DNA of 64,000 nt, taken from the IMG/VR virus record IMGVR_UViG_3300044732_001653, positions 1-64,000 of that record; one strand, written 5' to 3'. This stretch comes from a virus. The notes under the pieces were generated by a model, which worked only from the letters and a program-made list of their open reading frames with translations, was not told the origin of the DNA and did no database searches. The number at the start of each line of letters is the position of its first letter. The stretch's first letter is position 1. A program made the translations under genes and the position numbers. Below are positions 1-64,000 of the stretch, one piece after another.

Positions 1-53
1 TGCCCCCGATTCTGTGGACAAAATTGGCTGATTCGCTGGAATGGCCGCGTTTC

Positions 54-80
54 GCGAGTTCGGCTGTTCGCCGAACTCGC
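54..80. other. Perfect 11-bp inverted repeat upstream of terS
   Basis: Arms 54-64 and 70-80 are perfectly complementary around a 5-base loop (TGTTC). No T tract follows on the + strand, so a rho-independent terminator is not clear. Its position just before the terminase genes also fits an operator or a packaging-site element. Function unknown. Confidence 0.6.
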
Positions 81-126
81 CCACACTCCTTTGCACGGGG
101 CTGTACGGGCCTGCCATGCTGAAGAT

Positions 127-606
127 ATGCGTGGAAGACCGCCGACTCCCCAGCACATCCTCAAGTTGCGAGGCAGCAAGCACGCCAAGAACCGCGAGGA
201 GCTAGGGGAAAAACCCGAATCCGAACTGATGGCCCCTGCTTGGCTCAAGCCGAGGGCTCAAGAGATTTTTCGGGCCGTCGTCGGTTGGCTCGCCGGGATG
301 GGAACGCTCGCCGAGTCCGACGAGAACGTGATCGCCCGGTACGCGACGACGTATGTCATCTGGGAGTACGCGGCCCAGCAACTCCAGAAGATCGACGCCA
401 CGCACATCGAGGTGCTGGCCCCCGATGGTTCCATCCGGTTCGCCAGGAACGTGGCGATGATGGCCCAGTTCAAAGAGTCCGGCGAGATGCTCCGGCACTT
501 GGAGACGGTCCTCGGCCTGACGCCGGCGGATCGAACACGCCTCGGATATGGCGCGCAGAAGGTCATCCTCGATCCGATGGATGAGCTACTCACGAAGGGC
601 GGCTGA
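127..606 (+). CDS. terS: Terminase small subunit, P27-like
   Basis: Putative DNA-recognition subunit of the packaging terminase. The product (159 aa) opens with MRGRPPTPQHILKLRGSK, the basic N-terminus typical of P27-family small subunits, followed by a helical body and ending before the large subunit. A TTG 36 bases upstream is in frame, but the ATG at 127 gives the family-typical start. It lies 32 bases before terL. Family assignment is by motif and order; sites of DNA binding are not visible. Confidence 0.85.
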   Translation: MRGRPPTPQHILKLRGSKHAKNREELGEKPESELMAPAWLKPRAQEIFRAVVGWLAGMGTLAESDENVIARYATTYVIWEYAAQQLQKIDATHIEVLAPDGSIRFARNVAMMAQFKESGEMLRHLETVLGLTPADRTRLGYGAQKVILDPMDELLTKGG

Positions 607-638
607 CGCCGACTTTCGCAATTCGCGAATCGCGAACG

Positions 639-2150
639 ATGCAGCCATTCGTCGACATCCGGCGGTTCATTCCGCTCCTGAAGCACACCCGCGGCGACTT
701 CGCCGGGCGGAACTTCCTGCTTGAGGCGTGGCAGGACGCCTACCTCAACGACCTCTTCAACACGAAAAACCCCGACGGGACGAGGCAATACAGGACTTCC
801 CTGCTTGCCCTGCCGCGGAAGAACGGCAAGAGCCAGATCGCAGCCGCGATCGGCTTGTACATGGCCTTCTGCGACGACGAGGGCGCCGAGGTGATCGTGG
901 CGGCCGGCGACCGCTCCCAGGCGTCGATCCTCCACGACGCCGCCAAGCAATTGCTGGAGTCCTGCCCTGCCCTGGCCCGCAAGGCCAAGGTCTACCGAAA
1001 CAGCATCGTCGTCCCGAGCCGCAACGCCAAGATGCTCTGCATCTCCAGCGAGGCGGGGACCAAGCACGGCTACAACCCGTCGTGCGCCCTGATCGACGAG
1101 TACCACGTCTTCCCCGACCGCGAGCTTGTCGACGTCCTTGAGACCGGCATGGGCGCTCGAAAGCAGCCCCTCACGATCTACATCACCACGGCCGGCACCG
1201 ATATGCAGGGGCCGTGCTACAAGGACTGGAAGCGGGCCGAGAAGATTCGCGACGGTGCCCTCGTCGACCCGACGTTCCTGCCGTGCATCTTTGCCGCCGA
1301 CCCCGCCGATGACCCGTTCGATGAGGCCACTTGGAAGAAGGCGAATCCGAACTACGGCGTCACGCTCAAGCCGGAATACTTCCACCAGTTCTCGGCCAAG
1401 GCGCAGCAGTCGCCGTCCGACGAGACGGTTTTCAGGACGCTCCACTTGAACCAGTGGATGTCCTCGACGACGAAGTGGTTGAAGGCCGGCGCCTTTGAGA
1501 ACTGTGCCGAGCAGCCCCGGCCGGGCGGCGAGCGGATGTGCTACTGCGGCATCGACTTGGCCTCGACGTTCGACACTACCGCGTTCGTGGCGATCTGGCC
1601 CGACGACGACGGAACCTACGACATCTACGCCCACTTCTTCATCCCCGAGGAGAACGCCGCCAAGCGAGCCAAGGAGGACCGCGTGCCTTACCTCGAATGG
1701 GCCAAGGCCGGATTTGTTACACTTACGGGAGGGGACGTGACTGACTACGACATCGTGCGGGATCACGTTCTAGCTTTCTGCGAGAAGAACGCAGTCAGGG
1801 GCGTGGCTATCGACCGATACAACGCCACGCACCTGACTACCCAGCTAGACAACGAGGGGGTCGTGATGAAGCCCTTCGGTCAAGGCTTTGTGTCGATGAA
1901 CGCCCCGACGAAGCTCCTTGAAACCCTGGTAATTCAGGGTCGATTGCGGCACGGCGGCAACCCGGTTCTTCAGTGGCAGGCAAGCAACGTCCAGGTGAAG
2001 ACCGACGACGCGGGGAACGTGAAGCCGACGAAGAAAAACAGCAGTTCGACTGGCCGCATCGACGGCATGGTGGCCTTGATCATGGCCTTGGGCATCGCCT
2101 CGGGCGAGGCCAGGAACGAGCCCGACGAACCAATGCTCATGGTGTTCTGA
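639..2150 (+). CDS. terL: Terminase large subunit
   Basis: ATPase-nuclease motor that pumps DNA into the prohead. The protein is 503 aa, normal for the family. The N-terminal ATPase has an adenine/Walker A segment LPRKNGKS (residues 58-65) and Walker B CALIDEYHVF with D153-E154. The C-terminal RNase H-like nuclease has the acidic segments CGIDLASTFDTTAF, GVAIDRYNA and RIDGMVALIMA. Starts at ATG 639 and stops two bases before the portal gene. The short region between terS and terL is rich in TTCGCGAA-type palindromes. Confidence 0.95.
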   Translation: MQPFVDIRRFIPLLKHTRGDFAGRNFLLEAWQDAYLNDLFNTKNPDGTRQYRTSLLALPRKNGKSQIAAAIGLYMAFCDDEGAEVIVAAGDRSQASILHDAAKQLLESCPALARKAKVYRNSIVVPSRNAKMLCISSEAGTKHGYNPSCALIDEYHVFPDRELVDVLETGMGARKQPLTIYITTAGTDMQGPCYKDWKRAEKIRDGALVDPTFLPCIFAADPADDPFDEATWKKANPNYGVTLKPEYFHQFSAKAQQSPSDETVFRTLHLNQWMSSTTKWLKAGAFENCAEQPRPGGERMCYCGIDLASTFDTTAFVAIWPDDDGTYDIYAHFFIPEENAAKRAKEDRVPYLEWAKAGFVTLTGGDVTDYDIVRDHVLAFCEKNAVRGVAIDRYNATHLTTQLDNEGVVMKPFGQGFVSMNAPTKLLETLVIQGRLRHGGNPVLQWQASNVQVKTDDAGNVKPTKKNSSSTGRIDGMVALIMALGIASGEARNEPDEPMLMVF

Positions 2151-2152
2151 AG

Positions 2153-3799
2153 ATGGATCAAGCCGACGAAGCAGTCCTTGAAATCATCGAGAACAGGAGC
2201 AATCTGGCCCGAATCTTTGAAGAGATTCGTGACACCCGACGGACGACGTCCGGCATTACCGTCAGCCCCGAGACGAGCCTGGAGTGTAGCGCCGTCCTCG
2301 CCTGCGTCAGAGTGCTGTCGGAGTCGATCGCCAGCCTGCCGATGAACCTCTACCGTCGCCTCCCCGGCGGCGGCAAGGAGATCGCCGAAGACCAGCACCT
2401 CCACGAACTGCTGCACTACCAGACCAACGACTGGATGACGGCGTTTGAGTGGAAAGAGTGGATGATGAGCCAGTTGCTCCTCTGGGGCAACGCCTACAGC
2501 AAGATCATCCCCGGCCCGAACGGCGCCGTCGACAAGCTGGAGCCGCTCCACGCCTCGCGGATGACGGTCAAGCGGCTGGAGAACGGCAAGCTCCGCTACT
2601 ACTACCAAGTCCCGCCGACGCTCTTGAACCCGAGTCCCGACCCCGTCGAGTATCGGCAGGAGCAGATTTTTGTGATTCGCTGGCTCTCGTCCGATGGGGT
2701 GACAGGCTATGTGCCCGTGACCCTCTCCCGCGAGGCCATCGGCCTTGCCAGGGCGGCAGAGATTCACTCCTCGGCGTTCTTCGGGAACAACGCCCGCGGC
2801 GGCGCTGTCTTTGAGACCGACCAGCCCCACAAGCCAGAGGTGCTGCGACGGTTCAAGGATCAGTGGAACGAGATGCTCCAGGGTCCGAAGAACGCATTCT
2901 CGACCGTCGTGGTCCCGTATGGATTCAAGAAGAGGCCGGAGGAGATCAACAACGCTACCGCCCAGCTTCTTGAGACGCGGAGATTCAGCGTCGAGGAGGT
3001 GAGCCGCATCTACCGCGTGCCGGGCCATCTCCTCGGCGATATGTCGAACGTGCGATACAACACGGTCGAGCAGTCGGCCATCGACTTCGTCACGTTCTCG
3101 CTCATTCCGTGGTGCCGCCGCATCGAGATGGCCTGCCGCCGCGACCTCGTCGTGGACGACAAGACGTACTTCGTCGGCTTCGACCTCAATGCCCTGATGG
3201 CTGGCGACTACGAGGCGAAGGCGAAGCACGCCCGTGAGTTCTTCAACATGGGTGCGCTCGACGTCAACGAGCTTCGGGCGTCCATCGGGATGAACCCGCT
3301 GGAGGGCGAGGAGGGCAAGAAGCGATTCGTTCAGGTCAACATGGCCCTGCTTGAGGCGTTCACCGCCGCCAACCCGACAGGCCAGAAGCTCACCGACCTG
3401 CTCAAGCCCGAACCGGCCAAAGAACCGGCCATCCCCGGCGAGAAGTCGGCCGAACCGGCCGAGGATCAGGCCGAGCCGCCGGCCAAAGAACCGGCCAAGC
3501 GTTCGGCGCCAGACCTGTTTGAGGTCTTGTTCATGACGAACGTCCGTCGGCTCGCCGGCTTGGAGATCGACGGCATCTTCGACCGCCGCGGCAAGCCGGA
3601 GAAGGTCGTCGCCTGGATCGACCAGATGGGCGAGCGGATGAAGTCCGAGCTACGCGACTGTGCAGAAGCTACCGGGCGAGACATCGCAGAGTTTTCGGCC
3701 AATTGGGTGGCCCGCTCGCGAGAAATCCTGCTGGAGTGCCAGCGGAGTGGCCAGAAGTACGAATCAGTCCAGTCGGAGTGGTGCGACAAGCACCTGTGA
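2153..3799 (+). CDS. Portal protein, HK97 gp3-like
   Basis: Dodecameric ring at the capsid vertex through which DNA passes. The 548-aa product shows the family core: SLECSAVLACVRVLSESIAS near residue 45, LLLWGNAYSKI, and YRVPGHLLGD near residue 290. The start is ATG 2153; the frame is also open upstream but there overlaps terL. The C-terminal 120 residues are unusual: a Pro-Glu-Lys linker with repeated KEPA blocks (around 415-455), then a helical tail. That extension may contact the neighbouring capsid or ferritin-like proteins, which is only inference. Confidence 0.93.
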   Translation: MDQADEAVLEIIENRSNLARIFEEIRDTRRTTSGITVSPETSLECSAVLACVRVLSESIASLPMNLYRRLPGGGKEIAEDQHLHELLHYQTNDWMTAFEWKEWMMSQLLLWGNAYSKIIPGPNGAVDKLEPLHASRMTVKRLENGKLRYYYQVPPTLLNPSPDPVEYRQEQIFVIRWLSSDGVTGYVPVTLSREAIGLARAAEIHSSAFFGNNARGGAVFETDQPHKPEVLRRFKDQWNEMLQGPKNAFSTVVVPYGFKKRPEEINNATAQLLETRRFSVEEVSRIYRVPGHLLGDMSNVRYNTVEQSAIDFVTFSLIPWCRRIEMACRRDLVVDDKTYFVGFDLNALMAGDYEAKAKHAREFFNMGALDVNELRASIGMNPLEGEEGKKRFVQVNMALLEAFTAANPTGQKLTDLLKPEPAKEPAIPGEKSAEPAEDQAEPPAKEPAKRSAPDLFEVLFMTNVRRLAGLEIDGIFDRRGKPEKVVAWIDQMGERMKSELRDCAEATGRDIAEFSANWVARSREILLECQRSGQKYESVQSEWCDKHL

Positions 3800-3801
3800 T
3801 C

Positions 3802-4293
3802 ATGCCAATCGCACCTCTCTCAGCCCCCATCCCCTCGGTCGGCAACGTCGTGGACGCGCTCCATCTCTCGCGCAGCCTCCACATGACCGCCATCGAGCAG
3901 TACCAAGACCAAGCCGTGCATTTCCGGCGGTGGGGCTACACGAAACTCGCCGACGCCTTCGACGCCGACGCCGAAGAGGAGCGGGGGCACCTCAAACTCG
4001 TCACCACGCGGCTGGAGTTTTACGACGTCGAGCCCAAGTGCGAACACGCCGACTCCGAATGGCCGCGCCACGACTACGAAGGCGTCCTCGACTCCAACTA
4101 CGCCCTTGAATATGGGGCCATGAACGCCGAGCGGGCGAACATCATCGTCGCCAGGAACGCCGGCGACGAGGTCACCGCCGAGATTTTCGCCGAGCTTCTC
4201 AAGGGGAGCGAGGCATCTGTGTCCGACATCGAGGCCACGAAGAAGCAGATCGAGCAAATCGGCCTCGACAACTACCTCGCGAACAAGGTCTGA
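3802..4293 (+). CDS. Bacterioferritin-like protein in the capsid operon
   Basis: A 163-aa four-helix ferritin-like protein. By eye it aligns without gaps to E. coli bacterioferritin over the N-terminal helix pair (conserved AIxQY, FxxWG, ExxH) and over the C-terminal helix, ending GLDNYL against GLQNYL in Bfr. Diiron ligands conserved by that alignment are E60, H63 and E103. The positions of Bfr E18, E127 and H130 are H27, S126 and S129, so the ferroxidase centre appears altered, and the heme Met is Arg. It starts 2 bases after the portal and ends 2 bases before the protease, so it is made with the capsid proteins. Possible roles: encapsulated cargo, scaffold or decoration. Confidence 0.85.
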   Translation: MPIAPLSAPIPSVGNVVDALHLSRSLHMTAIEQYQDQAVHFRRWGYTKLADAFDADAEEERGHLKLVTTRLEFYDVEPKCEHADSEWPRHDYEGVLDSNYALEYGAMNAERANIIVARNAGDEVTAEIFAELLKGSEASVSDIEATKKQIEQIGLDNYLANKV

Positions 4294-4295
4294 CC

Positions 4296-5906
4296 ATGGA
4301 TATCGAACGCCGGACAATCGACGCGGTCCCCGAAGTGGAGTTCCGCGAGGATTCCTCGACCGGAAAGCGGCTTCCTGTCCTTCGCGGCTACGCGGCCGTG
4401 TTCGACAGCGAGTCGAACAACCTCGGCGGCTTCGTCGAGGTCATCGACAAGCGGGCCTTCGACAGGGTTCTGAGCAAGAATCCCGACGTCTACGCCCTCT
4501 TCAACCACGATCGCAGCCTCATCCTGGGCAATACGAGCAACGGGACGCTGAAACTGTCGGTCGATGACTACGGCCTGCGCTACGAAGCGTACCCCGACGA
4601 CACTTCCGTCGCCCGCGACGTCACGACATGGGTACAAAACCGCACCGTGAAGGCGTCGAGCTTCGCATTTGCCGTCGACCGGGCCGCGGCGAACGGCGGC
4701 GAGTCGTGGGACAAGGGTCCGCGGGGCCTTCGGAAGCGGACTGTCACCGATATCGCGCTGCTCGACGACGTTTCCGTAGTAACTCGGCCTGCGTATGACG
4801 CCTCCAGCGTCGTCGTGAGCCGCCGAGCCATGGAAATGGCCGTCGGCGAGGCGTATCGGCCCAACCAAACGATGTCGAATGCGGCAAAACGGGGCCTGAA
4901 GGCCGCCGCGAACGACAATCAGGTCGATCCGATGCTGATTTCGCTCGCCGAACGCATCGCCGACCGCCAAATCGTCGTCGTCGAGGACGTTTCTCGCCTC
5001 TCGGAGGTGATGGAGCGGTGCGCGGCGGCGAAAAACGCCGGATGGACGGGCACACTCCCCTGGATTGAGTGGCAACTGGCCGGCGGCGACAGCGGCGAGA
5101 AGTGGATTCAGCGCCGGATGGAAGAGCTGGGTGTCGAGGCCCGAAAAGCCATCGCCGACATCGACTTCACGCCCCCCGAAGGCGTGCGGAAAGAGGCCGC
5201 GAAGGCTTTGGCGTGGCGCCGCGAGTATGGTCGCGGGGGGACAGCGATCGGCATCGCCCGCGCTCGCGATCTCTCGAATGGAGTGAAGGTCAGCCCCGGC
5301 ACCGTGAGGCGGATGAAGAGGTTTTTCGATCGCCACGAAGTCGACGCGAAAGCCGAAGGGTTTTCGCCCGGCGAGAAGGGCTACCCGTCGAACGGTCGAA
5401 TCGCCCACGGCTTGTGGGGCGGCGATCCTGGCAGATCATGGGCCAACAGCCTCGTCGAGCAGATGAATGCTGGCGGCGAGCGCGGTGCCGCATACCCCGA
5501 AGACGACGACGAGACACTCAAGAGCTACGAGGACACCGACATGACCGAACGAGACATGGCTTTGACCAACGCCTACCGCGACATCGGAACGAAGATGGGC
5601 GAATGGACCGAGGAGGACTGCTATTACCTCGACGAGAAGACTGGCAAGATCATGTGCCGCTCGACGAAGGATGAATCCGAGGGCGCGAAGTCAGCCATGA
5701 GCGCGATGGACAACCTCAACGCGGCGCCGAATGAAGGTGAGCAGCGTGAGGCCGCAGTTGTTGAGGAACCTGCAACAACTGAGCCGCCGGCCCCGCCCGC
5801 GCCGACGCAAAAGCAACGCGACGATGCCGAGGCGATCGCGGCCATCGCAGCGCTTGACGCAGTCGTGCTGGAGACTCACTTGCACGACAGTAGCGCAACA
5901 ACGTAG
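4296..5906 (+). CDS. Prohead protease with long C-terminal extension
   Basis: Serine peptidase of the HK97 prohead type (S78-like) that trims capsid proteins during maturation. The first 185 residues carry the domain: LRGYAAVF, catalytic His in ALFNHDR, catalytic Ser in KASSFAF and the closing DVSVVTRPAYDAS. The protein is 536 aa, more than twice the usual length. Residues about 280-400 form a second conserved phage-associated domain (FTPPEGVRKEA, GRGGTAIGIARARDL, PSNGRIAHGLWGGDPGRSWA). An acidic, Pro-rich coil follows. The extension may serve as scaffold. Confidence 0.88.
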   Translation: MDIERRTIDAVPEVEFREDSSTGKRLPVLRGYAAVFDSESNNLGGFVEVIDKRAFDRVLSKNPDVYALFNHDRSLILGNTSNGTLKLSVDDYGLRYEAYPDDTSVARDVTTWVQNRTVKASSFAFAVDRAAANGGESWDKGPRGLRKRTVTDIALLDDVSVVTRPAYDASSVVVSRRAMEMAVGEAYRPNQTMSNAAKRGLKAAANDNQVDPMLISLAERIADRQIVVVEDVSRLSEVMERCAAAKNAGWTGTLPWIEWQLAGGDSGEKWIQRRMEELGVEARKAIADIDFTPPEGVRKEAAKALAWRREYGRGGTAIGIARARDLSNGVKVSPGTVRRMKRFFDRHEVDAKAEGFSPGEKGYPSNGRIAHGLWGGDPGRSWANSLVEQMNAGGERGAAYPEDDDETLKSYEDTDMTERDMALTNAYRDIGTKMGEWTEEDCYYLDEKTGKIMCRSTKDESEGAKSAMSAMDNLNAAPNEGEQREAAVVEEPATTEPPAPPAPTQKQRDDAEAIAAIAALDAVVLETHLHDSSATT

Positions 5907-6060
5907 GTTGAAAGTATCAGACATTGATGCTCCGCGACGGACGTTGCGGAGAGCAGTGCGAGTGACTTGAGGACTCAGGTCGCGGCGCGCTAGCGGGCAA
6001 ATCACCCGCCAGCCGCCGCACACCCGCGTTGGCTGGCTCACAATCAGGAGCAAGCCGACC
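5907..6060 (+). other. Structured leader before the capsid gene
   Basis: A 154-base gap. It holds several short inverted repeats: CTCCGC at 5930 with GCGGAG at 5946, GCGGG with CCCGC a little downstream, and CCAGCC with GGCTGG near 6020-6040, then the AGGAG ribosome site before ATG 6061. It could stabilise or boost capsid mRNA. No promoter is clear. Confidence 0.45.
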
Positions 6061-7464
6061 ATGTCCAAGAACCTCAAGAGCCTCCAGAACCGCGCTGCCG
6101 CCGTCGCGAACCAGATGCGGGCGCTGTCGAACCTCACTGACCGCACTCCCGAGCAGGACGCGGAACTCAAGACGCTCGTCGGGCAGTCTGGCGAAATCCG
6201 TCAGCTTCTCGCTTTCGAGGACAACATCGCCAAGGCCGAGGCCGAGCTTCGCTCGACCATCGATCAGGCCGCTCCCGCTGCTGCGACCGCTCCCGCCGCC
6301 CCTGTCGTGCAGGAGCCGGCGACGAAGGAGCTTCGGGCCAAGAAGACCCTCGCTGACCTGGAGATTCGGGGCGTTCACGTCCCCCATCACACCCAGCTTC
6401 GGGCCTTCAACGAGCGCCCCGAGGACGTCGAGACCGCCTACCGCTGCGGCCGGTGGCTCAAGGCCCACGTCTTCAAGAACGCCGACGACATCCAGTGGTG
6501 CAAGGACCACAACGTCGAGGCCCGTGCCCTCGGTGAGAACACCAACTCGGCCGGTGGCGCCCTCGTCCCCGAGGAGTTCGCTGCTCGCGTGATCCGGCTC
6601 GTCGAGACCTACGGCACCTTCGCCGCGTCGAGCGTCGAGAAGGTGACGATGAACCGCGACACCATGATCATCCCGAAGCGGGTGACTGGCACCACGGCCT
6701 ACTTCATCGGCGAAGGCGTCGCCTCCACCGAGAGCCAGCCCAGCTACAGCAACGTGCAGTTGGTCGCCAAGAAGCTCGCCGTCTCCACGCGGATGTCTTC
6801 GGAGGTTGTCGAGGACAGCCTGATCTCGATGGCAGACGCAGTCGCCGCGGAGTTCGCTACTTCGCTTGCATTTCAAATCGACGGCTGCGGATGGATCGGA
6901 GACGGAAGCTCCTCCTACGGCGGCATCTTCGGGATCGTCAACAAGCTCGCGAGCAACGCCTCCCCGGCGGCCCTCCAGACCGCCATCGCCGGCCACGTCT
7001 CGTTCGAGACGCTGACCATCGACGACTTCCTCAAGCTCATCGGCAAGCTCCCGCTGTACGCCCGCCAGGGCGCCCGGTTCTACATCTCCCCGGCCGGCTA
7101 CGCGGCCTCGATGGCTCGCCTCCGCTACGCCTCGGGCGGCAACACCGTGGCCGACCTCGGCGGCGGTGTGACCGAGACCTTCCTCGGCTACCCAGTCGAG
7201 CAGGTCCACGTCATGAACAGCACCCTCGGCTCCGACCCCTCGCAGGTCAAGGTGCTGTTCGGCAACCTCGGGCTGTCCTCGATCTACGCTCGCCGCCGGG
7301 ACTTCTCGGTGCGGATGTACGACCAAGTCTACGCCACGACCGATCAGTTGCTCCTCCAGGGCACGATGCGGTTCGACATCGTCCATCACACCCTCGGCAC
7401 GAAAGACCCGGCCGGGACCGACATCGCCGGCCCCGTGATCGCCCTCAAGACCGCCGCGTCTTGA
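6061..7464 (+). CDS. Major capsid protein, HK97 fold
   Basis: 467-aa shell protein. Residues 1 to about 150 form an HK97-type delta domain, helical then Ala-Pro rich, likely removed by the upstream protease. The mature part shows the fold signatures: GENTNSAGGALVPEEFAARV, the E-loop/spine region with KKLAVSTRMSSEVVEDS, QIDGCGWIGDGSSSYGGI and a P-domain with AGYAASMARLRYASGG. It has an AGGAG ribosome site 10 bases before the ATG and follows a structured 154-base leader. Confidence 0.95.
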   Translation: MSKNLKSLQNRAAAVANQMRALSNLTDRTPEQDAELKTLVGQSGEIRQLLAFEDNIAKAEAELRSTIDQAAPAAATAPAAPVVQEPATKELRAKKTLADLEIRGVHVPHHTQLRAFNERPEDVETAYRCGRWLKAHVFKNADDIQWCKDHNVEARALGENTNSAGGALVPEEFAARVIRLVETYGTFAASSVEKVTMNRDTMIIPKRVTGTTAYFIGEGVASTESQPSYSNVQLVAKKLAVSTRMSSEVVEDSLISMADAVAAEFATSLAFQIDGCGWIGDGSSSYGGIFGIVNKLASNASPAALQTAIAGHVSFETLTIDDFLKLIGKLPLYARQGARFYISPAGYAASMARLRYASGGNTVADLGGGVTETFLGYPVEQVHVMNSTLGSDPSQVKVLFGNLGLSSIYARRRDFSVRMYDQVYATTDQLLLQGTMRFDIVHHTLGTKDPAGTDIAGPVIALKTAAS

Positions 7465-7509
7465 GCCTGAAACTACCCCACTAGACCTCTCACAGGAGCA
7501 ACCAGCGCT

Positions 7510-7932
7510 ATGATCCACACGCAGATGGAAAAGATCGTCGCCGCGGTCCCGACCTCGGTCGGCAGTTCGGCAGTGACCCTGACCGTCGACACCCTCGGGT
7601 ACGACCAAGTCAGCTTCGTGGCGATCCGGGCCGCCAACGCGGCCACGACCTTCGCCTCGGTCCTGAAGGTCGAGCAGTCCAGCGACGACTCGACCTACGT
7701 CGCCGTCCCCGGTTTCACCGGCGGAACGGACTTCACGATCGCGACGGCGACGACCGTCACCGCCGTGGCCTACAAGCTGGACGTCGATGCCAAGGCGCTG
7801 CGGCGTTACCTGAAGCTGACGGTCACGCCGTCGGCCTCGATCAACATGGTGGCCTCGGCTCGTCTGTCGCGTGGCGAGAACGCCCCGACGACCGCGAGCG
7901 AGGCTGGCTGCATCGGTTGGGTGGTTGGCTGA
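7510..7932 (+). CDS. Small virion protein, possible capsid decoration
   Basis: 140 aa, rich in Thr, Val and Ala, predicted mainly beta: VTLTVDTLGYDQVSFVAIRA then VLKVEQSSDDSTYVAVPGF. Its place directly after the capsid gene, with its own AGGAG site, fits a decoration or head-spike protein. Similar small beta-rich proteins recur at 9590, 16036 and 18267. No family is firmly recognised. Confidence 0.55.
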   Translation: MIHTQMEKIVAAVPTSVGSSAVTLTVDTLGYDQVSFVAIRAANAATTFASVLKVEQSSDDSTYVAVPGFTGGTDFTIATATTVTAVAYKLDVDAKALRRYLKLTVTPSASINMVASARLSRGENAPTTASEAGCIGWVVG

Positions 7933-8005
7933 TCTCATGCGGGACGGCCATTGACGGCCGGCAAGGCGCAGGGAAGCGCGCCCGCTCCTTACTTGGAGCG
8001 TCAAA

Positions 8006-8731
8006 ATGCTGGTTCGCGTCGGAAACACAGAAGCCGAAGTGAAGGTCGCCGCGGTCATGTCCATGCCGCGGCTGGGCTTCACGGACAACTTCTTCTGCGT
8101 GGCGTCGGCCCTGGCGCCACACGGCATCTCGCCGGTCAAAGTGACGGGTGCCTACTGGGGTCAGAGCCTCCAGATGGCCATCGAGTCGGTCATCGAGGAC
8201 GCCGACTGGGTGCTGACCATCGACTACGACACGATCTTCAGCGCGAAGACCGTCGAGGCCCTCCTCACGCTCGCGATGTGGAGCGGAGTCGACGCGATCG
8301 CCCCTCTTCAGGTGAAGCGGGAGGCCAACGCGGTCATGTTCGCCCTGGCGGGCTCAACGCCGGACGAGCAGACGCAGGTCGGCGACGACTGGTTCAAGAA
8401 GCCGGTGCAGCCGGTGGAGACCTCGCACTTCGGCCTGACGTTCCTTCGGGCATCGGCCCTGAAGGCCACGCCGCGGCCGTGGTTCGTCGAGACGGCCAAC
8501 GAGAAGGGCACGTTCGATGGCGGCCACATGGACGCCGACATCGCATTCTGGAAGCAGTTCCGCAAGAGCGGGCACAAGCTGGGGCTGGCGACGCACGTCA
8601 GCGTCGGCCACGCCGAACTGATGATCACTTGGCCGTCGCGGCAGGTGGCCGACTGCAAGGTTCTCCAGCACACGACGGACTATTGGAAGCACGGCCAGAA
8701 GGCACCAGAGAAGGCTTGGGGGCAGGTATGA
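8006..8731 (+). CDS. GT-A type glycosyltransferase in the head operon
   Basis: 241 aa. Residues 15-80 resemble a nucleotide-sugar binding domain and contain a DxD-type motif in VLTIDYDTIF. Later segments SHFGLTFLRASALKA and FDGGHMDADIAFWKQFRKSGHKLGL resemble the acceptor half of GT2-like enzymes. The start ATG 8006 has GGAG 7 bases upstream. Lying between capsid and head-tail genes, it may glycosylate virion proteins, perhaps with GDP-fucose made by the enzymes at 25522 and 42049. Sugar and acceptor are unknown. Confidence 0.75.
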   Translation: MLVRVGNTEAEVKVAAVMSMPRLGFTDNFFCVASALAPHGISPVKVTGAYWGQSLQMAIESVIEDADWVLTIDYDTIFSAKTVEALLTLAMWSGVDAIAPLQVKREANAVMFALAGSTPDEQTQVGDDWFKKPVQPVETSHFGLTFLRASALKATPRPWFVETANEKGTFDGGHMDADIAFWKQFRKSGHKLGLATHVSVGHAELMITWPSRQVADCKVLQHTTDYWKHGQKAPEKAWGQV

Positions 8732-8907
8732 AGATTCGCATCCTCATGGGATTCGACGGCTACGAGGCCGGTCAGGTGTTCCCTGACTGGCCTGCGGGCA
8801 TGTGCGAGTCGTTGATCGGGCGGCGGATGATCGAGGAAGTCAAGGACGAGCCGGCCCCGTCGCCCGAGCCGGGGCCAAAGCCGGTCGTAACCGGCAAGAG
8901 GAAGTAG
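8728..8907 (+). CDS. Small hypothetical protein
   Basis: 59 aa, start overlapping the glycosyltransferase stop (ATGA). It begins MKIRILMGFDGYEAGQVFPD, a short beta-rich domain like those seen in head-completion regions, and ends in a Pro-rich basic tail. Function unknown. Confidence 0.7.
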   Translation: MKIRILMGFDGYEAGQVFPDWPAGMCESLIGRRMIEEVKDEPAPSPEPGPKPVVTGKRK

Positions 8908-8910
8908 CCC

Positions 8911-9552
8911 ATGGACTACATCGTCTTCGGGACGCCGCAGCGGCCCACCCCGACGATCACGCCATTCCGAAGCCTCGTCCGCATCTCACAGCCGGCGGTC
9001 GAGCCGGTGTCGCTTGCCGAGGCGAAGGTCCAGGCCCGCGTCGACACTGAGGCCGACGACGCCTACATCCAGGCGTTGATCGCCGTCGCGCGGCAGTACG
9101 TCGAGGACATCCTCGATATCACCCTCCTCACGACCGTCTGGGAGACGTCCTACGACCTCTTCCCGGTCTGGCAGATTGTCCTGCCCAGGCCGATGCTCCA
9201 GGCGGCCAACGTCACTGTGAGCTATCGCCTTGGGGACGGCTTGATGTCCACCAAGAGCAGCGCGGCCGGAGACTTCAGGGTCGACACCCGCACGGTCCCC
9301 GGCCGCATCTATCCCAACTGGTCGGACACATGGCCCGGCGTCCGCGGCGACGAGAACAGCGTCGTCGTCAACTACACCGCCGGCTTCGGCGACGACGGGT
9401 CGAGCGTGCCGCCTGTCTACAAGCACTTGATCATGATGCTGGTGGCACATTGGTACGACACGCGGCAGATCGTGGCGCCGGGCACCTACGGGACGATTCC
9501 GAAGACGTTCGACACGCTGCTGGCCGTGGCTGATCTGGGGGTATTTAGGTAG
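8911..9552 (+). CDS. Head-tail connector, gp6-like
   Basis: 213 aa. The segment EPVSLAEAKVQARVDTEADD followed by AYIQALIAVARQYVEDIL is the hallmark of the HK97 gp6/YqbG connector family, a ring between portal and tail. The middle part has beta strands and a FGDDGSSVPPVYKHLIMMLVAHWYD segment also typical. It follows the glycosyltransferase cluster and precedes the head-tail joining gene. Confidence 0.85.
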   Translation: MDYIVFGTPQRPTPTITPFRSLVRISQPAVEPVSLAEAKVQARVDTEADDAYIQALIAVARQYVEDILDITLLTTVWETSYDLFPVWQIVLPRPMLQAANVTVSYRLGDGLMSTKSSAAGDFRVDTRTVPGRIYPNWSDTWPGVRGDENSVVVNYTAGFGDDGSSVPPVYKHLIMMLVAHWYDTRQIVAPGTYGTIPKTFDTLLAVADLGVFR

Positions 9553-9585
9553 TAGCGGGCTGGAATTAGGTAGCAAACTAGGTAC
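9545..9585 (+). repeat. Three short TAGGTA repeats in an AT-richer junction
   Basis: TTAGGTAG occurs at 9545-9552 and 9566-9573, and CTAGGTAC at 9578-9585, just before ATG 9590. The stretch is richer in A and T than its surroundings. It may be an operator or leader; no clear -35 box. Confidence 0.5.
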
Positions 9586-9589
9586 TACG

Positions 9590-9922
9590 ATGACACTTCG
9601 GTCAAAGCTCGACGTCGATCTCGTCTGCCACGACGCTGGCACGGCGACGTTCGTCGTCAACAGCGTCTCCGACCACTTCCTCATTGAGCCGAACGTCATT
9701 CAGTACATCGGATCAGCGACCGTGGGCACATCGGCGATCTCGATCTCCGGCCCGACGGTACTGTCGACTTTGGTCGTCAAGAACGAGGGTGCGCAGCCCC
9801 TGCGGCTCGCGGGGGCGATCGACGTCTCCGCGGGCCGCGTGGCGGTCCTGCCGGTCACGGCGACGGTCACGGTGGCCTCGGTGAGCGGCCAGGGCTCCTA
9901 CACGGCGTTGTGGGTGGGCTGA
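9590..9922 (+). CDS. Small beta-rich virion protein
   Basis: 110 aa, high in Val, Ser and Thr: VVNSVSDHFLIEPNVIQYIG, then SISGPTVLSTLVVKNEGAQP. It sits between two head-tail joining genes, overlaps the next start (TGATG) and resembles the proteins at 7510 and 16036 in composition. Likely structural; function unknown. Confidence 0.65.
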   Translation: MTLRSKLDVDLVCHDAGTATFVVNSVSDHFLIEPNVIQYIGSATVGTSAISISGPTVLSTLVVKNEGAQPLRLAGAIDVSAGRVAVLPVTATVTVASVSGQGSYTALWVG

Positions 9923-10239
9923 TGATCCATGCCGGCATGATGCGCGAGCGGGTGCTTCTCCAGAAGCCGGCGACGAACCGGACGGGCATGGGGTCTGCGA
10001 ATCTGGAGTGGGAGGACGTCGCCGAGGTATGGGCCAGCGTCCTCGGCCTTTCGTCCCGCGAAATCCTCCAGGCGATGCAGGCAAACGCCATCGTGAGCCA
10101 CAAGGTCCGCATCCGGTTCCACCCCGGCATCGAACACACATGGCGGATGGTGTGGCGTGGCCGCGTGATGGAGATTTCGAGCATCGTCGAGCGTGAGGTT
10201 CGGGCGATCCATGAGATTCTGGCGAAGGAGGTGACGTGA
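9922..10239 (+). CDS. Head-tail joining protein, SPP1 gp16/HK97 gp7-like
   Basis: 105 aa starting MIHAGMMRERVLLQKPATNR, the typical opening of the head-tail joining family (lower collar stopper), followed by WASVLGLSSREILQAMQ and HKVRIRFHPGIEHTWRMVW. Start ATG 9922 shares its A with the previous stop codon. Order between the gp6-like and gp10-like genes supports the call. Confidence 0.85.
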   Translation: MIHAGMMRERVLLQKPATNRTGMGSANLEWEDVAEVWASVLGLSSREILQAMQANAIVSHKVRIRFHPGIEHTWRMVWRGRVMEISSIVEREVRAIHEILAKEVT

Positions 10240-11024
10240 TGGCTGTCGGAAACAGATACGGCGCCTTCGCGAGAGTCCTGTCTTCCGGGTTGACCGCAAA
10301 GAAGACGGCCGAGGGGTTCGTCGGCGTTCGGGTCAACGGAATCAGGGAACTTGCCCAGCAACTCCAGGGCTTCGTGGGGGTACTTGAGAGCGACGCCGTT
10401 CTATTCAACGCCGTCGAGAGCGGCGCCAAGATCATCGGCGACGACTACAAGCGACGGGCTTCGATCCACATGGCGACGGGCAACCTCGCCAAGTCGGTCG
10501 ATTCCAAGAAGAAGCGGTACGAGAACAAGAGCGGCGGCGTCGTCGCAGTCGCGGTCGTCGGCCCGAAAAGCACGGGAAACGGCGGCGCCTCCGAGAAGGG
10601 TGGTTCGGGGAACCACAGCTTTCTCATCGAGTTCGGCAGTGGACCCCGGCGCCCAGGAACCCAGGGTCGTCGGACCTACGTCAACGTCCACCAGAGGATC
10701 AACGGACGCATGATGCGTAGGGCAGGCCGCATGAATGACGAGGCGTTCGCCAATGCCGGCCGCGGCTACTACTTCTTGATGGGAAGCCTGCGCGAGCGAG
10801 CGGGTCAACCTGCGGGCAGGCCGGGCTACTCGCGCGACTTCGCCGGCCCCGGCCCTCGCGGCGACGGCAGGCCGCAGCACCCGATCACGCTCAAGCCCGG
10901 CGAAGTGATCGCCCCGATGCCTGCTCACCACTGGATGCAGGAGTCAATCGCGAACCAACGGATGAACGTCTACAACCAAGTCGTTCGCGTTCTGAGGAAT
11001 GCCGTTTCGGCATACGCCGCATGA
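10239..11024 (+). CDS. HK97 gp10-like tail-joining protein
   Basis: 261 aa. The domain includes GIRELAQQLQGFV, AKIIGDDYKRRASIHMATGNLAKSV and FLIEFGSGPRRPGTQ, as in gp10-type neck/tail completion proteins, with a longer Gly-Arg-rich C-terminal half. A strong AAGGAGG site lies just upstream; the ATG at 10239 overlaps the previous stop. A GTG three bases upstream is also possible. Confidence 0.75.
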   Translation: MAVGNRYGAFARVLSSGLTAKKTAEGFVGVRVNGIRELAQQLQGFVGVLESDAVLFNAVESGAKIIGDDYKRRASIHMATGNLAKSVDSKKKRYENKSGGVVAVAVVGPKSTGNGGASEKGGSGNHSFLIEFGSGPRRPGTQGRRTYVNVHQRINGRMMRRAGRMNDEAFANAGRGYYFLMGSLRERAGQPAGRPGYSRDFAGPGPRGDGRPQHPITLKPGEVIAPMPAHHWMQESIANQRMNVYNQVVRVLRNAVSAYAA

Positions 11025-11452
11025 TCATTTCCCCAGAGCAGCACATCAGCCTCAAGCTCATCACCTCGCCGCGGGTGGCGAGGTACGTCGGCTTCAACGT
11101 GTACCCGCTGGCGGTGCCGAAGGACGCTCCGTTCCCGTTCCTTCTTTACCGACGGGCCAACATCTCGCGGGAATCAACGATCACAAGCAGCGGGCCAATC
11201 TACGCCCCGGTGGCGACGATTCAGATTGCCTGCTGGGCGCTTGACTATGACACCGCCCGAGCGGTTGCCGATGAGGTTCGACTCGCGCTTGATGGCGGCA
11301 CCGGCACGCTCGCAAACGCTACAATACAAGATATGAGGCTGGTTTCTGAGCTTGACGATTTCTTGGACCCATCAGTCCAGGGAGCGCAGCTTCCACCGGC
11401 CTACGAGGTCAGGCAGGCATACCAAGTCCGGTGGCAGGAATCGGTCGGATAA
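11021..11452 (+). CDS. Tail terminator/completion protein, DUF3168-like
   Basis: 143 aa. Features: YPLAVPKDAPFPFLLYRRAN near residue 28, then ATIQIACWALDYDTARAVADEV, the pattern of the DUF3168 tail-completion family. It overlaps the previous gene by 4 bases and lies just before the tail-tube genes. An internal promoter-like element (11309-11334) sits in its coding sequence. Confidence 0.78.
   Translation: MIISPEQHISLKLITSPRVARYVGFNVYPLAVPKDAPFPFLLYRRANISRESTITSSGPIYAPVATIQIACWALDYDTARAVADEVRLALDGGTGTLANATIQDMRLVSELDDFLDPSVQGAQLPPAYEVRQAYQVRWQESVG
11309..11334 (+). promoter_or_regulatory. Promoter-like element, copy 1
   Basis: CTCGCAAACGCTACAAT followed by AAGATAT. A nearly identical element lies at 21970-21995 (22 of 26 bases equal). 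TACAAT at 11320-11325 reads as a -10 box. It lies 138 bases before the tail-tube gene. No good -35 box is seen. Confidence 0.5.
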
Positions 11453-11471
11453 CCGCAAGGAGGCTTCTTCG

Positions 11472-11807
11472 ATGGCAGGCATTTCCGCACAGGGTCTGAC
11501 GTGTTCTTTCGGCGGCACCGTCCTGACGGTGACGAGCGTCCAGGTCAGCGACCAACAGGACTTGATCGATGGCAGTCACCTCGGAATCGCCCCGAACGGC
11601 CGCAAGGAGTTCGTCGGTGGGTTCGCAACTAACCGTGAGGTGTCTGTCGACGTCATCTCGACGACCGTCCTCACGGCCGGCACGTCTGGCGTGCTTTCGA
11701 TCACGGGGCCGATGGTGTTCTCGGGCAACTCGACGATCACCTCGGCGAGTACCGGCGGCTCCGTCGGCGCGCTCATCTCGGGCAGTGTCACGTTCAAGGT
11801 CGCCTGA
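11472..11807 (+). CDS. Tail-tube-like protein, copy 1
   Basis: 111 aa beginning MAGISAQGLTCSFGGTVLTV, all-beta by composition, with a strong AAGGAGG site. Its place between the tail terminator and chaperone genes is that of the major tail protein. The following gene starts with nearly the same words and shares the closing beta strand pattern, so the two look like tandem paralogues. Which is the main tube subunit cannot be told from sequence. Confidence 0.7.
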   Translation: MAGISAQGLTCSFGGTVLTVTSVQVSDQQDLIDGSHLGIAPNGRKEFVGGFATNREVSVDVISTTVLTAGTSGVLSITGPMVFSGNSTITSASTGGSVGALISGSVTFKVA

Positions 11808-11824
11808 CGACGGGAGTGTGAAGC

Positions 11825-12196
11825 ATGGCCGGCGTTACAGCGCAAGGCGCCACGTTCACATTCAACGGGGCGGTGGCGATCATTACCGGCCTGTCGATCA
11901 ACACGCCGAAGGCGGAAATCGTCGACATGACCGGGATCAACGATGCCGCGAATACGACGGTCATGGTGCCCACGGGGGCTATAAGCCCTGGCAGCGTGAC
12001 TGTCGACTACATCCACGCCTACGGTGGCCTCGACCCCCAGGCGGTGATTGGCGTTCGGGGGCCGCTTGTCTTCGGCTCGCCGGGGTACAGCGTCACCCGG
12101 AACGTCATCCTTGAATCAGCCAGCACGGAAGTCAGGTCTGGCGATGTCGTGCGAGGTTCCCTGAACTTCGTGATGACAGATTACTACGGTCCTTGA
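11825..12196 (+). CDS. Tail-tube-like protein, copy 2
   Basis: 123 aa beginning MAGVTAQGATFTFNGAVAII, parallel to copy 1, and including GGLDPQAVIGVRGPLVFGSP and a final GDVVRGSLNFVMTDYYG. A duplicated or two-component tail tube is suggested. It has a GGGAG site before ATG 11825 and lies 13 bases before the chaperone gene. Confidence 0.7.
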   Translation: MAGVTAQGATFTFNGAVAIITGLSINTPKAEIVDMTGINDAANTTVMVPTGAISPGSVTVDYIHAYGGLDPQAVIGVRGPLVFGSPGYSVTRNVILESASTEVRSGDVVRGSLNFVMTDYYGP

Positions 12197-12209
12197 ACGA
12201 GGTTTTCTC

Positions 12210-12590
12210 ATGGCCGGTCTCTCTGCCAGTCAGATCATTTCCGCAAACGACACCAAGGTGGAGCCCGTCGAGGTTCCTGAGTGGGGCGGCACGGTGTACG
12301 TCCGAGTTCTTCGCGGCACCGACCGCGACCAGTTTGAGGAGTGGATCAACAAGGAGAAGGACCGCGCCGTCCGGTGCAGGTTCCTTGTTCTTTCCCTCTG
12401 TGACGAGCGCGGCGCGTTGCTGTTCACCCCTGATCAGGTAGCGCAGCTTGGCGAGAAGTCCGGCGACGTCCTGGCTCGCGTATTCGACCGGGCCTGGGAC
12501 ATCAACTACCTGTCGGCGAAGGCGGTCGACGCGCTGGGAAAAGATTCGCCGAGCGGCCAGAGCGACGGTTCTATCACCGCCTCGCGCTAG
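12210..12590 (+). CDS. Tail assembly chaperone G-like
   Basis: 126 aa, acidic, opening MAGLSASQIISANDTKVEPV. It is the zero-frame product of the chaperone pair that coats the tape measure during tail assembly, analogous to lambda gpG. A GGGAAAA slippery heptamer in the correct frame lies at 12536-12542, 48 bases before the stop. Position between tube and tape-measure genes is diagnostic. Confidence 0.85.
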   Translation: MAGLSASQIISANDTKVEPVEVPEWGGTVYVRVLRGTDRDQFEEWINKEKDRAVRCRFLVLSLCDERGALLFTPDQVAQLGEKSGDVLARVFDRAWDINYLSAKAVDALGKDSPSGQSDGSITASR

Positions 12591-12877
12591 CCCTCGGCGG
12601 GATGACGGTCTCGGAGATGCTCTCGCGAATGGACTCGCAAGAGCTATCCGAGTGGTACGCATACGACCAGCGGTGGCCGCTCGATGATGGCTGGCAGCAG
12701 ACCGCAAGAATCTGCCGGATCATCATGGCCTCGTCTGGCAACTACGGCAACAAGGTGCCGGAGGAGTCGGCGTTCATCCCGGCGACGAGACGGGTCGAGC
12801 AGACGCAGGACCAGATCATCGCCGAACTGATGAAGCTCACGAAGAAGCCCGGCGAAGACATCAACGCGAGCGTGTGA
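12210..12877 (+). CDS. Tail assembly chaperone GT-like, -1 frameshift product
   Basis: Inferred 222-aa fusion: 111 codons of G to the AAA at 12540-12542, then reading continues in the -1 frame from 12542 with RFAERPERRFYHRLALALGG and on through MTVSEMLSRMDSQELSEWYA to 12877. The -1 frame is open across the G stop, and the joined sequence matches the usual T-domain start (YHRLALALGG-MTV-EML). The ATG at 12602 alone would give a 91-aa protein with poor ribosome site. The T part probably recruits the tape measure. Confidence 0.82.
12536..12542 (+). promoter_or_regulatory. Programmed -1 frameshift site GGGAAAA
   Basis: Zero-frame codons are CTG GGA AAA, so the heptamer reads G GGA AAA, the X XXY YYZ form needed for tandem -1 slippage. 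It is close to the GGGAAAG site of lambda G/T. Downstream bases are GC-rich; no certain pseudoknot was found by eye. Confidence 0.85.
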
Positions 12878-15800
12878 TGAGTGCAGGATATCTCGGGAAA
12901 ATCTCAGCGCTCGTCACCGTCAACACCACGGACATTGCGTCCAAGGTGCAGAGCGGTTTCGCGGCTCCGTTTGAGAACGCCCTGAGATCGATCGAGAACT
13001 CCCTTCGGAACACGAACAGGTCCGTCGAGAAGTCGTTCGCGGATATGTACACGACCAGCCAGAAGCGCCTTCGCGCCATGGCTGCGGCGCAGATGGGAGC
13101 CGTCAAGAACTTCAACTCCGACGACTTCTCAAAGCGATTCGCTGTCAGCGATGGCATTGCAACAACGCTTGGGAAGCTCGCCAGGGAGGTTGAGAAAACC
13201 TCGGGGACGATTCGTGAGCGGTTTGAGCCCGCGCTCGTCTCAGCCCAAGCCGAGGCTCAAGAGCTAATCGACCGCCTCGACGAGGGTCTCCCGGTCGCAA
13301 TCGACGAAATCGGGAGAATGGCAAACAGAGTCGACGACCTCACTCGTTCGTTCGACGCGGCGGGCAGCGCGGCTGCGAGGATGGAGAAGGTACTAAAGGA
13401 CAACGAGGGGCTTCGCACCAACCTTGCCACAGAGCGGCGACTTGCGGCCAACGTCGGTGCATCCTCGTCGCTTGCCGACAGGAGAGCGATGCTTCGTCGG
13501 GAGGAGATTGCAGGACAGAACATCGGGCTTCGCACCAACCTTGCCACAGAGCGGCGACTTGCGGCCAACGTCGGTGCATCCTCGTCGCTTGCCGACAGGA
13601 GAGCGATGCTTCGTCGGGAGGAGATTGCAGGACAGAACATCGGGCTTCGCACCAACCTTGCCACGGAGCGGCGACTTGCTGCCAACGTCGGAGCATCCTC
13701 GACTTGGGCGCCCGGCGCGCGAGAGGCATTGGTGAGGGCAAACATCGGCGCATCGTCGCCGGTGTCGTTTCAGACTCCATACCGCCGCGGTCTCGTCGGC
13801 CCGGCCGGGCCCATAACAACCGGCATGAGTCCGGTGTCCATCGCTGGATCGGGTGCGAGGACCAATCTGCCAGACGGGTATCTCCAGAGGGTCGTGCGTG
13901 AAGCCGCCGAAAGAAGGCAGCAGACGCTTGATGAGTCGGCGGCCAGGGCAAGAGACGCCGCCCAGCGCGCTCGCCAAGAGGACATAAACCGGCAACGGGA
14001 GGCGGCTGCTCGATTCTCAGCGCAGGCCGTGACATCTCGACGATCCGCGTCGGACGAGTTCGCTGGGTCGCTTGGTGGGCGAGGCGCTAGAGGCGTGGCT
14101 CTCGGGCTTGATCGCAACGCACTCGCCGCGTCCACCGCGGAACTTCAGATCATTCAGCGGGCCATTGGAAGAGCCTCGGCCGAGGCCCGAGGCCCCGCGG
14201 TTGAGGCTTTCGTCAGACTGAAGAACGCAATCTCCGAAGCCTTTGAGAACGGAACGATCGACTCCGAGGCCACTCGGAGGAACATCGCCAGACTCAGGAC
14301 CGAGGCGGTAAACAGTGCCGCCCAGGTTGGCGGCGTGAATCGACGGGGGCTGAACAGCGACGTGAACCGGGCCGGAGATATAGCCAGAGGAGGAGCCGAC
14401 AAGCTCAGTCTCGCTCTCCAGCAGGCCGGCTTTGCCATCGACGACTTCTTCTCGGCGACGGGCGGAATGGATCAGAAAATCCGCGCCGTCAGCAACAACA
14501 TCTCCCAGATGGCCTTCATTCTCGGTGGCACGGCCGGGCTGTTCACCGGGCTCGCCTTCACCATCGGGTCTCAGGCAGTCGTAGCGTTGATGAAGTGGGC
14601 CGACGCCGGCAGAACGTCCGCAGACAGGACGGAAGCGCTAAACAAGGCCCTCGAAAGGCAGAAGTCGATCGCCGAAGAGCTTGCCACAGCCTACCGCGAT
14701 CTCGCGAAGAGCCTTACGGCCGCGATGTCTCCTCAGGGAGTGAAAGCAGCCGAACGTGCGAAGCAATTATCGGACCTGACCAGCAAGCGCAAGCAGTCGA
14801 TGGAGGAGGACATCTTCGCGAATGACGTCGGCGTAGCGAGCGCCAGAGCCAGCGTCGCGATGGAAGAGAAAAGGGCGATGATCTCCGTAACGCCTGTCCA
14901 GCAGCAGGCAGCGCAACTTCGCATCGCGCTCGCCAAGCGACAGGTGGAGGATGCCAAGCGGGAGTCTTTGGCGAGAAACGCGGCGTTCAACGACTTCGTC
15001 GACCGAGGCGTCGCCGGAGGCCCAGGGGCCGCCGTGCAGGCTTCCATTCAGCAAGCCATACAGACGTTCGGCCGCATCCGAATGTCTGACATGAGGCCCG
15101 CGGAGGCTCGCCAGTTTGAGCAGGGCGTCAACGCACAGATGAATGCTGTCCCTATGGCTGGCAGCAAGGCCGAGGCCGCCGCACAGCTTCGTGCCTATCT
15201 TGATCAAGAGTTCAGGACAAACGAGAACGCCCGAGCGCCTGGCACCGTCGCTTCTCCTATCGTCGCCGGACTCCTGGAGCAGCTTGCTCGCCTTGAGTTT
15301 GGGCTCAAGGATGCGAACACCGCAATCATTGACAGCGTCAACAAGTCCCTCGTTGACACATCGGACGTGCTTGAGAACGCGAGCAAGTCCCTCGACTCCG
15401 CGGCTATGGAGACGCAGGGAGTAACTGCTCTCCGCACCGAGATCGATCGAGTAGCCGCGAGCTTGGAGGCACTGTCCCTGGCGGCCTCAGAGACGACCGA
15501 CAAGGGCGTTCTCGCTGCGATTGCCGAGGACGCGGAAGCGGCCAAGGTGCTTGGTGAACGGCTGAATGGGGCCGCTCGCAAGGCAAAGGAGTTCGCCGAC
15601 AAGCTGCAAGAAGCGATCACAGAGGAGAACAACGCAGCCGCGAGAGGCGTTGACCTCGGCAGGATTCGCGACCAAGGCGCTCAAGCCGAAGACATCCGCG
15701 CGGCCGCGGCGAACATCGGAAACAACGCAGAGCGAAACGCCTTCGTTGCGAGGGCTTTCGGAAACGTCGTCGCCGACACGCAAACGATCCTGAAGGGATT

Positions 15801-16026
15801 TGCGCAAGAGCGAGAGAACGCCATTCTCGGCGGCCCCAGTCGTGCCGCCTTGAACGCCTCCGACGTGTCGACGATGGAGGGGCAGCGGGAACTCAATCGA
15901 CTCCTTCGCGGAGACGACCCGAATCGAGATGTGAACTTCGCCGAGATGAAGCACCAGAGTGAACTTCTTCAAACAATCGCAGACCGAATCCTCGCCGCGA
16001 CCGGGATCGCGGTTGAGTTTCGGTAG
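12877..16026 (+). CDS. Tape measure protein
   Basis: 1049 aa, the longest gene, sets tail length. Rich in Ala, Arg, Glu coiled coils, with a hydrophobic segment near residue 545 (MAFILGGTAGLFTGLAFTIG) as in tape-measure proteins that help DNA entry. Start ATG 12877 overlaps the chaperone stop. Residues about 178-275 contain 39-residue direct repeats (13408-13700). C-terminal part ends TGIAVEFR. Confidence 0.92.
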   Translation: MSAGYLGKISALVTVNTTDIASKVQSGFAAPFENALRSIENSLRNTNRSVEKSFADMYTTSQKRLRAMAAAQMGAVKNFNSDDFSKRFAVSDGIATTLGKLAREVEKTSGTIRERFEPALVSAQAEAQELIDRLDEGLPVAIDEIGRMANRVDDLTRSFDAAGSAAARMEKVLKDNEGLRTNLATERRLAANVGASSSLADRRAMLRREEIAGQNIGLRTNLATERRLAANVGASSSLADRRAMLRREEIAGQNIGLRTNLATERRLAANVGASSTWAPGAREALVRANIGASSPVSFQTPYRRGLVGPAGPITTGMSPVSIAGSGARTNLPDGYLQRVVREAAERRQQTLDESAARARDAAQRARQEDINRQREAAARFSAQAVTSRRSASDEFAGSLGGRGARGVALGLDRNALAASTAELQIIQRAIGRASAEARGPAVEAFVRLKNAISEAFENGTIDSEATRRNIARLRTEAVNSAAQVGGVNRRGLNSDVNRAGDIARGGADKLSLALQQAGFAIDDFFSATGGMDQKIRAVSNNISQMAFILGGTAGLFTGLAFTIGSQAVVALMKWADAGRTSADRTEALNKALERQKSIAEELATAYRDLAKSLTAAMSPQGVKAAERAKQLSDLTSKRKQSMEEDIFANDVGVASARASVAMEEKRAMISVTPVQQQAAQLRIALAKRQVEDAKRESLARNAAFNDFVDRGVAGGPGAAVQASIQQAIQTFGRIRMSDMRPAEARQFEQGVNAQMNAVPMAGSKAEAAAQLRAYLDQEFRTNENARAPGTVASPIVAGLLEQLARLEFGLKDANTAIIDSVNKSLVDTSDVLENASKSLDSAAMETQGVTALRTEIDRVAASLEALSLAASETTDKGVLAAIAEDAEAAKVLGERLNGAARKAKEFADKLQEAITEENNAAARGVDLGRIRDQGAQAEDIRAAAANIGNNAERNAFVARAFGNVVADTQTILKGFAQERENAILGGPSRAALNASDVSTMEGQRELNRLLRGDDPNRDVNFAEMKHQSELLQTIADRILAATGIAVEFR
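13408..13700 (+). repeat. 117-bp tandem repeats inside the tape measure gene
   Basis: Copies start at 13408, 13525 and 13642. The first two are identical by eye over 117 bp; the third is partial (about 60 bp) with a few changes before it diverges. Each full unit encodes 39 residues beginning GLRTNLATERRLAANVGASS. Perfect identity indicates recent duplication, which would lengthen the tail by about two units. Confidence 0.9.
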
Positions 16027-16035
16027 GAGAGAATG

Positions 16036-16404
16036 ATGGCTGACCTGACCCTCGGGACGACGATCGTAGTGAGCAAGGGGAGCCTTTATTCGTCGCTCTA
16101 TGCGTCGAACGTCACGGCGACCATGAGCCAAGCAGGGCTCAAGACGACCGTCTACACGCTCTCGTCGACTGCCGTGTCGCTCTCTACGGCGAACCTGTCG
16201 TCGGTCGGCGTGGCGCAGTTCTGGAACATCTCCGGGGACACAAACGCTACCGTGCTAGTGTCTGCCGTGAGTGGGGCAAGCGTCGTCGGGTTTGCGGCGC
16301 CTCGGCCGGGCGAACCGGCGCTCATGCGGCTCCCGAGTGGCGTGAGCTTCCAAGCCACCGGCCACACGGCCGCGACACTCCGCGTCGACATCACCGAGGG
16401 CTGA
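16036..16404 (+). CDS. Small beta-rich tail protein
   Basis: 122 aa starting MADLTLGTTIVVSKGSLYSS; an ATG 3 bases upstream is also possible. AGGAGA lies just ahead. Composition (Ser, Thr, Val, Ala) resembles the proteins at 7510 and 9590. It follows the tape measure, the usual place of distal-tail genes. Function unknown. Confidence 0.65.
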   Translation: MADLTLGTTIVVSKGSLYSSLYASNVTATMSQAGLKTTVYTLSSTAVSLSTANLSSVGVAQFWNISGDTNATVLVSAVSGASVVGFAAPRPGEPALMRLPSGVSFQATGHTAATLRVDITEG

Positions 16405-16407
16405 CCA

Positions 16408-17499
16408 ATGCCGAGGTACGCAACAGAACTGACGCAAGGGCAGGCGTTCTCGCGGACGTCTGAGGAGAACGGCGTCAACGACACGGCGCAGAGGGTCTTC
16501 AAGATTGCGCTCGTCAGCCCCGCCGAGGTGTTCAATCCGCAGGTGTACACGGGCGTCTACATTGGCACGATCCACCCGTACAACAACAACCTCATCTGCT
16601 TCTCGTTCGACTCAAAGTTCGACGGCGACAGTCGAATGGTTACGCTCGTCACGTTCAACTACAAGAGCTTCGCATCGTCGCCGGCCTCTAGCGGAAGGCC
16701 GGAGCCAAAGACGATTCAGCCGGAGATTCGGCCGGCGAACTGGTACACCGACACCTCTCTGATGGAGATTCCGGCACCTACTTGGAACGAGTTTGGGACG
16801 GGGAAGTGGGTTGTCCCTGTGAACCCTGTTGGCGACAGGTACGAAGGCGTCAGGAAGATGGTTCCTGTCACGTCCATCCGCGTTGATCAGTATGAGAGCG
16901 CCGATCCCCTGAACAACATGGATCAGGTCGGGAAGATCAACAGCAAGACGATCAAGGTGGGGTCGCATAACTTTGCCTTGCACACTCTCATGCTTCGCGG
17001 AATCAGTAGTCGCCCTCACGTCGAGACGTTTCAGGGAAACACGTTTCGCGGATGGATAGCCTCTTACGAGCTTGTCTACAAAGCGAACATCGTCTTCGTG
17101 AGCGACCCGGAGGGAGGAGAGGGCGACCCTCAGAGAATCGTTCTTGGCTGGGATCACCTACAAGTCGTTGAGGGCACAAGCGTCAAGAATCTTGCCGGTG
17201 CAGTAGCCAGGGCCGACGTCGATCCGTTCGGGCTCGCCCTTACGCACAATGGTCAGAAAGTCCAGTTTCCGCTCACGCTTGCTGATGGGACCGAAAACAA
17301 GAAGGTCAGAGCCATGATGGCGATCCCGTCATACGACGACCGCGGCGGGTGGGTGCAGCGTCCAGTGGCAGCCCCGATCGCCTTGAACCTTGACGGCACG
17401 CCGCGAGACTTGATCGGCGGCCTCAACCCTCTTGTCGTTCGCTACCAAGTTCAAGAATCTGGCGATCTTGTCGCAGACCTCAACCTCCGGTTGTACTGA
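16408..17499 (+). CDS. Putative distal tail/baseplate protein
   Basis: 363 aa, unrecognised. Long beta-rich protein with motifs VFNPQVYTGVYIGTIHPYNN and RSYDDRGG-like turns (SYDDRGGWVQRPVAAPIALN). Its size and place two genes after the tape measure fit a distal tail or baseplate hub protein. It begins 3 bases after the previous stop. Confidence 0.6.
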   Translation: MPRYATELTQGQAFSRTSEENGVNDTAQRVFKIALVSPAEVFNPQVYTGVYIGTIHPYNNNLICFSFDSKFDGDSRMVTLVTFNYKSFASSPASSGRPEPKTIQPEIRPANWYTDTSLMEIPAPTWNEFGTGKWVVPVNPVGDRYEGVRKMVPVTSIRVDQYESADPLNNMDQVGKINSKTIKVGSHNFALHTLMLRGISSRPHVETFQGNTFRGWIASYELVYKANIVFVSDPEGGEGDPQRIVLGWDHLQVVEGTSVKNLAGAVARADVDPFGLALTHNGQKVQFPLTLADGTENKKVRAMMAIPSYDDRGGWVQRPVAAPIALNLDGTPRDLIGGLNPLVVRYQVQESGDLVADLNLRLY

Positions 17500-17501
17500 T
17501 C

Positions 17502-18263
17502 ATGGATGGTCGCTTCCTTCTCACCGGAAACTCAGCCGAACGCATCAGGGACACGATCCGAACGGTCGAGTCCATGGTCGCAAGGTCTGACACGACGCTG
17601 CTGCCGACGAGGTTCAGTGAAGGTGCGCCGCAGCCTCTGGACAACTTCCGCATCGGCACCTTCGGCACCGCCGCCTGGAGCATCAACTCCTCCAACACCG
17701 TGACCCTGACGAACGTCGGCGTGACGGGGTACACGGTGCTGGCGACGAACATCTTCGGCACGATCACCGCCATGGGGTCGACTCTCGCAGGGACCACGCG
17801 GCCGTGCGCCGTCGCCAAGGACGGGACGGCGTGGTATTTGATCCAGCCCGTGCCGTCGACAGGTGGCGCGAAGGCCGGGACATTTACCGGCGGGTGGGGT
17901 TTGGGCTCAGACAAAGAGGTGACTTCCATCGTGACAGGAGAGGTGATCAACGTCACGAACTTGATCTACTCGATCCCAGACACCGGCGAGACCATGTCGT
18001 GTGTTGTTGTCCAAGAGGGGACGGCATGGCAACTGGCGAACGTGCAGCACATGGGCACGTCAGTTCTTACGAAGGTCGCCATTGAGGGTTCGGCGCTCGT
18101 TTTCAGTCGTGCGGCGATCCAAGTCATCGGGCAGACCTCGTCGCCGACGTCGTTCCCGCTCTCGACGTGCAATACATATTCTGGATCGACGGTCGCGCCT
18201 ACTTCGGTGGCGGGGCCAAGCGGAGTCTCGTCGTTCTCGTCCACGTCTTTCTTTCTGGGGTGA
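17502..18263 (+). CDS. Putative tail protein
   Basis: 253 aa, unrecognised. Short helical N-terminus (ERIRDTIRTVESMVARSDTT) then a long Thr/Ser/Gly/Val beta region, and a low-complexity Ser-rich end (VSSFSSTSFFLG). The long beta part suggests a virion surface component. Same transcriptional run as neighbours. Confidence 0.6.
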   Translation: MDGRFLLTGNSAERIRDTIRTVESMVARSDTTLLPTRFSEGAPQPLDNFRIGTFGTAAWSINSSNTVTLTNVGVTGYTVLATNIFGTITAMGSTLAGTTRPCAVAKDGTAWYLIQPVPSTGGAKAGTFTGGWGLGSDKEVTSIVTGEVINVTNLIYSIPDTGETMSCVVVQEGTAWQLANVQHMGTSVLTKVAIEGSALVFSRAAIQVIGQTSSPTSFPLSTCNTYSGSTVAPTSVAGPSGVSSFSSTSFFLG

Positions 18264-18266
18264 ATC

Positions 18267-18596
18267 ATGCCGGAAGGCTTTAAGATGGTCGCCAAGACCT
18301 TGACGGCAACCACGCCGATAACGATTGCCACCATGGGGACGGCAAGCGTGGCCGTTTTTCGCGGCGTCACCTTCTGCAACACCAACACGTCTACGTCCGC
18401 CGCCTACGATCTGCTCATCATCCCCAACGGACTTACCGCGTCTGTCTACATGGTCAAGGGGGCGTCTCTCGCCTCCCAAGCTACAGGGCAGCCACTCAAC
18501 AGCACTCTCGTTCTCAACTCGGGCGACACGCTTCAAGCAAGGTCGAGCGTCTCAAACGCGATAGACGTGACCGCTTCCTACCTAGAGTCATACTGA
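18267..18596 (+). CDS. Small beta-rich virion protein
   Basis: 109 aa, opening MPEGFKMVAKTLTATTPITI. All-beta composition; likely a small structural protein. The stop overlaps the next start (TGATG). No family recognised. Confidence 0.6.
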   Translation: MPEGFKMVAKTLTATTPITIATMGTASVAVFRGVTFCNTNTSTSAAYDLLIIPNGLTASVYMVKGASLASQATGQPLNSTLVLNSGDTLQARSSVSNAIDVTASYLESY

Positions 18597-18958
18597 TGGC
18601 GTTCATATGGAACGGCGACTTCTTGATGGCGGACGGCGGGTTTGCCATTTCAAACGACTGCTGCTGCAAGTTCTACACCTGCTACTGCTATGTGCGCGCG
18701 AATAACTACGGATCGCAGATAGTAGAGCGGCGAATCGTCAGGTATCGCGCTCCCGAGTGGGACGATGCCGAACAGAAGTGGGTTTTTCCTGACGGCCAGC
18801 CGTGCGTACCACCAGGGGCTCAATGCACGGTCACTTACACTGGCATCTTAGTCAATAACTGCGGTTGCGCCGTCGGCTACGGCGGATCGTCTGTGTCGTG
18901 GAGCAGAATGGACTGCCTCCAGCCATCTACCTGCCAAACAATACTCCCACCCCCATGA
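18596..18958 (+). CDS. Cysteine-rich virion-region protein
   Basis: 120 aa with 11 cysteines, clustered as DCCCKFYTCYCY near residue 22 and NNCGC near 88. Such density suggests metal binding or disulphides on an exposed tail part. Overlaps the previous and next genes by 1 and 4 bases. Unrecognised otherwise. Confidence 0.65.
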   Translation: MAFIWNGDFLMADGGFAISNDCCCKFYTCYCYVRANNYGSQIVERRIVRYRAPEWDDAEQKWVFPDGQPCVPPGAQCTVTYTGILVNNCGCAVGYGGSSVSWSRMDCLQPSTCQTILPPP

Positions 18959-19443
18959 TTCTCGTCAACATCCTCGCCATCCGAGACGCCGCCAAGTACC
19001 GACCCAGCGGGTACGAAGAGGAGATGCTCTCGGCCGGTGTCATCGATGGCGACTACGTCCAGATCGCGGACGACGCCTACGACGCCCTGTTCCTGAAGTA
19101 CATCGGCAGCATTCGGCCGTGCGGGCCGGGCTGCCAACTCAAGCGGATTCTGGAGGCATGGGGGTTCGTTGCCCAGCCGGGCTGCAAGTGCGAGGCCCGC
19201 GTGGTCATCATGGACGACTGGGGGCCAGACGAATGCGCTACGCCAGACAGAGCGAAGGAAATCCTCGGTTGGTTGAAGGAAGAGGCCGACGCCCGTGGGC
19301 TCCCGTTCATCTCGACGGTCGCCTCCCTCGGCGTGAAGCGGGCCATCTGGCTTGCCAGGAAGAACGCCAAGGCAGTCGCTGCCGCCCAATCCCCCCCCAT
19401 CCTGACACCACGCCCGCCGCCCGTGGTAAGCTACCGGCCATGA
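18955..19443 (+). CDS. Hypothetical protein with paired cysteines
   Basis: 162 aa from ATG 18955 (ATGA overlap). A central region CGPGCQLKRILEAWGF and GCKCEARVVI could bind zinc; the end is Pro-rich. Follows the Cys-rich gene, so the two may work together. Function unknown. Confidence 0.65.
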   Translation: MILVNILAIRDAAKYRPSGYEEEMLSAGVIDGDYVQIADDAYDALFLKYIGSIRPCGPGCQLKRILEAWGFVAQPGCKCEARVVIMDDWGPDECATPDRAKEILGWLKEEADARGLPFISTVASLGVKRAIWLARKNAKAVAAAQSPPILTPRPPPVVSYRP

Positions 19444-19640
19444 CATCGCCGCCGGAAAAACGATTCGACGTCGGGGAGGCCGAGGAGGTCTTCGACAGCG
19501 ATGTCGACGGCCTGCCGAATATGCCGCCCCAGGACGACATCGGCTGGCTGCGGACCCCAAAGAGGCCCACCCATGAAGACAAAGCCGCCAAGGCTCCTCG
19601 ATCGCCTCAGTCGGGAACTCGCAAGCCCCGCAAGACCTAG
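19440..19640 (+). CDS. Small acidic hypothetical protein
   Basis: 66 aa from ATG 19440 (ATGA overlap with the previous stop). It begins MTSPPEKRFDVGEAEEVFDS and ends in a basic Pro-rich tail. It overlaps the next frame by 68 bases, so one of the two may be shorter than drawn. A TAAGCT promoter-like box lies at 19427-19432. Confidence 0.5.
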   Translation: MTSPPEKRFDVGEAEEVFDSDVDGLPNMPPQDDIGWLRTPKRPTHEDKAAKAPRSPQSGTRKPRKT

Positions 19641-19830
19641 ATTTCGCTGGTTCTTGGACCTGCCCGAAGACGTGCGGACTGACCTTGAGGAGGCCAAACG
19701 GCTATGGCGCGACGGGACGTACAAGGTCACGGCAAACCGGATGGCAAAGAAGCTGATCGCGGCTCTGGCCGAGTTGGGCGTGGACCCGCTCCCCGGCCGG
19801 ACGACCGTCCACGACTGGCTGGAAAGCTGA
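19573..19830 (+). CDS. Small helix-turn-helix-like protein
   Basis: 85 aa. The part FLDLPEDVRTDLEEAKRLWR then TANRMAKKLIAALAELG reads as a helical, HTH-like DNA-binding domain ending TTVHDWLES. It overlaps the metallophosphoesterase frame (-1 relative) by 127 bases. The two may be one protein broken by a natural or sequencing frameshift. Start uncertain: no good ribosome site. Confidence 0.5.
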   Translation: MKTKPPRLLDRLSRELASPARPRFRWFLDLPEDVRTDLEEAKRLWRDGTYKVTANRMAKKLIAALAELGVDPLPGRTTVHDWLES

Positions 19831-20966
19831 TCGCCGACGACCCGTCGATCCTCGGGCCGCCGCAGATCACCACGAAGGTCGAGGGCGACCAGACGATCGT
19901 CCACTCGGCCAGCCACGGCATCAAGACCGTGGACGACCTCCTCCGGCACATCGAGGCCGACCTGACGAAGTACGAGGTCGCCGCGAGCGAGGCGACCGTC
20001 TGGGAATCCCCCTGCGGCGACGCCAAGGTGCCGCTCTATCGCGTCTGGGTACGTCTCAAGCCCCGCGGCGGCCCCCGCGTCCTCGACGCCGTGAAGGCCA
20101 TGCTCGACGGCGCCGCGGCCTCCATGGCCCGCAAGGCACGAAAGCCGCACCGCGAGCGTGCCGGCGGCGCGTGGCAGGTGCTGGTCGTGGCCGACGTCCA
20201 CCTCGCCAAGCTGGCCTGGACGCCCTCGACCGGCGAAGCCGACTACGACCTCGACATCGCCACCCGCATTCTCGGCGACACGTCCCACGAACTTGTTGCC
20301 AGCGGCGACAAGTTGTTTCGACCCGCCCGTCGAACAGTGGCCTTCTGCGGAGACCTGTTCCATTTTGACACGCCCCGTGGCACGACGAGCAGCGGCAACA
20401 CCTACCTCGACCGCGACTCCCGCATCCAGAAGATGCTCGACACCGGCACCGACGCTCTCCTCGACATCGTGGCCCACTCGGCCGAGACCTGCCAGACCGA
20501 CGTCATCCTGGTGGCCGGCAATCACGACGAGGCCCTGTCGTGGGCGTTCCACAAGATGCTCAGTCTCCAGTTCGCCAGGGACGAGCGGGTCACGATCGCC
20601 AAGAGCTACACGCCCCGCACCTACGCTCATCACGGCGGGACGCTGCTCGGGTTTTCCCATGGCGACAAGGCCAAGAAGAAGCTCCCGCAACTGATGGCCT
20701 ACGAGCGTCCGGCCCTGTGGGCACAGTGCCCCTACCGCGAGTTCCACACCGGCCACTTCCATTCCCAGGCGGCCGAGTGGCAACGGCCCATCGAGACGAT
20801 TGACTCGGTGCTTGTCCGTACCGCACCAGCGATCTGTCCAGCGGACGAATGGCATTCCAGCCACGGCTTCGTCGGGAGCCGCCGGGCGATGGAGACGTTT
20901 TTCTACAGTCACCGCGGCGGGCTCGACGGGATGCTCGTCGCCGGGCCGGAGGAGGAGGGCAAATGA
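19704..20966 (+). CDS. Metallophosphoesterase
   Basis: Calcineurin-like two-metal phosphoesterase. The signature blocks are all present: VADVHLAKLAW, FCGDLFHFD, VAGNHDEAL, LGFSHGD and FHTGHFHS. Such phage enzymes may act as nucleases or nucleotidases. ATG 19704 has GAGGAGG upstream, but the first 41 residues look like out-of-frame coding of the HTH gene; the conserved part begins near LIADDPSILGP (about 19827). The true N-terminus therefore is unsure, or is supplied by a frameshift from the HTH frame. Confidence 0.85.
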   Translation: MARRDVQGHGKPDGKEADRGSGRVGRGPAPRPDDRPRLAGKLIADDPSILGPPQITTKVEGDQTIVHSASHGIKTVDDLLRHIEADLTKYEVAASEATVWESPCGDAKVPLYRVWVRLKPRGGPRVLDAVKAMLDGAAASMARKARKPHRERAGGAWQVLVVADVHLAKLAWTPSTGEADYDLDIATRILGDTSHELVASGDKLFRPARRTVAFCGDLFHFDTPRGTTSSGNTYLDRDSRIQKMLDTGTDALLDIVAHSAETCQTDVILVAGNHDEALSWAFHKMLSLQFARDERVTIAKSYTPRTYAHHGGTLLGFSHGDKAKKKLPQLMAYERPALWAQCPYREFHTGHFHSQAAEWQRPIETIDSVLVRTAPAICPADEWHSSHGFVGSRRAMETFFYSHRGGLDGMLVAGPEEEGK

Positions 20967-21451
20967 GCGAACTTAGGCTTTTGCGGCGAGCGGTTGAGTT
21001 CGGGATGGAGCATTCCGACGACCCGCGGACGAAGGTTGGCGCGATGATCGTCGCCATCAACAAGAGGGGCGGCTCGATCCTTGGGGCCAACAGACTGCCA
21101 CGGGGCGTTGAGGCAAACGCCGCTAGGGTGTCTCGGGAGCATAAGGACAGGTACATCGAGCATGCGGAAAGAGATGTGATCTACGGCGCCGTTCGGTGCG
21201 GCGTCGATACCAACGGCTCCGTCATGTACGCCCCTTGGTTCTGCTGCTGCTGCTGCGCCAGAGCAATCATCGAGTCTGGCATCCGAGAGGTCGTCGGTTT
21301 GATGAGTCTCCACTCCATGACCCCTGCCAGATGGTCGGCCGACATCGCCGCGGCCCACCAGATGCTTGAGGAGGCCGGCGTCGGGATGCGTTGGATCACG
21401 GCGGAACTAGGGACGACGATCCTGTTCGACGGCAAGGAGATCGAGATATGA
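20963..21451 (+). CDS. Deoxycytidylate deaminase-like
   Basis: 162 aa. Zinc-dependent deaminase motifs: HAERDVIYGAV (HAE with catalytic Glu) and a second zinc motif in APWFCCCCCARAIIESGI, where five Cys codons (TGC x5) replace the usual PCxxC; a CxxC is still contained. Likely makes dUMP for dTTP synthesis. ATGA overlap with the metallophosphoesterase and with the kinase downstream forms a nucleotide-pool pair. Confidence 0.85.
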   Translation: MSELRLLRRAVEFGMEHSDDPRTKVGAMIVAINKRGGSILGANRLPRGVEANAARVSREHKDRYIEHAERDVIYGAVRCGVDTNGSVMYAPWFCCCCCARAIIESGIREVVGLMSLHSMTPARWSADIAAAHQMLEEAGVGMRWITAELGTTILFDGKEIEI

Positions 21452-22044
21452 GCGGGCCAATTGTGGTCGGCGTCACCGGGGCGGCCGGGTCCGGCAAGGA
21501 TACTGTTGCCTCGATGCTGGGGTGGGAATGGCGTGGGGTTTCGTTCGCCGACCCGCTCTACGACATGATCGCGGCGATGACGGGGTATCCGGTCTGGCAA
21601 CTCAAGGACCGCCAGTTCAAAGAGCAGGTGATCCCCTGGCTGGGGAAGTCGCCTCGTCAGCTTCTCCAGACCCTCGGGACCGACTGGGGTCGTGACATGG
21701 TGTCGAGGGACGTCTGGCTGAAGATCGGTGCCCGTCGCATTCAATCGGGCTACCGGGTCGTCGTCCGAGACGTCCGGTTCGACGACGAAGCCGAGATGAT
21801 CCGAGACGAGTTTGGCGGGGTCATCTGGGAGACGATCCGCCCCGGCGCGGCCACCTGCGTCGGCCACGTCTCCGAGGCCGGGATCAGCCGCCGCCTGATC
21901 GACCGAACCCTCGTCAACGCTGGCACTCTCGACGAGTTCCGCGAGGTCGTACAAGCCGCCGCCACCTCTCTCGCGAATGCTACAATGAAAGATATCGCGG
22001 GGGGTAGCGAATATGACCGACGAATCCAAGGCGGTGTGGGCTGA
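21448..22044 (+). CDS. Deoxynucleoside monophosphate kinase-like
   Basis: 198 aa with P-loop GVTGAAGSGKDTVASML at the N-terminus, followed by SFADPLYDMIAAMTG and LLQTLGTDWGRDM, as in phage dNMP kinases (T4 gp1-like). Phosphorylates dNMPs for phage DNA synthesis. It pairs with the upstream dCMP deaminase. The 3' end overlaps the next gene by 32 bases and contains promoter copy 2. Confidence 0.85.
   Translation: MSGPIVVGVTGAAGSGKDTVASMLGWEWRGVSFADPLYDMIAAMTGYPVWQLKDRQFKEQVIPWLGKSPRQLLQTLGTDWGRDMVSRDVWLKIGARRIQSGYRVVVRDVRFDDEAEMIRDEFGGVIWETIRPGAATCVGHVSEAGISRRLIDRTLVNAGTLDEFREVVQAAATSLANATMKDIAGGSEYDRRIQGGVG
21970..21995 (+). promoter_or_regulatory. Promoter-like element, copy 2
   Basis: CTCGCGAATGCTACAAT then AAGATAT, with extended -10 form TGCTACAAT (-10 at 21981-21986). 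Near-identical to 11309-11334. It ends 17 bases before ATG 22013, so it may drive the membrane protein and fibre genes. Confidence 0.55.
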
Positions 22045-22312
22045 CTCCCTGCTCAAAGTAGGGACGCATCTTGGCGTACCCGTACTGATCCTGGCGGCCT
22101 TCCTATGGATGGCCCGCGAGGCTGGCTTCGCGATGTATTCGGGAGCCGTCATCCCGATTGTCGAGGCACACACCCGGTTCCTTGAGTCGACCGAGTCGAC
22201 GCTCAAGGAGATCGGCTCAACGCAGAAGCAGCAGGCCGAGACGATGCAAGAGATCGTCGTCGGCCAGCGAGAACTCGCGACCATCATCGAGGCGCACAAA
22301 GGGGGAAACTGA
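22013..22312 (+). CDS. Small membrane protein, holin-like candidate
   Basis: 99 aa. One hydrophobic segment (GVPVLILAAFLWMA, residues about 22-35) is followed by a charged coiled coil. This N-in/C-out type small protein fits a holin or a membrane-anchored tail factor. It has its own promoter-like element upstream and precedes fibre genes. Assignment as holin is weak. Confidence 0.55.
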   Translation: MTDESKAVWADSLLKVGTHLGVPVLILAAFLWMAREAGFAMYSGAVIPIVEAHTRFLESTESTLKEIGSTQKQQAETMQEIVVGQRELATIIEAHKGGN

Positions 22313-22635
22313 TGGCTACGGCATCCGACGCCCCTGATGTTCTCAATCTCTCCTGGCGACGCGGCGACGAGTTCGGGAAGACCATCGTCTACACCGAAGA
22401 CCTGACCGGCGCCACCGCCCTGACGACCATTTACAGCCTCCGCACCGGGGCGGCCGTCACGACCATGCCCACGGTGATCACCGCCGGCCCGACGGCCTCC
22501 AGCGTCGGCATCAGCCTGTCCGAGGTGCCGTCGGCCTCCCTGCTCCTCGGCACCTACGGCTGGCGGCAGATTGTCATCGCCACGGGGAGCGTGCAGCGGA
22601 CGCGGATCGTCGGCCGCATCGAGGTGACGCCTTGA
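22312..22635 (+). CDS. Hypothetical virion protein
   Basis: 107 aa, beta-rich: LNLSWRRGDEFGKTIVYTED and LLLGTYGWRQIVIATGS. It resembles N-terminal domains of fibre or baseplate-upper proteins in composition. It is directly upstream of the fibre gene (4-base overlap). Confidence 0.6.
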   Translation: MATASDAPDVLNLSWRRGDEFGKTIVYTEDLTGATALTTIYSLRTGAAVTTMPTVITAGPTASSVGISLSEVPSASLLLGTYGWRQIVIATGSVQRTRIVGRIEVTP

Positions 22636-23750
22636 GCATCAGCGTCACGAACACCAAGTCACCGATCACCGTCGTGGACGACAAGGTCACGATCAAAGTC
22701 ACAGGTGGCTTCGGTCCCCAGGGGCCTGCCGGAAGCAGCGAGAGCGGCGGCGGGGCTATCGCCTCGATCAATGGCCAGACCGGGACGATCACGATTGCCT
22801 ACGCTGGCGGCGTGACGGCGGCAGGCGGAACGATCACGCTTGGGTACGTCTCGCCGCCGGTGACGAGCGTGGCGGGCCGGACGGGGGCGGTGACGCTCTC
22901 GACCGGCGACGTCAGCGGCCTGGGGTCGCTCGCGACGAAGTCGTCGCTGGGAAACATCACCATCGCCGGGGCAGTCGGGACGGTGGCTGGACGTGTTCTC
23001 ACCACGGACGCCGATGGTTTGGTCGTGACGTCGGCGGTGGGGGTGGGGCTGGTCTATGAAGACGACTCAATTCGGCCCGACATTCCGTACATCAAATCGC
23101 AGCTTGCGGACGTGGCAAGCTCCGGCTCATACCTCGATCTGACAAACAAGCCGACGATCCCCGTGACGTCAGTGGCCGGAAGGACCGGCGCCGTCACGCT
23201 GACGACCTCCGACGTCTCGGGCTACGCGGCACCTCCTGTGACGAGCGTGGCCGGGCGAACTGGGGCTGTGACGATCGCCGCTGCGGACGTGTCGGGGCTT
23301 TCGGCCGCGGCGCCCGTTCAGTCGGTGGCTGGCAGGACCGGGGCGGTCACGCTGACGACCTCCGACGTCTCGGGCTACACGGCACCTCCTGTCACCAGCG
23401 TGGCCGGTCGCACGGGTGCCGTGACGATCGCCGCTGCGGACGTGTCGGGGCTTTCGGCCGCGGCGCCCGTTCAGTCGGTGGCCGGAAGGACCGGCGCCGT
23501 CACGCTGACGACCTCCGACGTCTCGGGCTACACGTCGCCGCCCGTGACGAGCGTGGCGGGTCGCACTGGGGCTGTGACGCTGACGGGCTCCGACATCAAC
23601 GTGGCGACAACGACGGCCCTCGGCGTGGTCCAGGTGGGCGTCGGGCTGACGGTTACGGCCGGTGTCCTGTCCGGCCCTAACATCACCAGCGGCACGGCCG
23701 CCCCGTCCGGCGGATCGTCCGGCGACATTTACCTGAGGTACTCAGCATGA
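22632..23750 (+). CDS. Tail fibre with TGAV repeats
   Basis: 372 aa, TTG start overlapping the preceding stop (TTGA), with GAGGTGA upstream. After a short collagen-like GPQGPAG, seven copies of SVAGRTGAVTL-type repeats (about 22855-23590), alternating with DVSGY/DVSGL linkers, form a beta-structured shaft as in many phage fibres. The end PSGGSSGDIYLRYSA resembles a fibre tip. Nearly identical DNA repeats may recombine. Confidence 0.88.
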   Translation: MSISVTNTKSPITVVDDKVTIKVTGGFGPQGPAGSSESGGGAIASINGQTGTITIAYAGGVTAAGGTITLGYVSPPVTSVAGRTGAVTLSTGDVSGLGSLATKSSLGNITIAGAVGTVAGRVLTTDADGLVVTSAVGVGLVYEDDSIRPDIPYIKSQLADVASSGSYLDLTNKPTIPVTSVAGRTGAVTLTTSDVSGYAAPPVTSVAGRTGAVTIAAADVSGLSAAAPVQSVAGRTGAVTLTTSDVSGYTAPPVTSVAGRTGAVTIAAADVSGLSAAAPVQSVAGRTGAVTLTTSDVSGYTSPPVTSVAGRTGAVTLTGSDINVATTTALGVVQVGVGLTVTAGVLSGPNITSGTAAPSGGSSGDIYLRYSA

Positions 23751-24196
23751 ACCTCGCCGCTCTCGCCGCGAAGATCGCAGAACCGCAGTACCGCGGCCTC
23801 TCTGACCAGCTCCTGGCCGACACGGTCAACGGGCTCCGCGTCTCCGTCCGTCGCCCGGTGCCGACGTGGCAAGTACGGCAGACCGCCATTGAGGGCGGGT
23901 ACTGGCCCGCGCTCGTCGAGGCTCGCGAGACGGGAGCGAATCCGGTCAGGGCTCTGGCGATCACCGTCCTTGCCTGGATCGACGACCAGAGCGGCACGAT
24001 CCAGAGCGTCGACATGGATCGACCCGCGGTCATCGGAATGAGGGCCGCGCTCGTCCAGGCGGGTATCTGTTCGCAGCCGCAAGCCGACGCACTGTCCGCT
24101 CTGGCGGATCACTCGATCCTGTGGACGGAATCGGTCGGGCTGCCGGAGATCGGCGTGGGGCTCGTAATCAACGCTCGGAGGCTGACGAATGGCTGA
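23747..24196 (+). CDS. Hypothetical fibre-associated protein
   Basis: 149 aa, helical N-terminus MNLAALAAKIAEPQYRGLSD and a segment DRPAVIGMRAALVQAGICSQ. ATGA overlap with the fibre gene. Short proteins of this type sit between fibre genes of related phages; possibly tail-fibre assembly. Function unknown. Confidence 0.55.
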   Translation: MNLAALAAKIAEPQYRGLSDQLLADTVNGLRVSVRRPVPTWQVRQTAIEGGYWPALVEARETGANPVRALAITVLAWIDDQSGTIQSVDMDRPAVIGMRAALVQAGICSQPQADALSALADHSILWTESVGLPEIGVGLVINARRLTNG

Positions 24197-24689
24197 TCTG
24201 AAATTGGCATACGGCACCGCCTCCGATCTCACGATCACGCTGGCGTCGATGGCCACTGACACGAACCTCCTGACGGGGCGCGAGTCAGCAACCATTGACA
24301 ACTCGGCAAACCTGTTCCTCGACTACCTCGTCAGCGGCAAGATCACCGCGGGCACCTCGCCGACCGCGGCACGCTCAATCGAGGTGTGGGCCGTGGGTTC
24401 GTGGGACGGGACCAACTGGCCAGACGTTTTTGACGGCACCGAATCCGCCGAGACGATCACGAGCGCTGACATCAAGGCGAGCGTCTGCCGATTCGTCGCC
24501 GCAATGGCGACGGCCAACACCAGCGACCGTACCTACCATTTCGGCCCGGTCTCTCTCGCTGCTGCCTTCGGCGGCACTCTTCCGCCGAAGGTCGTGTTGT
24601 TCATCACGCACTCGACCGGCGTGAACCTCAACAGCACCGCCGGGAATCACCAGATTCGGCTCCAGCCCGTCTATCAAACGATCAACTGA
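24189..24689 (+). CDS. Putative virion structural protein
   Basis: 166 aa, beta-rich: LKLAYGTASDLTITLASMAT, EVWAVGSWDGTNWPDVFDG and HFGPVSLAAAFGGTLPPKVV. Overlaps its neighbours on both sides. The pattern resembles small fibre-domain proteins seen beside lectin-like fibres. No firm family. Confidence 0.6.
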   Translation: MADLKLAYGTASDLTITLASMATDTNLLTGRESATIDNSANLFLDYLVSGKITAGTSPTAARSIEVWAVGSWDGTNWPDVFDGTESAETITSADIKASVCRFVAAMATANTSDRTYHFGPVSLAAAFGGTLPPKVVLFITHSTGVNLNSTAGNHQIRLQPVYQTIN

Positions 24690-25525
24690 TGTCACGCCAC
24701 GAATACCCATCACTTCGCCAGGGCCTCGTCGGCGCGTGGTGCCCGTCGCTGGGGGCAAGCGGTCTTTCGTTGATCGACCGTAGCGGGCGGAACAATCACG
24801 GCACGCTCGTCAACATGGCTGGCCAGGACAACTGGCGGGCGAGCGGCAGCGGTGTGGCGCTTAACCTTGACGGCACAAACGACCATGCTGTGCTCGCGGG
24901 TTTTGTGCCCGCATCCAGTATTTCTGTGTCTGCGTGGGTCTACCTAAAGTCGCAACCAACGGGTAGCAATCTCGCCGGGATTTTCAGCCGGTGGGGAAAT
25001 AACGCGGCTTTTGACGCTACCGACGCTTTTACGCTCAATATCGGAGTCGGACAAGGGTTTCGTTTTTTTCTTGGAGGCGTGAACGCAGGAGTCACAACCG
25101 GATCGTCGGCTGTCACTTTGTCACAATGGACTCATCTAGCAGCAACATACAACGGCGCAACCATCACCATTTTTGTTAATGGAATATCAGGAGGTTCGAC
25201 CGCCGCATCCGGTTCGATTACACAATCAACTGTCGAAATGCGTATCGGAAAAGATGTGGCAGCTAGTGCTACAGACAAAAACCTTGACGCGTTTTGCGAC
25301 GATATCCGCCTCTACAACCGCGCCCTCACCCTCGCCCAAATCCGCCTCCTCGCCTCCCGTCGCGGGATCGGGCTGACGCCGCTGCCGGATCGTGCGGCGG
25401 GGTTGCCGAGGAAGTTGAGCGTCAACGTGGGCGGAACGTGGCGGGCGGCGGATGCATACGTTCATAACGGGACAGACTTCCGGCTCAGTGAAGCCAAGAT
25501 CAACGTCGGAGGCGTGTGGCAGTGA
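24689..25525 (+). CDS. LamG/concanavalin-like receptor-binding protein
   Basis: 278 aa. Residues about 35-205 form a Laminin-G-like jelly roll: [47 protein letters not shown] and [15 protein letters not shown]. Such domains bind sugars, so a receptor-binding role is likely. Base composition drops to about half GC in 24930-25310, while flanks remain GC-rich, suggesting a swapped domain. The C-terminal tail carries two short NVGGTWR/NVGGVWQ repeats. Confidence 0.85.
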
Positions 25526-26481
25526 ACCGCGCACTGATCACCGGCATCACCGGCCAGGACGGCTCCTACCTTGCGGAGTTGCTGCTGGCCAAGGGCTACG
25601 AGGTGCACGGGATCATCCGCCGCTCCAGCACGTTCTCGACAGGCCGGATCGAGCATCTCTACGACCGCCTCCAACTCCACTACGGCGACGTGACCGACGG
25701 GTCGTCGCTCTGCCGGCTGGTGCGGACGATCCAGCCCAGTGAGGTCTACAACCTCGCCGCCCAGAGCCACGTCCGAGTGAGCTTCGACCAGCCCAGCTAC
25801 ACCGCCGCCGCCACCGGGCTCGGGACGCTGGCCCTGCTGGAGGCCGTGAGAGACGTCGCCCCGGCCGCCAGGGTCTATCAGGCGTCGTCGAGCGAGCAGT
25901 TCGGCAACGAGCCGGCGCCGCAGTCGGAGGCGACGGCGTTCAGGCCCAGGAGCCCCTACGCCTGCGCGAAGGTGTTCGCCCACCACATCGCCGTCAACTA
26001 CCGCGAGAGCTACGGGCTCCACGTTTCCTGCGGCATCCTCTTCAACCACGAAAGCCCCCGCCGCGGCGAGACGTTCGTGACCCGGAAGATCGCCCAGGCG
26101 GTCGCCAGAATTGCCGCCGGCCGGCAGGAAAAGCTCGCCCTCGGGAACCTCGGCGCCCAGCGAGACTGGGGCTTCGCGGGCGACTACGTCGAAGCCATGT
26201 GGCTCATGCTCCAGCAGGAGCGGCCCGACGACTACGTCATCGCCACCGGGGAGACGCACTCCGTCCGAGAGTTCCTCGACATCGCCTGCGAGCGGGTGGG
26301 CCTCGACCCCGCCGCGATCGTGACTCACGACCCGAGGTACGACCGGCCCGCCGAGGTCGACTGCCTCCTCGGGGACGCGAGCAAGGCCCGTCGAGCCCTC
26401 GGCTGGTCGCCCCGCGTCGGCTTCCGCGACCTCGTCCACATGATGGTCGACGACGAGGTGCGGCTGTGTTCGGCTTCCTGA
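25522..26481 (+). CDS. gmd: GDP-mannose 4,6-dehydratase
   Basis: 319 aa short-chain dehydrogenase fold; NADP site [20 protein letters not shown] at the N-terminus, then SSSEQFG and catalytic YACAKVF (YxxxK). [20 protein letters not shown] is characteristic of Gmd. Converts GDP-mannose to the 4-keto-6-deoxy sugar, first step to GDP-L-fucose. A GTG start at 25522 overlaps the LamG stop. It is shorter than E. coli Gmd, mainly at the C-terminus. GDP-fucose synthase is encoded at 42049. Confidence 0.93.
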
Positions 26482-26822
26482 AGCGACTCGTCGACCGACG
26501 CGAGGCTACCCCGCAAGACGGCCTCTATGGGCGGTCTGGGAAGTGGCCCCGCGTGCGGGCGACGCATCTGGAACGTGAGCCGCGGTGTATCGCCTGCGGC
26601 CGGGACAAGGACTTGGAGGTGCATCATGTGGTGCCCTGCCACACCGACCCGTCGAGGGAGCTAGACGACGGAAACCTCGTCACGCTTTGCGCTGACCCTT
26701 GCCACCTCGTTTTTGGGCACTGCCTTTCTTGGAGGCGGTGGAATCCTTCGGTGCGAGAGGACTGCGCTGCTTTTGTGAAGCGGCTCGCGGAGGCGAGGGC
26801 AGCGGAGGAAGCCGCTCGGTAG
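26466..26822 (+). CDS. HNH endonuclease
   Basis: 118 aa, GTG start overlapping gmd by 16 bases. Zinc and catalytic motifs: [19 protein letters not shown], then [20 protein letters not shown] (HNH fold). Could be a homing-type or packaging-associated nuclease. The 3' end overlaps the convergent minus-strand gene by about 140 bases. Confidence 0.85.
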
Positions 26823-27054
26823 AGTCGCCGTCCATCGTGAGCGTGACGATCTGGTATCCGGCCCTCCAGTATTCGCTCTCCCCAAACCTGTCGACCGCAA
26901 GCCACGCGGCCAGTGTGGCCTCGGTCGACGACACCTTCATTTGCATCACGCCTTGATGCTCCCGGCAGCCGTCGCAAATCTCAAACGCCTTGTGCTTCTT
27001 CTTGCACCCGTCGAACCTATTGAACCCGATCTCGACCGTCCATCGCTTCCTCAT
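26680..27054 (-). CDS. Hypothetical protein
   Basis: 124 aa, start MRKRWTVEIGFNRFDGCKKK with a GGGAGA site ahead. The first 77 residues lie outside the HNH gene; the Lys/Arg/Pro-rich tail overlaps it convergently. Contains CDGCREHQG, a possible metal site. Served by the leftward promoter at 27090-27117. Confidence 0.6.
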   Translation of the reverse strand: MRKRWTVEIGFNRFDGCKKKHKAFEICDGCREHQGVMQMKVSSTEATLAAWLAVDRFGESEYWRAGYQIVTLTMDGDSTERLPPLPSPPRAASQKQRSPLAPKDSTASKKGSAQKRGGKGQRKA

Positions 27055-27089
27055 TCGATCGTCTCCCGTGCGTGTTGTTGATTGTGCCG

Positions 27090-27117
27090 ATGGTATACGG
27101 CTGTACAGGTGAGTCAA
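27090..27117 (-). promoter_or_regulatory. Leftward promoter
   Basis: TTGACT (-35, 27117-27112) and TACCAT (-10, 27095-27090) with 16 bases between, reading leftward. It ends about 36 bases before the start of the gene at 27054. An overlapping TATACC would have only a 14-base spacer. Confidence 0.55.
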
Positions 27118-27127
27118 GAAAAAGGAG

Positions 27128-27370
27128 CTAGCTAGCTGTCATCTCCGCGATTTCCGCCTCTTCGGCGGGGGACAGGAGGTGAACAGAGGCCACCTCGGCG
27201 AGCGTGGACATCTCCGGCCTCTCGACTTGCCAGATGGCTTCGTCGATGGCCTGGGGGGCCGTGCAAGCCTGAACCACGCAAAGTTCCGAGTCGATCACGG
27301 TGTCGGGCTCCTCGGACACCGGGTCTCGCCAGCCAACCAGAACTGCGTACCTGCGGATCGCTGGCCCCAT
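27128..27370 (-). CDS. Hypothetical protein
   Basis: 80 aa, start MGPAIRRYAVLVGWRDPVSE chosen because GGAGGG lies 5 bases upstream; longer in-frame starts exist at 27382 and 27496. Acidic C-terminus. Between the HTH gene and the leftward promoter. Function unknown. Confidence 0.6.
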   Translation of the reverse strand: MGPAIRRYAVLVGWRDPVSEEPDTVIDSELCVVQACTAPQAIDEAIWQVERPEMSTLAEVASVHLLSPAEEAEIAEMTAS

Positions 27371-27452
27371 GGTTCCCTCCATTTCGCCAAGGTGTCCTAG
27401 GTCGCGGGCTGCGACCTCCGGCGAGAACTCTAGGGGATCGACTGCAATGAGG

Positions 27453-27731
27453 TCAAGAGGGGCGCTTGCGCTTCGTGCCGCCGGGCTTTTTCTCACCCCG
27501 TTTGCGGCCCGCGCACCACGCCATGCCCGAGGCGGCTGTCGCCTCTGCTGTGTGGCGGTAGACGAGCCAGAGCAGGCCGGCGATCTGCTTCCCCTCGATC
27601 CGACCTCCGAGGGACATTCCGGTCTCTGGGTCGAGGTGCCGCCGGAGGATTTTTGACACTGCCGAACGGTTACATCCGAGAACCTTGACGGCCTCGGTGA
27701 CGGTGATCAGTTCGCCGCGTTCATCCTTCAT
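27453..27731 (-). CDS. Helix-turn-helix regulator, excisionase-like
   Basis: 92 aa, start MKDERGELITVTEAVKVLGC with GAGGTGGGG ahead. TVTEAVKVLGCNRSAVSKIL is a clear HTH, and the C-terminus is Lys/Arg-rich. Divergent from the integrase, separated by about 180 bases, so it may be an excisionase or lysogeny regulator. Not a known repressor by sequence. Confidence 0.65.
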   Translation of the reverse strand: MKDERGELITVTEAVKVLGCNRSAVSKILRRHLDPETGMSLGGRIEGKQIAGLLWLVYRHTAEATAASGMAWCAGRKRGEKKPGGTKRKRPS

Positions 27732-27908
27732 GCCCCACCTCGCGCAAACGTCTGGAAAACCAGTGCGATTTGCTTCGTGGGGGAAGGGTGTCAATGATCC
27801 CTTTGTCCCACCAGAAAAGTGGAGACGGAGGGGATCACGCCCCTACTAGACATCAGCAGGTGGACCGATTAAACACATGGCATGGACGCCACTCAGGAGA
27901 CTCATGTC

Positions 27909-28778
27909 ATGTTGCTACGCGAACTGCTCGATAAGGACTACGCGATCGTCCGCGGGCTGCGGCCCAAGGCTGTCTATCAAGTTCGGCTCACACTCTCCCG
28001 TTGGTCCGATTTTCTCGGGAGAGGACCGACTACAGCGGATTTGCTGAATCTGCGGGTGATGGAGTTTCTCCATCACCGGAAAAGCGAGGTCAGCCTCGGG
28101 ACAGTCCTCAAGGATCGCAACGGCATCTGCGGCCTCTGGAACTACGCGGCCAAGCAAGACCGAACGCTACCGTTCCCGACATTGCCCCCCATGAGCCCCA
28201 TCAAGCGGGCGCCGCGCGCCTACACGATCGAGGACATCTCCAAGGTCATCCGGGTCGCCAAGGCCCTCCCAGGCGACGTCATGGGCGTCCAGCGGGGGCT
28301 GTGGTGGGCGACGATCTTTCGGACGGCATTCGAGACCGCCGAACGCCACGGCGCCCTGGCGGCTCTGCGGTGGAGCGAGGTCGACCTCCCCGGCCGGCTG
28401 ATCACCTTCCTGGCCGAGGGGCGGAAGGGGGGCGGCCAGGACATCCAGCGGGAGATCAGCGGTGAACTGGCGTCGTGGCTCGACGAGATGCGGAGGGAGC
28501 CGGGAGAACTCGTCTGGCCGTGGAAGGGCGTCGAGTCGTCGCAGTGGCAGGAACTCGGCCGAATCTGCACCCTCGCGCAGGTCACGAATCGAGGATTTCA
28601 CGGGTTTCGCAAGTCAAACGCCTCCTATTTGACCGCGGCCAGAGGGGTCGGGGCAGCGTCTGAACAGTTGGGTCATAGCTCCAGTTCGGTAACGCTACGG
28701 CACTATGTCGACAGGTCCATCGCGAAGCCGAAAGAGACGGCAATCGACCTGCTTCCGCCGCTCAATTTGGGGGAATAG
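27909..28778 (+). CDS. int: Tyrosine recombinase (phage integrase)
   Basis: 289 aa from ATG 27909, with AGGAG 9 bases ahead (ATG 27882 also possible). N-terminal DNA-binding part with SRWSDFLGRGPTTAD. Catalytic region: Arg in ETAERHGALAALRWSEVD, Lys in AEGRKGGGQD, HxxR in FHGFRKSNASYL, LGHSSSS and final Tyr in LRHYVD. Integrates phage DNA into the host chromosome; suggests a temperate life. No attP site could be identified with certainty. Confidence 0.9.
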   Translation: MLLRELLDKDYAIVRGLRPKAVYQVRLTLSRWSDFLGRGPTTADLLNLRVMEFLHHRKSEVSLGTVLKDRNGICGLWNYAAKQDRTLPFPTLPPMSPIKRAPRAYTIEDISKVIRVAKALPGDVMGVQRGLWWATIFRTAFETAERHGALAALRWSEVDLPGRLITFLAEGRKGGGQDIQREISGELASWLDEMRREPGELVWPWKGVESSQWQELGRICTLAQVTNRGFHGFRKSNASYLTAARGVGAASEQLGHSSSSVTLRHYVDRSIAKPKETAIDLLPPLNLGE

Positions 28779-28844
28779 GCAAAATAGCCATTGATTCTGG
28801 CCTAGCTACCCCGCATGATGGGGGCGTACCCCGGAGGGAGGTTC

Positions 28845-29444
28845 ATGGCAAAAAAGGGAATGGCCGACATCGCGCTCGGCAGTTACGAGGCGGCCTGCGT
28901 CACCGGCACGCAGTGGTCGAGGCCGGCGAAGCTCGCGAAAGAGGGCAAGCTGGTCTACCGGCCGTTGGAGTCGGGCTGGTCGCTGGAGAAGAAGAACGAG
29001 TTCTTCCTCTACTCGCTGCGTGACTGCGACGAGAACTACCGCGACTACTTGGAGGCGGTGGCGCTGGGCTCGCTCCCCGGCCGGAAGCGGTCGGAGGAGT
29101 GCATCGCGCAGCGTGAGCCGATGCTCGCGCGGCTCCGAGAAGTCGAGCAGATTCTGTACGACGATGCGATCGGGACGTCCGAAGCGGCGACGATCCTCGG
29201 CGTACACATCACCATGGTCAACCGCATGGTGAGAGACGGGAAACTGCGGGCTCGGAAGGCGTTCAACGACCGCCACGGTGAGGGCAAGGGCAGCGTCTAC
29301 ATCGTCAGCCGCCGGTCCTGCGAGGAGAACCGGCAGAAGTACACCGCCATGGAGGTGTCGGGCACGAAGACAGGATCAAAACGCAACCCAGGAAAGCGGA
29401 CTGTCGCTCGGACGTCTCCGCCGAAACCGTCGAAGAAGCGATAA
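28845..29444 (+). CDS. DNA-binding regulator with HTH
   Basis: 199 aa from ATG 28845, preceded by GGAGGGAGG. The centre has an HTH: TSEAATILGVHITMVNRMV, followed by RDGKLRARKAF, like MerR/excisionase-type domains. The C-terminus is Lys/Pro/Ser-rich. It lies between integrase and the helicase operon and may control the lysogeny-lysis switch. A longer start at 28815 is less favoured. Confidence 0.68.
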   Translation: MAKKGMADIALGSYEAACVTGTQWSRPAKLAKEGKLVYRPLESGWSLEKKNEFFLYSLRDCDENYRDYLEAVALGSLPGRKRSEECIAQREPMLARLREVEQILYDDAIGTSEAATILGVHITMVNRMVRDGKLRARKAFNDRHGEGKGSVYIVSRRSCEENRQKYTAMEVSGTKTGSKRNPGKRTVARTSPPKPSKKR

Positions 29445-29448
29445 TGTC

Positions 29449-29477
29449 TTGACGGGTGGCGAACGGTCGGCTACCCT
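29449..29477 (+). promoter_or_regulatory. Promoter before the helicase operon
   Basis: TTGACG (29449-29454) and TACCCT (29472-29477) with a 17-base spacer. Leads into a two-hairpin leader of the helicase gene. Confidence 0.6.
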
Positions 29478-29495
29478 GCCCCCTGTCGCCGTGCG

Positions 29496-29575
29496 GTAGC
29501 TCCGCCGGCAGCAGTTAGCCTCGCGAGCTACGGCCCCCGCCGTGGTCTGGAGAATGTACCCAGCCGCGGCGGGGG
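29496..29575 (+). other. Two-hairpin leader RNA
   Basis: GTAGCTC (29496-29502) pairs with GAGCTAC (29525-29531). CCCCCGCCG (29534-29542) pairs with CGGCGGGGG (29567-29575); its 24-base loop carries a GGA. A start ATG with GGAGGG follows at 29601. It could be an attenuator or binding site for a regulator such as the phage CsrA-like protein. Confidence 0.5.
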
Positions 29576-29600
29576 AATGCTCGCGCCACGGAGGGCAGCG

Positions 29601-31016
29601 ATGTCGACGCTTTGGGGGCACCAGCGGGAAGCGATCATGTACGCCCGCGGCAAGCGGGACGTGATCCTCCATCTCGGCATGGGCTGCGGGAAGACCCGCA
29701 CCGCGATCGAGATCATCAAGGAAGTGCTGATCGGTCGGCTCTCCGGCCGGGTGCTGATCTGCTGCCCGAAGGCGGTCTGTGCCGCGTGGGCGAAGCAGTT
29801 CTCGATGTGGATGCCCGAGATGCGGGTGCTGATCCTCGACGCCGACGTCGGGACGTCCGCAGACAAAGATGTCGTCCTGAAAAAGGCCCTCGCCGACACG
29901 TCGCCCCTGGCGGTCGTCATCAATTACGAATCGGCGTGGCGGGTCGGCGCGATCGAGAAGACGAAGTGGGACATCCTCGTCTATGACGAGGTCCACCGGC
30001 TCAAGGCCCCGTCGGGCAAGACGAGCCGCTGGGCGTCGCGGATGGGGACCAAAAACCCCGAGGCGAAGCGGATCGCCCTGTCGGGGACGCTCATCTCCCA
30101 CAGCCCGCTCGACGCCTATGGCGTCTACCGCGCCGTCGAGGCCCCCGATTGCCCGACGTTCGGCCAGACCTACGGTGCGTTCAAGGGGAAGTATTGCGTC
30201 ACCAACCCGCACGTCCCCGGCATGGTCGTCCGCTTCATCAATCAGGACGAGATGCAGAAGAAGATCGCTGACACGACGTTCTACCGGAGGAGCGAGGACG
30301 TCCTCGACCTCCCGCCGATCATGCACGAAGACCTCTGTTTTGAATTGGGTCCGGCCGAAAAAAACGTTTACCGCGACCTAGAAACAGATTTCTGTGCCCT
30401 GTTGCGCGACAAAACGATTACGCCGAAGAACGCCATGGTCGGCGCGCTCCGGTTGCTCCAGTGCTGCGGCGGGTACATCACACCGGACGGCGAGAAGACC
30501 GGGGTGGCGATCTCCGAGGACACGCCGTCGAAGGCCGCCCGGTTCGCCGAGTGGCTGGAGGACGTCGAGCCCCGCGAGCCGCTGGTGATCTTCTGCCGCT
30601 TCCGCGCCGACATCGACGCGGCCCGAAAGGCTCTTGAAGCGGATGGCCGCACCGTCAGTGAGCTATCAGGTAAGATGAACGATCTGGCCCAATGGCAGGC
30701 CGGCAAAACCGATGCACTCGTCGCCCAAATCCAGTCTGGCGGCATCGGCATCGATCTCACGCGAGCCCGGCTCTGTGTTTTCTACTCTATCGGGCACTCG
30801 CTTTCTGAATGGCTCCAGGCTATCGCGCGCCTGCACCGCCCCGGCCAGACTCGCCACACTCACATCTACTCGCTGATCGCTACGCTACCCCACAATCGCA
30901 TGACCGTTGAGGGCAGGGTCTACGCTGCCCTTCGTGACCGTAAGGATGTAGTCAATGAACTCGTCAGCCTCTACCGAGACTTCGACCCTCGCAGACCTGT
31001 CGGATCGGCTCACTGA
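29601..31016 (+). CDS. SNF2-family DNA helicase/translocase
   Basis: 471 aa, SF2 helicase with two RecA folds: Walker A LHLGMGCGKTRTAIEI, DEVH in ILVYDEVHRLK, motif III ALSGTLISHSP, and motif VI QAIARLHRPGQT. The SNF2-like C-terminal half indicates DNA translocation, likely in replication, recombination or fork repair. It has its own promoter and leader. ATG 29601 chosen for its ribosome site. Confidence 0.9.
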   Translation: MSTLWGHQREAIMYARGKRDVILHLGMGCGKTRTAIEIIKEVLIGRLSGRVLICCPKAVCAAWAKQFSMWMPEMRVLILDADVGTSADKDVVLKKALADTSPLAVVINYESAWRVGAIEKTKWDILVYDEVHRLKAPSGKTSRWASRMGTKNPEAKRIALSGTLISHSPLDAYGVYRAVEAPDCPTFGQTYGAFKGKYCVTNPHVPGMVVRFINQDEMQKKIADTTFYRRSEDVLDLPPIMHEDLCFELGPAEKNVYRDLETDFCALLRDKTITPKNAMVGALRLLQCCGGYITPDGEKTGVAISEDTPSKAARFAEWLEDVEPREPLVIFCRFRADIDAARKALEADGRTVSELSGKMNDLAQWQAGKTDALVAQIQSGGIGIDLTRARLCVFYSIGHSLSEWLQAIARLHRPGQTRHTHIYSLIATLPHNRMTVEGRVYAALRDRKDVVNELVSLYRDFDPRRPVGSAH

Positions 31017-31413
31017 GGTGCAGTCGATCTCCGACGAAATCGACGGCCTGGAAGAACAGATCAAGGCGCTCAAGAAGCGTCGGACCCACCTTGAGTCCCT
31101 GTGCGTCGAAGACCTCCTGACGTCGAAGACCGAACGCATCGGCGCCGCCGGTCGGATGTGGCGTGTCGACTGGGAACATTCGATGTCGTCCACCGAGGCG
31201 CGCAAGGAAGACCTGATCGCCGCGGCCGAGGCGTATGGCATTCCGCCCGACGCCATCACTCAGGTCAACACACAGAAGCTCAAGTCGCTCATCAAGGAGA
31301 TTGCAGAAAAACAAGGCCGAGACGTCCGCGAGAATTGGACGGCCGGCACCGCGTTGGAAGGTTTGGCTGGGGAGTACGTTGCTCCTCGGCTTCGTTCGGT
31401 GAAGGCGGGCTGA
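30955..31413 (+). CDS. Coiled-coil protein of the replication region
   Basis: 152 aa. An N-terminal coiled coil (DEIDGLEEQIKALKKRRTHL) is followed by a small domain with AAGRMWRVDWEHSMSSTEAR. This order matches a widespread phage protein of unknown role near helicases and ssDNA-binding genes. It overlaps the helicase by 62 bases. Confidence 0.6.
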   Translation: MNSSASTETSTLADLSDRLTEVQSISDEIDGLEEQIKALKKRRTHLESLCVEDLLTSKTERIGAAGRMWRVDWEHSMSSTEARKEDLIAAAEAYGIPPDAITQVNTQKLKSLIKEIAEKQGRDVRENWTAGTALEGLAGEYVAPRLRSVKAG

Positions 31414-31437
31414 ACCCCGCGTATCTAAGAGGTTTCA

Positions 31438-32205
31438 ATGACTACTGCACTTGCAAATACGTCGACTCCGTTTGCCGGCCTCACGCCCGGCTCGCGGCAG
31501 ATGGCGATCATCGCGGCGAACCTGGAGGGCGAGGGCATCTCCGAGATGGACCTCACCAAGGTCAAGACTCCTGCCGGCGGCGGCACGACCTGGGAGATCG
31601 ACAACCAGGGCAACATCGAGACGACGCCCGAGATCGTCGGCATCCTCGTCGCGATCAAGAAGCTGGGCCTGCTGTGGCCCTACGATGAGATCGGACCTGA
31701 CCAGCCCGTGGTCGCCTCAAGCGATCTCATCACCGGATATCGCGCTGGAGACAAGCTGGGGGACGTCAAGCCGGAAGACCTGGAGAAGTATCGGATCGGC
31801 GACCGCCGCTACGACTGGGCGGCGATGTCCGAGGGGCCGGAGTTCGGGCCGAAGTCTGGCAAGGGCGGCGTCGGCAAGCGGGTGAAGGAGAGCCGAACGC
31901 TCGCCATCCTTCGCGACGGCGACACTTGGCCCCTGCTTGTGTCTGTCGGCCCCGGCAGCTTGGGGACGTTCATGCCGTTTCTCAAGAAGCTCCCCTGCTT
32001 CCACTACGAGGCTGTCATCGGCCTTCGGCTGGAGAAGACTACGAGCAAGGCCGGAAAGCCCTACTCCATGATTGTCCCCCGCCTCGCCGGTCAACTGACC
32101 GAGGAGCAGGGCGAGTTCGTTCGGAAGATGTACACCGAGCCGATGAAGCGGACCTTCTCGGCTCTGCCCAACGGCGCGGTGGCTGCGGCCTCGGCGGCTG
32201 AGTGA
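31438..32205 (+). CDS. Conserved phage protein of the replication region
   Basis: 255 aa. Central segment MDLTKVKTPAGGGTTWEID and the tail AGQLTEEQGEFVRKMYTEPM. Similar proteins of other phages sit among DNA-replication genes, but their role is unknown to me. Lies directly upstream of a terminator. Confidence 0.55.
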   Translation: MTTALANTSTPFAGLTPGSRQMAIIAANLEGEGISEMDLTKVKTPAGGGTTWEIDNQGNIETTPEIVGILVAIKKLGLLWPYDEIGPDQPVVASSDLITGYRAGDKLGDVKPEDLEKYRIGDRRYDWAAMSEGPEFGPKSGKGGVGKRVKESRTLAILRDGDTWPLLVSVGPGSLGTFMPFLKKLPCFHYEAVIGLRLEKTTSKAGKPYSMIVPRLAGQLTEEQGEFVRKMYTEPMKRTFSALPNGAVAAASAAE

Positions 32206-32347
32206 TTAGCTGCCGTGCCGGCGGCGCTCAACCGACGTAAGGTCGGCCGGTCGCCCAGGCGTACAGTGGCGTGGTAACGACGCAAGCCGTCGGCGCGTGG
32301 ACTCCAGGGTTTCCCTTTCCCCCTCGGTAGTCGCGTCGGCGCATATG

Positions 32348-32389
32348 CCCCTGCGGGCCGGTGAAAGCCGGCTCGCAGGGGATTTCTTT
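32348..32389 (+). terminator. Rho-independent terminator
   Basis: A strong stem, CCCCTGCGGGCCGG against CCGGCTCGCAGGGG (one G-T pair), loops with TGAAAG and is followed by ATTTCTTT. It ends the helicase operon; a shortish run of U is the weak point. Confidence 0.75.
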
Positions 32390-32408
32390 GGCTACTACAC
32401 AAGAGGAG

Positions 32409-33191
32409 ATGAGTGTGGCTACTCGAAAATCAATACCGCCAGTGGTCAGGTTTGAGGTGTTCCAGAGAGACCACTTCCGCTGCATCTACTGCGGGGCAAC
32501 GAAGGAGGAGACGAAGCTCGTTGTCGATCACGTCATTCCCGTCAGGGACGGCGGCACGAACGACATGGGCAACCTCGCAACGGCTTGCCAACCATGCAAT
32601 GCGGGCAAGGCGGCCAGGAGCGTCATTCTTCCCGCCGAGGGGGAGGTTGTCGGGCGAGGGAGGGCAAAGCTGGCCGCGAGGTGGCTTCCACATCTCAGGC
32701 ACGCTTTCGTGAACGTCGAGCCGGCAGAGGCTCCCTACGAAAAACATTTCACAACGTGGTCGCCATCGAAACGTGGCGGCGAAGAAATTGCGTCCGACCA
32801 TGTCGTTAGGTTCATGCCGAACTTCACGGCAAGGACGGTGCGATCTAGGGGCTGGCGAGGGGAAGCCGTGACGATTTCCTTTTTTCCGCACAAACCGATC
32901 GGGGGTTTCTCGGAGGCTCAAGAGTCAGAGATTATCGCGGCCGTCATCAGCGGGTACGACACCGACGCCGTGATCGTCATTGGTGAGCCTGATGACTTCT
33001 TCGCCATCTGCGTTCACTATCGATACAAGGGGTGCCCGATCGGGTATTTCCTTGATGACTTTCTGTTCCCAGAGGCCGACTGGGAATGCGACTGGTATCC
33101 AGACGAGTGCTTCGACTTCGTCGATCCTCGCGAGGGCCACTGGAACAGGCTCCACACGTTTAACAGGGAGGACAAGACATATGGCTTTTGA
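32409..33191 (+). CDS. HNH endonuclease with C-terminal domain
   Basis: 260 aa from ATG 32409 (AGAGGAG before it; the frame is open upstream through the terminator stem). HNH: RFEVFQRDHFRCIYCGATKE, VVDHVIPVRDGGTNDMGNL and CQPCNAGK, with zinc cysteines. Residues beyond 100 form an unknown domain. Lower GC than neighbours. Overlaps the primase start by 11 bases. Possible homing endonuclease or functional nuclease of the replication region. Confidence 0.85.
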   Translation: MSVATRKSIPPVVRFEVFQRDHFRCIYCGATKEETKLVVDHVIPVRDGGTNDMGNLATACQPCNAGKAARSVILPAEGEVVGRGRAKLAARWLPHLRHAFVNVEPAEAPYEKHFTTWSPSKRGGEEIASDHVVRFMPNFTARTVRSRGWRGEAVTISFFPHKPIGGFSEAQESEIIAAVISGYDTDAVIVIGEPDDFFAICVHYRYKGCPIGYFLDDFLFPEADWECDWYPDECFDFVDPREGHWNRLHTFNREDKTYGF

Positions 33192-34980
33192 GTTTGATCC
33201 AGACGTCATGTTCAAGCTCTGTGCGATGTACCTTTTCAAGGGCCTTCGCATCGTGAGGGTCCATGGGATTCTTCCAGACGGCACATGCACATGCGGGAAG
33301 GCAGGATGCACGCCGGGCAAGCACCCGATCGACCAAAAGTGGGCAACGAAGTATGCGAGGGACGAGGACGACGTCCTTCGGTGGCTGGAGTCGCCGCTGC
33401 CCTTCAACGTCGGCGTTGTTCTTGGTCCACAGGGCGGCGTCATTGACAGCGAAGACGACGACATTCGCGCTAAGGTGTTCCGAGAATCCATTGGAATGTC
33501 TGACCTCGTCACACCGACATGGACGAGCGGGAAGTCGACCCACCAACTGACTCAGTGGGACGATCGACTTCAGGGCGACACCGGGGTCGTACATCCCGGT
33601 GGCCTTGAGGTCAGGACGGGCGCCGGGAAGAAGATGACCCAGAGCGTCCTGCCCCCGTCGTGGCATTACAGTGGAGCCCAATACAGATGGAAGCCGGGTC
33701 TTTCTCCAGACGAAGTTCCTGTTGCCGAAACTCCGCGGGAATTGATTGCAGTCATCTACAACGGGGCTGGGGAAAAGAAAACTCTCGATCCGCCCAAGAA
33801 CTACACCGAGCCGCCAGCCACGAACTTTGTTTTCGGTGACGTCCGTCAGGGGGGGCGGCACAGGGCAATCCTTCGTTTTGTGTGGTGGAAGTGCATCACT
33901 ACGAGGAACCCCAATCACGCAAAACAGCGGAGCGTCCTGATTCGTGAGGTTACACGGTGGAACGAGGAGAACTGCAAGCCCCCGGAGGAGGAGAGTGCGG
34001 TGCTTAAAATCATCACCGACTGCCTTGATTCCTACCGCAAGAAGGAGATCGCCGGGTGGACGCCGAGCGATGTCGACGAAGAGGATGAGGCCATCGAGAG
34101 AGAAGCGGCCTCTATCGAGGAGGCGGTCAAAAAGAAGGAGTTGTCTGGATTCTCCGTCTCTGCTCGCCGTGGCTACGAGCTTCATGGTCTACAGAAGGTC
34201 ACTCATGGCAAAGTCGAGACTTACGCCGAGGGCAACTGGTCGATTGAGATGATTCACTCCGATCCGCCCGAGGTGTGCCTCATCGTACCGATGTGGCGGG
34301 ATCGGCCGTGCCGCGGGCGGATCAACATGACCCTCGAAACATTCCGGTCCCCGAACAAAGTCGCTGCGCTTGTGTTTTCCGCAACTCGGGGAGTCCTCCT
34401 CGACGGAGACTCAAAGAAGTGGACGTCGATCTGGAAGGGCTACGACGCAAGCAGCAAGACTGGCGGGGAGTCGATCCCTGGGCTTATGGAGAGGCTGCTT
34501 GAGAAAAAAGAGAGCCAGGGGACCGACATCACGGTCGGCACCTCAAGCCTCCGGTATGCACAGCTTGCCGGATTCGTCCTTCAGGTTTTCAGGAGAGCCA
34601 CCAAGCCCCGCGATGAAACCAAGCCGGAGCCCAACGAGTCTGGACGACCGTGCTGGGTGACCCCCGAAGAGCTTTGGTTCCAGTGGGGGAAGATATGGGA
34701 CGACATTGGCCGTTCGCACGATGTTGTCCCTGGAGAGCGGTCACGGGTCCGGTCACGGATGCTCGCCATGGTGCGAGGGGACGACGGGAAGGCCGTAACC
34801 GACTTCGTCCACCGCAGGCACTCGTTTGCCACCGGAAGGCTGGAGTTCGTGGTGTTCACAAAGCCGTGGCTCGACGCACTTGAGAGTCTGGCGGCCGGAG
34901 AAGAGACCATCGTCAGAGATACCACCCTCTCCTCCTCCGACGCAGAAGACCCGCCAGAGTCGGAGGAGGCGGCGGCGTGA
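33181..34980 (+). CDS. Primase-polymerase (PrimPol)
   Basis: 599 aa. The N-terminal 200 residues resemble the bifunctional primase/polymerase fold: CTPGKHPIDQKWATKYARDE, LGPQGGVIDSEDDDIR with acidic catalytic residues, and LEVRTGAGKKMTQSVLPPS near 145. The remainder has no recognised helicase. It makes primers and may replicate DNA at the phage origin. Starts at ATG 33181 overlapping the HNH gene. The nearby 215-base gap may hold the origin. Confidence 0.82.
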   Translation: MAFEFDPDVMFKLCAMYLFKGLRIVRVHGILPDGTCTCGKAGCTPGKHPIDQKWATKYARDEDDVLRWLESPLPFNVGVVLGPQGGVIDSEDDDIRAKVFRESIGMSDLVTPTWTSGKSTHQLTQWDDRLQGDTGVVHPGGLEVRTGAGKKMTQSVLPPSWHYSGAQYRWKPGLSPDEVPVAETPRELIAVIYNGAGEKKTLDPPKNYTEPPATNFVFGDVRQGGRHRAILRFVWWKCITTRNPNHAKQRSVLIREVTRWNEENCKPPEEESAVLKIITDCLDSYRKKEIAGWTPSDVDEEDEAIEREAASIEEAVKKKELSGFSVSARRGYELHGLQKVTHGKVETYAEGNWSIEMIHSDPPEVCLIVPMWRDRPCRGRINMTLETFRSPNKVAALVFSATRGVLLDGDSKKWTSIWKGYDASSKTGGESIPGLMERLLEKKESQGTDITVGTSSLRYAQLAGFVLQVFRRATKPRDETKPEPNESGRPCWVTPEELWFQWGKIWDDIGRSHDVVPGERSRVRSRMLAMVRGDDGKAVTDFVHRRHSFATGRLEFVVFTKPWLDALESLAAGEETIVRDTTLSSSDAEDPPESEEAAA

Positions 34981-35195
34981 TCGATTCCCCTATATACGGG
35001 GCTGGCGAGGGCGATCGCGTTTGGAAACTGGCTTTTTGACGCCGTCATCACCGTCAGTGTCGCAAGTCCATTGGGGCAAAGGGGTTACGGTGACGGCCAT
35101 TTTGAAGCGACTTTCCGGCGCGACCGTCACTTCGGTCGCAAGTTGTTGTTTTCACTGCATTTACGACTGACGGCCGATTTTTCAAGGAGGTTCGG
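34981..35195 (+). other. Gap with repeats, possible origin
   Basis: The 215-base gap between PrimPol and the UvrD-like helicase holds CCCCTATATACGGGG (short hairpin) and related repeats: ACCGTCA-gtg-TCGCAAGT near 35049 and ACCGTCA-cttcgg-TCGCAAGT near 35122, plus the inverse GGTGACGG. This is iteron-like. No other gene is visible. Origin is inference only. Confidence 0.4.
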
Positions 35196-36857
35196 ATGAG
35201 CGATTTGAAGATCAAGGAAGTCATCGGCGGCGCCGGGACCGGGAAGACCACGATGATGGTGGGCGTCCTCTGCAAGGCCCTGGAGAGGCCCGAGGTGGGC
35301 GGCAACCCGTTTGCCCTGGGGTTTTCTAGCTTCACCCGTGCGGCCCGTGGGGAGGCCGCCAAGAGGGCCGGCGCGGCGTGGGGCATGGACCCGTCGGTGC
35401 TGGAGCGTGAGGGATGGTTTCGCACGGCCCACTCGGTGGCGTACCGGCAGCTTGGCATCCAGCGGGGCGAGGTGATCGGCGGCGGAAAGGCCGACGACAA
35501 GTGGGTCTCCGAGGCCCTCGGGTCCGACGTGTCGTCGGCTTTTGACGACGAGGAGGAGGGCGGGATCAGGCTCTACGCCGGAGACCCCGTCGCCGCGGCG
35601 TCCTTGAACTACTGGAGCCTCGCCAGGAGCCTTGTGTGTCCCTTACGGGAGGTTGTCGACGCTGATCAGAATCCCGAGGCCCCTCCGGCCGACGAGGTCA
35701 TCAAGCGGATCGAGATGTACGAGCAGGCCAAGCGTCTGGAGGGGCGGATCGACTTCACCGATATGCTTGGGCGGTTCGTCGGCCTGCGGTTCGACCCGGC
35801 GACCGGGCCGATCGAGGCGACCCCCGAGGGCGCCGTGCCCGACGACGTCGTCGGGTGGATTTTCGACGAGGCGCAGGACGCGAGCAGGCTGCTCGACATG
35901 GCCTGCCGACGGCTGGTGACCGGGGATTCGTGCAAGTGGGCATGGCTTGTCGGAGACCCGTTTCAGGCCATCCACAGTTGGGCGGGGGCGGATGCCCGGC
36001 ACTTTCTGTCATGGGGGACGCAGGACCGGAGCATCATGCCGCGGTCGTACCGCTGTGCCCCGCCGATCATGGCTCTGGGGGAGCGGTGCCTCCAGCGGCT
36101 CCCTGAATACTGGGATCGAGGGATCGCCCCGGCCGACCACGACGGCGTCGTCGAGGAGTCGGAGAATTATGAGGACGATCTGGCCGACATCGACCCGAGG
36201 GAAGAGACCCTGGTGATCGCGAGGACGAACAGGCACGTCAAGAACATCGCGGCGATCCTCGACGACATCGGCATTCCGTTCCGCCGGACGAAGTCCAGAG
36301 GCGAGACGCTCAATCGGGATTTGGGCATGGCAGGGCTCTGGAAGCTCCAGCACGGGCAGGGCGCGTCGGCAGAGGAGTGGACACAGGCGATTGATTTGCT
36401 ACCCTCTAAGACATTGGATGGCAGAGTGTGGTTGACCCGAGGCAGCAAGTCGGCTTGGAACAAGGGGCTCAAGGAGCAGTTCGACTACATCTTCCCCGAG
36501 GATGTCGAGCGGCTTGGGGCTACGGACCACCTTCAGGACGCGATCAAGTCCGGCGCCTGGGGCGGCTTGTGCGATGGCGGGACGAAGTGGGTCAATGCTG
36601 CCAAGCGATGGGGGATCGAGGTCGTCGAGAAGCCGCAGGTGAAGATCGGCACGATCCACTCGGTCAAGGGGATGGAAGCGTCGAAGGTCATCGTGCTGAC
36701 GAGCGTTGGCCGCCGGACTCGCGAAAGCGAGGAGTCTGACGAGCGTCGGTTTGCCGAGGAGCGGAGGATCGAGTACGTCGCCTGCACGCGGGCGAAGCAC
36801 AAGTTGGTCGTGGCGCACGACCCGAGGGAACGGTACAGAATGGAGTTGCCAGTATGA
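35196..36857 (+). CDS. UvrD/RecB-like SF1 helicase
   Basis: 553 aa, SF1A helicase: Walker A IGGAGTGKTTMMVGVL, IFDEAQDASRLLDMACRR (motif II), GDPFQAIHSWAGADARHF (motif III-like), YRCAPPIMALGE (IV-like), TIHSVKGMEASKVIVL and YVACTRAKHKLVVAH (V-VI). Unwinds DNA in replication or repair. Strong AAGGAGG site. Heads a long operon of small genes (to about 37.8 kb). Confidence 0.92.
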   Translation: MSDLKIKEVIGGAGTGKTTMMVGVLCKALERPEVGGNPFALGFSSFTRAARGEAAKRAGAAWGMDPSVLEREGWFRTAHSVAYRQLGIQRGEVIGGGKADDKWVSEALGSDVSSAFDDEEEGGIRLYAGDPVAAASLNYWSLARSLVCPLREVVDADQNPEAPPADEVIKRIEMYEQAKRLEGRIDFTDMLGRFVGLRFDPATGPIEATPEGAVPDDVVGWIFDEAQDASRLLDMACRRLVTGDSCKWAWLVGDPFQAIHSWAGADARHFLSWGTQDRSIMPRSYRCAPPIMALGERCLQRLPEYWDRGIAPADHDGVVEESENYEDDLADIDPREETLVIARTNRHVKNIAAILDDIGIPFRRTKSRGETLNRDLGMAGLWKLQHGQGASAEEWTQAIDLLPSKTLDGRVWLTRGSKSAWNKGLKEQFDYIFPEDVERLGATDHLQDAIKSGAWGGLCDGGTKWVNAAKRWGIEVVEKPQVKIGTIHSVKGMEASKVIVLTSVGRRTRESEESDERRFAEERRIEYVACTRAKHKLVVAHDPRERYRMELPV

Positions 36858-37102
36858 ACGACGAGCTTCCGTTTGACTTCTTTATGGAGAACATCAAGAA
36901 GGCCAACACGCTGACGTTTTTTGGCCTGGACGTCGTATCCATGACCAAGTCAGACCTGATGGCGACCGTTGCCTTCCTGGCGGAACGTGTGCCTGATTAC
37001 GGCTGCAATTACCGCAATAGATCGCCACGCCAGAAGCCATCGCCGCCGAAGGAAGACATCGCCTCCGGCTACACCTACACCGTGATCGGAGGGAACCTAT
37101 GA
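36854..37102 (+). CDS. Hypothetical protein
   Basis: 82 aa, ATGA overlap with the helicase. Opens MNDELPFDFFMENIKKANTL; lower GC than neighbours. Tail is basic and Pro-rich. Function unknown. Confidence 0.65.
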   Translation: MNDELPFDFFMENIKKANTLTFFGLDVVSMTKSDLMATVAFLAERVPDYGCNYRNRSPRQKPSPPKEDIASGYTYTVIGGNL

Positions 37103-37326
37103 GCCTCACCTGGGTCGTGAAGAAGATCAAGGGCGGGCAGACGCGATTCGACAAGCCGGACGACGGACGCACCCCCAGGGCCTACCTCGCCGAGCGGTAC
37201 GTCGAGATCAGTGCGGACTACGGGCCGGCGACGCCCTGCGACATCCCTTGCCTGGAGGCGTTCGTGGCCGAGATTAATTCGGCAATCGACTACTTGAGGT
37301 CGTCGGATGGGAGGGACGACCTATGA
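37099..37326 (+). CDS. Hypothetical protein
   Basis: 75 aa, ATGA overlaps on both sides. Starts MSLTWVVKKIKGGQTRFDKP; contains PCDIPCLEAFVAEIN with two Cys. Unrecognised. Confidence 0.65.
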   Translation: MSLTWVVKKIKGGQTRFDKPDDGRTPRAYLAERYVEISADYGPATPCDIPCLEAFVAEINSAIDYLRSSDGRDDL

Positions 37327-37790
37327 CCGAAACCCTCTTCGACATCGCCCCCGACGAACCGCAGCGCAAGCGATCCGCTCGCCCCGCGGCGACCGATGCG
37401 CCGCAGGTCGCGCCCGCCCCCCTGCCCCGCCGGCCGTCGGCGGCGATCAAGCCGATTGGTGAGATCGAGGGCGAGCCATGCACCTGCAAGGCGTTCGGGG
37501 AGGTCTGCAACACGACCCTCTGGGACATCTTCTATGAGGACAAGGGCGACTGGCTGGTCGGCTGTTGGGCGTGTGGGGCCGTGAAGTGGACGCCGGTCGT
37601 GATGGGCCATCTGCCCGACCGCTCGACGTTCATCGTCCGCGGGGGGCGTTTTGACGGCATGACCTTCGACCAGATCGCCCAGGAGCCCCGAGGTCTCGAC
37701 ACGATCAAACTCTATGCCGGTGATGTAAAGCGGCAGAGCCTTTGTACCGAGGCGAAGAAGTGGCTTGACGCAAATCCCGGTCGAGGATAA
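37323..37790 (+). CDS. Hypothetical protein with Zn site and DUF3820-like tail
   Basis: 155 aa. The N-terminal Arg/Pro-rich region precedes CTCKAFGEVCNTTLWD and GCWACGAVKW, likely zinc-binding. The end FIVRGGRFDGMTFDQIAQEP resembles the DUF3820/exonuclease X C-terminal motif. May bind nucleic acid. A promoter for csrA lies in its 3' end. Confidence 0.6.
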   Translation: MTETLFDIAPDEPQRKRSARPAATDAPQVAPAPLPRRPSAAIKPIGEIEGEPCTCKAFGEVCNTTLWDIFYEDKGDWLVGCWACGAVKWTPVVMGHLPDRSTFIVRGGRFDGMTFDQIAQEPRGLDTIKLYAGDVKRQSLCTEAKKWLDANPGRG

Positions 37791-37793
37791 GCT
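37765..37793 (+). promoter_or_regulatory. Promoter for csrA
   Basis: TTGACG (37765-37770), 17-base spacer, TAAGCT (37788-37793), followed by ACGCCGCACG. It ends 28 bases before ATG 37822. The TAAGCTACnnCGCA word recurs before other genes. Confidence 0.65.
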
Positions 37794-37821
37794 ACGCCGC
37801 ACGGCATTGGAGGCCGATCGA

Positions 37822-37995
37822 ATGTCAACGCTTGTGATTTCCAGAAGGATCGGCGAAGGCGTCAAGATCGGCGACGACATCTTCATTCGTCTCGCCCGAG
37901 CCAAGCGCGACGGCGCGTTTCGGCTCGTCATCGAGGCGCCCCGGTGCGTCAAGATTCTCCGCGAGGAGCTTGTCGGCACGGAGGCGAAGAAGTGA
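37822..37995 (+). CDS. csrA: CsrA/RsmA-like RNA-binding regulator
   Basis: 57 aa. MSTLVISRRIGEGVKIGDDI and FRLVIEAPRCVKILREEL match the CsrA core; the RNA-contacting Arg of the HREE motif is kept (LREE). CsrA binds GGA-containing mRNA leaders and changes translation. Own promoter upstream. A phage copy could redirect host or phage mRNA; targets unknown. Confidence 0.92.
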   Translation: MSTLVISRRIGEGVKIGDDIFIRLARAKRDGAFRLVIEAPRCVKILREELVGTEAKK

Positions 37996-38180
37996 TTCAG
38001 CGCCACAGCGACGCCATCCTGACGTCGGCCCTCATCGTTCTCTTTGCCTACGTCATGTTGGCCCAGATCGTCTTTGCCTTCCGGCACCCGTGGGCCACTG
38101 ACACCGAGCGATTTCTTTACTTCGGCCGAGCGATGGTGTTCGGCACGGTCGATTACTCTGATGCGAGACCAAGGGAATGA
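37992..38180 (+). CDS. Small membrane protein
   Basis: 62 aa, GTG start overlapping csrA (GTGA). One TM segment: ILTSALIVLFAYVMLAQIVF (residues about 9-29). Function unknown; in the csrA operon. Confidence 0.65.
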   Translation: MIQRHSDAILTSALIVLFAYVMLAQIVFAFRHPWATDTERFLYFGRAMVFGTVDYSDARPRE

Positions 38181-38455
38181 GTCTGCTTTGCTTCATGGAC
38201 GAAGAACCAATCGCTACTACGCTCGACACCGAGGTGAGAGATTTCCTGTCGAAGCTCCCAGCCGGCGGTACCCGCGTTGGGTGCAATTACATCTGGTTCG
38301 CGTTTGAGCATCGCCGCGTCGAGCCCTGCTCTCTTGAGGAGTTTGAGGCTGCGGTGGCGAGAGTCGCCCAGACATCGACGGTCTACGGCCGTCTGTTCGT
38401 CGAGGGCGTCGATGCGGCGGAAGTAAGACGTGTTTACCTTGAGGTCTTCCGGTGA
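38177..38455 (+). CDS. Hypothetical protein
   Basis: 92 aa, ATGA overlap. It opens MSLLCFMDEEPIATTLDTEV and carries GCNYIWFAFEHRRVEPCSLE. Soluble, mixed alpha/beta. Unrecognised. Directly upstream of the first Tat-signal gene. Confidence 0.6.
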   Translation: MSLLCFMDEEPIATTLDTEVRDFLSKLPAGGTRVGCNYIWFAFEHRRVEPCSLEEFEAAVARVAQTSTVYGRLFVEGVDAAEVRRVYLEVFR

Positions 38456-38943
38456 GCGAACGCCAATCCCGTCGATCATTCCTTGGCCTTCTCTCCGCTG
38501 TCTCGGCGGCCCTAGCAGCCGGCGTGCGTCTCCCCGACGCCCCGATTGCAAAGGCCGCCGAGACGGCGCCGGTACAGCCTTGGTCGGACGACGAGGCGAT
38601 GATGCTCGACGCCCCGCCTGTGTCGCCGCCCGACCGAACGCCGGCCGGTCTGCTCGCCATGCTGCGGGAGATGCTGCCCCAGTGCGTCGCGGTGGCGTGG
38701 GAGCAGAACATCATCGTCGGCGAGTTGCTTGAGACGATCGTGACGTACCGGCTCGACCCCGAGGCGGCCAAGAGTCGTCGCGACCCATTTGGCCTCGATC
38801 TTGATCGCATCGAGAAGGGCTGGCCGTCGTCAGTGACGGTCCACGACACTTGGCCGACGGAGGACATCGGCCTCCTCGGCGAGTACCGCCGTGAGTTTGT
38901 GATTCCGAAGTCGACTCGCGAAATTGTTATCACCTGGAGGTAG
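38452..38943 (+). CDS. Secreted protein with Tat signal, member 1
   Basis: 163 aa, GTG start (GTGA overlap). N-terminus reads SRRSFLGLLSAVSAALAAG, a textbook twin-arginine signal (SRRxFLx) followed by an A-region and a likely cut after AKA near residue 35. The mature part contains PAGLLAMLREMLPQCVAVAW and no known domain. Exported folded. Part of the Tat cluster with TatA at 39858. Confidence 0.8.
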   Translation: MSERQSRRSFLGLLSAVSAALAAGVRLPDAPIAKAAETAPVQPWSDDEAMMLDAPPVSPPDRTPAGLLAMLREMLPQCVAVAWEQNIIVGELLETIVTYRLDPEAAKSRRDPFGLDLDRIEKGWPSSVTVHDTWPTEDIGLLGEYRREFVIPKSTREIVITWR

Positions 38944-38946
38944 GGG

Positions 38947-39177
38947 ATGAGCGACAATCCGCCAGAAGTAATCGTGACCCGCGAGATATTCGACGCCCTG
39001 AGTTCAGGTCGCGGCGACTGGCATCACACGGTCCTGCCGGGGGAAGCGGCGGTCGACGTCATCTACTACGAGAATGACGTCCGCAAGAGCTACATCAGCA
39101 TCAACCTCGACGCCGCCGAGGCGTTTGCGGCTGCGATCGTGGCGTGCGCGAATGAGATGAGGGCCGCGGGCGCATGA
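38947..39177 (+). CDS. Hypothetical protein
   Basis: 76 aa. Opens MSDNPPEVIVTREIFDALSS, with the middle DVIYYENDVRKSYISINLD. Ribosome site GGAGG just ahead. No signal. Between two Tat-signal genes. Confidence 0.6.
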   Translation: MSDNPPEVIVTREIFDALSSGRGDWHHTVLPGEAAVDVIYYENDVRKSYISINLDAAEAFAAAIVACANEMRAAGA

Positions 39178-39812
39178 ACATCTCCCGTCGATCATTTGCC
39201 CGCTCGATCATCGCCGCCGTGGCCGGCGCGACGGTGCTTCGTCAGGCCGTGGCGACTCCGGTCGAAGCGGAATGCCACAAGCACACCGTCGAGGAAATCT
39301 GCGACACCTTTGGCGTCCCGGTCAACTTGGTGACAGAGGGTCCGCGGACGATCATGGAGAAGGGGTACGCCTTCGACCATGAGGCGTCCAATGAGTGGAA
39401 GTCGTATTCGCTCCAGCCCCGCCGGCTATCGGTAAGCGTGAGCGTCTCACGGGAACTGCTGGAAGACTCCCCTCTCTCAGTCTCGACGATTGTTCAGAGC
39501 CGGCTTGCCCTCGCCTTGGCGAAGGCTGTCGACGATCAGTGGTGCAAGGGGGCCGAGTACACCGTCTCGACGATCTGCAATGGCGATCTCGCAAACCCCT
39601 GGCTCACCTACACGCACGTCGCCACCGAGGACAAAGACTATCGGATGCAGCGGCTCCGCGATGAGTGGCGTCGGATGCACGTCGGCCCCAGAAGCGTGAC
39701 CGCGCTGCCCGAAGGCTGGAAGTGCGGCTCATACTCAATGGCCGACGAGTGGCATTCGCTCGCTCGCGGTCGATTCGACTTCTCGCTTGACGATCAAAAG
39801 ACACCCCGCTAG
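39174..39812 (+). CDS. Tat-exported protein with HK97 capsid-like segment, member 2
   Basis: 212 aa. Starts MNISRRSFARSIIAAVAGAT (Tat signal). Residues about 60-125 match the spine-helix region of HK97 capsid proteins: SVSVSRELLEDSPLSVSTIV, then LALAKAVDDQWCKG, parallel to STRMSSEVVEDSLISMADAV in the phage capsid protein. The remaining C-terminal part is not capsid-like. It may be a capsid-derived module exported by Tat. An unusual combination; the true role is unknown. Confidence 0.72.
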   Translation: MNISRRSFARSIIAAVAGATVLRQAVATPVEAECHKHTVEEICDTFGVPVNLVTEGPRTIMEKGYAFDHEASNEWKSYSLQPRRLSVSVSVSRELLEDSPLSVSTIVQSRLALALAKAVDDQWCKGAEYTVSTICNGDLANPWLTYTHVATEDKDYRMQRLRDEWRRMHVGPRSVTALPEGWKCGSYSMADEWHSLARGRFDFSLDDQKTPR

Positions 39813-39815
39813 ACT
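39787..39815 (+). promoter_or_regulatory. Promoter for tatA-like gene
   Basis: TTGACG (39787-39792), 17-base spacer, TAGACT (39810-39815). It lies 43 bases before ATG 39858, overlapping the end of the Tat-signal gene. Confidence 0.65.
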
Positions 39816-39857
39816 CCACGCCACGTCTTTGTTCGATCCCCCATGAAGGAGGTTCCC

Positions 39858-40061
39858 ATGCTGTTCGCGTTTTTCGGTGTCGGCACAATCGAGATGGTGA
39901 TCATCGGTGCCGTGTCGGTGATGCTCTTCGGCGGTCGCTTGCCGAAGGTCGCTCGATCCATCGGCCAGTCGATCGTCGAGTTCAAGCGTGGTTTCTTGGA
40001 GGTCGAGGCCGAGTGCGCCGAGATCAACAAGGCCATCGAGTCGAAGGAGGTGCGGGCATGA
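39858..40061 (+). CDS. tatA: TatA/TatE-like translocase component
   Basis: 67 aa. MLFAFFGVGTIEMVIIGAVS is the short TM helix, followed by the FG hinge (LFGG) and an amphipathic helix with LPKVARSIGQSIVEFKRG, the TatA pattern. AAGGAGG lies 5 bases ahead, so the ATG at 39858 is preferred over the one at 39843. TatA builds the export pore for folded proteins. It has its own promoter and is flanked by Tat-signal proteins at 38452, 39174 and 40927. Confidence 0.93.
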   Translation: MLFAFFGVGTIEMVIIGAVSVMLFGGRLPKVARSIGQSIVEFKRGFLEVEAECAEINKAIESKEVRA

Positions 40062-40288
40062 TCATCGCCCCACCGCCCCCGCCGCCGGTTCAGCCGCCCG
40101 CCATCGTGCAGTCGGTCGACGCTGACTGCCAGTCTCAGCAGCAGGGCGACGGCTCGCCGCCGCCGGCCGCGAAGAAGAAGTCCAAGCAGCGGTCTCGTCG
40201 ACTGACTGCGGAGCAGAAGAAGTCGAATCGCAAGAAGCGTGAGTACAACGCCCGGCGAGCAGCCCGGCAAAACAACGGGGGGAAGTGA
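40058..40288 (+). CDS. Small Pro- and Lys-rich protein
   Basis: 76 aa, ATGA overlap with tatA. N-terminus Pro-rich (IIAPPPPPPVQPP); C-terminal half with many Lys and Arg (KKKSKQRSRRLTAEQKKSNR), so likely nucleic-acid or membrane binding. Follows tatA in the same operon. Confidence 0.65.
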   Translation: MIIAPPPPPPVQPPAIVQSVDADCQSQQQGDGSPPPAAKKKSKQRSRRLTAEQKKSNRKKREYNARRAARQNNGGK

Positions 40289-40572
40289 TGAGCAGCAAAC
40301 TCTACAAGATGAACGTGACCGACAACTTCCGTAGTCACGACGGCCGCTTCTTCATCGACGCTCGCGTTGCCGACGCTGTCGAGGTCGATGGTGTCCTGTA
40401 CGCCTCTCAATTCGGCGGCTCGTTTATGACCCGAGCCGACGGCGACGAGTGGCATCAGACGGAGTCGGTCGCAAAGATCGCCGCGGCCGAGGAGATCGAG
40501 AAGCGTCTCGCCAGCGTGGCAGCCCAGGCGGCGAAGCTGCGGGAAGAGGCGATGGAGACGGTGGCCGTATAG
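40288..40572 (+). CDS. Hypothetical protein
   Basis: 94 aa, ATG shared with the preceding stop (TGATG). KMNVTDNFRSHDGRFFIDAR then a helical tail. Ends just before a tRNA-like element. Unrecognised. Confidence 0.6.
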   Translation: MSSKLYKMNVTDNFRSHDGRFFIDARVADAVEVDGVLYASQFGGSFMTRADGDEWHQTESVAKIAAAEEIEKRLASVAAQAAKLREEAMETVAV

Positions 40573-40590
40573 CCACCCCACACGCCATCA

Positions 40591-40680
40591 GGCCCCGTAG
40601 TTTGCATCCGGCGGACGTCACCGGAGACGGGAAAACGCGGCAACCGCGCCGTAACGCGAGTTCGACCCTCGCCGGGGCCA
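40591..40680 (+). other. tRNA-like RNA element 1
   Basis: GGCCCCG (40591-40597) pairs with CGGGGCC (40673-40679), and GCGAG-TTCGACC-CTCGC (40656-40672) is a canonical T arm, directly joined to the acceptor strand, then A at 40680. The middle has TAGTTT, a TCCGG/CCGGA hairpin, CGGGAA and CGCGG-CAA-CCGCG. No 7-base anticodon loop with U33 can be drawn. No encoded CCA. 90 bases. Confidence 0.6.
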
Positions 40681-40682
40681 TT

Positions 40683-40937
40683 ATGAATCCGATCACCCAG
40701 CACGTCAAAGCCAACGCCCGACTGCGTCGCAAGATCGCCCGGCTTGAGGACCGCATCGCGACGATCAAATCGACCACGGCCAATCTCATCACGCTCGCCG
40801 ACTTCAAGGGCTTTGGGGATCACCCGATCACCGTGCGGGCGGCGGCAGAGATCGGCTGGGTGCGGATGACGCCGGAGCAGCGGGATCAACTGGCCGAGCA
40901 ACTCAAGGCCCTCCACGGAGAGACCCATGCGTCGTAG
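40683..40937 (+). CDS. Small coiled-coil protein
   Basis: 84 aa, start 3 bases after the tRNA-like element. NARLRRKIARLEDRIATIKS is a short coiled coil. Its C-terminal part reads MTPEQRDQLAEQLKALHGET. Unrecognised. Confidence 0.6.
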   Translation: MNPITQHVKANARLRRKIARLEDRIATIKSTTANLITLADFKGFGDHPITVRAAAEIGWVRMTPEQRDQLAEQLKALHGETHAS

Positions 40938-41487
40938 AGACTGGCTGAAATCCCTCGCCGTTCTGGCCGTCGTCCCGATGATTGGCGTCCGCAAGGCCGT
41001 CGCGTCGGCAGAAGCCGTGCCGGAGACCCTGCCTGGGGTTGCGCCGGCGCCGCCGCCCCCGGCGGCAGAGCCGGTTGCTGGTCCGTCACCCCGAGTCTGG
41101 CCCCCCGAGGCGATCTGGATCAACGGCGAGCCGAGCGATGGGGCCATGGCATTCGGCGGCCCCAGAGACGGCGAGGTTATGACGGTCGGACCTACGAAGT
41201 ACATGACCTACCAGCATTTGCGGTGCTGCTCTGTGCCAATCAGGGGATGGTCGGTCGATGAGCGGGTGTACGAGATGCACCAGTATTCCCGCGAGCGAAT
41301 CGTCCTGAGTACCCCGAACGTGCGGATTTTCCTCGATGTGTGGTGCTACGCAGGCGCCGGGCTCACGGCGACGCCCGAGTCGAAGGCCGCGGCACTCAAG
41401 TGGGCACACAAGAACTACGGGCACCTGATCTCGGACTCATACCGTTCCGCTGCGGATATCAGGAGAAACGTCAGGGGGCTTCAATGA
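40927..41487 (+). CDS. Tat-signal protein with GGPRDG motif, member 3
   Basis: 186 aa. N-terminus MRRRDWLKSLAVLAVVPMIG is a twin-arginine type signal (RRxWLK), cut likely at AVA or AEA near residue 25-30. A Pro-Ala linker follows, then a small domain with AFGGPRDGEVMTVG, the same motif as the small proteins at 44926, 47736 and 47963. A Tat-exported member of that family. Shares 11 bases with the preceding gene. Confidence 0.72.
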   Translation: MRRRDWLKSLAVLAVVPMIGVRKAVASAEAVPETLPGVAPAPPPPAAEPVAGPSPRVWPPEAIWINGEPSDGAMAFGGPRDGEVMTVGPTKYMTYQHLRCCSVPIRGWSVDERVYEMHQYSRERIVLSTPNVRIFLDVWCYAGAGLTATPESKAAALKWAHKNYGHLISDSYRSAADIRRNVRGLQ

Positions 41488-41690
41488 CCGAGCCCAAGCT
41501 GAAGCTCTTCGTCTGGACTGGGTTCTGCCCCAGCTACACAGCAGGTCTTGCTTTCGCCCTGGCGTACACCAAGGCCGAGGCGAAGGCGGCGGTCGTGAAG
41601 GCTTACGGCCATGAGCCGAGAGAATGGGGCAAGTGTCGGGTTCACCGCGTCGAGGCCGGTCGGGCTGAAGCAATCGCAGGAGGTGGGTGA
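41484..41690 (+). CDS. Small hypothetical protein
   Basis: 68 aa, ATGA overlap. MTEPKLKLFVWTGFCPSYTA, then an Ala-rich helix. A typical phage small protein; function unknown. Confidence 0.6.
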   Translation: MTEPKLKLFVWTGFCPSYTAGLAFALAYTKAEAKAAVVKAYGHEPREWGKCRVHRVEAGRAEAIAGGG

Positions 41691-42052
41691 TGGAGAGTCT
41701 TGAGGACATTCAGGTCGGGGAGGTTGTGGTGGTCTGTGGCTCTGGCCGGTGTGAAACAAAGCGCGTCGCCACGGTGTCGAAAGTAACCAAGCAACACTTC
41801 CTGCTCGACGGCAGCGACTGCAAGTTTCGCAAAAGAGACGGAGGCATGGTCAGCGATAGCCACTGGCACTTCGTCATGGCGAATCGACCAGAGCCCGGCG
41901 AGGTTGAGGAGATCGAGGCAGATCGCAAAGCCCGCAACGCGCGTGGCTTTGTGCAGGACTACATCGAGTCCATCCGCCACACCCCGGCCGCATTCGTCCC
42001 GATTGCCAAGTTCATCAAAGAGAACATGAAACCGGAGAAGGACGACGCATGA
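41690..42052 (+). CDS. Hypothetical protein
   Basis: 120 aa, start ATG 41690 shares the stop of the previous gene. QVGEVVVVCGSGRCETKRVA suggests a small beta domain; the C-terminal half is helical and charged. Upstream of GDP-fucose synthase. Confidence 0.6.
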   Translation: MESLEDIQVGEVVVVCGSGRCETKRVATVSKVTKQHFLLDGSDCKFRKRDGGMVSDSHWHFVMANRPEPGEVEEIEADRKARNARGFVQDYIESIRHTPAAFVPIAKFIKENMKPEKDDA

Positions 42053-42996
42053 CCCTGAAAGACAAGCGAATCCTCGTCACGGGCGGCACGGGCTTCCTCG
42101 GTCAGGCGGTCGTCAGGCGGCTGCGGGCCGTGGCGCCGCTGGCGGATGTGGCGGCGGCGAGCAGGCGAGACTGCAACTTCACCGACGCCCACCAGACCGC
42201 CCGGTTCTTCCACCGCAACCCAGCCGACATCGTCATCCACCTCGCCGCGAACGTCGGCGGCATCGGGAAGAACCAAGCCGAGCCGGCGTGGATCATGCAC
42301 GACAACCTCGCGATGGGCGTGAACGTCGTGAATGCGGCCTGCGAGCATGGAGCCAAGCTCGTCTACGTCGGCACGACCTGTTCCTACCCCCGCGACCTGC
42401 CGATGCCGTATACCGAAACTGGTCTGTGGGACGGCTACCCCGAGGCGACGAATGCTCCCTACGGCATCGCGAAGAAGGCCATCGGTGAGTTCGTCATCGC
42501 CTGCCACCGCCAGCATGGCCTCAAGGCCGCGTACCTCCTGCCGGCGAATCTCTACGGCCCAGGCGACAACTTCGACCCAGCGACCAGCCACGTCATCCCG
42601 GCGATGATTCGACGGTTCGTCGAGGCCAAGGAGCGAGGCGAGCCGGAGGTGACTTGCTGGGGGACCGGCAATGCAAGCCGCGAGTTCCTGTACGTCGATG
42701 ACGCAGCCGACGCGATCGTAAGAGCGGCCGAGGTCGTCGACACGCCGGAGCCGATCAATTTGGCTGGGGCGGCGACGATGTCGATCCGCCTGCTGGCAAA
42801 CTATATTGCCGGGGCGGTTGGCTACACGGGCTCTATCAAGTGGGACGCCTCCAAACCCGACGGCCAACCGGCCAGGATGCTCGACGGGGCAAGGGCGTGG
42901 GAACGACTCAACTGGGGGCCGAAGACCGCGATTCAGGATGGTCTTGAATCGACGATAAAGTGGTATTCTGAGTATAGGAGTCTGCGCAATGGCTAA
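42049..42996 (+). CDS. fcl: GDP-L-fucose synthase
   Basis: 315 aa, SDR fold: Rossmann GGTGFLGQAVVRRL, GTTCSYPRDLPMPYTETGLW (catalytic Ser replaced by Thr, Cys kept), YGIAKKAIGEF (YxxxK) and NLYGPGDNFDPATSHVIPA with the conserved His. It catalyses epimerisation and reduction of the Gmd product to GDP-L-fucose. With gmd at 25522 the pathway is complete from GDP-mannose though genes lie 16 kb apart. ATGA overlap upstream. Confidence 0.93.
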   Translation: MTLKDKRILVTGGTGFLGQAVVRRLRAVAPLADVAAASRRDCNFTDAHQTARFFHRNPADIVIHLAANVGGIGKNQAEPAWIMHDNLAMGVNVVNAACEHGAKLVYVGTTCSYPRDLPMPYTETGLWDGYPEATNAPYGIAKKAIGEFVIACHRQHGLKAAYLLPANLYGPGDNFDPATSHVIPAMIRRFVEAKERGEPEVTCWGTGNASREFLYVDDAADAIVRAAEVVDTPEPINLAGAATMSIRLLANYIAGAVGYTGSIKWDASKPDGQPARMLDGARAWERLNWGPKTAIQDGLESTIKWYSEYRSLRNG

Positions 42997-43216
42997 GAAG
43001 AAGAAGGCGACCCTGATCGCGGCTCGCGAGAAGGTCAAGAAGCCGAAGACCATAAACTTCGGCATTGATGGCGCCGAGGCGTATGTTGACAAGACGAGGC
43101 TTCGCGGCGAGCGTCGGTTCGTGTTCCTCGAAATGAGCGGAAACGACTCCAAGACAGTCCGCAAGATCGCCGAGTTCTGCAAGCAGGCTGCCGACTGGAT
43201 GGATGACGACAAATGA
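42989..43216 (+). CDS. Small hypothetical protein
   Basis: 75 aa, basic N-terminus MAKKKKATLIAAREKVKKPK, then INFGIDGAEAYVDKTRLRG. Overlaps fcl by 8 bases and the next gene by ATGA. Unknown. Confidence 0.6.
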   Translation: MAKKKKATLIAAREKVKKPKTINFGIDGAEAYVDKTRLRGERRFVFLEMSGNDSKTVRKIAEFCKQAADWMDDDK

Positions 43217-43392
43217 GCTACGAAGAGGGCGAGGGGTACGTTCTTGGGCCGTCTCCGATTGAGTTGGTCCGTATTTTCGAGCTTTTCGTGTGGTTCATCG
43301 CGATCGTCGCACTGACGTCTCTTTCGTTCACGGTAGGCTACCGTGCTGGACATACGGCGGCGACGGCCGCGATTCACAAGGAGTCTTCGTGA
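43213..43392 (+). CDS. Small membrane protein
   Basis: 59 aa: MSYEEGEGYVLGPSPIELVR, then a TM segment IFELFVWFIAIVALTSLSF, then a short GYRAGHTAATAA tail. ATGA overlap in front, GTGA overlap behind with phoH. A promoter-like CTGACG/TAGGCT (16-base spacer) lies inside. Confidence 0.65.
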   Translation: MSYEEGEGYVLGPSPIELVRIFELFVWFIAIVALTSLSFTVGYRAGHTAATAAIHKESS

Positions 43393-44063
43393 CCCGCAAA
43401 GCCGACAAGCCGCAACGCAAGAAGCCCGCCCCGCCCCCTGCCCCGGAGGGCTACACGGCCCGGTCGAAGTCGCAGGCCACGGCGATGGACGTCATCTCCC
43501 GCTCGACGATCACGTTCGTCCTCGGGCCGGCGGGCACCGGCAAGACGCATCTCTCCAGCGGCTATGCCGTCCAGAAGCTCCTGGCAGGAGAGATCGAGAA
43601 CATCGTCATCTGCCGGCCGAGCGTTGCGACCGAGGAGCTTGGCTACTTGCCCGGCAACGCCGAGGAGAAGGTCGCCCCCTACCTCGTCCCATTTTTCGAC
43701 GCTCTTGAGCGGATTGCCGGGCGGCAGGGGACGCAGCGCGACCTCGTTACGAAGGCCGTCAAGATCGCCCCGCTCGCGTACCTTCGCGGCCGGACGTTCC
43801 GCAAGAGCGTGATGATCCTCGACGAGGCTCAGAACACGACCTACGCCCAACTGAAGCTCTTCGTGACCCGTATCGGCGCCGGCTCCCAGGTGATCATCAA
43901 CGGCGACACCGACCAGAGCGACCTGCCGACTTCCTCGCAGCGCCTTGAGGAAGTGGCCGATCGGCTGAAGGCCGTCCCCGGCGTCTCGGTCTTCTGGTTT
44001 ACCGACTCCGACATCGTCCGGCACTCGATCATCGGCCCGATTCTTCGCGGGCTTGCCAAGTAG
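43389..44063 (+). CDS. phoH: PhoH-like ATPase
   Basis: 224 aa, GTG start with AAGGAG ahead. ATP site LGPAGTGKTHLSSGYAVQKL, Walker B SVMILDEAQNTTYAQLKLFV and SQVIINGDTDQSDLPTSSQ, characteristic of PhoH. Common in phages; may act in RNA or phosphate-stress metabolism. Its N-terminus is Lys/Pro-rich. Confidence 0.93.
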   Translation: MTRKADKPQRKKPAPPPAPEGYTARSKSQATAMDVISRSTITFVLGPAGTGKTHLSSGYAVQKLLAGEIENIVICRPSVATEELGYLPGNAEEKVAPYLVPFFDALERIAGRQGTQRDLVTKAVKIAPLAYLRGRTFRKSVMILDEAQNTTYAQLKLFVTRIGAGSQVIINGDTDQSDLPTSSQRLEEVADRLKAVPGVSVFWFTDSDIVRHSIIGPILRGLAK

Positions 44064-44081
44064 TCGGTCGGTCGATAAGCT
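44053..44081 (+). promoter_or_regulatory. Promoter at the end of phoH
   Basis: TTGCCA (44053-44058), 17-base spacer, TAAGCT (44076-44081), then ACCCCGCACGACACC. Drives the gene at 44110. Confidence 0.6.
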
Positions 44082-44109
44082 ACCCCGCACGACACCAGGG
44101 AGGGTAGCG

Positions 44110-44376
44110 ATGACCCCGGCCGACGAAATCCGCGAGCAGCTTGCCGAGGCGAATCCTGACGCCCTCTACGCCGACGGCTTGGAGCAGGCGCTGATCGGCT
44201 ACACGATCAACACGCACCACGCCCATGTGGCCGTCTACTCCGCGAGGAAGTGCGTCGAGGTTCTTGTCGAGCGTGACGGCATGACGCCCGAGGAAGCAGA
44301 TGAGTACCTGGAGTTCAACACCTACTGTTGCTACGTCGGGCCGAATGGTCCGCTGTTTGTGGGAGGGGAGCAATGA
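44110..44376 (+). CDS. Hypothetical protein
   Basis: 88 aa from ATG 44110 (GGGAGGGTAGCG ahead). TPADEIREQLAEANPDALYA, later MTPEEADEYLEFNTYCCYVG. Conserved-looking small phage protein, alpha-beta. Function unknown. Confidence 0.65.
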   Translation: MTPADEIREQLAEANPDALYADGLEQALIGYTINTHHAHVAVYSARKCVEVLVERDGMTPEEADEYLEFNTYCCYVGPNGPLFVGGEQ

Positions 44377-44657
44377 GTCACATCCCGTGGATTCCGATTG
44401 TCGAGCGAGCCCCTGAAGCCTTTCAGGAAGTCATCGTCAGCCAGACTGACGATGACGGAGAACTCGACAACTACGCAGCGACCTACGTCCCCGGTTGCGA
44501 ACACTACCCGCCGCAGTGGATGTCCCTTATCTGCAACGAACCTGCGATTCGCTACTGGGCTCCTGCGGCGTCAGACGTCCGCGCCACCGACTTCTGGCTC
44601 CCGATCCCAGCGGAACACCCGCAGCACAACGTCGTGAATGGGGGCTACCCCGCATGA
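44373..44657 (+). CDS. DUF551-like protein
   Basis: 94 aa. WIPIVERAPEAFQEVIVSQT followed by RATDFWLPIPAEHPQH resembles DUF551 (W-IP...PE...V, closing W.P.P). Widespread in phages; function unknown. ATGA overlap. Confidence 0.65.
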   Translation: MSHIPWIPIVERAPEAFQEVIVSQTDDDGELDNYAATYVPGCEHYPPQWMSLICNEPAIRYWAPAASDVRATDFWLPIPAEHPQHNVVNGGYPA

Positions 44658-44929
44658 CCATCCAAGAGTTCCTCGACACCTACCTGCCGACGCGATTGCC
44701 GAAAGCTGGTGACCGCCAACTGGCTTGGGCTGGTTGGATCGCAAACCTCTACATCGCATCCACCGGGACCGAGGTCACGCTCAATGAGGTCTTCGACGCC
44801 ATGAAAGACGCTGGCTATGAGTGGGTGGGGACTCGCGTGTTTGCAGTCTCCGTCAAGGAACTTGGCCGCGTCGACCGCCGGTACGCGGAGAAGATGGTCC
44901 GCAATCGAAAGGACGGCAAGGGTGTATGA
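44654..44929 (+). CDS. Hypothetical protein
   Basis: 91 aa starting MTIQEFLDTYLPTRLPKAGD, a helical protein with GYEWVGTRVFAVSVKELGRV near the end. ATGA overlap. GCTACCCCGCATGA lies across its start. Unrecognised. Confidence 0.6.
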   Translation: MTIQEFLDTYLPTRLPKAGDRQLAWAGWIANLYIASTGTEVTLNEVFDAMKDAGYEWVGTRVFAVSVKELGRVDRRYAEKMVRNRKDGKGV

Positions 44930-45165
44930 GCGTCGTCCCGGCAAGCCTCGCCGCGGAGCTTCACCCAGGCCCGCCGACTGAGTACGTCGGCGTGGCGCTC
45001 CACGGCGGCCCGCAGGACGGGCTTCCTGTGCCCGTCGTCCCCAGCGTCTACCTCCGCGGCGTCTGTCATGCGGCCGGATTCACCGGGGCCTACGAACTGT
45101 CTGGTTTCTATCGCGCGGGCAACTTCGACTACGCGATCTATGAGTGGAAGGGAGTGAAGAAATGA
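44926..45165 (+). CDS. Small protein of GGPxDG family
   Basis: 79 aa. EYVGVALHGGPQDGLPVPVV carries the GGPxDG motif shared with 40927, 47736 and 47963. The motif occurs with a following beta stretch and a short CHAAGFTGAYELSGFYRAG domain. ATGA overlaps. Family function unknown. Confidence 0.6.
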   Translation: MSVVPASLAAELHPGPPTEYVGVALHGGPQDGLPVPVVPSVYLRGVCHAAGFTGAYELSGFYRAGNFDYAIYEWKGVKK

Positions 45166-45896
45166 TCTACGTCGCCGACTGCCTCGACTGCCTCCCCTAC
45201 GCCCCGCCGTCCGACCTCATCGTCACCGACCCGCCCTACAACATTGGCATCGACTACGGCTCCGGCAAGAAGGCCGATCGCCGCAAAGACTACGTCGAGT
45301 GGTGCCGCGAGTGGATTCGGCTCGCCGCTCACGCCCTCAAGCCGAACGGCGCGATGTGGATCATCTGCGGCCAGGAGTACGGTGCCCATATCGACATCGC
45401 CATGCAGGACGCCGGCCTGACGATGCGGAGCCGGATCACTTGGCATGAGACCTTCGGCGTCCAGTGCAGCAACAAGTTCGCCCGCACCAGCCGCCCGATC
45501 TTCCACGCCGTCAAGAACCCGAAGCGGTTCACGTTCAACCGCGAGGCCGTCACGGTGCCATCGGCCCGACAGACCAAGTACAACGACCGCCGCGCCGCCC
45601 CAGGCGGCAAGATCATGGGCGACGTCTGGACGATCAACCGCGTCTGCGGCACGTTTCGCGAGCGGGTGAAGGGCGTGCCCACACAACTCCCCGAGGAACT
45701 TGTGCGTCGAATCATCGGCGTGTCGAGCAACCCAGGCGACAGCGTCCTCGACCCGTTTGCAGGCAGCGGCACGATCCCGGCCGTGGCCGAGAGCATGGGG
45801 CGGATCGGATTCGGCATCGAGTTGAACCGTGCCTACGCGGAGATCGCGAAGGTGCGGGTTGCGGAGGCAAGTGAGGAGGCAACGTCATGCCAGTAG
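45162..45896 (+). CDS. DNA N4/N6-methyltransferase
   Basis: 244 aa. TDPPYNIGIDYGSG (catalytic DPPY, residues about 22-35) near the N-terminus and FAGSGTIPAVAESMGRIGFG near the C-terminus place it in the beta-class amino-methyltransferases. Probably protects phage DNA from restriction. Ends just in front of a GIY-YIG endonuclease. Confidence 0.9.
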   Translation: MIYVADCLDCLPYAPPSDLIVTDPPYNIGIDYGSGKKADRRKDYVEWCREWIRLAAHALKPNGAMWIICGQEYGAHIDIAMQDAGLTMRSRITWHETFGVQCSNKFARTSRPIFHAVKNPKRFTFNREAVTVPSARQTKYNDRRAAPGGKIMGDVWTINRVCGTFRERVKGVPTQLPEELVRRIIGVSSNPGDSVLDPFAGSGTIPAVAESMGRIGFGIELNRAYAEIAKVRVAEASEEATSCQ

Positions 45897-46564
45897 TGAT
45901 TGCCGCTTGGCCCGACGGGACGGTTTCCGTCGTCAGCATGAATCGCGGGTTTTCCGCCACTGATCTGTATTGCCAGCTTGACGCCGAAGGCGACCCGCTG
46001 CTGGCTAAATGCTACGTCATCAGTCGTGCAGGCGACCGCTGCTTTCACATCGGCACGCGGCGTTTGGACGAGTGGGAGTTGCCGCCTGCCGACGGGTATC
46101 CAGAAAGAAAGAAGGTCGAGTCGATCGAGGGGCGCGCTAAAAAGTTTGCGTGGCCGAAGCGAGTCGTTCGCGACTACTACAGAAGCCTTTCGCGAACGGG
46201 GCGGGCAAGTGCCCGCGAAATCGTCGTCGAAGAAATGCACGCGAGCGATATTCGCCAAATGCCGCGTCCTCCAGACCCCCAGTGCAACGCCGATGAGATT
46301 AAAAAGCTCCCCGCGTTTTCTGGCGTGTACGTCGCTTGGAACGACGACGGAACTGTCCATTATGTCGGAGAAAGCACAAACGTCCCGTCGCGAGTCAGTC
46401 GGGCTCGCCCGGAGATTGGAGACCGAAGGATCGGGTTTGTGGCGTGCCCGCCTCAAGACAGAAAGAGGATCGAGTGTTTTTTTATTGGGATTCTCGACCC
46501 GCCAGGAAACTCTCAGTCAACGCACCGGACCTCGGCGTCCAGTAAGAGCAGGCCCACCACATGA
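45887..46564 (+). CDS. GIY-YIG endonuclease-like protein
   Basis: 225 aa. Around residue 144: FSGVYVAWNDDGTVHYVGES, then RKRIECFFIGILDPPGN, which match GIY, YIG, the catalytic Arg/Glu and Asn of the fold. The domain is C-terminal; the first 130 residues are unknown. Slightly lower GC than neighbours, so perhaps a mobile endonuclease. Overlaps the methylase by 10 bases. Confidence 0.72.
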   Translation: MPVVIAAWPDGTVSVVSMNRGFSATDLYCQLDAEGDPLLAKCYVISRAGDRCFHIGTRRLDEWELPPADGYPERKKVESIEGRAKKFAWPKRVVRDYYRSLSRTGRASAREIVVEEMHASDIRQMPRPPDPQCNADEIKKLPAFSGVYVAWNDDGTVHYVGESTNVPSRVSRARPEIGDRRIGFVACPPQDRKRIECFFIGILDPPGNSQSTHRTSASSKSRPTT

Positions 46565-46839
46565 TCGACACCCAAGCCGTCGTCCTCGACAACCTCCGGT
46601 TCGCCGCGAAAGAGCTTCCTGTGTGCAGGTCGCACCTGAAGGCCGTGTCCAAGTTCGCACGGCTTTTGAAGAGGCTGAACGATCTTCAGATCGAGGAGAC
46701 GCGGGAACTGATCCGCATCAACGACGAACACGCGACCTTCATGCAACTGCACTTCAAAGAACTCGGGGAAGTTATGACGCACCCGCGTCGTGCGGAGATG
46801 TCGTCAATCGTGGAACAGATTGGAGAGATTAGACCATGA
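46561..46839 (+). CDS. Hypothetical protein
   Basis: 92 aa, helical: MIDTQAVVLDNLRFAAKELP and LKRLNDLQIEETRELIRIND. ATGA overlaps both sides. Unrecognised. Confidence 0.65.
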   Translation: MIDTQAVVLDNLRFAAKELPVCRSHLKAVSKFARLLKRLNDLQIEETRELIRINDEHATFMQLHFKELGEVMTHPRRAEMSSIVEQIGEIRP

Positions 46840-47120
46840 GCGATTTCCTAGTTATGGTGTCCGGCGCTGTCGTCGGTGCTTTCTTCGGGCAGTTCTTGGC
46901 AGGTGTGTTATTCCCGGCCGTCAGCTCGGCCGAGAAGAATGAGCTTCTTGCTTGGATGAAGTGCCAAGAGGACATCAACCGTCTCCTCCGAGAGCGAGTC
47001 GATAGGCTGGAGGCCCTCGCGAGGCAGGTCAGAGTCGTGACTGGCGAGATGCTCAAGCCGCATCTCTCAAGTGGCGCTATCGAACCCCTCGACCTCCGCA
47101 ACAACGGAGACAAGAAATGA
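46836..47120 (+). CDS. Small membrane protein
   Basis: 94 aa. N-terminal hydrophobic stretch FLVMVSGAVVGAFFGQFLAG (residues 4-23), then a charged coiled coil. A candidate for membrane anchoring; holin role cannot be shown. Confidence 0.6.
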   Translation: MSDFLVMVSGAVVGAFFGQFLAGVLFPAVSSAEKNELLAWMKCQEDINRLLRERVDRLEALARQVRVVTGEMLKPHLSSGAIEPLDLRNNGDKK

Positions 47121-47542
47121 ACTGCACTGTCCTGCCCCTTCGCGATCTCGACGAGTCGGATCGCCATTGCATCATTGAGAGTTCCTGCAAGCCGAACTCC
47201 GATTTCCAGGCGAAGCTCTGCGACAAGATTCTCGACGATCGCGACGGCTGGATCGCCATCGTCCGCGACCAGGGAGAGATCGTCGGCTGGGCGAGGACCG
47301 AGAAATGGCACGACAAGGACTCCGGCGAGGAGTTCGACACCTTGGAGTCGTTCACTCGGCATCAGTGGCGCCGCAGGGGCGTTTGCAAGTACGCCGTCGC
47401 GGGGCTCCTGGCGGCCGGCAAGATCGACCGCGGCCCGCTGGCGATCTTCTCCTCGCTGATGATCGGCACCTGCCGGGTCTTCGGAATCCGCTGGGAGGGC
47501 TACGAAAACATTCGTGATTGCTGGGTGAAGACCCGCTATTGA
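47117..47542 (+). CDS. GNAT-like acetyltransferase
   Basis: 141 aa. DGWIAIVRDQGEIVGWARTE and FTRHQWRRRGVCKYAVAGLL fit the GNAT core (strands followed by the RRGxxKxA CoA loop). AIFSSLMIGTCRVFGI near the end resembles the last strand and helix. Acetyl target unknown. ATGA overlap. Confidence 0.65.
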   Translation: MNCTVLPLRDLDESDRHCIIESSCKPNSDFQAKLCDKILDDRDGWIAIVRDQGEIVGWARTEKWHDKDSGEEFDTLESFTRHQWRRRGVCKYAVAGLLAAGKIDRGPLAIFSSLMIGTCRVFGIRWEGYENIRDCWVKTRY

Positions 47543-47567
47543 CTACCCGGCTAGCGTCTGCAAGAAT
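47539..47567 (+). promoter_or_regulatory. Promoter for 47599 operon
   Basis: TTGACT (47539-47544), 17-base spacer, AAGAAT (47562-47567), overlapping the stop of the acetyltransferase gene. CCCCCGAACGA (47570-47580), the start of the minus-strand repeat word, follows on the + strand. Confidence 0.6.
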
Positions 47568-47598
47568 CGCCCCCGAACGACACCCCACAAGGGAATCC

Positions 47599-47739
47599 AT
47601 GATGGATGACGAAGACTTGTTCAAGCATTCGGAAGACGCCGCCCAGAGCGTTCTTGTGGTCGCCAGCCTCCTGTGGCTGGGCGTTGCCGTGATGGCGGCG
47701 TGCATGAGCGTCGCGATCTGGTGGAGGTGGCTCGCATGA
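47599..47739 (+). CDS. Small membrane protein
   Basis: 46 aa starting MMDDEDLFKHSEDAAQSVLV; an ATG 3 bases in is also possible. One TM: ASLLWLGVAVMAACMSVAIW. Own promoter. Confidence 0.6.
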   Translation: MMDDEDLFKHSEDAAQSVLVVASLLWLGVAVMAACMSVAIWWRWLA

Positions 47740-47966
47740 ACGACGGCCACGCAGTTCTCATTCACGGCCCCGAGGATGGCTTGATCATCCGCGTCGTCTC
47801 GCCAACGCCCAGAAAGATCGACATCGACCTCGATGACGGTCGCGTCGCCCGGTACGTCCGCGTGACGAGGCTCGACTTCGATCACAACCGCTCCCGCGGG
47901 TGTGCGATGACCGGCCAGCTTTCGTATCGCTTCCGCGGATACGCCGTGGCAAAGGGGGTCTCTTGA
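47736..47966 (+). CDS. Small GPEDG-motif protein
   Basis: 76 aa. AVLIHGPEDGLIIRVVSPTP matches the GGPxDG family in loose form, followed by a beta-rich domain with YRFRGYAVAKG. ATGA overlap at both ends. Function unknown. Confidence 0.6.
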   Translation: MNDGHAVLIHGPEDGLIIRVVSPTPRKIDIDLDDGRVARYVRVTRLDFDHNRSRGCAMTGQLSYRFRGYAVAKGVS

Positions 47967-48145
47967 AGATTCACCTTGTCGAGTTCCTGGGCGGTCCTCA
48001 CGACGGCGCTTCGCTTCCGGTCGCCGAGGGCACGGAGACGATGATCGTCCGCGAGGGGCACGTTCTTCACCGCTACGACCTCGACGAGGTCCACGAAGGT
48101 CCGAAGGTTCGGCGGGTGTTCCGCTGCACGGGAGCCACGAAATGA
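47963..48145 (+). CDS. Small GGPHDG-motif protein
   Basis: 60 aa, TTG start overlapping the preceding stop. KIHLVEFLGGPHDGASLPVA is the clean motif, followed by EGTETMIVREGHVLHRYDLD. Third free-standing member of the GGPxDG family in the window. Confidence 0.62.
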   Translation: MKIHLVEFLGGPHDGASLPVAEGTETMIVREGHVLHRYDLDEVHEGPKVRRVFRCTGATK

Positions 48146-48375
48146 AATGGATCAAGGCCACACCGAATCACCGCTGGGCCGACGGGTCGACGTTCTTCGT
48201 GACGATCCGATGCAAGCAGGACGGAAGTCTCGGCGTCGGCGTGTTTGCTGGTGACGCCGACAAGAGCGTCGCGATGACCAAAGGAATCGATGTGAATGAC
48301 GGTCGTGACTATGTGGTCACGCACTACTGCCCGATGCAGATTCAGTGGCCGGAACCGGCCGAGGAGGGAACGTGA
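48142..48375 (+). CDS. Hypothetical protein
   Basis: 77 aa, MKWIKATPNHRWADGSTFFV; beta-rich. ATGA overlap upstream, GTGA downstream. Unrecognised. Confidence 0.6.
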   Translation: MKWIKATPNHRWADGSTFFVTIRCKQDGSLGVGVFAGDADKSVAMTKGIDVNDGRDYVVTHYCPMQIQWPEPAEEGT

Positions 48376-48692
48376 CTGATCCGTTTGAGAGCTACGAACG
48401 CACGATCGCAGGACAGAAGCAATACATCCGCGACTTGACCGTCGAGAAGCAGAGAACCTTTGAGTCGTTTCTTGTTGGCTGCGCCGAGAACCGCCGCCTC
48501 CGCGACGCCTGCCGGCAGACGAACAAAGGCATCTCGCGGCTCCGTCGCCGGTGTGACTCGCAGACCAAGAAGATCGCTGCCCTCAAGGCCGCGCTCGTCG
48601 AGTCGTTCGCGGCTCACTCCGCTCGCGGCGGTGAGATCAAGCAGTCGTGGATCGAGGCCGTCGAGGGCCGCCGTCCCGAGAAAGCCACCTGA
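48372..48692 (+). CDS. Coiled-coil protein
   Basis: 106 aa, GTG start (GTGA overlap). Charged helix FESYERTIAGQKQYIRDLTV to RRRCDSQTKKIAALKAALVE. Could bind DNA or scaffold. Unknown. Confidence 0.6.
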   Translation: MTDPFESYERTIAGQKQYIRDLTVEKQRTFESFLVGCAENRRLRDACRQTNKGISRLRRRCDSQTKKIAALKAALVESFAAHSARGGEIKQSWIEAVEGRRPEKAT

Positions 48693-48747
48693 CAAGACAG
48701 TCGCGTCGTTGGTTGTTCGATTTCCCTGTGTTTCATGGAGGATTCTC

Positions 48748-49113
48748 ATGCGTACTTTCCTGTTCATTCTGCTCGCCGCGGCGATCGGCTCGTCGGCCCA
48801 AGCCGGCCCGTTCTCTCGCCGGGTGACGACGACCAAGGCTTCGACCTGCGTCGGGGGCAACTGCTCGTCGGCCTCGACCCGCACGGTGACGCGCGGCGGC
48901 GGGGCTCAAGGCCACGCCGAGGCGATGGCGGCGAGCGGCTCGATGGTCCACGCCGCAAGCCACACCGGCACCTACGAAGGGGTCGGCGTCGGCGGATCGC
49001 CCCAGGCGGCCCTCGGATCGTGCTGCAACAACGGAGGCGCGGTGCTTGAGGAGGGCGTGGCCCAGGGCCGCGATGGGCGGTGGTATGCCTGCCGGCGGTA
49101 CAGCCAGCGTTGA
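48748..49113 (+). CDS. Secreted protein with Sec signal, Cys-rich end
   Basis: 121 aa. MRTFLFILLAAAIGSSAQAG is a Sec signal with AQA cut. The mature protein ends with SPQAALGSCCNNGGAVLEEG and then RDGRWYACRRY, a family found (from memory) in phages and planctomycete genomes. The start has GGAGG nearby. Probable periplasmic or surface protein; purpose unknown. Confidence 0.72.
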   Translation: MRTFLFILLAAAIGSSAQAGPFSRRVTTTKASTCVGGNCSSASTRTVTRGGGAQGHAEAMAASGSMVHAASHTGTYEGVGVGGSPQAALGSCCNNGGAVLEEGVAQGRDGRWYACRRYSQR

Positions 49114-49120
49114 TCGATCA

Positions 49121-49204
49121 GACGCCAATAGTTCAAGGGCCGTATGGCTCCTCGGGAAGAATCCGGCGCTGCCGGGAATGAGGGTTCGACTCCCTCTTGG
49201 CGTC
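49121..49204 (+). other. tRNA-like RNA element 2
   Basis: GACGCCAA (49121-49128) pairs with TTGGCGTC (49197-49204), 8 bp; GAGGG-TTCGACT-CCCTC (49180-49196) is a canonical T arm contiguous with it. The middle shows TAGTTC, GGGCC-GTAT-GGCTC, CGGGAA and CCGGC-GCT-GCCGG, the same order as element 1. No anticodon arm. The next gene starts 38 bases on. Confidence 0.6.
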
Positions 49205-49241
49205 CTGTGTTCCGATGGTTCCTTTATCTGAGGGTTTACTG

Positions 49242-49604
49242 ATGCGTCGTGTTCTTCTGGCAGTTGCGGTGGCGTTCCTGGTTCTCGCTGGCTCGTCCAG
49301 TCATGCGGCGATGGGTCCGAAGAAGTCCCCGGTCCCGGCGGCGATCCCGAAGACCACACTCTTCCGCGGCTGGGTGACGGTGACGATCAACGGGCAGACG
49401 TCCCCCGGCTACGCCGACTGGCGCGGCTTCCCCGACTCGGTGCCGACCAACGATCCGACTACCTGGGTGTTCGTCGGCAGCGGATCGGTCTGGCGGTTGC
49501 TGTCGGCAGCAGAGCTTCGGGCCGCGACGGTGCGGCTGGTGCAGCTTGACCTCGGCTACAGTAACGGCCCGTACAAGCCGGGGACGACGGCGACGGGGCT
49601 GTGA
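49242..49604 (+). CDS. Secreted protein with Sec signal
   Basis: 120 aa from ATG 49242. MRRVLLAVAVAFLVLAGSSS with an SHA cut site, then a Pro-rich start and a GWVTVTINGQTSPGYADWRG domain, ending with a short GYSNGPYKPGTTATGL stretch. Follows the tRNA-like element. Function unknown. Confidence 0.65.
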   Translation: MRRVLLAVAVAFLVLAGSSSHAAMGPKKSPVPAAIPKTTLFRGWVTVTINGQTSPGYADWRGFPDSVPTNDPTTWVFVGSGSVWRLLSAAELRAATVRLVQLDLGYSNGPYKPGTTATGL

Positions 49605-49611
49605 GGCAACG

Positions 49612-49656
49612 GGCCGAAGGTTGAATAAGGGATCGAGTTATTCAAGCGGCACGGCC
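49612..49656 (+). other. Nested hairpin
   Basis: TTGAATAA (49621-49628) pairs with TTATTCAA (49638-49645) around a 9-base loop; outer arms GGCCG (49612) and CGGCC (49652). AT-rich inner stem inside a GC-rich gap. Possibly an operator or RNA control element for the gene at 49674. Confidence 0.45.
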
Positions 49657-49673
49657 GCGGGAGGGGGTGAGGG

Positions 49674-49949
49674 ATGACCGAAAGACTGGCAGCGACCTAC
49701 GTCACGCACGAAGGCCGCGAATATCTGGTGTCTACGATCAATCGGCCAAGCTCCGCCGTTGGCGACTCGTCGTCCTACGCAGAGACGATGGTGTGGCCTG
49801 TGGACGACAAACGAGATCGCACGCAGCAGGAGTCTCTCTACCAGTGCGACGACTGCTTCGGATCACTTCGCGCTCACTGTCAGGTTGTGCTGAAGATCGC
49901 TTCCGGGCAGCTTGGATTTCAGGTCGAGGCGAAGGAGCCCGCCCGATGA
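49674..49949 (+). CDS. Hypothetical protein
   Basis: 91 aa. TERLAATYVTHEGREYLVST; has CDDCFGSLRAHCQVVLK with three Cys, possibly a metal site. Short hairpin upstream. Unrecognised. Confidence 0.6.
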   Translation: MTERLAATYVTHEGREYLVSTINRPSSAVGDSSSYAETMVWPVDDKRDRTQQESLYQCDDCFGSLRAHCQVVLKIASGQLGFQVEAKEPAR

Positions 49950-50056
49950 CCACGCAAGAGCGGTCGATGCTGTGGGCGATGGCCTTCTACGTCTTTTTTG
50001 ACTCGTTGAAGAACATCACCAGTCTGGTCGAGCGATTCATGGAGGCCGCCCGATGA
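49946..50056 (+). CDS. Very small protein
   Basis: 36 aa: MTTQERSMLWAMAFYVFFDS, then LKNITSLVERFMEAAR. ATGA overlaps both sides. Amphipathic or membrane-associated helix. Low confidence alone, but the tight coupling on both sides supports it. Confidence 0.5.
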   Translation: MTTQERSMLWAMAFYVFFDSLKNITSLVERFMEAAR

Positions 50057-51156
50057 CCCACGCATGGTGCTCCGATCCATCAAGGGACGCCGCCGTGCGA
50101 GCGGCCGAGGACAACCGGACCGCGCCGCTGCCGACGCTGGGGGAGGCGATTGCGGCACCGTTCGCCTGCACGGCTTGCGGCGGCTTTGGCATGGATCACC
50201 GCTGCAAGGAATCGTGCCAGCAGTGCGACGGATGTGGGCGGGCGATGTTCCCGAAATCCGTTTCGGCATCATCGGCGGCGGATCACGAAAACAAGGGTGT
50301 GCGCATGACCAAATCAGACCGACAGGCCGCGGACTACCGGGCAGAGGCGATTGCCGCGCCCTTTGCCGAGGCCGCGGAACGCTCATCGACGGTGAGCAAA
50401 ACGGGCGGGACGCAAAGTGGCATGCGGACAGAGCGTGTGACGGTGGAGGTCACGTACGACCACGGGGCACAAGGGCACCCAAGGTCGTGGGATTGGTCAA
50501 CGATGGTTCTGGACGAAGGCGAATCCGTCCGCGTCGTCGAGGAGGAATTGTCTGACGCATGGGCGCAAAGGCTGGCCCGCCTCACCGCCGAGCGTGACGC
50601 CGCGATCCGCGAGCGGGACACACTGCGAGCCGAGAGAATCACGCAGGCGCTCACGGCCGACCGTTTCGCGGCCGCGGTCATGGAGGCGGATACGCTTCGT
50701 GCCCGCGTGGCCGAACTGGAGGCTGATGTAAACGATTGCAACATCATCCTCGGAAATCGCTGGCGCGACGCCGTGTCTGTTGTCACTGGCAAGGCCGCAC
50801 CGGCCGCGAGCGGCGGCGGGGAGCCTGTGGCGTGGGGCTTCGTGACAACGGACGGGGCAATAGTTCATGTCTCGACGTTTGAACCAGAGCCCGGCACGGC
50901 CACCGTTATTCCCCTCTACCGCTCGCCTCCGCAGCCGCGTGGGTGGCTTACTGAGGACGAGCGGGAAATCATCGCCGGGATCGCGGACGATGACGAGTAC
51001 AACGAAGAAGGCCAGAACATTGCCAAGGCCCTTCTCGCCCGGTCGTCGCCGCCGGAGGTTGATCTTCCGATCTCTCTTAGCCCAATCGATGAAGAGTTGG
51101 TCAGAGCATCCCTCGCCGCCGCGGGCGTGGCGGTGAAGGAGGTGGGGCGTGAGTGA
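50053..51156 (+). CDS. Hypothetical protein with Zn motif and coiled coil
   Basis: 367 aa. Near residue 39: CTACGGFGMDHRCKESCQQC, a zinc-ribbon pattern, then a central helical coil (ERDAAIRERDTLRAERITQA) and a C-terminal domain with SPIDEELVRASLAAAG. Mosaic gene built of several parts found separately in other phages. Unrecognised as a whole. Confidence 0.55.
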   Translation: MTHAWCSDPSRDAAVRAAEDNRTAPLPTLGEAIAAPFACTACGGFGMDHRCKESCQQCDGCGRAMFPKSVSASSAADHENKGVRMTKSDRQAADYRAEAIAAPFAEAAERSSTVSKTGGTQSGMRTERVTVEVTYDHGAQGHPRSWDWSTMVLDEGESVRVVEEELSDAWAQRLARLTAERDAAIRERDTLRAERITQALTADRFAAAVMEADTLRARVAELEADVNDCNIILGNRWRDAVSVVTGKAAPAASGGGEPVAWGFVTTDGAIVHVSTFEPEPGTATVIPLYRSPPQPRGWLTEDEREIIAGIADDDEYNEEGQNIAKALLARSSPPEVDLPISLSPIDEELVRASLAAAGVAVKEVGRE

Positions 51157-51505
51157 TCGAAGAACACCCGACGCAAAGTTGATCGAGGCCGTGCGAATCC
51201 TGTCGCGCACGATCAACACCGAGGACGGCGTGATTCCGGCGTGTCTGGGTGAGGTGGCGACGCGGCTGGCAGAGTTGGTAGAGGAGCGGCGGTGGGTGCC
51301 GGTCCTTGGCGAAATCGTTGACATGAAGTTCTCCACAGAAATCGGTGTGTACTACGGCGCGATCCGATGCCCGGAGTGCGACCAAGACGTGAGCGTGTCC
51401 CCGATGGCTGATCGCCCGAAGTGTCGGTGCGGAGTTCAGTGGGACTTCAGCGTGTCGGCTGTTGGCGAGCAGCCGCAGCCGCCGGGGCCGGAGGGGAAGG
51501 CATGA
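51149..51505 (+). CDS. Hypothetical protein with zinc-ribbon
   Basis: 118 aa, GTG start 8 bases inside the previous gene. CPECDQDVSVSPMADRPKCR is a zinc-ribbon-like pattern (CPEC...CRC). N-terminus DAKLIEAVRILSRTINTEDG helical. Function unknown. Confidence 0.58.
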   Translation: MSDRRTPDAKLIEAVRILSRTINTEDGVIPACLGEVATRLAELVEERRWVPVLGEIVDMKFSTEIGVYYGAIRCPECDQDVSVSPMADRPKCRCGVQWDFSVSAVGEQPQPPGPEGKA

Positions 51506-51879
51506 TCCTCGGCGCCGCCGGCCTCACTGAGGCCGAGAAGTCGGAGTTTCGACAGATGTGGGACTCCGGCGCCCCCGTAGCCTCGATCGCTCGACGGTTC
51601 GGCAAGTCGGAGACCGCCATGAAGACATGGCGAGATCGCCTGGGCTGCACGCCCCGCCGCCCGCCGAACTCCGGCAAGCAGTTTGAGTTTGAACTGTCTG
51701 AGGAGGAGATTTACGCCCTGGCTGCCGAAATACGGGCCAATTGGCCCGAGTGGCGGTCGCCCCTGTACGCCTGCTCGACGGCCAGGATGCAGGAGCGGGA
51801 GCGTCTGGCCGCCGGCGTGATGGGACACTCGATATCTGTGGTAAGCTACCACGCAAGCAACAAGGAACGGCAGCGATGA
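51502..51879 (+). CDS. GcrA-like HTH regulator, copy 1
   Basis: 125 aa. LTEAEKSEFRQMWDSGAPVA then SIARRFGKSETAMKTWRDRL form an HTH of the GcrA/sigma-like type. The C-terminal part is not conserved. The adjacent gene carries a similar HTH, so the two look like paralogues. May control late transcription. Confidence 0.65.
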   Translation: MILGAAGLTEAEKSEFRQMWDSGAPVASIARRFGKSETAMKTWRDRLGCTPRRPPNSGKQFEFELSEEEIYALAAEIRANWPEWRSPLYACSTARMQERERLAAGVMGHSISVVSYHASNKERQR

Positions 51880-52211
51880 CGGCCCGAATGGCACGGTTGA
51901 TGGAGCGGTCGGAGGAGTTCAAGGCGATGTGGCTCGATGTCCATGCGGGCAAAGGGTATATCGCCCAGCGGCTTCGATGCACCCCGAAGGAAGTGGACGC
52001 GCTACGGAAGGAGCTTGGGCTTCCCGAAAAACTCAGCCCGTCTCACATCCCGAACTGGGAGCCGACCGAAGAAGAGATAGCGGAGCGTCGAGCGGAGTTT
52101 CAGGCGAAGTGGACGGCCGACAATCGCAGCAGTCATGAGACCGCTGATGTCGCCCCGATCTCCTGCCTGAAGGAGTTTTCGTTCTGTCGAAGGACGATGT
52201 CGTTTCGATAG
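51876..52211 (+). CDS. GcrA-like HTH regulator, copy 2
   Basis: 111 aa from ATG 51876 (ATGA overlap). SEEFKAMWLDVHAGKGYIAQ, then RLRCTPKEVDALRKELGLPE, is similar to the HTH of the gene before. TAAGCTACCACGCA lies at 51842, 34 bases ahead. Its tail FCRRTMSFR looks different from copy 1. Confidence 0.6.
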   Translation: MTARMARLMERSEEFKAMWLDVHAGKGYIAQRLRCTPKEVDALRKELGLPEKLSPSHIPNWEPTEEEIAERRAEFQAKWTADNRSSHETADVAPISCLKEFSFCRRTMSFR

Positions 52212-52221
52212 GCCAGGGGCT

Positions 52222-52503
52222 ATGCCGCTCGAAAGCACGATCGTCAGCGCGTCGATGAAGTCGGCCGAGGCGAAGGGCTGGATTGCCGTCAAGATGCACG
52301 GCAGTGCCTACGCCCCGCGCGGCTTCCCCGACGTGATGTACTTCCGCGACGGTGTGACGAAGTTCGTCGAGTACAAGCAACCCGGCAAAGAGCCATCGGC
52401 GGTCCAGAAGGTGTGGCACGCGAAGCTGCGGGCGAAGGGGTTTTCGGTGGCGGTGATTGATCGAGCGAGGGACACCGAGGCGTTTTTGGAGGGCGTGGCA
52501 TGA
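52222..52503 (+). CDS. VRR-NUC nuclease
   Basis: 93 aa. AYAPRGFPDVMYFRDGVTKF and VEYKQPGKEPSAVQKVW are the PD-(D/E)XK-like catalytic blocks of the VRR-NUC fold (Holliday-junction or branched-DNA nucleases). ATG at 52222, 11 bases after the previous stop. Likely resolves replication or recombination DNA before packaging. Confidence 0.85.
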   Translation: MPLESTIVSASMKSAEAKGWIAVKMHGSAYAPRGFPDVMYFRDGVTKFVEYKQPGKEPSAVQKVWHAKLRAKGFSVAVIDRARDTEAFLEGVA

Positions 52504-52718
52504 CGAGCAAAGTCTGCGGCACCTGCCGCCATTGGAACGCCGGCCTCTGCTGCCGGTTCCCGCCGGTCCCTGCCCCGCCGGGGCCGTATCTGGCGTTCGT
52601 GTTCCCCGAGACGACCGATCTCATGACCTGCGGCGAATGGCATCCGAAAAATACGGAGCCGGCTGTGTCCACCTATACGGTCGCGACCGACGAACTCATC
52701 GAGCGGAGGGCCGAATGA
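52500..52718 (+). CDS. Small zinc-binding protein
   Basis: 72 aa. CGTCRHWNAGLCCRFPPVP and MTCGEWHP give three CxxC-like clusters typical of a small phage zinc protein. ATGA overlap with the nuclease. Function unknown. Confidence 0.65.
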   Translation: MTSKVCGTCRHWNAGLCCRFPPVPAPPGPYLAFVFPETTDLMTCGEWHPKNTEPAVSTYTVATDELIERRAE

Positions 52719-52903
52719 TCCCCGAGTCCTCCCTCGCGTTGATCCGCGAGCGAATGAACACCTACGGGCCGAAGAACTGCTGGACGGGGGTGACGGGGAC
52801 GCTGGCGGCCGACGTCAATCGGCTCCTGGCGGAAGTGGCTCGTCTGAAGGTTGAGAACCTACGGCTACAGGAGGCGCAGCAATGGGTCGATTTCTCGAAA
52901 TAG
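52715..52903 (+). CDS. Small coiled-coil protein
   Basis: 62 aa starting MIPESSLALIRERMNTYGPK and ending in a leucine-rich coil LLAEVARLKVENLRLQEAQQ. ATGA overlap upstream; overlaps the following gene by 22 bases. Confidence 0.55.
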   Translation: MIPESSLALIRERMNTYGPKNCWTGVTGTLAADVNRLLAEVARLKVENLRLQEAQQWVDFSK

Positions 52904-53532
52904 CGATGCCGCACGCCGACGATCCGATGTCCATGGACGTCGGGCACGCGCTGATGATTGGCCAATTCATTCGCGAGATCGACGCGACGTCGGTCGTCGA
53001 GGTCGGGTGCTGCTACGGTATCTCGACCGGGGCGATTCTGGATGCGTTTGAGGAGCGGCGAGAGGGGCCGTGTGAGCTTCGGCAGAAGAGGCTCTTGCAC
53101 CTGATCGACGTCAAGTTCCAGCAGACAATCATGGATATGTACTTTGCCCGCCACTGCCACGACACGCTGGTCCGAGTTGACGAGTGCCCCAGCCTGTCGA
53201 AGTACGGCGACGACCGCCCAACCCTCGGCCGCTACTACGGCGAGGTCGTCATCCTCGACGGTGACCACTCCGAGGAGAACGTCATGGCCGAGGTCGACCT
53301 CGTCCTGTCGTGGTCGAAGCTCCCGCGGGCGATCATCCTCCACGACACCGGCCGCGACGGCCTGCCGGGGCCGCGGGCGGCGGTTGAATATCTGCGCAAG
53401 AAGTGGTGGTCGATTGTCCACAACGAGACCGCCGGCCCTCGGTCGAGCCGGGGCCTGACGATCTGCACTGCCGACGATGACAACGGCGGGGATTTCTTCA
53501 CCGCTCACCGCATTCTGGAAAATGGAACATGA
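52882..53532 (+). CDS. SAM-dependent methyltransferase, class I
   Basis: 216 aa. SAM site SVVEVGCCYGISTGAILDAF (motif I), VVILDGDHSEENVMAEVDLV (motif with DxD for metal-binding methyltransferases), AIILHDTGRDGL. Fits sugar or small-molecule O-methyltransferases. It sits at the front of two glycosyltransferases, so a role in sugar modification is likely. Confidence 0.8.
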   Translation: MGRFLEIAMPHADDPMSMDVGHALMIGQFIREIDATSVVEVGCCYGISTGAILDAFEERREGPCELRQKRLLHLIDVKFQQTIMDMYFARHCHDTLVRVDECPSLSKYGDDRPTLGRYYGEVVILDGDHSEENVMAEVDLVLSWSKLPRAIILHDTGRDGLPGPRAAVEYLRKKWWSIVHNETAGPRSSRGLTICTADDDNGGDFFTAHRILENGT

Positions 53533-54218
53533 GCCGCGCGAAAATCCTCACCACCTTCGGCACCGGCCCGGCCCGCGAGGCCCTGGCGATCAGCCTGCCG
53601 CTGATGGCGAGGTACGCCCAGCGGCATGGCTATCGGCTTGTCGTGCCGAGTGATGCGGAGGTCAATCTTCTCTGCCACGGCCGCCCGCCGTCGTGGGGGA
53701 AGGTCGCATGGCTGAAGCAGTTGTCCCGCGAGTCGTTTGAGTCGACGGTCCTGTGGCTCGACGCCGACGTCGTCGTCTGCCGGCATGACGTCGACATTGC
53801 CGGGGACGACCCGGATTCCCTGCCGTTCGTCTCGATGGCTGTACAGAACACGCCGGACGGCGCGGTTCCAAGCTGCGGTGTGATTCTGATCAACAACGAC
53901 GCCAACAGCTACTACTACATCCAAGAGTGTTACCACGCCATTTGGAACGCCTGCGGCCCCGACGGCATGAACGCCGTCCGCTCCTCGGGCTGGTGGGAGC
54001 AGGCCGCGATGATCCGATGGCTCGGGGGCGACCCCGACCCGACGCCGATCGTCACGCCGCCGCCGTCCAACAAGTGGGGCGAACTGGCCTACGAGTGGAA
54101 TCCCCACCCCTGCGACCCGAGGGGTATTCCCGACGACCTGCGGTTTTTCCACGCTACGGCGACGAATGATCGCTTTGGCGAAATGAGACGATGGGCACAA
54201 CGAGCGGAGACTCAATGA
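53529..54218 (+). CDS. Glycosyltransferase, GT34-like
   Basis: 229 aa. SWGKVAWLKQLSRESFESTV then LWLDADVVVCRHDVDI with a DxD motif, and NDANSYYYIQECYHAI. Likely nucleotide-sugar transferase. ATGA overlap with the methyltransferase. Candidate user of GDP-fucose or galactosyl donors. Confidence 0.75.
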   Translation: MSRAKILTTFGTGPAREALAISLPLMARYAQRHGYRLVVPSDAEVNLLCHGRPPSWGKVAWLKQLSRESFESTVLWLDADVVVCRHDVDIAGDDPDSLPFVSMAVQNTPDGAVPSCGVILINNDANSYYYIQECYHAIWNACGPDGMNAVRSSGWWEQAAMIRWLGGDPDPTPIVTPPPSNKWGELAYEWNPHPCDPRGIPDDLRFFHATATNDRFGEMRRWAQRAETQ

Positions 54219-55108
54219 TCCACCCCCTGATGGTTCAGCCACTCGACGCCGAGTACGCGGAATCTTTCAGGAAGAATGTAGTGGCCGGCATGGACATTGC
54301 CGCCGGCGAAACTATCAACATCGTGGCGATCGCCCGCAACTGCGGGGAGCATCTCACGAATACGCTGGAGTGCATCGACTCCATGCGGCCGTATTTCGGC
54401 AAGCTGCGGTTCTACGCTTTTGAGAACGACTCGGCCGACGACACCGCGGCCACGCTCGACGCCTACGCCACCCGGCACCCCGATGCCGTCGTCGAGCATG
54501 ACACGCTGAAGCGGCCCGACCTGCGGGGCTGGGAGCCGGATCGAACCGTCGCCCTGGCCGAGTACCGCAACCGCTGCCGGGACTACGTCGAGGCACACTG
54601 GAGCGATGCCCAGTGGACCATCGTTCTCGACATGGACCCGCACGGCGGCTTCCTGCCGGACGGGGTTTTCAACTCGATCTACTGGCTCGCCGCGGCGGGC
54701 CGGCGGTTCGCGCCGTCGGGTGGCGTCTACTCAACCCCCGGCGCCATGGCCTCCTACTCGATCCTGCGGCAAACCGCCCAGGGCAACGAGATACCAGGAG
54801 CGAAGGCCGGGGACGTCTACTGGGCACACTACGACGCCTACGCCGCGAGACCGATGTCGTGGTGGCGCGACCGCAAGGGCGAAATCGGCATGGGCTGGTT
54901 TCAGCACATGATGATGCCGATCGGCGCGCCGCCGATGCGAATGAACTCGGCTTTCGGTGGCCTCTGCCTGTACCGCACCGACGCATTCTTGTCGAGTAGG
55001 TATCAGGGCGGTGACTGCGAACACGTCCACTTCCATCGTGGCATGGCCGCCGCCGGCTTCGACCTCTACCTCAATCCGGGGAGCGTCTATGTCGCGATCC
55101 TGGGATGA
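54215..55108 (+). CDS. Glycosyltransferase, GT2/GT69-like
   Basis: 297 aa from ATG 54215. FYAFENDSADDTAATLDAYA, then TIVLDMDPHGGFLPDG (DxD), and MNSAFGGLCLYRTDAFLSSR with CEHVHFHRGMAAAGFDLYL, typical of capsule-modifying transferases. Follows the GT34-like gene (ATGA). Probably acts on the same acceptor. Confidence 0.78.
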   Translation: MIHPLMVQPLDAEYAESFRKNVVAGMDIAAGETINIVAIARNCGEHLTNTLECIDSMRPYFGKLRFYAFENDSADDTAATLDAYATRHPDAVVEHDTLKRPDLRGWEPDRTVALAEYRNRCRDYVEAHWSDAQWTIVLDMDPHGGFLPDGVFNSIYWLAAAGRRFAPSGGVYSTPGAMASYSILRQTAQGNEIPGAKAGDVYWAHYDAYAARPMSWWRDRKGEIGMGWFQHMMMPIGAPPMRMNSAFGGLCLYRTDAFLSSRYQGGDCEHVHFHRGMAAAGFDLYLNPGSVYVAILG

Positions 55109-55538
55109 CAACCTGCGTCCCAAGGAGAGGGCGAACTTGATTCGGCGCCTCCATCGCGTCTGGGTTGCTGACCTGTCGCTGGAGGAGGTGTGTGACGAGA
55201 TGACGTCGTGCCTGCGATGCCTGCGGGGAAATCCTGGGCGGATGGAGGGCGGCGTCACCTGCGACCTCTGTGGCGGTAGCGGCATCATGGGCGGGTTCAC
55301 CGCTGATCTTGTGGCCGCCATGGCGAGAGACGTCGGCCTGCCGCTAGAGCGGCCGGAGGCGTCTTACTGCCCCGATGAAGCGGCCATTCGGCTTGCATGC
55401 GCGAAGGTGCGCATGGGGTGGTCGAATGCTCAGATCGAGGCATCCCTGCGTGGTACAATACCTAGTGGGGGAGACAATGCCCGAGGTGCGTCTGAAAATC
55501 GATCGGCACCGGGCCGTCCTTCAGTTACTGAGGGATGA
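55089..55538 (+). CDS. Hypothetical protein with zinc-ribbon
   Basis: 149 aa; start ATG 55089 inside the preceding gene. CLRCLRGNPGRMEGGVTCDL then CGGSGIMGGF is a DnaJ-like zinc motif (CxxC...CxxCxG). N-terminal RERANLIRRLHRVWVADLS-type helices. Overlaps the following gene at 55477. Function unknown. Confidence 0.55.
   Translation: MSRSWDDNLRPKERANLIRRLHRVWVADLSLEEVCDEMTSCLRCLRGNPGRMEGGVTCDLCGGSGIMGGFTADLVAAMARDVGLPLERPEASYCPDEAAIRLACAKVRMGWSNAQIEASLRGTIPSGGDNARGASENRSAPGRPSVTEG
55451..55459 (+). promoter_or_regulatory. Extended -10 promoter-like box
   Basis: TGGTACAAT (extended -10 type) 17 bases before the start of the gene at 55477. No good -35 element. Related to the TACAAT boxes at 11320 and 21981. 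Confidence 0.4.
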
Positions 55539-55692
55539 CGGGTCGTCTGTGGACACGGAAGAGTGGGTCTTTGATCCGCCGCTTGCACGCGGCGAGGCGC
55601 GAGGGACAGCGCGTGACACCTTCGATGATGTCTACGAAACACTGAACTTTATGGCCCATGGACTCCCTGAATCCGAATCTGAATCCGAGTGA
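55477..55692 (+). CDS. Hypothetical protein
   Basis: 71 aa from ATG 55477, GGGGGAG just upstream. MPEVRLKIDRHRAVLQLLRD, ends in an acidic SESESE run. Unrecognised. Confidence 0.58.
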   Translation: MPEVRLKIDRHRAVLQLLRDDGSSVDTEEWVFDPPLARGEARGTARDTFDDVYETLNFMAHGLPESESESE

Positions 55693-55864
55693 CGAGCAGT
55701 TTTCATACGGCAATGACTCAACGCCGTTGATGGCTTACGTCCCCGAGGCCCCCCCGAGTCACTGGGGGAAGATCACGACCGACCGCAAGGGCTCCGAGGC
55801 TTACACCAAGTTTCTGCTGGCCGCAAAGAAGAAAAACGAGGAGAAGAACGATGGGCGAAAGTGA
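55658..55864 (+). CDS. Hypothetical protein
   Basis: 68 aa. MDSLNPNLNPSDEQFSYGND; C-terminal AYTKFLLAAKKKNEEKNDGR basic. Overlaps neighbours. Unrecognised. Confidence 0.55.
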   Translation: MDSLNPNLNPSDEQFSYGNDSTPLMAYVPEAPPSHWGKITTDRKGSEAYTKFLLAAKKKNEEKNDGRK

Positions 55865-56216
55865 AGTCAAGATTCTCACCCCCGAGGGTGGCGTGATGAC
55901 GGTCAAGGGGACGGTCATCCCCTCCGAGGTCGATCTGAACGACGAGCGGTTCGGTGCCGGCGGGATGCCGATCCTTGAGCAGCTTCGGCTCCTGGCCCAG
56001 TGGGGTCCGCTCCTCGGGCGGCTCCAGACGATCGCCATGGCGCCGACTCCTCGGGATCGGGCTCTTGCGGTCCTCGACGCTCTGGAGTTCGCGGCCGGCA
56101 AGACCTCGACGACCATTGACGACGACGCCATCGCTCACCTTGAGGCCATCCTCAAGACCGAGGAGGGCGCTGCACTGTTCAATTGGGTCGTCGCCTTGGT
56201 CACGGTGCGGGCATGA
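55851..56216 (+). CDS. Hypothetical protein
   Basis: 121 aa. ESEVKILTPEGGVMTVKGTV at the start, then helical LEQLRLLAQWGPLLGRLQTI. Overlaps both neighbours slightly. No known family. Confidence 0.58.
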   Translation: MGESEVKILTPEGGVMTVKGTVIPSEVDLNDERFGAGGMPILEQLRLLAQWGPLLGRLQTIAMAPTPRDRALAVLDALEFAAGKTSTTIDDDAIAHLEAILKTEEGAALFNWVVALVTVRA

Positions 56217-56494
56217 ACGACATCGCAGCTATCGTCGTGTCTGTCGTAGCCATCGGCATTGCCTTGGCGTGGAATCCGCTTGTCGCCTGGGTGCGATCGG
56301 CGATGGCGCACGCGGGGCCGATCTCTCCGGTGCCGGTGCCCCCGACGGCCTCGGTTCGGACGCCGTTCTCCGCGGCCATCGACGCGCTCGCCGTCGTGCG
56401 GAATCGGCTGGTTGATACGGGGTGCCTCGACGAGCCTGCGAAGGCGGCGATCGAGGCGGTGACGCATGCACTCATCTCGGGGACTGACAAGTGA
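56213..56494 (+). CDS. Small membrane protein
   Basis: 93 aa from ATG 56213. N-terminal TM AAIVVSVVAIGIALAWNPLV, then Pro-rich and a helical soluble part. A candidate holin partner of the gene following, but not proved. GTGA overlap at the end. Confidence 0.55.
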   Translation: MNDIAAIVVSVVAIGIALAWNPLVAWVRSAMAHAGPISPVPVPPTASVRTPFSAAIDALAVVRNRLVDTGCLDEPAKAAIEAVTHALISGTDK

Positions 56495-57024
56495 ACAACC
56501 TTGCCAAGGGGCTCATCGTGGCGGTCGTCCTGCTGTTTGTGTGGAGGGACCGCCTCGACAGCCTCATTCACCCGCAGGATGTTCCGACGGTGGCTGTCAC
56601 GGCCCCCGACGCCGACGCGAAGGCGTGGACGAGTGGCATCAAGGTCGACGGCATTCTGCCCGTCGACCGCGACTACTACGGCCGCTTCTTCGACGGTCTC
56701 GACTGGATCATCGGCAATGACGGCGAGCATGATGCCCCGATCATCGACACCAACGAGAAGCTCCGGCGATTCGTCGCCGGGAGCCTCGACGCTGCCATCG
56801 AGCGGAAGATGGTCGGCAAGTATCCCGGCCTGGGCGAGTCGCTCGACCGGGCGTTTGCGTTGGCGGCCAGCAACGTCGATGTCTCGACGCTCACCTCGCC
56901 CGAGGCCATCGAGAAGGCTGTGTCGGATGGTCTCGCCCCCAGGCCGATGACGAAGGCGCTTCGCGAGCGGATGCGGAAGTGTGCCAGGGCGATCTGCTGG
57001 AAGCTCACGATCAAGGGGGAGTAG
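56491..57024 (+). CDS. Membrane-anchored protein
   Basis: 177 aa, GTG start. TM segment AKGLIVAVVLLFVWRD at the N-terminus, then a periplasmic-like domain DGILPVDRDYYGRFFDGLDW. Precedes the cysteine peptidase by 3 bases; might be part of a lysis or secretion set. Unrecognised. Confidence 0.6.
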   Translation: MNNLAKGLIVAVVLLFVWRDRLDSLIHPQDVPTVAVTAPDADAKAWTSGIKVDGILPVDRDYYGRFFDGLDWIIGNDGEHDAPIIDTNEKLRRFVAGSLDAAIERKMVGKYPGLGESLDRAFALAASNVDVSTLTSPEAIEKAVSDGLAPRPMTKALRERMRKCARAICWKLTIKGE

Positions 57025-57027
57025 TCC

Positions 57028-58029
57028 ATGGCTGTCTTCAATCCCCTCGACGCATACAACAATGGGCTCCAGGGCGCGCGGGTCGACCCTCGCGCCGACG
57101 AGATGCTCATCGACCTCGTCATGCGTACCGGCGGCGACCCTGACGGCGGGCGCGTCGCGTACAACTGGGGTCTTGAAGGCGCCGGGAAGGACAAGCTCTC
57201 GCTGCTGTTCCCGTATGTCGAGCAGTGCTACCCCGGCGCGTTTCCAGGGCCGACGCAACTCTGGGGCGACTGCACTGCGGCTGCTGCGATTCGCGCGGCC
57301 CTCGGTTCGCTGTGCGTCGAGGTAGTCCTCGGCAAGCCGGACGAAGAGACAGGCCACACCGAGGAAGCCCCCGAGGTCTCTGAGGTTGCTCGCAAGAATT
57401 GTCCGATCAGCCAAGAGAGCGTTTTTGCGTATCGCGGTTTCGCGGATGATGGATGGTCGTGCGGCGCAGCGGCACAGACGATCATGGAAAAGGGCTTCCT
57501 GCTTCGTCAGAACTACCCCGACCTCGGTATCGACCTCACGAAGTACACCGAACAGACGATCCGCATCGGTGGCGCCAAGCGACCCAGCGCGGCGTTTGAG
57601 GCCGAGAGCAAGAAGCATCGCGTCCGTACCGTGACGGTGATCGACGACGTCGCGGCCATCGGCGACTACATCGCCTCGGGTTTCGCGGTCGTCTTCTGCC
57701 ACTCGCTCAAGTGGTCTTCGGTGCGGAATGAGGACGGCTACTCGCCGGTCGTGCCCGGCGAGTGGATGCACTCGCAGTCGATCCAAGGGTGGGACTCCCG
57801 CCCGGTGACGATCAAGAAGTACGGCGAGCCGCTCGCGCTGGTCTTGAACCAGTGGGCGAAGTGGAACACGGGGCCGCGTCGGATTCCGGGGACGGACATC
57901 GACATCCCCGAGGGCTCCTACTGGACGAAGTCGAGTTCGTTCCGCAAGGCTCGCTGCATCGCCTATTCCTCGATCCTCGGGTGGCCGCGGAAGAAGCTGC
58001 CTGACTATGGGTTTGCGGGGCACATCTGA
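57028..58029 (+). CDS. Papain-like cysteine peptidase
   Basis: 333 aa. Probable active site: Cys82 in QLWGDCTAAAA (cf. papain QGSCWAF), His248 in WMHSQSIQGWD, and Asn274 in LVLNQWAKWNTG followed by PEGSYWTKSS, the C..H..N order of the C1 fold. No signal peptide. It lies after two small membrane proteins. It could be a lysin for a protein-rich host envelope or a virion protease; both are inference. Confidence 0.72.
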   Translation: MAVFNPLDAYNNGLQGARVDPRADEMLIDLVMRTGGDPDGGRVAYNWGLEGAGKDKLSLLFPYVEQCYPGAFPGPTQLWGDCTAAAAIRAALGSLCVEVVLGKPDEETGHTEEAPEVSEVARKNCPISQESVFAYRGFADDGWSCGAAAQTIMEKGFLLRQNYPDLGIDLTKYTEQTIRIGGAKRPSAAFEAESKKHRVRTVTVIDDVAAIGDYIASGFAVVFCHSLKWSSVRNEDGYSPVVPGEWMHSQSIQGWDSRPVTIKKYGEPLALVLNQWAKWNTGPRRIPGTDIDIPEGSYWTKSSSFRKARCIAYSSILGWPRKKLPDYGFAGHI

Positions 58030-58553
58030 TGACCACCCTACAAGTCATCGCCGCCGTCTTCACCGCCGAACTCATCACCGGAATGGTGCATTGGTGGGAG
58101 GACCGCTACGGCAATCCTGATTGGCCTGTGCTTGGAAAGTACGTCATCCGACCGAACATCGAGCATCATGCTAATCAGACCGCCTTCACCAGGGGTGACT
58201 ACTGGACTCGCAACTGGACGGTCCTCGTCCCGTCGCTCACGGCCGCCGCGATCGCTGCGGCCTTCGGCCAGTGGTGGCTCGCTCTGGTTGCCGTCATCGT
58301 CAGCCAGGGCAACGAGATTCACTGCTGGAGTCACCAGCGGTGCAGTCGGCCCATCCGGGGGTTGCAGCTTCTGGGCATCCTCCAGAGTCCAGAGCAGCAC
58401 GCGAAGCATCACGCCCAGCCGTTCGACAGGAACTACTGCGTGATGACCGACGCGACGAATCCGACGCTCCAGGCGATCCGGTTCTGGCAGGGGCTGGAGT
58501 GGTGCGTGGCGTTGTTTGGTATCCGTCCGAGAGTCGAGCGGGAGGTGGCGTGA
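58029..58553 (+). CDS. CarF/TMEM189-type lipid desaturase
   Basis: 174 aa. The Kua family pattern with eight His: His21 in GMVHWWEDRYG, His46-47 in EHHANQT, His98 and His102 in NEIHCWSHQ, His124, 127 and 128 in EQHAKHHAQPFDRNYC, plus hydrophobic segments. Such enzymes introduce the vinyl-ether bond of plasmalogens (plasmanylethanolamine desaturase). TGATG overlap with the peptidase. May remodel host lipids; substrate in this host unknown. Confidence 0.8.
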   Translation: MTTLQVIAAVFTAELITGMVHWWEDRYGNPDWPVLGKYVIRPNIEHHANQTAFTRGDYWTRNWTVLVPSLTAAAIAAAFGQWWLALVAVIVSQGNEIHCWSHQRCSRPIRGLQLLGILQSPEQHAKHHAQPFDRNYCVMTDATNPTLQAIRFWQGLEWCVALFGIRPRVEREVA

Positions 58554-59299
58554 TGGCGATTGTTGACGAGCAAGACAACTTCGGAAAGCGGATCGCCGAG
58601 GTGCTGGGGCTCAGTGCCGGGATGGTCGTCGGCATCGACATTCGTGTCGAGCCGGGCAACTTCGTCACGGCCACGGCGAAGATTTTCCTCAAGGAGAATC
58701 AGGTCAAGGGCCTCGGGGTCATCTTCGACGAGATGAAGTTCGTCGGGATCAAGAAGACACCGGAGTCTGCCGCTCCGGTTTTCATGCCGCCCTCGCCCGT
58801 GCCACCGACAGGGCCGGTGACGTCTCCCGTGTACTGGCCGTGCGAGACCAGGAAGTGGTTTTCGTGGCTCCCTGTCGTTCTCCTCCTCGTCGCCGGTTGC
58901 CGCCCGGCGTCCCCGCCCCCGCCGGACCTTCGGCCGTGGATCGCCGTCACTGGGGTCTACGCCCTGATGGCTCCCGCGATCGCCCCGCTCCCGCCGGCCC
59001 CGGCGCCGGGAGCCCCATGCGAAAACTGCAATGGGAAGGGAACGGTCGGCGACGGCGTCGTCGGCAAGACCTGCCCAATCTGCGGCGGCACCGGGGTAAC
59101 GCCATCCAAGGCCCCAGCAGCCCCGCTGCCGCCCGTTCCCACGGCCGGGGTGTCCGTAGACCCTCCGGCCCGTTCCGCCGCTCCGGGGGCCTCTGGTTCC
59201 CTCACACGGGGCCTGCCCGTTTCCACGGAGGAGGCCCCCACATTCCGAATCGTCTGCGAGGATGGAGTATGCCGGAAGATCAGAGTTTTGCCCCGCTGA
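58553..59299 (+). CDS. Protein with internal lipobox-like TM and DnaJ-like zinc finger
   Basis: 248 aa. Residues 1-75 (MAIVDEQDNFGKRIAEVLGL onwards) form a small domain. Near residue 105 a TM stretch WLPVVLLLVAGCRP ends like a lipobox (LVAGC). Then CENCNGKGTVGDGVVGKTCP and CGGTG form a DnaJ-type zinc finger inside a Pro-rich region. A fusion of unrelated pieces, or two adjoining genes. Function unknown. Confidence 0.5.
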   Translation: MAIVDEQDNFGKRIAEVLGLSAGMVVGIDIRVEPGNFVTATAKIFLKENQVKGLGVIFDEMKFVGIKKTPESAAPVFMPPSPVPPTGPVTSPVYWPCETRKWFSWLPVVLLLVAGCRPASPPPPDLRPWIAVTGVYALMAPAIAPLPPAPAPGAPCENCNGKGTVGDGVVGKTCPICGGTGVTPSKAPAAPLPPVPTAGVSVDPPARSAAPGASGSLTRGLPVSTEEAPTFRIVCEDGVCRKIRVLPR

Positions 59300-59622
59300 A
59301 GCGGTACGTCCGCGAGCGGGGTGGCTTTCGCCTCGCCACCAGGGCGCGGTTCAGGGACCAGTGCGTCGATTGGGCTGTGGCCGACTGGCCGACCGGCGAA
59401 CTGCCGGGTGAGATCGAGGCCCGCCTCCGCGAGCGGCTGGTCGCCCGCACCGAGGAGCGGTACGGCTCGATCCTCGCCACCCTGCTCATCGGCATCGCGG
59501 TCAATCTGATCTGCCGGCTGATCGTCGAGTGGTGGCTAGCCCGCCAGCTTAACCGGACCCTCATGGCAACGTGGCACTATGCCGAAACGAATCCCCCAGT
59601 TCCGCCCTCCGACCGCCCGTGA
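59269..59622 (+). CDS. Membrane-anchored protein, holin-like candidate
   Basis: 117 aa. ERGGFRLATRARFRDQCVDW at the start, helical part, then a TM ILATLLIGIAVNLICRLIVE near residue 70. Upstream of the HNH gene. One TM fits spanin or holin, not proven. Confidence 0.55.
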   Translation: MPEDQSFAPLKRYVRERGGFRLATRARFRDQCVDWAVADWPTGELPGEIEARLRERLVARTEERYGSILATLLIGIAVNLICRLIVEWWLARQLNRTLMATWHYAETNPPVPPSDRP

Positions 59623-59938
59623 CCGGCTCCCGGCCCGCCCCCGCGACGATGACCGGCTGTCGTCGTCGGCCCGCGGCTACGGGTCGGCAGCGTGGCAGCG
59701 GGTCCGTCTCGCCGTGATCGCCCGCGACCAGGGAGCCTGTCGCCTTTGCGGCCTGCTTTGCTGGGGCGAGGGTGAAGCCCATGTCGATCACATCGATCCC
59801 AAGCGCCCAGGCGAGCCGGCCGAGGCCACGCCGATGGAGGGCTTGCGGCTCCTGTGCCGCAAGTGCCACTCCAGGCATGGCCTCAAGTGGTCGGCTCGGC
59901 CGGGAGGGGATTCTTCCGAGGGCGACCACGACGCTTGA
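59579..59938 (+). CDS. HNH endonuclease, packaging-type
   Basis: 119 aa. SSSARGYGSAAWQRVRLAVI opens the domain; CRLCGLLCWGEGEAHVDHID is the first metal-binding half, and LRLLCRKCHSRHG the second. On a circular map it lies upstream of terS, only the leftward operon between, and small HNH proteins of this type are often needed beside the terminase for packaging-site cutting. Overlaps the previous gene by 44 bases and the convergent gene by 56 bases. Confidence 0.82.
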   Translation: MPKRIPQFRPPTARDRLPARPRDDDRLSSSARGYGSAAWQRVRLAVIARDQGACRLCGLLCWGEGEAHVDHIDPKRPGEPAEATPMEGLRLLCRKCHSRHGLKWSARPGGDSSEGDHDA

Positions 59939-60233
59939 CCGCCGTCGCCGGCGGGGACGGGGGGCGACGTTTCAGGCCGCGAGCCTTGAGTGCCGCATCA
60001 ACCCCGGAGTGCGAGCATTCGACGGCAAACATCGGGTCGGCTTTGAACTTCCACCCAGGCTCCAGCTTGTTCTCGGCGATCTTCGGGACATCAGCCTTGC
60101 GGATGATGTAGTGCCCGAAGACTTTCGTCGTGATTCCAAGCCGGTGAGCCGTTCGATAGGCCACCGATTGCTGGATTCCCGAGATCGTCGCGGCCTCGGA
60201 CAACTTGACCCAATCTTCTGTCTCAATCAGCAT
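59883..60233 (-). CDS. HTH protein with AT-hook-like tail
   Basis: 116 aa. MLIETEDWVKLSEAATISGI then QQSVAYRTAHRLGI form an HTH; the end KRRGRPRKNP is AT-hook-like. AAGGAG precedes its ATG at 60233. Last gene of the leftward operon; its end overlaps the HNH gene. Probably a DNA-binding regulator. Confidence 0.68.
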   Translation of the reverse strand: MLIETEDWVKLSEAATISGIQQSVAYRTAHRLGITTKVFGHYIIRKADVPKIAENKLEPGWKFKADPMFAVECSHSGVDAALKARGLKRRPPSPPATAVKRRGRPRKNPLPAEPTT

Positions 60234-60256
60234 GGTGTAGCTCCTTGAAATCATTC

Positions 60257-60388
60257 TTATCGAATCACTTGCAGCAGTCCATCCAGAAAATCGCGAACCG
60301 CCACGGCCAGCGGACCCCCCTGCCCTAGCTCCTGCCCCAGGCGGACCAAAAGCAGGGTACGAATCAACTCGTTCCAGCGTTTCGTCAT
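60257..60388 (-). CDS. Very small protein
   Basis: 43 aa: MTKRWNELIRTLLLVRLGQE, then LGQGGPLAVAVRDFLDGLLQ. GAGGAGA ribosome site 6 bases before the ATG. Between two HTH-type neighbours. The clear start site supports it. Confidence 0.58.
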   Translation of the reverse strand: MTKRWNELIRTLLLVRLGQELGQGGPLAVAVRDFLDGLLQVIR

Positions 60389-60392
60389 ACCC

Positions 60393-60409
60393 GTCTCCTC
60401 GTACCGGGG
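60393..60409 (-). repeat. Intergenic repeat, variant copy
   Basis: Reads CCCCGGTACGAGGAGAC leftward (14 of 17 match). Supplies the ribosome site of the 43-aa gene. Confidence 0.55.
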
Positions 60410-60414
60410 TCACG

Positions 60415-60567
60415 TCAGAGACCCCGCCGCCGCCGGCGAAGTCTCTCGGCCACCATCGCCGCCTGCCGCGCGCGTGCTGCTTGGATGTCTTGCGTGGTGG
60501 CTAGCTCCTTCGTGAGGAGAAACGCCAACCACTTTGCTTCGATGCGCTTGATTCTGTTCGTTCCCAT
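60415..60567 (-). CDS. Small basic protein
   Basis: 50 aa: MGTNRIKRIEAKWLAFLLTK, ending in an Arg-rich ERLRRRRRGL. Its ATG is part of a repeat copy (CCCCCGACCATGG), with AAGGA 9 bases before. A longer start at 60612 is less likely. Confidence 0.58.
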   Translation of the reverse strand: MGTNRIKRIEAKWLAFLLTKELATTQDIQAARARQAAMVAERLRRRRRGL

Positions 60568-60576
60568 GGTCGGGGG
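60560..60576 (-). repeat. Intergenic repeat
   Basis: CCCCCGACCATGGGAAC leftward; the ATG is the start of the 50-aa gene. Confidence 0.75.
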
Positions 60577-60608
60577 TTCCTTCGTCTTGTGGGGTGTCGT
60601 TCCGTGAA

Positions 60609-60920
60609 TCAACCTTCCATCCGGCTCTCTTCGTCCTCGGCATCGAGCAGATCGCGGGCCAACCCCGCCCCCTGCTCACAGATGCCCTCGACCGTTCCGC
60701 CGCCGCCGACCCCGCCCTCGGCAATCGCCTCGGCAGCCGCGATGCCAGACTCGATCTCCCAATGGATCGCGAGGTCCGCGATCATCTCGGCCACCGACTC
60801 CTCAAAGGCCGCGCCTCTGGTACTGCGGCCGGTCATCTCCTCGTAGAGGCCCATGAGCTTCTCGGCGCGGGCATGGGCGTCGCCGCTGGTGTTCGCGGTC
60901 AGGTTGTTGGTCGTTGCCAT
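60609..60920 (-). CDS. Small acidic protein
   Basis: 103 aa. Opens MATTNNLTANTSGDAHARAE and includes EESVAEMIADLAIHWEIESG. In-frame starts also at 60965 and 60989; both 60920 and 60989 lie within copies of the repeat. Unknown function. Confidence 0.6.
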   Translation of the reverse strand: MATTNNLTANTSGDAHARAEKLMGLYEEMTGRSTRGAAFEESVAEMIADLAIHWEIESGIAAAEAIAEGGVGGGGTVEGICEQGAGLARDLLDAEDEESRMEG

Positions 60921-60928
60921 GGTCGGGG
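60913..60928 (-). repeat. Intergenic repeat
   Basis: CCCCGACCATGGCAAC leftward (one C short). The ATG starts the 103-aa gene. Confidence 0.7.
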
Positions 60929-60981
60929 TGTCTTTCTGTTCTAGTGGGGTAGTGTGGGCTGTCATCGTTTCGCCGGCCGGG

Positions 60982-60998
60982 GTTCCCATGCACGGGGG
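60982..60998 (-). repeat. Intergenic repeat with hairpin
   Basis: CCCCCGTGCATGGGAAC leftward, overlapping the hairpin GCACGGG...CCCGTGC at 60990-61011. Confidence 0.65.
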
Positions 60999-61011
60999 CC
61001 GGCGCCCGTGC
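60990..61011 (-). other. Intergenic hairpin
   Basis: GCACGGG (60990-60996) pairs with CCCGTGC (61005-61011), between two leftward genes. Confidence 0.6.
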
Positions 61012-61022
61012 GGGTTGTAGGT

Positions 61023-61460
61023 TCAAGACTCGATCAGCGTCCCAGGCGAGACCCTCTCCCAGATGATCGAGATGGCCGTTCGGAAGCTCTCGTACTCCGC
61101 GGACGGGGATTCATTCGTCCCGCCGTTGATGATGTCTTCCGGCTTCCAATCGCAGCCGTAGACGCGGTCATCGGGAGCGTGCGGCGTAAAGACGCCGGCC
61201 AAAGCCAAGGCCCCCCAGACGGCCATGCTGTCGAGGATGTTCCAGGGGTCGGCCGTCTCTCCGCACAGGTTCAACTGCTCGTTGATGTCGCCCTCAACGA
61301 GCGAGTCTTCCGGGTCGATCGTTACGAACTGCCAGCCGGTTTCGTATGGCTCCGGTGCCGCCAAGGGCTCCGCGTCCCACTGCGACTCCCGCAGGAGCAT
61401 GATTCCATCGGGCCCGGCGGCGGGGTATCCGATGATCCTGCGCCAGTAGATTCGTTCCAT
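61023..61460 (-). CDS. Hypothetical protein
   Basis: 145 aa, MERIYWRRIIGYPAAGPDGI. Acidic, Trp-rich with GVFTPHAPDDRVYGCDWKP in the middle. Repeat copy with AGGA sits just before its ATG. Member of the leftward early-type operon. Unrecognised. Confidence 0.7.
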   Translation of the reverse strand: MERIYWRRIIGYPAAGPDGIMLLRESQWDAEPLAAPEPYETGWQFVTIDPEDSLVEGDINEQLNLCGETADPWNILDSMAVWGALALAGVFTPHAPDDRVYGCDWKPEDIINGGTNESPSAEYESFRTAISIIWERVSPGTLIES

Positions 61461-61465
61461 CTCTC

Positions 61466-61482
61466 GTTTCCTCGTTCGGGGG
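61466..61482 (-). repeat. Intergenic repeat
   Basis: CCCCCGAACGAGGAAAC leftward, 5 bases before the ATG at 61460; contains the AGGA ribosome site. Confidence 0.75.
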
Positions 61483-61496
61483 TGTAATCGTCCAGG

Positions 61497-61511
61497 CCGG
61501 CACCGTGCCGG
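61497..61511 (-). other. Intergenic hairpin
   Basis: CCGGCAC-C-GTGCCGG near-perfect stem between the two repeats at 61466 and 61513. Confidence 0.65.
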
Positions 61512-61512
61512 G

Positions 61513-61529
61513 GTTGCTATGGTCGGGGG
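61513..61529 (-). repeat. Intergenic repeat
   Basis: CCCCCGACCATAGCAAC leftward, directly after the stop of the 276-aa gene. Confidence 0.72.
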
Positions 61530-62360
61530 TTAGGTCGCCTTGGCAATCGGCTCAACGCTTCCGGCAAACGGCTGGCCTTGAAACAGCCACCGACCAGCCT
61601 CGTCGCACCCGTAATCCGCCGCGTCTGTCGCAACCCATTCGGCAGCAGAGTAGGCCGCGCCGTCGTCAAGCATGACGTCGATGACCTCCCCGGCGTCGGT
61701 CGTGATTCTGTGCGTCGCAGACCATGACTCCAAGGCGGCGGCATCGCGATTCGCGAACACCTCCCTTGCCGCCTCCAGGCCAGCCTCATTCGCGGCGTCG
61801 ATCGCCGCCCTCTCGTCGCTCGTCAGGTCGCCGGCCATCGTGCCGATGGCGCCGGCCGAATACCCCCAGTGTGCGCCGCACCACTGAGAGTGGAGGACAC
61901 GACCATTCTTCGGCGCCTCGACGTCGAGGCGGCTGGCCCGGTCGTCGTCGGCCATGGCGATGATCGCGGCCCGGCGGTAGGCGGCACACGCCTCTTCCTG
62001 CGCCGGGTGATCCGACGGGGCCATCTCCCGCAGTCCAGCATTCCAACCGATCGTCTCGTCGGCAGTCGCAAACTCGACCGTCACCGGATCTGAGGGGGCG
62101 GCGGTGCCCTCTGCGGTGTCGATCCGCCAGCCGGCGCGGCGGGCAACGTCCTCCGCGATCATCGCCTCGTTTTCCACGTTGAGGTAGCCTTCCTCGCTGC
62201 CGACGACTTTGCCGGTCAGTTCGCCGTCGCCGTCAACCTCGGGCCACAATCCCTCCCAATCGACGGCATCGCGAGCCTCCTGCCATTCGGCGCTGCCCAA
62301 GGTCAGGCCAGCGCACGCCTCGGCGGCACGTTCGGGGGTCATTTCGTCCATCGGTCGCAT
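61530..62360 (-). CDS. Hypothetical acidic protein
   Basis: 276 aa. MRPMDEMTPERAAEACAGLT at the start; later YRRAAIIAMADDDRASRLDV and GEVIDVMLDDGAAYSAAEWV. Very acidic, which fits DNA-mimic or anti-restriction proteins, but no family was recognised. Ribosome site TAGGAGAG precedes the ATG. Confidence 0.68.
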   Translation of the reverse strand: MRPMDEMTPERAAEACAGLTLGSAEWQEARDAVDWEGLWPEVDGDGELTGKVVGSEEGYLNVENEAMIAEDVARRAGWRIDTAEGTAAPSDPVTVEFATADETIGWNAGLREMAPSDHPAQEEACAAYRRAAIIAMADDDRASRLDVEAPKNGRVLHSQWCGAHWGYSAGAIGTMAGDLTSDERAAIDAANEAGLEAAREVFANRDAAALESWSATHRITTDAGEVIDVMLDDGAAYSAAEWVATDAADYGCDEAGRWLFQGQPFAGSVEPIAKAT

Positions 62361-62377
62361 GATCGTCTCTCCTACGG

Positions 62378-62394
62378 GTTTCCACGTTCGGGGG
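62378..62394 (-). repeat. Intergenic repeat
   Basis: CCCCCGAACGTGGAAAC leftward, 18 bases before the ATG at 62360. Confidence 0.75.
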
Positions 62395-62413
62395 CATCGG
62401 CACGTTGCCGATG
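62395..62413 (-). other. Intergenic hairpin
   Basis: CATCGGCA-CGT-TGCCGATG, a perfect 8-bp stem between two copies of the repeat. Confidence 0.7.
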
Positions 62414-62416
62414 CTC

Positions 62417-62433
62417 GTTTCGTCGTTCGGGGG
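62417..62433 (-). repeat. Intergenic repeat
   Basis: CCCCCGAACGACGAAAC leftward, near the stop of the 85-aa gene. Confidence 0.72.
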
Positions 62434-62436
62434 GCA

Positions 62437-62694
62437 TCAACGCTGCTGCGAGTCAAGGCTCTCCCAGTGGGCCACGAGGTCGGCGTCGCCCAGGAACGAC
62501 TTCCCGACTTCCTCGTGCTTGCCGTTGCTGTTGACGTAGCGGGCGAGGATTTCGCCCTTGGCGTTGCGGCGGGCTTGGCACAGGCATACGCCCCCATGGG
62601 CGGCGGGGTTGTAGTCGTCTCGGCCCACCGATCCGGTGTAGCCGGTGATGCAGATCGTCTCCCAGCGGTTCGTCAACTTGGCTTTCGTCGTCAT
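62437..62694 (-). CDS. Hypothetical protein
   Basis: 85 aa starting MTTKAKLTNRWETICITGYT; contains GGVCLCQARRNAKGEILARY. A GTG 6 bases upstream is possible, but TAGGAGACGG before the ATG favours 62694. Unrecognised. Confidence 0.65.
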   Translation of the reverse strand: MTTKAKLTNRWETICITGYTGSVGRDDYNPAAHGGVCLCQARRNAKGEILARYVNSNGKHEEVGKSFLGDADLVAHWESLDSQQR

Positions 62695-62723
62695 GGTCAC
62701 CGTCTCCTAGGTTTCGTGCCGTC

Positions 62724-62738
62724 CCCCCGCACCGGGGG
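62724..62738 (-). other. Intergenic hairpin
   Basis: CCCCC-GCACC-GGGGG stem ahead of the 85-aa gene. Confidence 0.55.
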
Positions 62739-62761
62739 TCTAGTGTCTCTCGTCTCGGCCA

Positions 62762-62780
62762 CCCCGGCAACGCGCCGGGG
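62762..62780 (-). other. Intergenic hairpin
   Basis: CCCCGGC-AACGC-GCCGGGG, 7-bp stem touching the repeat at 62780. Confidence 0.65.
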
Positions 62781-62796
62781 TTTCCATGGTCGGGGG
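62780..62796 (-). repeat. Intergenic repeat
   Basis: CCCCCGACCATGGAAAC leftward, just after the stop of the 189-aa gene. The ATG would open a 15-residue reading frame. Confidence 0.75.
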
Positions 62797-62798
62797 TG

Positions 62799-63368
62799 TC
62801 AGTCTGCCGGCCACCAAGCGGGGCGACCGCCGCCGTCGAACGCCCACGGGCAGGCCGCTCGCAGTCTCGCCCAACAGCCGGAGTGATCGGCCGCAATGGG
62901 CAGGTAGTCGATTCGCTCATACTCCCAGCCGACAATCGCCGCCGACGCCCCACGCAGGCCGGCCGCCCGCAGCATATTGGCCGCCGCGGCTATCCTCCCC
63001 GTGGCTCGCGGCGTCTTCGCCAGTTGTGCCGGCCAGCAGTAGAAGAGATGGTCAACGAACTCACTCCAGCGATCGCCCCACGAATACGACCAGTCCGGCG
63101 GATCGGTCGGAAGACCGCCCACGTCCAGCCGGAAGCGGATTTCCTCGCGGTCGGCGGCGGGGAGCCGGTCGTCGTGGAGCAGCCGACGGGCGACATTGCA
63201 GCCGAGGGTGGGGTGCCACTCGTAATGACTGCAAGATGCTTCCAGCTTCATCGCGATCGCGATCAATTGCGTTCCCGTGAGCCGCTCCCACCTCGCCGCC
63301 TCGTCTGTGTAGACCAGGATCGCGTTGCGTTCGCCTGCGGACATCATCATCGTCTTCATCGTTCCCAT
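62799..63368 (-). CDS. Hypothetical protein
   Basis: 189 aa. MGTMKTMMMSAGERNAILVY, then DEAARWERLTGTQLIAIAMK; rich in Trp, Cys and Ala. Repeat copy at 63376 provides its ribosome site. Function unknown; large for this operon. Confidence 0.7.
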   Translation of the reverse strand: MGTMKTMMMSAGERNAILVYTDEAARWERLTGTQLIAIAMKLEASCSHYEWHPTLGCNVARRLLHDDRLPAADREEIRFRLDVGGLPTDPPDWSYSWGDRWSEFVDHLFYCWPAQLAKTPRATGRIAAAANMLRAAGLRGASAAIVGWEYERIDYLPIAADHSGCWARLRAACPWAFDGGGRPAWWPAD

Positions 63369-63375
63369 GATCGTC

Positions 63376-63392
63376 GTTTCCTCGTTCGGGGG
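63376..63392 (-). repeat. Intergenic repeat
   Basis: CCCCCGAACGAGGAAAC leftward, 7 bases before the ATG at 63368; identical to the copy at 61466. Confidence 0.78.
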
Positions 63393-63401
63393 TTAGGGGG
63401 T

Positions 63402-63424
63402 CCATCGGCCGGAGTGGCCGGTGG
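63402..63424 (-). other. Intergenic hairpin
   Basis: CCATCGGCC-GGAGT-GGCCGGTGG stem with one mismatch, between the repeats at 63376 and 63427. Confidence 0.65.
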
Positions 63425-63426
63425 AC

Positions 63427-63443
63427 GTTGGTACGGTCGGGGG
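63427..63443 (-). repeat. Intergenic repeat
   Basis: CCCCCGACCGTACCAAC leftward, touching the stop of the 167-aa gene; most diverged ATG position. Confidence 0.65.
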
Positions 63444-63947
63444 TCAGTCAGCGGCCGAGATTTCTTCCCACACGGTCGGGCGGTTTGCTTTGAGCCAGTC
63501 CAGTGCTTCGTCTTGGTTTACGTCGACCTCAAACCCGACGCCCGCAAGCCGGCAATAGTCGAGAACTTCCCCCACCTGCGGGTTGTCCGTCGAATCGATA
63601 GCGACGCCGTCGGCCGCTTCGCTATATCCCCAGCCTTCTGCCGCCAATTCTTCGATCTCGTCAGACGAAGCGGACGCGAGCCATTGGGCACCATCAAACG
63701 TGACTTCCTTGCGGTAGTCGTCGGAGTGAACCTTTGCCCGCACGAACACCGGGCATACCTCGGGAGGAGCCGGGGCGCCAGGATCTTTGGCGAGAATGCG
63801 GTCTAATACCATGGTCGAATCGCAGTCACAGCAATGCGGAACATCGTCGAGGCCAGCCGCGGCGACCGTGTCTTCGTCAAAGCATTCCGGGCACCGAAAA
63901 ACAACTTGGGCGCTGGTGGCGTCGATCTCTTTCCATTCTGGTTCCAT
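63444..63947 (-). CDS. Hypothetical protein with zinc-ribbon
   Basis: 167 aa from ATG 63947 (AAAGGA 10 bases before). CPECFDEDTVAAAGLDDVP then HCCDCDSTMVLD form a zinc-ribbon. The C-terminal half is acidic with GWGYSEAADGVAIDSTDNP. First gene of the leftward operon in the window; its promoter lies beyond the end. Confidence 0.7.
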   Translation of the reverse strand: MEPEWKEIDATSAQVVFRCPECFDEDTVAAAGLDDVPHCCDCDSTMVLDRILAKDPGAPAPPEVCPVFVRAKVHSDDYRKEVTFDGAQWLASASSDEIEELAAEGWGYSEAADGVAIDSTDNPQVGEVLDYCRLAGVGFEVDVNQDEALDWLKANRPTVWEEISAAD

Positions 63948-63978
63948 CGTCTGGGTTCCTTTGGTTGTGGGCATCGAC

Positions 63979-64000
63979 GCGGCGCCGCTGCCCGTTTCGT
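63979..64000 (-). other. Palindrome and partial repeat at window end
   Basis: GCGGCGCCGC (63979-63988) is self-complementary. The last bases, GTTTCGT on the + strand, look like the start of another repeat copy cut by the window edge. Confidence 0.5.

What the first reader, a model, noticed from the sequence alone, without database searches (positions are those of the whole stretch)
39174..39812. Tat-signal protein containing an HK97 capsid-like spine segment
Seen: after a twin-arginine signal, residues about 60-125 follow the same pattern as the phage capsid protein: R-L-x-V-S-x-x-V-S-R-E-L-L-E-D-S with a long helix and D-x-x-x-x-x-G, against KKLAVSTRMSSEVVEDS and DGCGWIGDG in the capsid protein. 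The rest is unrelated. Inference: a capsid-derived domain captured by an exported protein, perhaps a decoy or assembly partner.
Basis: partly seen in the sequence, partly recalled or inferred. Interest (0 to 1): 0.82.

Follow-up and report, generated by a model that had tools for sequence, protein, structure and literature searches.

The report
Exported phage protein with capsid-like core
A bacterial virus carries, next to its own copy of an export-machine part (TatA), a fast-changing protein tagged for export whose core looks like a short piece of a viral capsid protein joined to portal-like scraps; what it does is not known.

Summary
ORF 39174-39812 has a twin-arginine signal, and residues 68-127 match Pfam Phage_capsid above its cut-off (E 4e-7). 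Against 7,902 ORFs of 14 related phage records, a clade capsid HMM finds (E up to 1) nine true capsids, this ORF and its positional counterpart in one relative, nothing else. "The rest is unrelated" is only partly right: residues 33-98 and about 151-183 weakly resemble the portal protein, the second-best of 83 own gene families. The window is a 71.5-kb environmental phage record. The next gene is a phage tatA; two more Tat-signal ORFs flank it. In a phage about 95% identical, positions 39197-39746 are replaced by a diverged allele (about 26% identity), with junctions inside the RR-motif codons and just before the tatA promoter; a third relative has a third allele. The shared core is the helix matching the HK97 spine. 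I read it as a rapidly swapped, Tat-exported accessory protein built on a captured capsid E-loop/spine segment, most likely acting at the cell envelope (superinfection exclusion or inter-phage competition). Export is inferred; function is a guess. Structure prediction was uninformative. Recombination debris remains a serious rival.

The parts
39174..39812 (+). Tat-signal protein, 212 aa, with capsid-like core (the finding)
   Evidence: ORF; Pfam; clade HMMs
39174..39257 (+). Twin-arginine signal peptide, about residues 1-28 (SRRSF, hydrophobic stretch, AVA before the likely cleavage point)
   Evidence: sequence; pattern scan; cleavage point inferred by eye
39270..39338 (+). Portal-like stretch, about residues 33-55 (TVEEICDTFGVPVNLV); also alignable to the capsid E-loop, so ambiguous
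   Evidence: alternative alignment
39375..39554 (+). Capsid E-loop/spine-like segment, residues 68-127
   Evidence: Pfam PF05065 E 4.4e-7; clade capsid HMM; hhalign; MSA-driven AF2
39624..39722 (+). Portal-like stretch, about residues 151-183 (MQRLRDEWRRMHVGP..SVTALPEGWK)
   Evidence: clade portal HMM; permuted construct; Smith-Waterman
39197..39746 (+). Block replaced between this phage and relative L070 (flanks 92-96% identical)
39787..39815 (+). Sigma-70-like promoter (TTGACG-17-TAGACT) in the constant 3' flank, in front of tatA; overlaps the ORF's last codons
   Evidence: conserved in L070; consensus match only
39858..40061 (+). Phage tatA (PF02416). ORF opens at 39843, but AAGGAGG precedes the ATG at 39858, the likelier start
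   Evidence: relatives; sequence
38452..38943 (+). Second Tat-signal protein; its mature domain is a family shared by several relatives
40927..41487 (+). Third Tat-signal protein; signal conserved in L070, mature part largely replaced after 41057
38947..39177 (+). Conserved small ORF directly upstream, marks synteny with L070 and L071
6061..7464 (+). The phage's real HK97-type major capsid protein, used for comparison
   Evidence: Pfam 2.4e-30
1973..3799 (+). The phage's real portal protein, used for comparison
   Evidence: Pfam 1.3e-85

Best explanation
The gene encodes a fast-evolving, Tat-exported phage accessory protein. Its mature domain descends from the E-loop/spine part of an HK97-type capsid protein, with portal-like sequence added. 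It is exported with the help of the host TatBC and the phage's own TatA, and alleles are exchanged as a cassette between the Tat-signal codons and the tatA promoter. SHOWN: the signal sequence, capsid similarity, the adjacent tatA, and allele replacement. INFERRED: capsid ancestry rather than convergence, export, and that the protein is functional. GUESSED (about 0.25 on its own): that it acts in the periplasm or cell envelope against superinfecting or competing phages, which would explain why alleles differ between near-identical phages.
For: Pfam Phage_capsid above cut-off, an unbiased search of 24,736 models. Capsid and portal are ranks 1 and 2 of 83 own gene families. Specific among 7,902 ORFs of 14 records. 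The positional counterpart in L070 also matches capsid (10.9 bits against best shuffle 6.2), and its weak unbiased hits are portal (phrog_12, E 0.026 whole protein, 0.0059 segment) and major head (phrog_267, 0.39 segment). The three alleles are similar to one another outside the signal (E 3e-4 to 1e-3; 0/1000 shuffles). Clean cassette boundaries. A phage tatA lies next to a Tat-signal ORF in 7 of 10 tatA-bearing records.
Against: The matched capsid stretch is only 45-80 residues. The L071 allele does not match the capsid on its own (0.2 bits; 172/1000 shuffles). The whole-protein structure prediction failed (pLDDT 33), so there is no sign yet of a stable fold, which Tat export normally needs. 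No homologue beyond three alleles, so selection cannot be measured. Several other blocks of this accessory region are also replaced between the two phages, so swapping is not special to this gene. No functional evidence at all.
Confidence: 0.42

Rival explanations
1. Recombination debris: scraps of head genes from another phage were inserted between a Tat-signal start and the tatA promoter and stay open by chance. The product has no selected function.
For: Pieces are short and, for the portal, out of order. The accessory region is mosaic with several replaced blocks. Structure prediction fails.
Against: Two alleles at the same place both carry a capsid-like helix and portal-like scraps, all three are mutually similar, and all three are open with coding-type GC3.
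Confidence: 0.25
2. The resemblance is convergent: an unrelated alpha-helical exported protein happens to fit the 'V-S-x-E-L-L-E-D-S + amphipathic helix' pattern.
For: Only one helix and a strand match. L071 keeps only the helix pattern. A weak rival hit of L070 is Mob_synth_C (E 0.015 whole, 0.0015 segment). No fold match.
Against: Curated Pfam cut-off passed, shuffle controls, specificity among 7,902 ORFs.
Confidence: 0.18
3. Cytoplasmic immune decoy: before export, the folded capsid/portal mimic binds host sensors of phage head proteins and sequesters them, or carries them out by Tat hitchhiking.
For: Capsid and portal proteins are known triggers of bacterial defences (review PMC10286901). 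Tat can carry a bound partner along (PMC4273604). Hypervariability and co-encoded TatA would fit.
Against: No host, sensor or binding data. The pieces lack a full fold, while some sensors read the fold (own knowledge).
Confidence: 0.06
4. Capsid assembly partner or inhibitor acting on heads.
For: The similarity is to a capsid subunit segment. Capsid homologues such as SaPI Ccm redirect assembly of helper-phage heads (PMC8569155).
Against: The Tat signal and neighbouring tatA point out of the cytoplasm. The segment lacks most of the capsid fold.
Confidence: 0.04

Closest known systems
Phage_capsid PF05065 (HK97 gp5-type major capsid)
   Same: About 60 residues covering the end of the E-loop and the spine helix, E 4.4e-7
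   Different: Lacks the P- and A-domains and most of the fold; carries a Tat signal; 212 aa against 467 aa
Phage_portal PF04860
   Same: Two short stretches resemble neighbouring portal regions
   Different: Below Pfam's cut-off, order permuted, no portal architecture
SaPI Ccm and other capsid homologues with a changed role (PMC8569155)
   Same: A capsid-derived protein in an accessory role
   Different: Ccm is a capsid protein homologue that redirects capsid assembly; this is a short segment with an export signal
Phage superinfection-exclusion proteins of the envelope (own knowledge)
   Same: Small, exported, variable, accessory
   Different: No sequence match; no such protein on the Tat route was found in the paper library

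Membership tests
HK97-fold major capsid protein (PF05065) | Sequence match above the curated cut-off | tested here: met
   30.0 bits against 24.2, residues 68-127
HK97-fold major capsid protein (PF05065) | Full-length fold: N-arm, E-loop, P-domain, A-domain | tested here: not met
   Only profile positions 59-118 of 280 matched; no match to the remainder. It contains a capsid-like segment; it is not a capsid protein.
HK97-fold major capsid protein (PF05065) | Spine helix and E-loop strand in the structure | tested here: inconclusive
   Whole protein pLDDT 33; segment with capsid rows shows strand and helix at 70-83 but is MSA-driven; Foldseek no significant match
Phage portal protein (PF04860) | Match above the curated cut-off | tested here: not met
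   21.1 bits against 39.1; permuted construct 26.9
Tat substrate | Twin-arginine motif, hydrophobic stretch, AxA-type site | tested here: met
   MNISRRSFARSIIAAVAGATVLRQAVA
Tat substrate | Actual export by TatABC | not testable with these tools
   needs an experiment
TatA (neighbour gene) | TatA_B_E domain above cut-off | tested here: met
   35.4 bits against 21
Superinfection-exclusion protein | Blocks infection by related phages | not testable with these tools
   none

The most novel reading that the evidence does not exclude
A phage-encoded export module (TatA plus swappable Tat-tagged cargo) in which one cargo is a mimic assembled from capsid and portal segments, used to bind host sensors of those proteins in the cytoplasm and remove them across the membrane, with alleles tuned to different sensors.
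Probability: 0.05. Interest if true: 0.92.

Novelty: new variant of a known kind. Interest (0 to 1): 0.5.

Why it matters
If functional, it would be a case of a capsid segment reused as an exported protein, and a phage that brings part of its own Tat machinery for swappable cargo. Neither was found in the paper library searched (that library lacks most subscription journals). It gives a defined locus for asking what phages export by Tat.

Tried and rejected
Searches for homologues in phage records, viral contigs and GTDB genomes gave only the two syntenic alleles, and no host could be assigned. PDB sequence searches and Foldseek gave nothing significant. By eye, the N-terminal mature part of the L070 allele looked terminase-like and L071 portal-like; neither is supported by profiles, so both are dropped. 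The idea that all Tat cargo of these phages are scraps of structural genes was tested: among 17 Tat-signal ORFs only this gene and its L070 counterpart match head genes, so it is rejected. A similarity of the third Tat protein (40927) to 'GGPxDG' phage proteins was by eye only and PHROGs gave nothing.

Full report
What is there. The window is the first 64,000 bases of a 71,517-base IMG/VR virus record encoding a large terminase, portal and HK97-type capsid. ORF 39174-39812 encodes 212 aa starting MNISRRSFARSIIAAVAGATVLRQAVA, a canonical twin-arginine signal. It overlaps the preceding stop codon (ATGA) and has coding-type codon-position GC.

Is the capsid resemblance real? Pfam Phage_capsid matches residues 68-127 with E 4.4e-7, above the curated cut-off, and PHROG major head proteins match with 3.5e-6 and 2.4e-4. 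A capsid HMM from 50-odd capsids of this phage clade scores the protein at 13.8 bits, against a best of 4.0 among its composition shuffles. Of 83 HMMs built from the phage's own genes, capsid is first and portal second. Across 7,902 ORFs from 14 related records, the capsid HMM at E up to 1 hits nine capsids, this ORF (E 0.008) and the ORF at the same place in a relative (E 0.09), nothing else; the best non-portal hit of the portal HMM in its true reading frames is again this ORF (E 0.04). A profile-profile comparison of the three-allele alignment with the clade capsids aligns 42 columns, E 1e-4, probability 57%.

Phage_portal matches residues 33-98 (E 2e-4, below cut-off). When the C-terminal part is placed in front of the N-terminal part the portal score rises to 26.9 bits, because residues 151-183 resemble the portal region that precedes the one resembled by residues 33-55. 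The N-terminal piece can also be aligned to the capsid E-loop, so its origin is ambiguous. The portal evidence is suggestive, not proof: total 11.5 bits, best shuffle 9.0.

Alleles. L070 (IMGVR_UViG_3300042353_000511) is about 92-97% identical over most aligned parts, and its capsid is identical. At this gene, positions 39197-39746 are replaced by an unrelated-looking block of similar length. The left junction lies in the SRRSF codons and the right junction at EW-x-SLARG, just before a conserved sigma-70-like promoter, TTGACG-17-TAGACT, that precedes tatA. The L070 allele is a 197-aa Tat protein which also matches capsid (10.9 bits; best shuffle 6.2), with weak portal and head hits in PHROGs. 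L071 carries a third, 126-aa allele that keeps the helix pattern but has no significant capsid match. The mature parts of the three are mutually similar (E 3e-4 to 1e-3; 0 of 1000 shuffles). No further copy was found. Other accessory blocks are replaced between the two phages too, so swapping by itself is ordinary here.

Setting. The next gene is a phage tatA (PF02416). AAGGAGG in front of the ATG at 39858 marks that as the likelier start. Besides the window, nine of 31 related records tested carry tatA; in seven of these ten tatA records (window included) a Tat-signal ORF lies directly 5' of it. In four of the seven that ORF is a different small-domain family. Two further Tat-signal ORFs lie at 38452 and 40927. 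Of 17 Tat-signal ORFs found, only this gene and its L070 counterpart match head genes.

Structure. AF2 on the three alleles gives pLDDT 33, uninformative. Residues 35-132 (98 aa) folded together with capsid rows give a strand, a short helix and a 23-residue helix at pLDDT 70-83. That result is largely imposed by the capsid rows, and Foldseek finds no significant PDB match.

Mechanism. Best reading: a Tat-exported accessory protein whose core derives from a capsid E-loop/spine segment, swapped as a cassette, probably acting at the envelope against other phages. Only the sequence facts are shown. Debris from recombination (0.25) and convergence (0.18) remain serious. An immune decoy is attractive because capsid and portal proteins trigger bacterial defences (PMC10286901) and Tat can export bound partners (PMC4273604), but nothing here tests it.

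Verdict. Observation confirmed. It is a protein containing a capsid-like segment, not a capsid protein. Novel in combination, function open.

Noticed in passing
39858-40061: Phage-encoded TatA, found with the window in ten phage records of this set, usually right behind a Tat-signal ORF; phage tatA was not found in the paper library searched.
   Followed up: partly
38452-38943 and L071:8748-9182, L072 and others: A second Tat-signal protein family with a conserved mature domain ending in I-x-V-x-W, shared across several related phages, including one record without a detected tatA (G015).
   Followed up: partly
40927-41487 and L070:11784-12203: Third Tat-signal protein: signal nearly identical in the two phages, mature part largely replaced.
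   Followed up: partly
37804-37995: CsrA-family regulator (PF02599) close to the Tat genes; also next to tatA in relatives such as L073.
   Followed up: no
25516-26481 and 42049-42996: Two nucleotide-sugar epimerase/dehydratase-like genes, and glycosyltransferase-like ORFs around 53.5-55.1 kb, suggesting glycan modification; judged by eye only.
   Followed up: no
23160-23581: The window matches the same part of the G001 record in several offset pieces, suggesting an internal repeat in a tail-fibre-like gene.
   Followed up: no

What the first reader, a model, noticed from the sequence alone, without database searches (positions are those of the whole stretch)
58029..58553. CarF/TMEM189-type lipid desaturase in a phage
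Seen: a 174-aa membrane-type protein with eight histidines placed as in the Kua/plasmanylethanolamine desaturase family. Known: CarF makes vinyl-ether lipids in bacteria and animals. Inference: a phage auxiliary gene that alters host or envelope lipids, perhaps for lysis timing or against oxidation. It is next to a peptidase and small membrane proteins.
Basis: partly seen in the sequence, partly recalled or inferred. Interest (0 to 1): 0.7.

Follow-up and report, generated by a model that had tools for sequence, protein, structure and literature searches.

The report
Phage lipid desaturase, third subfamily
A phage carries a small membrane enzyme of the family that makes plasmalogens in animals, but it belongs to a separate, mostly viral branch that lacks the plasmalogen-specific residues, so it probably modifies host membrane fats in some other, unknown way.

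Summary
The 174-aa gene at 58029-58553 (+) is real and belongs to Pfam PF10520 (Lipid_desat, E 1.5e-39). It lies on a 71.5-kb phage record with terminase, portal and major head genes. All eight catalytic histidines and the essential Asp are present. The model is confident (pLDDT 93); its best solved match is the yeast fatty-acid hydroxylase Scs7p.

"CarF/TMEM189-type" is too specific. Two other residues that matter for plasmanylethanolamine desaturase are replaced: mouse H131 is Gly56, F118 is Asn43. An AU test rejects grouping with CarF-like proteins; the curated CarF model scores 86 bits against a cut-off of 500.

The protein belongs to a virus-dominated clade: 103 IMG/VR contigs carry relatives, against 8 loci in about 85,000 prokaryote species. 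In 48 distinct viral sequences the eight His, the Asp and Asn43 never vary; dN/dS is 0.06-0.32. Asn43 aligns with the first His of the HX2HH motif of fatty-acid hydroxylases. Neighbours are often exported proteins, often joined by overlapping stop/start codons.

Best reading: an oxygen-dependent di-metal lipid desaturase (or hydroxylase) that remodels host membrane lipid late in infection. Substrate and benefit are unknown.

The parts
58029..58553 (+). PF10520 lipid desaturase gene, 174 aa
   Evidence: purifying selection
58089..58103 (+). His21-xxx-Asp25 (mouse PEDS1 H96 and D100; HX3-4H motif of fatty-acid hydroxylases with the second His replaced by Asp)
   Evidence: PMC8960569
58155..58169 (+). 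Asn43-x-x-His46-His47 (mouse F118, H121, H122). The Asn is invariant in 48 viral sequences and aligns with the first His of HX2HH
58194..58196 (+). Gly56 in place of the ninth His of PEDS1/CarF (mouse H131, CarF H113)
   Evidence: PMC9131029
58320..58334 (+). His98-xxx-His102 (mouse H187, H191)
58398..58412 (+). His124-xx-His127-His128 (mouse H215, H218, H219)
57028..58029 (+). upstream gene, 333 aa, joined to the desaturase by a TGATG overlap; papain-like Cys/His/Asn pattern only, no family hit
   Evidence: structure model failed
58553..59299 (+). downstream open frame, 248 aa, starts in a TGATG overlap with the desaturase stop; CxxC-type motif, no Pfam family
59579..59938 (+). HNH endonuclease
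711..1691 (+). terminase large subunit match (phage hallmark)
1973..3799 (+). portal protein (phage hallmark)
6061..7464 (+). major head protein (phage hallmark)

Best explanation
The gene encodes a minimal PF10520 membrane enzyme with an eight-His di-metal site. With O2 and host-supplied electrons it oxidises a chain of a host membrane lipid, most likely by desaturating an acyl chain of an intact phospholipid, as the plant relative FAD4 does, rather than by making the vinyl-ether bond of plasmalogens. It belongs to a virus-dominated third branch of the family, marked by an invariant Asn where the FAD4 and PEDS1 enzymes compared in PMC8960569 have Phe. It is probably made in a late operon and changes the packing or fluidity of the host membrane during assembly and lysis. 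Shown by computation: family, complete His/Asp set, fold, viral clade, purifying selection, coupled neighbours. Inferred: catalytic activity, di-iron, late expression. Guess: substrate, bond position and benefit.
For: PF10520 at 1.5e-39. Eight His and Asp25 invariant in 48 distinct viral sequences and in the 41-row alignment with bacterial homologues; in mouse PEDS1 each is essential (PMC8960569). AlphaFold2 pLDDT 93.2, pTM 0.87. Best solved match is the Scs7p hydroxylase, Z 6.7 over 141 residues; the next unrelated fold has Z 3.2. Profile match to fatty-acid hydroxylases, probability 91%, E 9e-7, with the His motifs in register. dN/dS 0.06-0.32. Distinct viral clade, 95/83; AU test rejects grouping with CarF-like proteins, p 4e-8. 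An alphaproteobacterial homologue lies beside an acyltransferase gene (L098), and a patatin-type phospholipase gene overlaps the viral gene by 4 bases in L012.
Against: No activity is known to me for any member of this branch or for its alphaproteobacterial kin. Phe118, whose loss leaves 6% activity in mouse PEDS1, is Asn here. The protein lacks the N-terminal ~60 residues of CarF. No ferredoxin (PF00111) or cytochrome b5 (PF00173) was found in 25 viral records, so the electron donor must come from the host or be of another kind. Metal geometry was not measured. Foldseek alone gave no significant PDB match; the Scs7p match rests on VIA-align, and a Z of 6.7 is middling.
Confidence: 0.7

Rival explanations
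1. True CarF/TMEM189 plasmanylethanolamine desaturase: makes vinyl-ether lipids in the infected host.
For: Same Pfam family and the same eight His plus Asp. NF045946 matches at E 3.6e-24.
Against: Ninth His is Gly and Phe118 is Asn in the window protein; the Asn is found in all 48 distinct viral sequences and none of them has that His. 86 bits against a cut-off of 500. AU test p 4e-8 against grouping with CarF-like proteins. The alphaproteobacterial homologue without that His failed to replace CarF (PMC9131029). The reaction also needs alkyl-ether phospholipid in the host, which is unknown here.
Confidence: 0.1
2. Fatty-acid or lipid hydroxylase rather than desaturase: the Asn at the first position of HX2HH shifts the site towards hydroxylation.
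For: Best solved fold is the Scs7p 2-hydroxylase. Weak Pfam FA_hydroxylase match, E 1e-4. Profile match with N43 at the first His of HX2HH.
Against: PF10520 scores far better than PF04116 (136 against 23 bits). Desaturases and hydroxylases of this superfamily share one fold, so the fold does not decide.
Confidence: 0.2
3. Structural or regulatory reuse: a membrane protein of the lysis region (holin-like or anti-host) that kept the fold but not the chemistry.
For: Lies in coupled operons near small membrane proteins and packaging genes in several records. The protein is shortened relative to CarF.
Against: Nine catalytic residues invariant over sequences down to about 42% identity, with dN/dS well below 1, is not expected if catalysis were lost.
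Confidence: 0.07

Closest known systems
PEDS1/TMEM189 and CarF (plasmanylethanolamine desaturase, PF10520, NF045946)
   Same: Pfam family, all eight essential His, essential Asp, membrane protein
   Different: Ninth His replaced by Gly, Phe118 by Asn; lacks the N-terminal ~60 residues; different clade
Plant FAD4 (phosphatidylglycerol delta-3-trans desaturase, PF10520)
   Same: Eight His plus Asp; also lacks the ninth His
Alphaproteobacterial PF10520 proteins (Hyphomonadaceae and others, L087-L093)
   Same: 36-44% identity, same Asn, Gly at the ninth-His place; nearest cellular relatives
   Different: Chromosomal where checked, function unknown; outside the viral clade in the tree
Cyanophage and cold-water virus fatty-acid desaturases (vFAD; PMC7300359, and Roitman et al. 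2018 as cited there)
   Same: Virus-borne lipid desaturase, proposed membrane-fluidity role
   Different: Stearoyl-CoA-type desaturases (linked to 4ZYO in PMC7300359); I recall them as PF00487, not PF10520
Giant-virus lipid desaturase (Harvfovirus, BFVD A0A3G5A308)
   Same: Similar fold, TM 0.66, named lipid desaturase domain protein
   Different: Eukaryotic giant virus, 22% identity; residues at the diagnostic sites not examined
Erythrobacter phage vB_EliS-L02 UIS25202.1
   Same: 39-41% identity, all eight His, same Asn; beside the portal gene; annotated 'hypothetical protein'
   Different: Long branch, place in the tree unsure

Membership tests
PF10520 Lipid_desat (Kua family) | profile match above the gathering score over most of the domain | tested here: met
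   136.3 bits against 26.4, profile 2-174 of 175
PF10520 Lipid_desat (Kua family) | eight essential His plus essential Asp | tested here: met
   residues named in PMC8960569
PEDS1/CarF plasmanylethanolamine desaturase | ninth His (mouse H131, CarF H113) | tested here: not met
   Gly56; no His in any of 48 distinct viral sequences
PEDS1/CarF plasmanylethanolamine desaturase | Phe118 (6% activity when Ala) | tested here: not met
   Asn43, invariant in the viral clade
PEDS1/CarF plasmanylethanolamine desaturase | NCBIfam NF045946 equivalog cut-off of 500 bits | tested here: not met
   85.6 bits
PEDS1/CarF plasmanylethanolamine desaturase | groups with CarF-like sequences in a tree | tested here: not met
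   AU p 4.4e-8; the reference set was Actinomycetota proteins with Phe, some with the ninth His, plus one phage, as M. xanthus CarF itself could not be fetched
PEDS1/CarF plasmanylethanolamine desaturase | makes vinyl-ether lipid | not testable with these tools
   needs lipidomics
FAD4-type PF10520 desaturase | eight His, no ninth His, Phe118 kept | tested here: not met
   first two met; Asn43 in place of Phe (conservation in FAD4 from PMC8960569)
Membrane di-iron fatty-acid hydroxylase/desaturase superfamily | fold and His motifs | tested here: met
   Scs7p Z 6.7 over 141 residues, next unrelated 3.2; His motifs in register in profile alignment
Membrane di-iron fatty-acid hydroxylase/desaturase superfamily | His side chains arranged around two metal ions | not testable with these tools
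Phage auxiliary metabolic gene | on a phage genome with hallmark genes, intact and under selection | tested here: met

The most novel reading that the evidence does not exclude
Phages hold a third functional class of Kua-family lipid enzymes, with an Asn-containing metal site and its own lipid product, used across unrelated phages from about 36 kb to 390 kb to remodel host membranes before lysis; cellular members of this class would be the minority.
Probability: 0.35. Interest if true: 0.75.

Novelty: new variant of a known kind. Interest (0 to 1): 0.52.

Why it matters
The phage and virus desaturases I found described in papers are of the stearoyl-CoA or acyl-lipid type. This is a different enzyme family, seemingly unreported in phages (no PHROG matched; none of the papers searched pairs it with phages) and found in over 100 viral contigs. 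It names a small, testable enzyme that could change host membranes during infection, and warns that calling it a plasmalogen enzyme would go beyond the evidence. The Asn/Phe/His difference at one motif position offers a clean handle on how this enzyme superfamily chooses its reaction.

Tried and rejected
CarF-type reading: rejected on residues, curated cut-off and AU test. A search for CarF-type genes in viral contigs with an actinobacterial/huge-phage alignment found none; only the 595-kb phage LR756511 has the CarF-like residues. Electron carriers Fer2 and Cyt-b5 on the same viral records: none. Plasmid relatives: none. Conserved single neighbour: none; neighbours vary. The upstream window gene as a peptidase: no family hit, no viral relatives found, structure model useless at pLDDT 29. 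Host from similarity of portal and head proteins: only distant hits, under 40% identity, no host call. PDB sequence searches gave nothing, and the Foldseek PDB search had no significant match.

Full report
THE OBSERVATION. The window holds an open frame from ATG 58029 to TGA 58553 on the + strand, 174 aa. It has exactly eight histidines. Pfam PF10520 (Lipid_desat, the Kua/TMEM189 family) matches at 136 bits, E 1.5e-39, over almost the whole model. The gene starts inside the stop of the gene before it (TGATG at 58027-58031), and the next frame starts inside its own stop in the same way. The window is part of a 71,517-base virus record with a terminase match at 711-1691, portal, head protease and major head protein.

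CATALYTIC RESIDUES. Published mutagenesis (PMC8960569) names eight essential His (96, 121, 122, 187, 191, 215, 218, 219 in mouse PEDS1), essential Asp100, and Phe118 (6% activity as Ala). A ninth His, 131, is found in PEDS1 and CarF but not in plant or alphaproteobacterial proteins, and tested proteins of the latter two kinds failed to replace CarF in Myxococcus (PMC9131029). P0001 has all eight His and Asp25, but Gly56 for His131 and Asn43 for Phe118. In 48 distinct viral sequences (the CarF-like 595-kb phage apart) the eight His, Asp25, Asn43, Glu24, Arg61 and Asn95 never vary, and position 56 is never His. Phe118 is one of the residues that PMC8960569 treats as totally conserved between PEDS1 and FAD4. 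So the Asn marks a branch distinct from both tested functions.

STRUCTURE. AlphaFold2 with a 41-row alignment of viral and bacterial relatives gave pLDDT 93.2, pTM 0.87. Among solved structures the best match by VIA-align is yeast Scs7p, the fatty-acid 2-hydroxylase, Z 6.7 over 141 residues, with unrelated folds at 3.2 and below. Foldseek alone was not significant. Among predicted viral structures the only strong matches are one unnamed protein and a Harvfovirus lipid desaturase. I aligned the 41-row profile with 17 fatty-acid hydroxylase family proteins from bacterial genomes: probability 91%, E 9e-7, with the histidine motifs in register. In that register Asp25 sits at the second His of HX3-4H and Asn43 at the first His of HX2HH.

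RELATIVES. A single-sequence scan of IMG/VR found 2 relatives. A five-row alignment found 103, of which 80 were kept. The same alignment over about 85,000 prokaryote species found 8 loci, mostly Alphaproteobacteria. The two patterns favour this branch, so the ratio describes the branch, not the whole family: with the Pfam model, 10 of 246 genomes from the phylum of an Actinomycetota MAG and 4 of 240 from the class of a Hyphomonadaceae MAG carry PF10520 proteins above the cut-off. In a maximum-likelihood tree 31 viral sequences form one clade (95/83) next to the alphaproteobacterial ones; the cultured Erythrobacter phage gene (called hypothetical) has a long branch and an unsure place; Actinomycetota proteins, all with Phe and some with the ninth His, are apart. 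Forcing the window protein together with the CarF-like set is rejected, p 4e-8. The CarF NCBIfam model gives 86 bits against a cut-off of 500; an actinobacterial protein gives 197. The true M. xanthus sequence could not be fetched, so the comparison set is a stand-in.

PHAGE CONTEXT. Of 25 viral records tested, including the window's, 12 have a terminase match and 6 a portal of one PHROG; many are fragments. The record sizes run from 16 kb to 390 kb (595 kb with the CarF-like phage). In several records the desaturase lies within a few kilobases of terminase or portal. In at least a dozen it overlaps the next open frame by four bases. In L056, L065 and L078 it stands alone against the strand of its neighbours. 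Neighbours change but are often exported or envelope-type proteins: trypsin-like peptidases just upstream in L072, L077 and L079, CAP proteins in L035 and L012, a thioredoxin-like exported protein in L002 and L043 (my sequence reading; Pfam E 0.04 only), a patatin-type phospholipase overlapping the end in L012, a PQ-loop membrane protein in L022. An alphaproteobacterial genome has an acyltransferase gene next to its copy (L098). dN/dS between close viral pairs is 0.06 to 0.32.

HOW IT MOST LIKELY WORKS. Shown: family, complete set of metal-binding residues, fold, clade, selection, gene coupling. Inferred: two iron atoms activate O2 next to the membrane and remove hydrogen from a lipid chain, using host electron carriers, as neither of two common kinds was found on the viral records. 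Guess: the lipid is an intact phospholipid acyl chain and the benefit is a membrane better suited to late infection or lysis. Hydroxylation is the main rival reaction; plasmalogen formation is unlikely but not excluded.

NOVELTY. Virus-borne desaturases of the stearoyl-CoA or acyl-lipid type are known. PF10520-type genes exist in giant viruses. I found no paper that pairs PF10520, Kua, TMEM189 or plasmalogen genes with phage metabolism, and no PHROG describes it. The library lacks most subscription papers. I rate it a new variant of a known kind.

Noticed in passing
L005:5983-6441 (LR756511, 595-kb uncultured phage): Unannotated PF10520 gene with both CarF-type residues (Phe and the ninth His), lone + gene among - strand genes: a better candidate for a phage plasmalogen desaturase than the window gene.
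   Followed up: partly
L012:6513-7376: Patatin-like phospholipase gene overlapping the end of the viral desaturase by four bases.
   Followed up: partly
OL955261.1 144-1403 (W01): Terminase match in Erythrobacter phage L02 reads through five in-frame stops (1 TAG, 4 TAA): intron, insertion or alignment artefact.
   Followed up: no
L022:6522-6797: PQ-loop (SemiSWEET-size) membrane protein coupled to the viral desaturase gene.
   Followed up: no
window:22632-23750: Minor tail protein with a PVTSVAGRTGAVT...DVSG motif repeated many times, a possible site of length variation.
   Followed up: no
window:55968-56062: ARAGORN tRNA-His call lies inside a likely coding frame (55851-56216); probably false.
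   Followed up: no
L002:6929-7852, L043:4933-5862, L072, L079, window:58553-59299: Exported neighbours with 'CxxGxC' type motifs look like Planctomycetota proteins to me; host guess only, untested.
   Followed up: no
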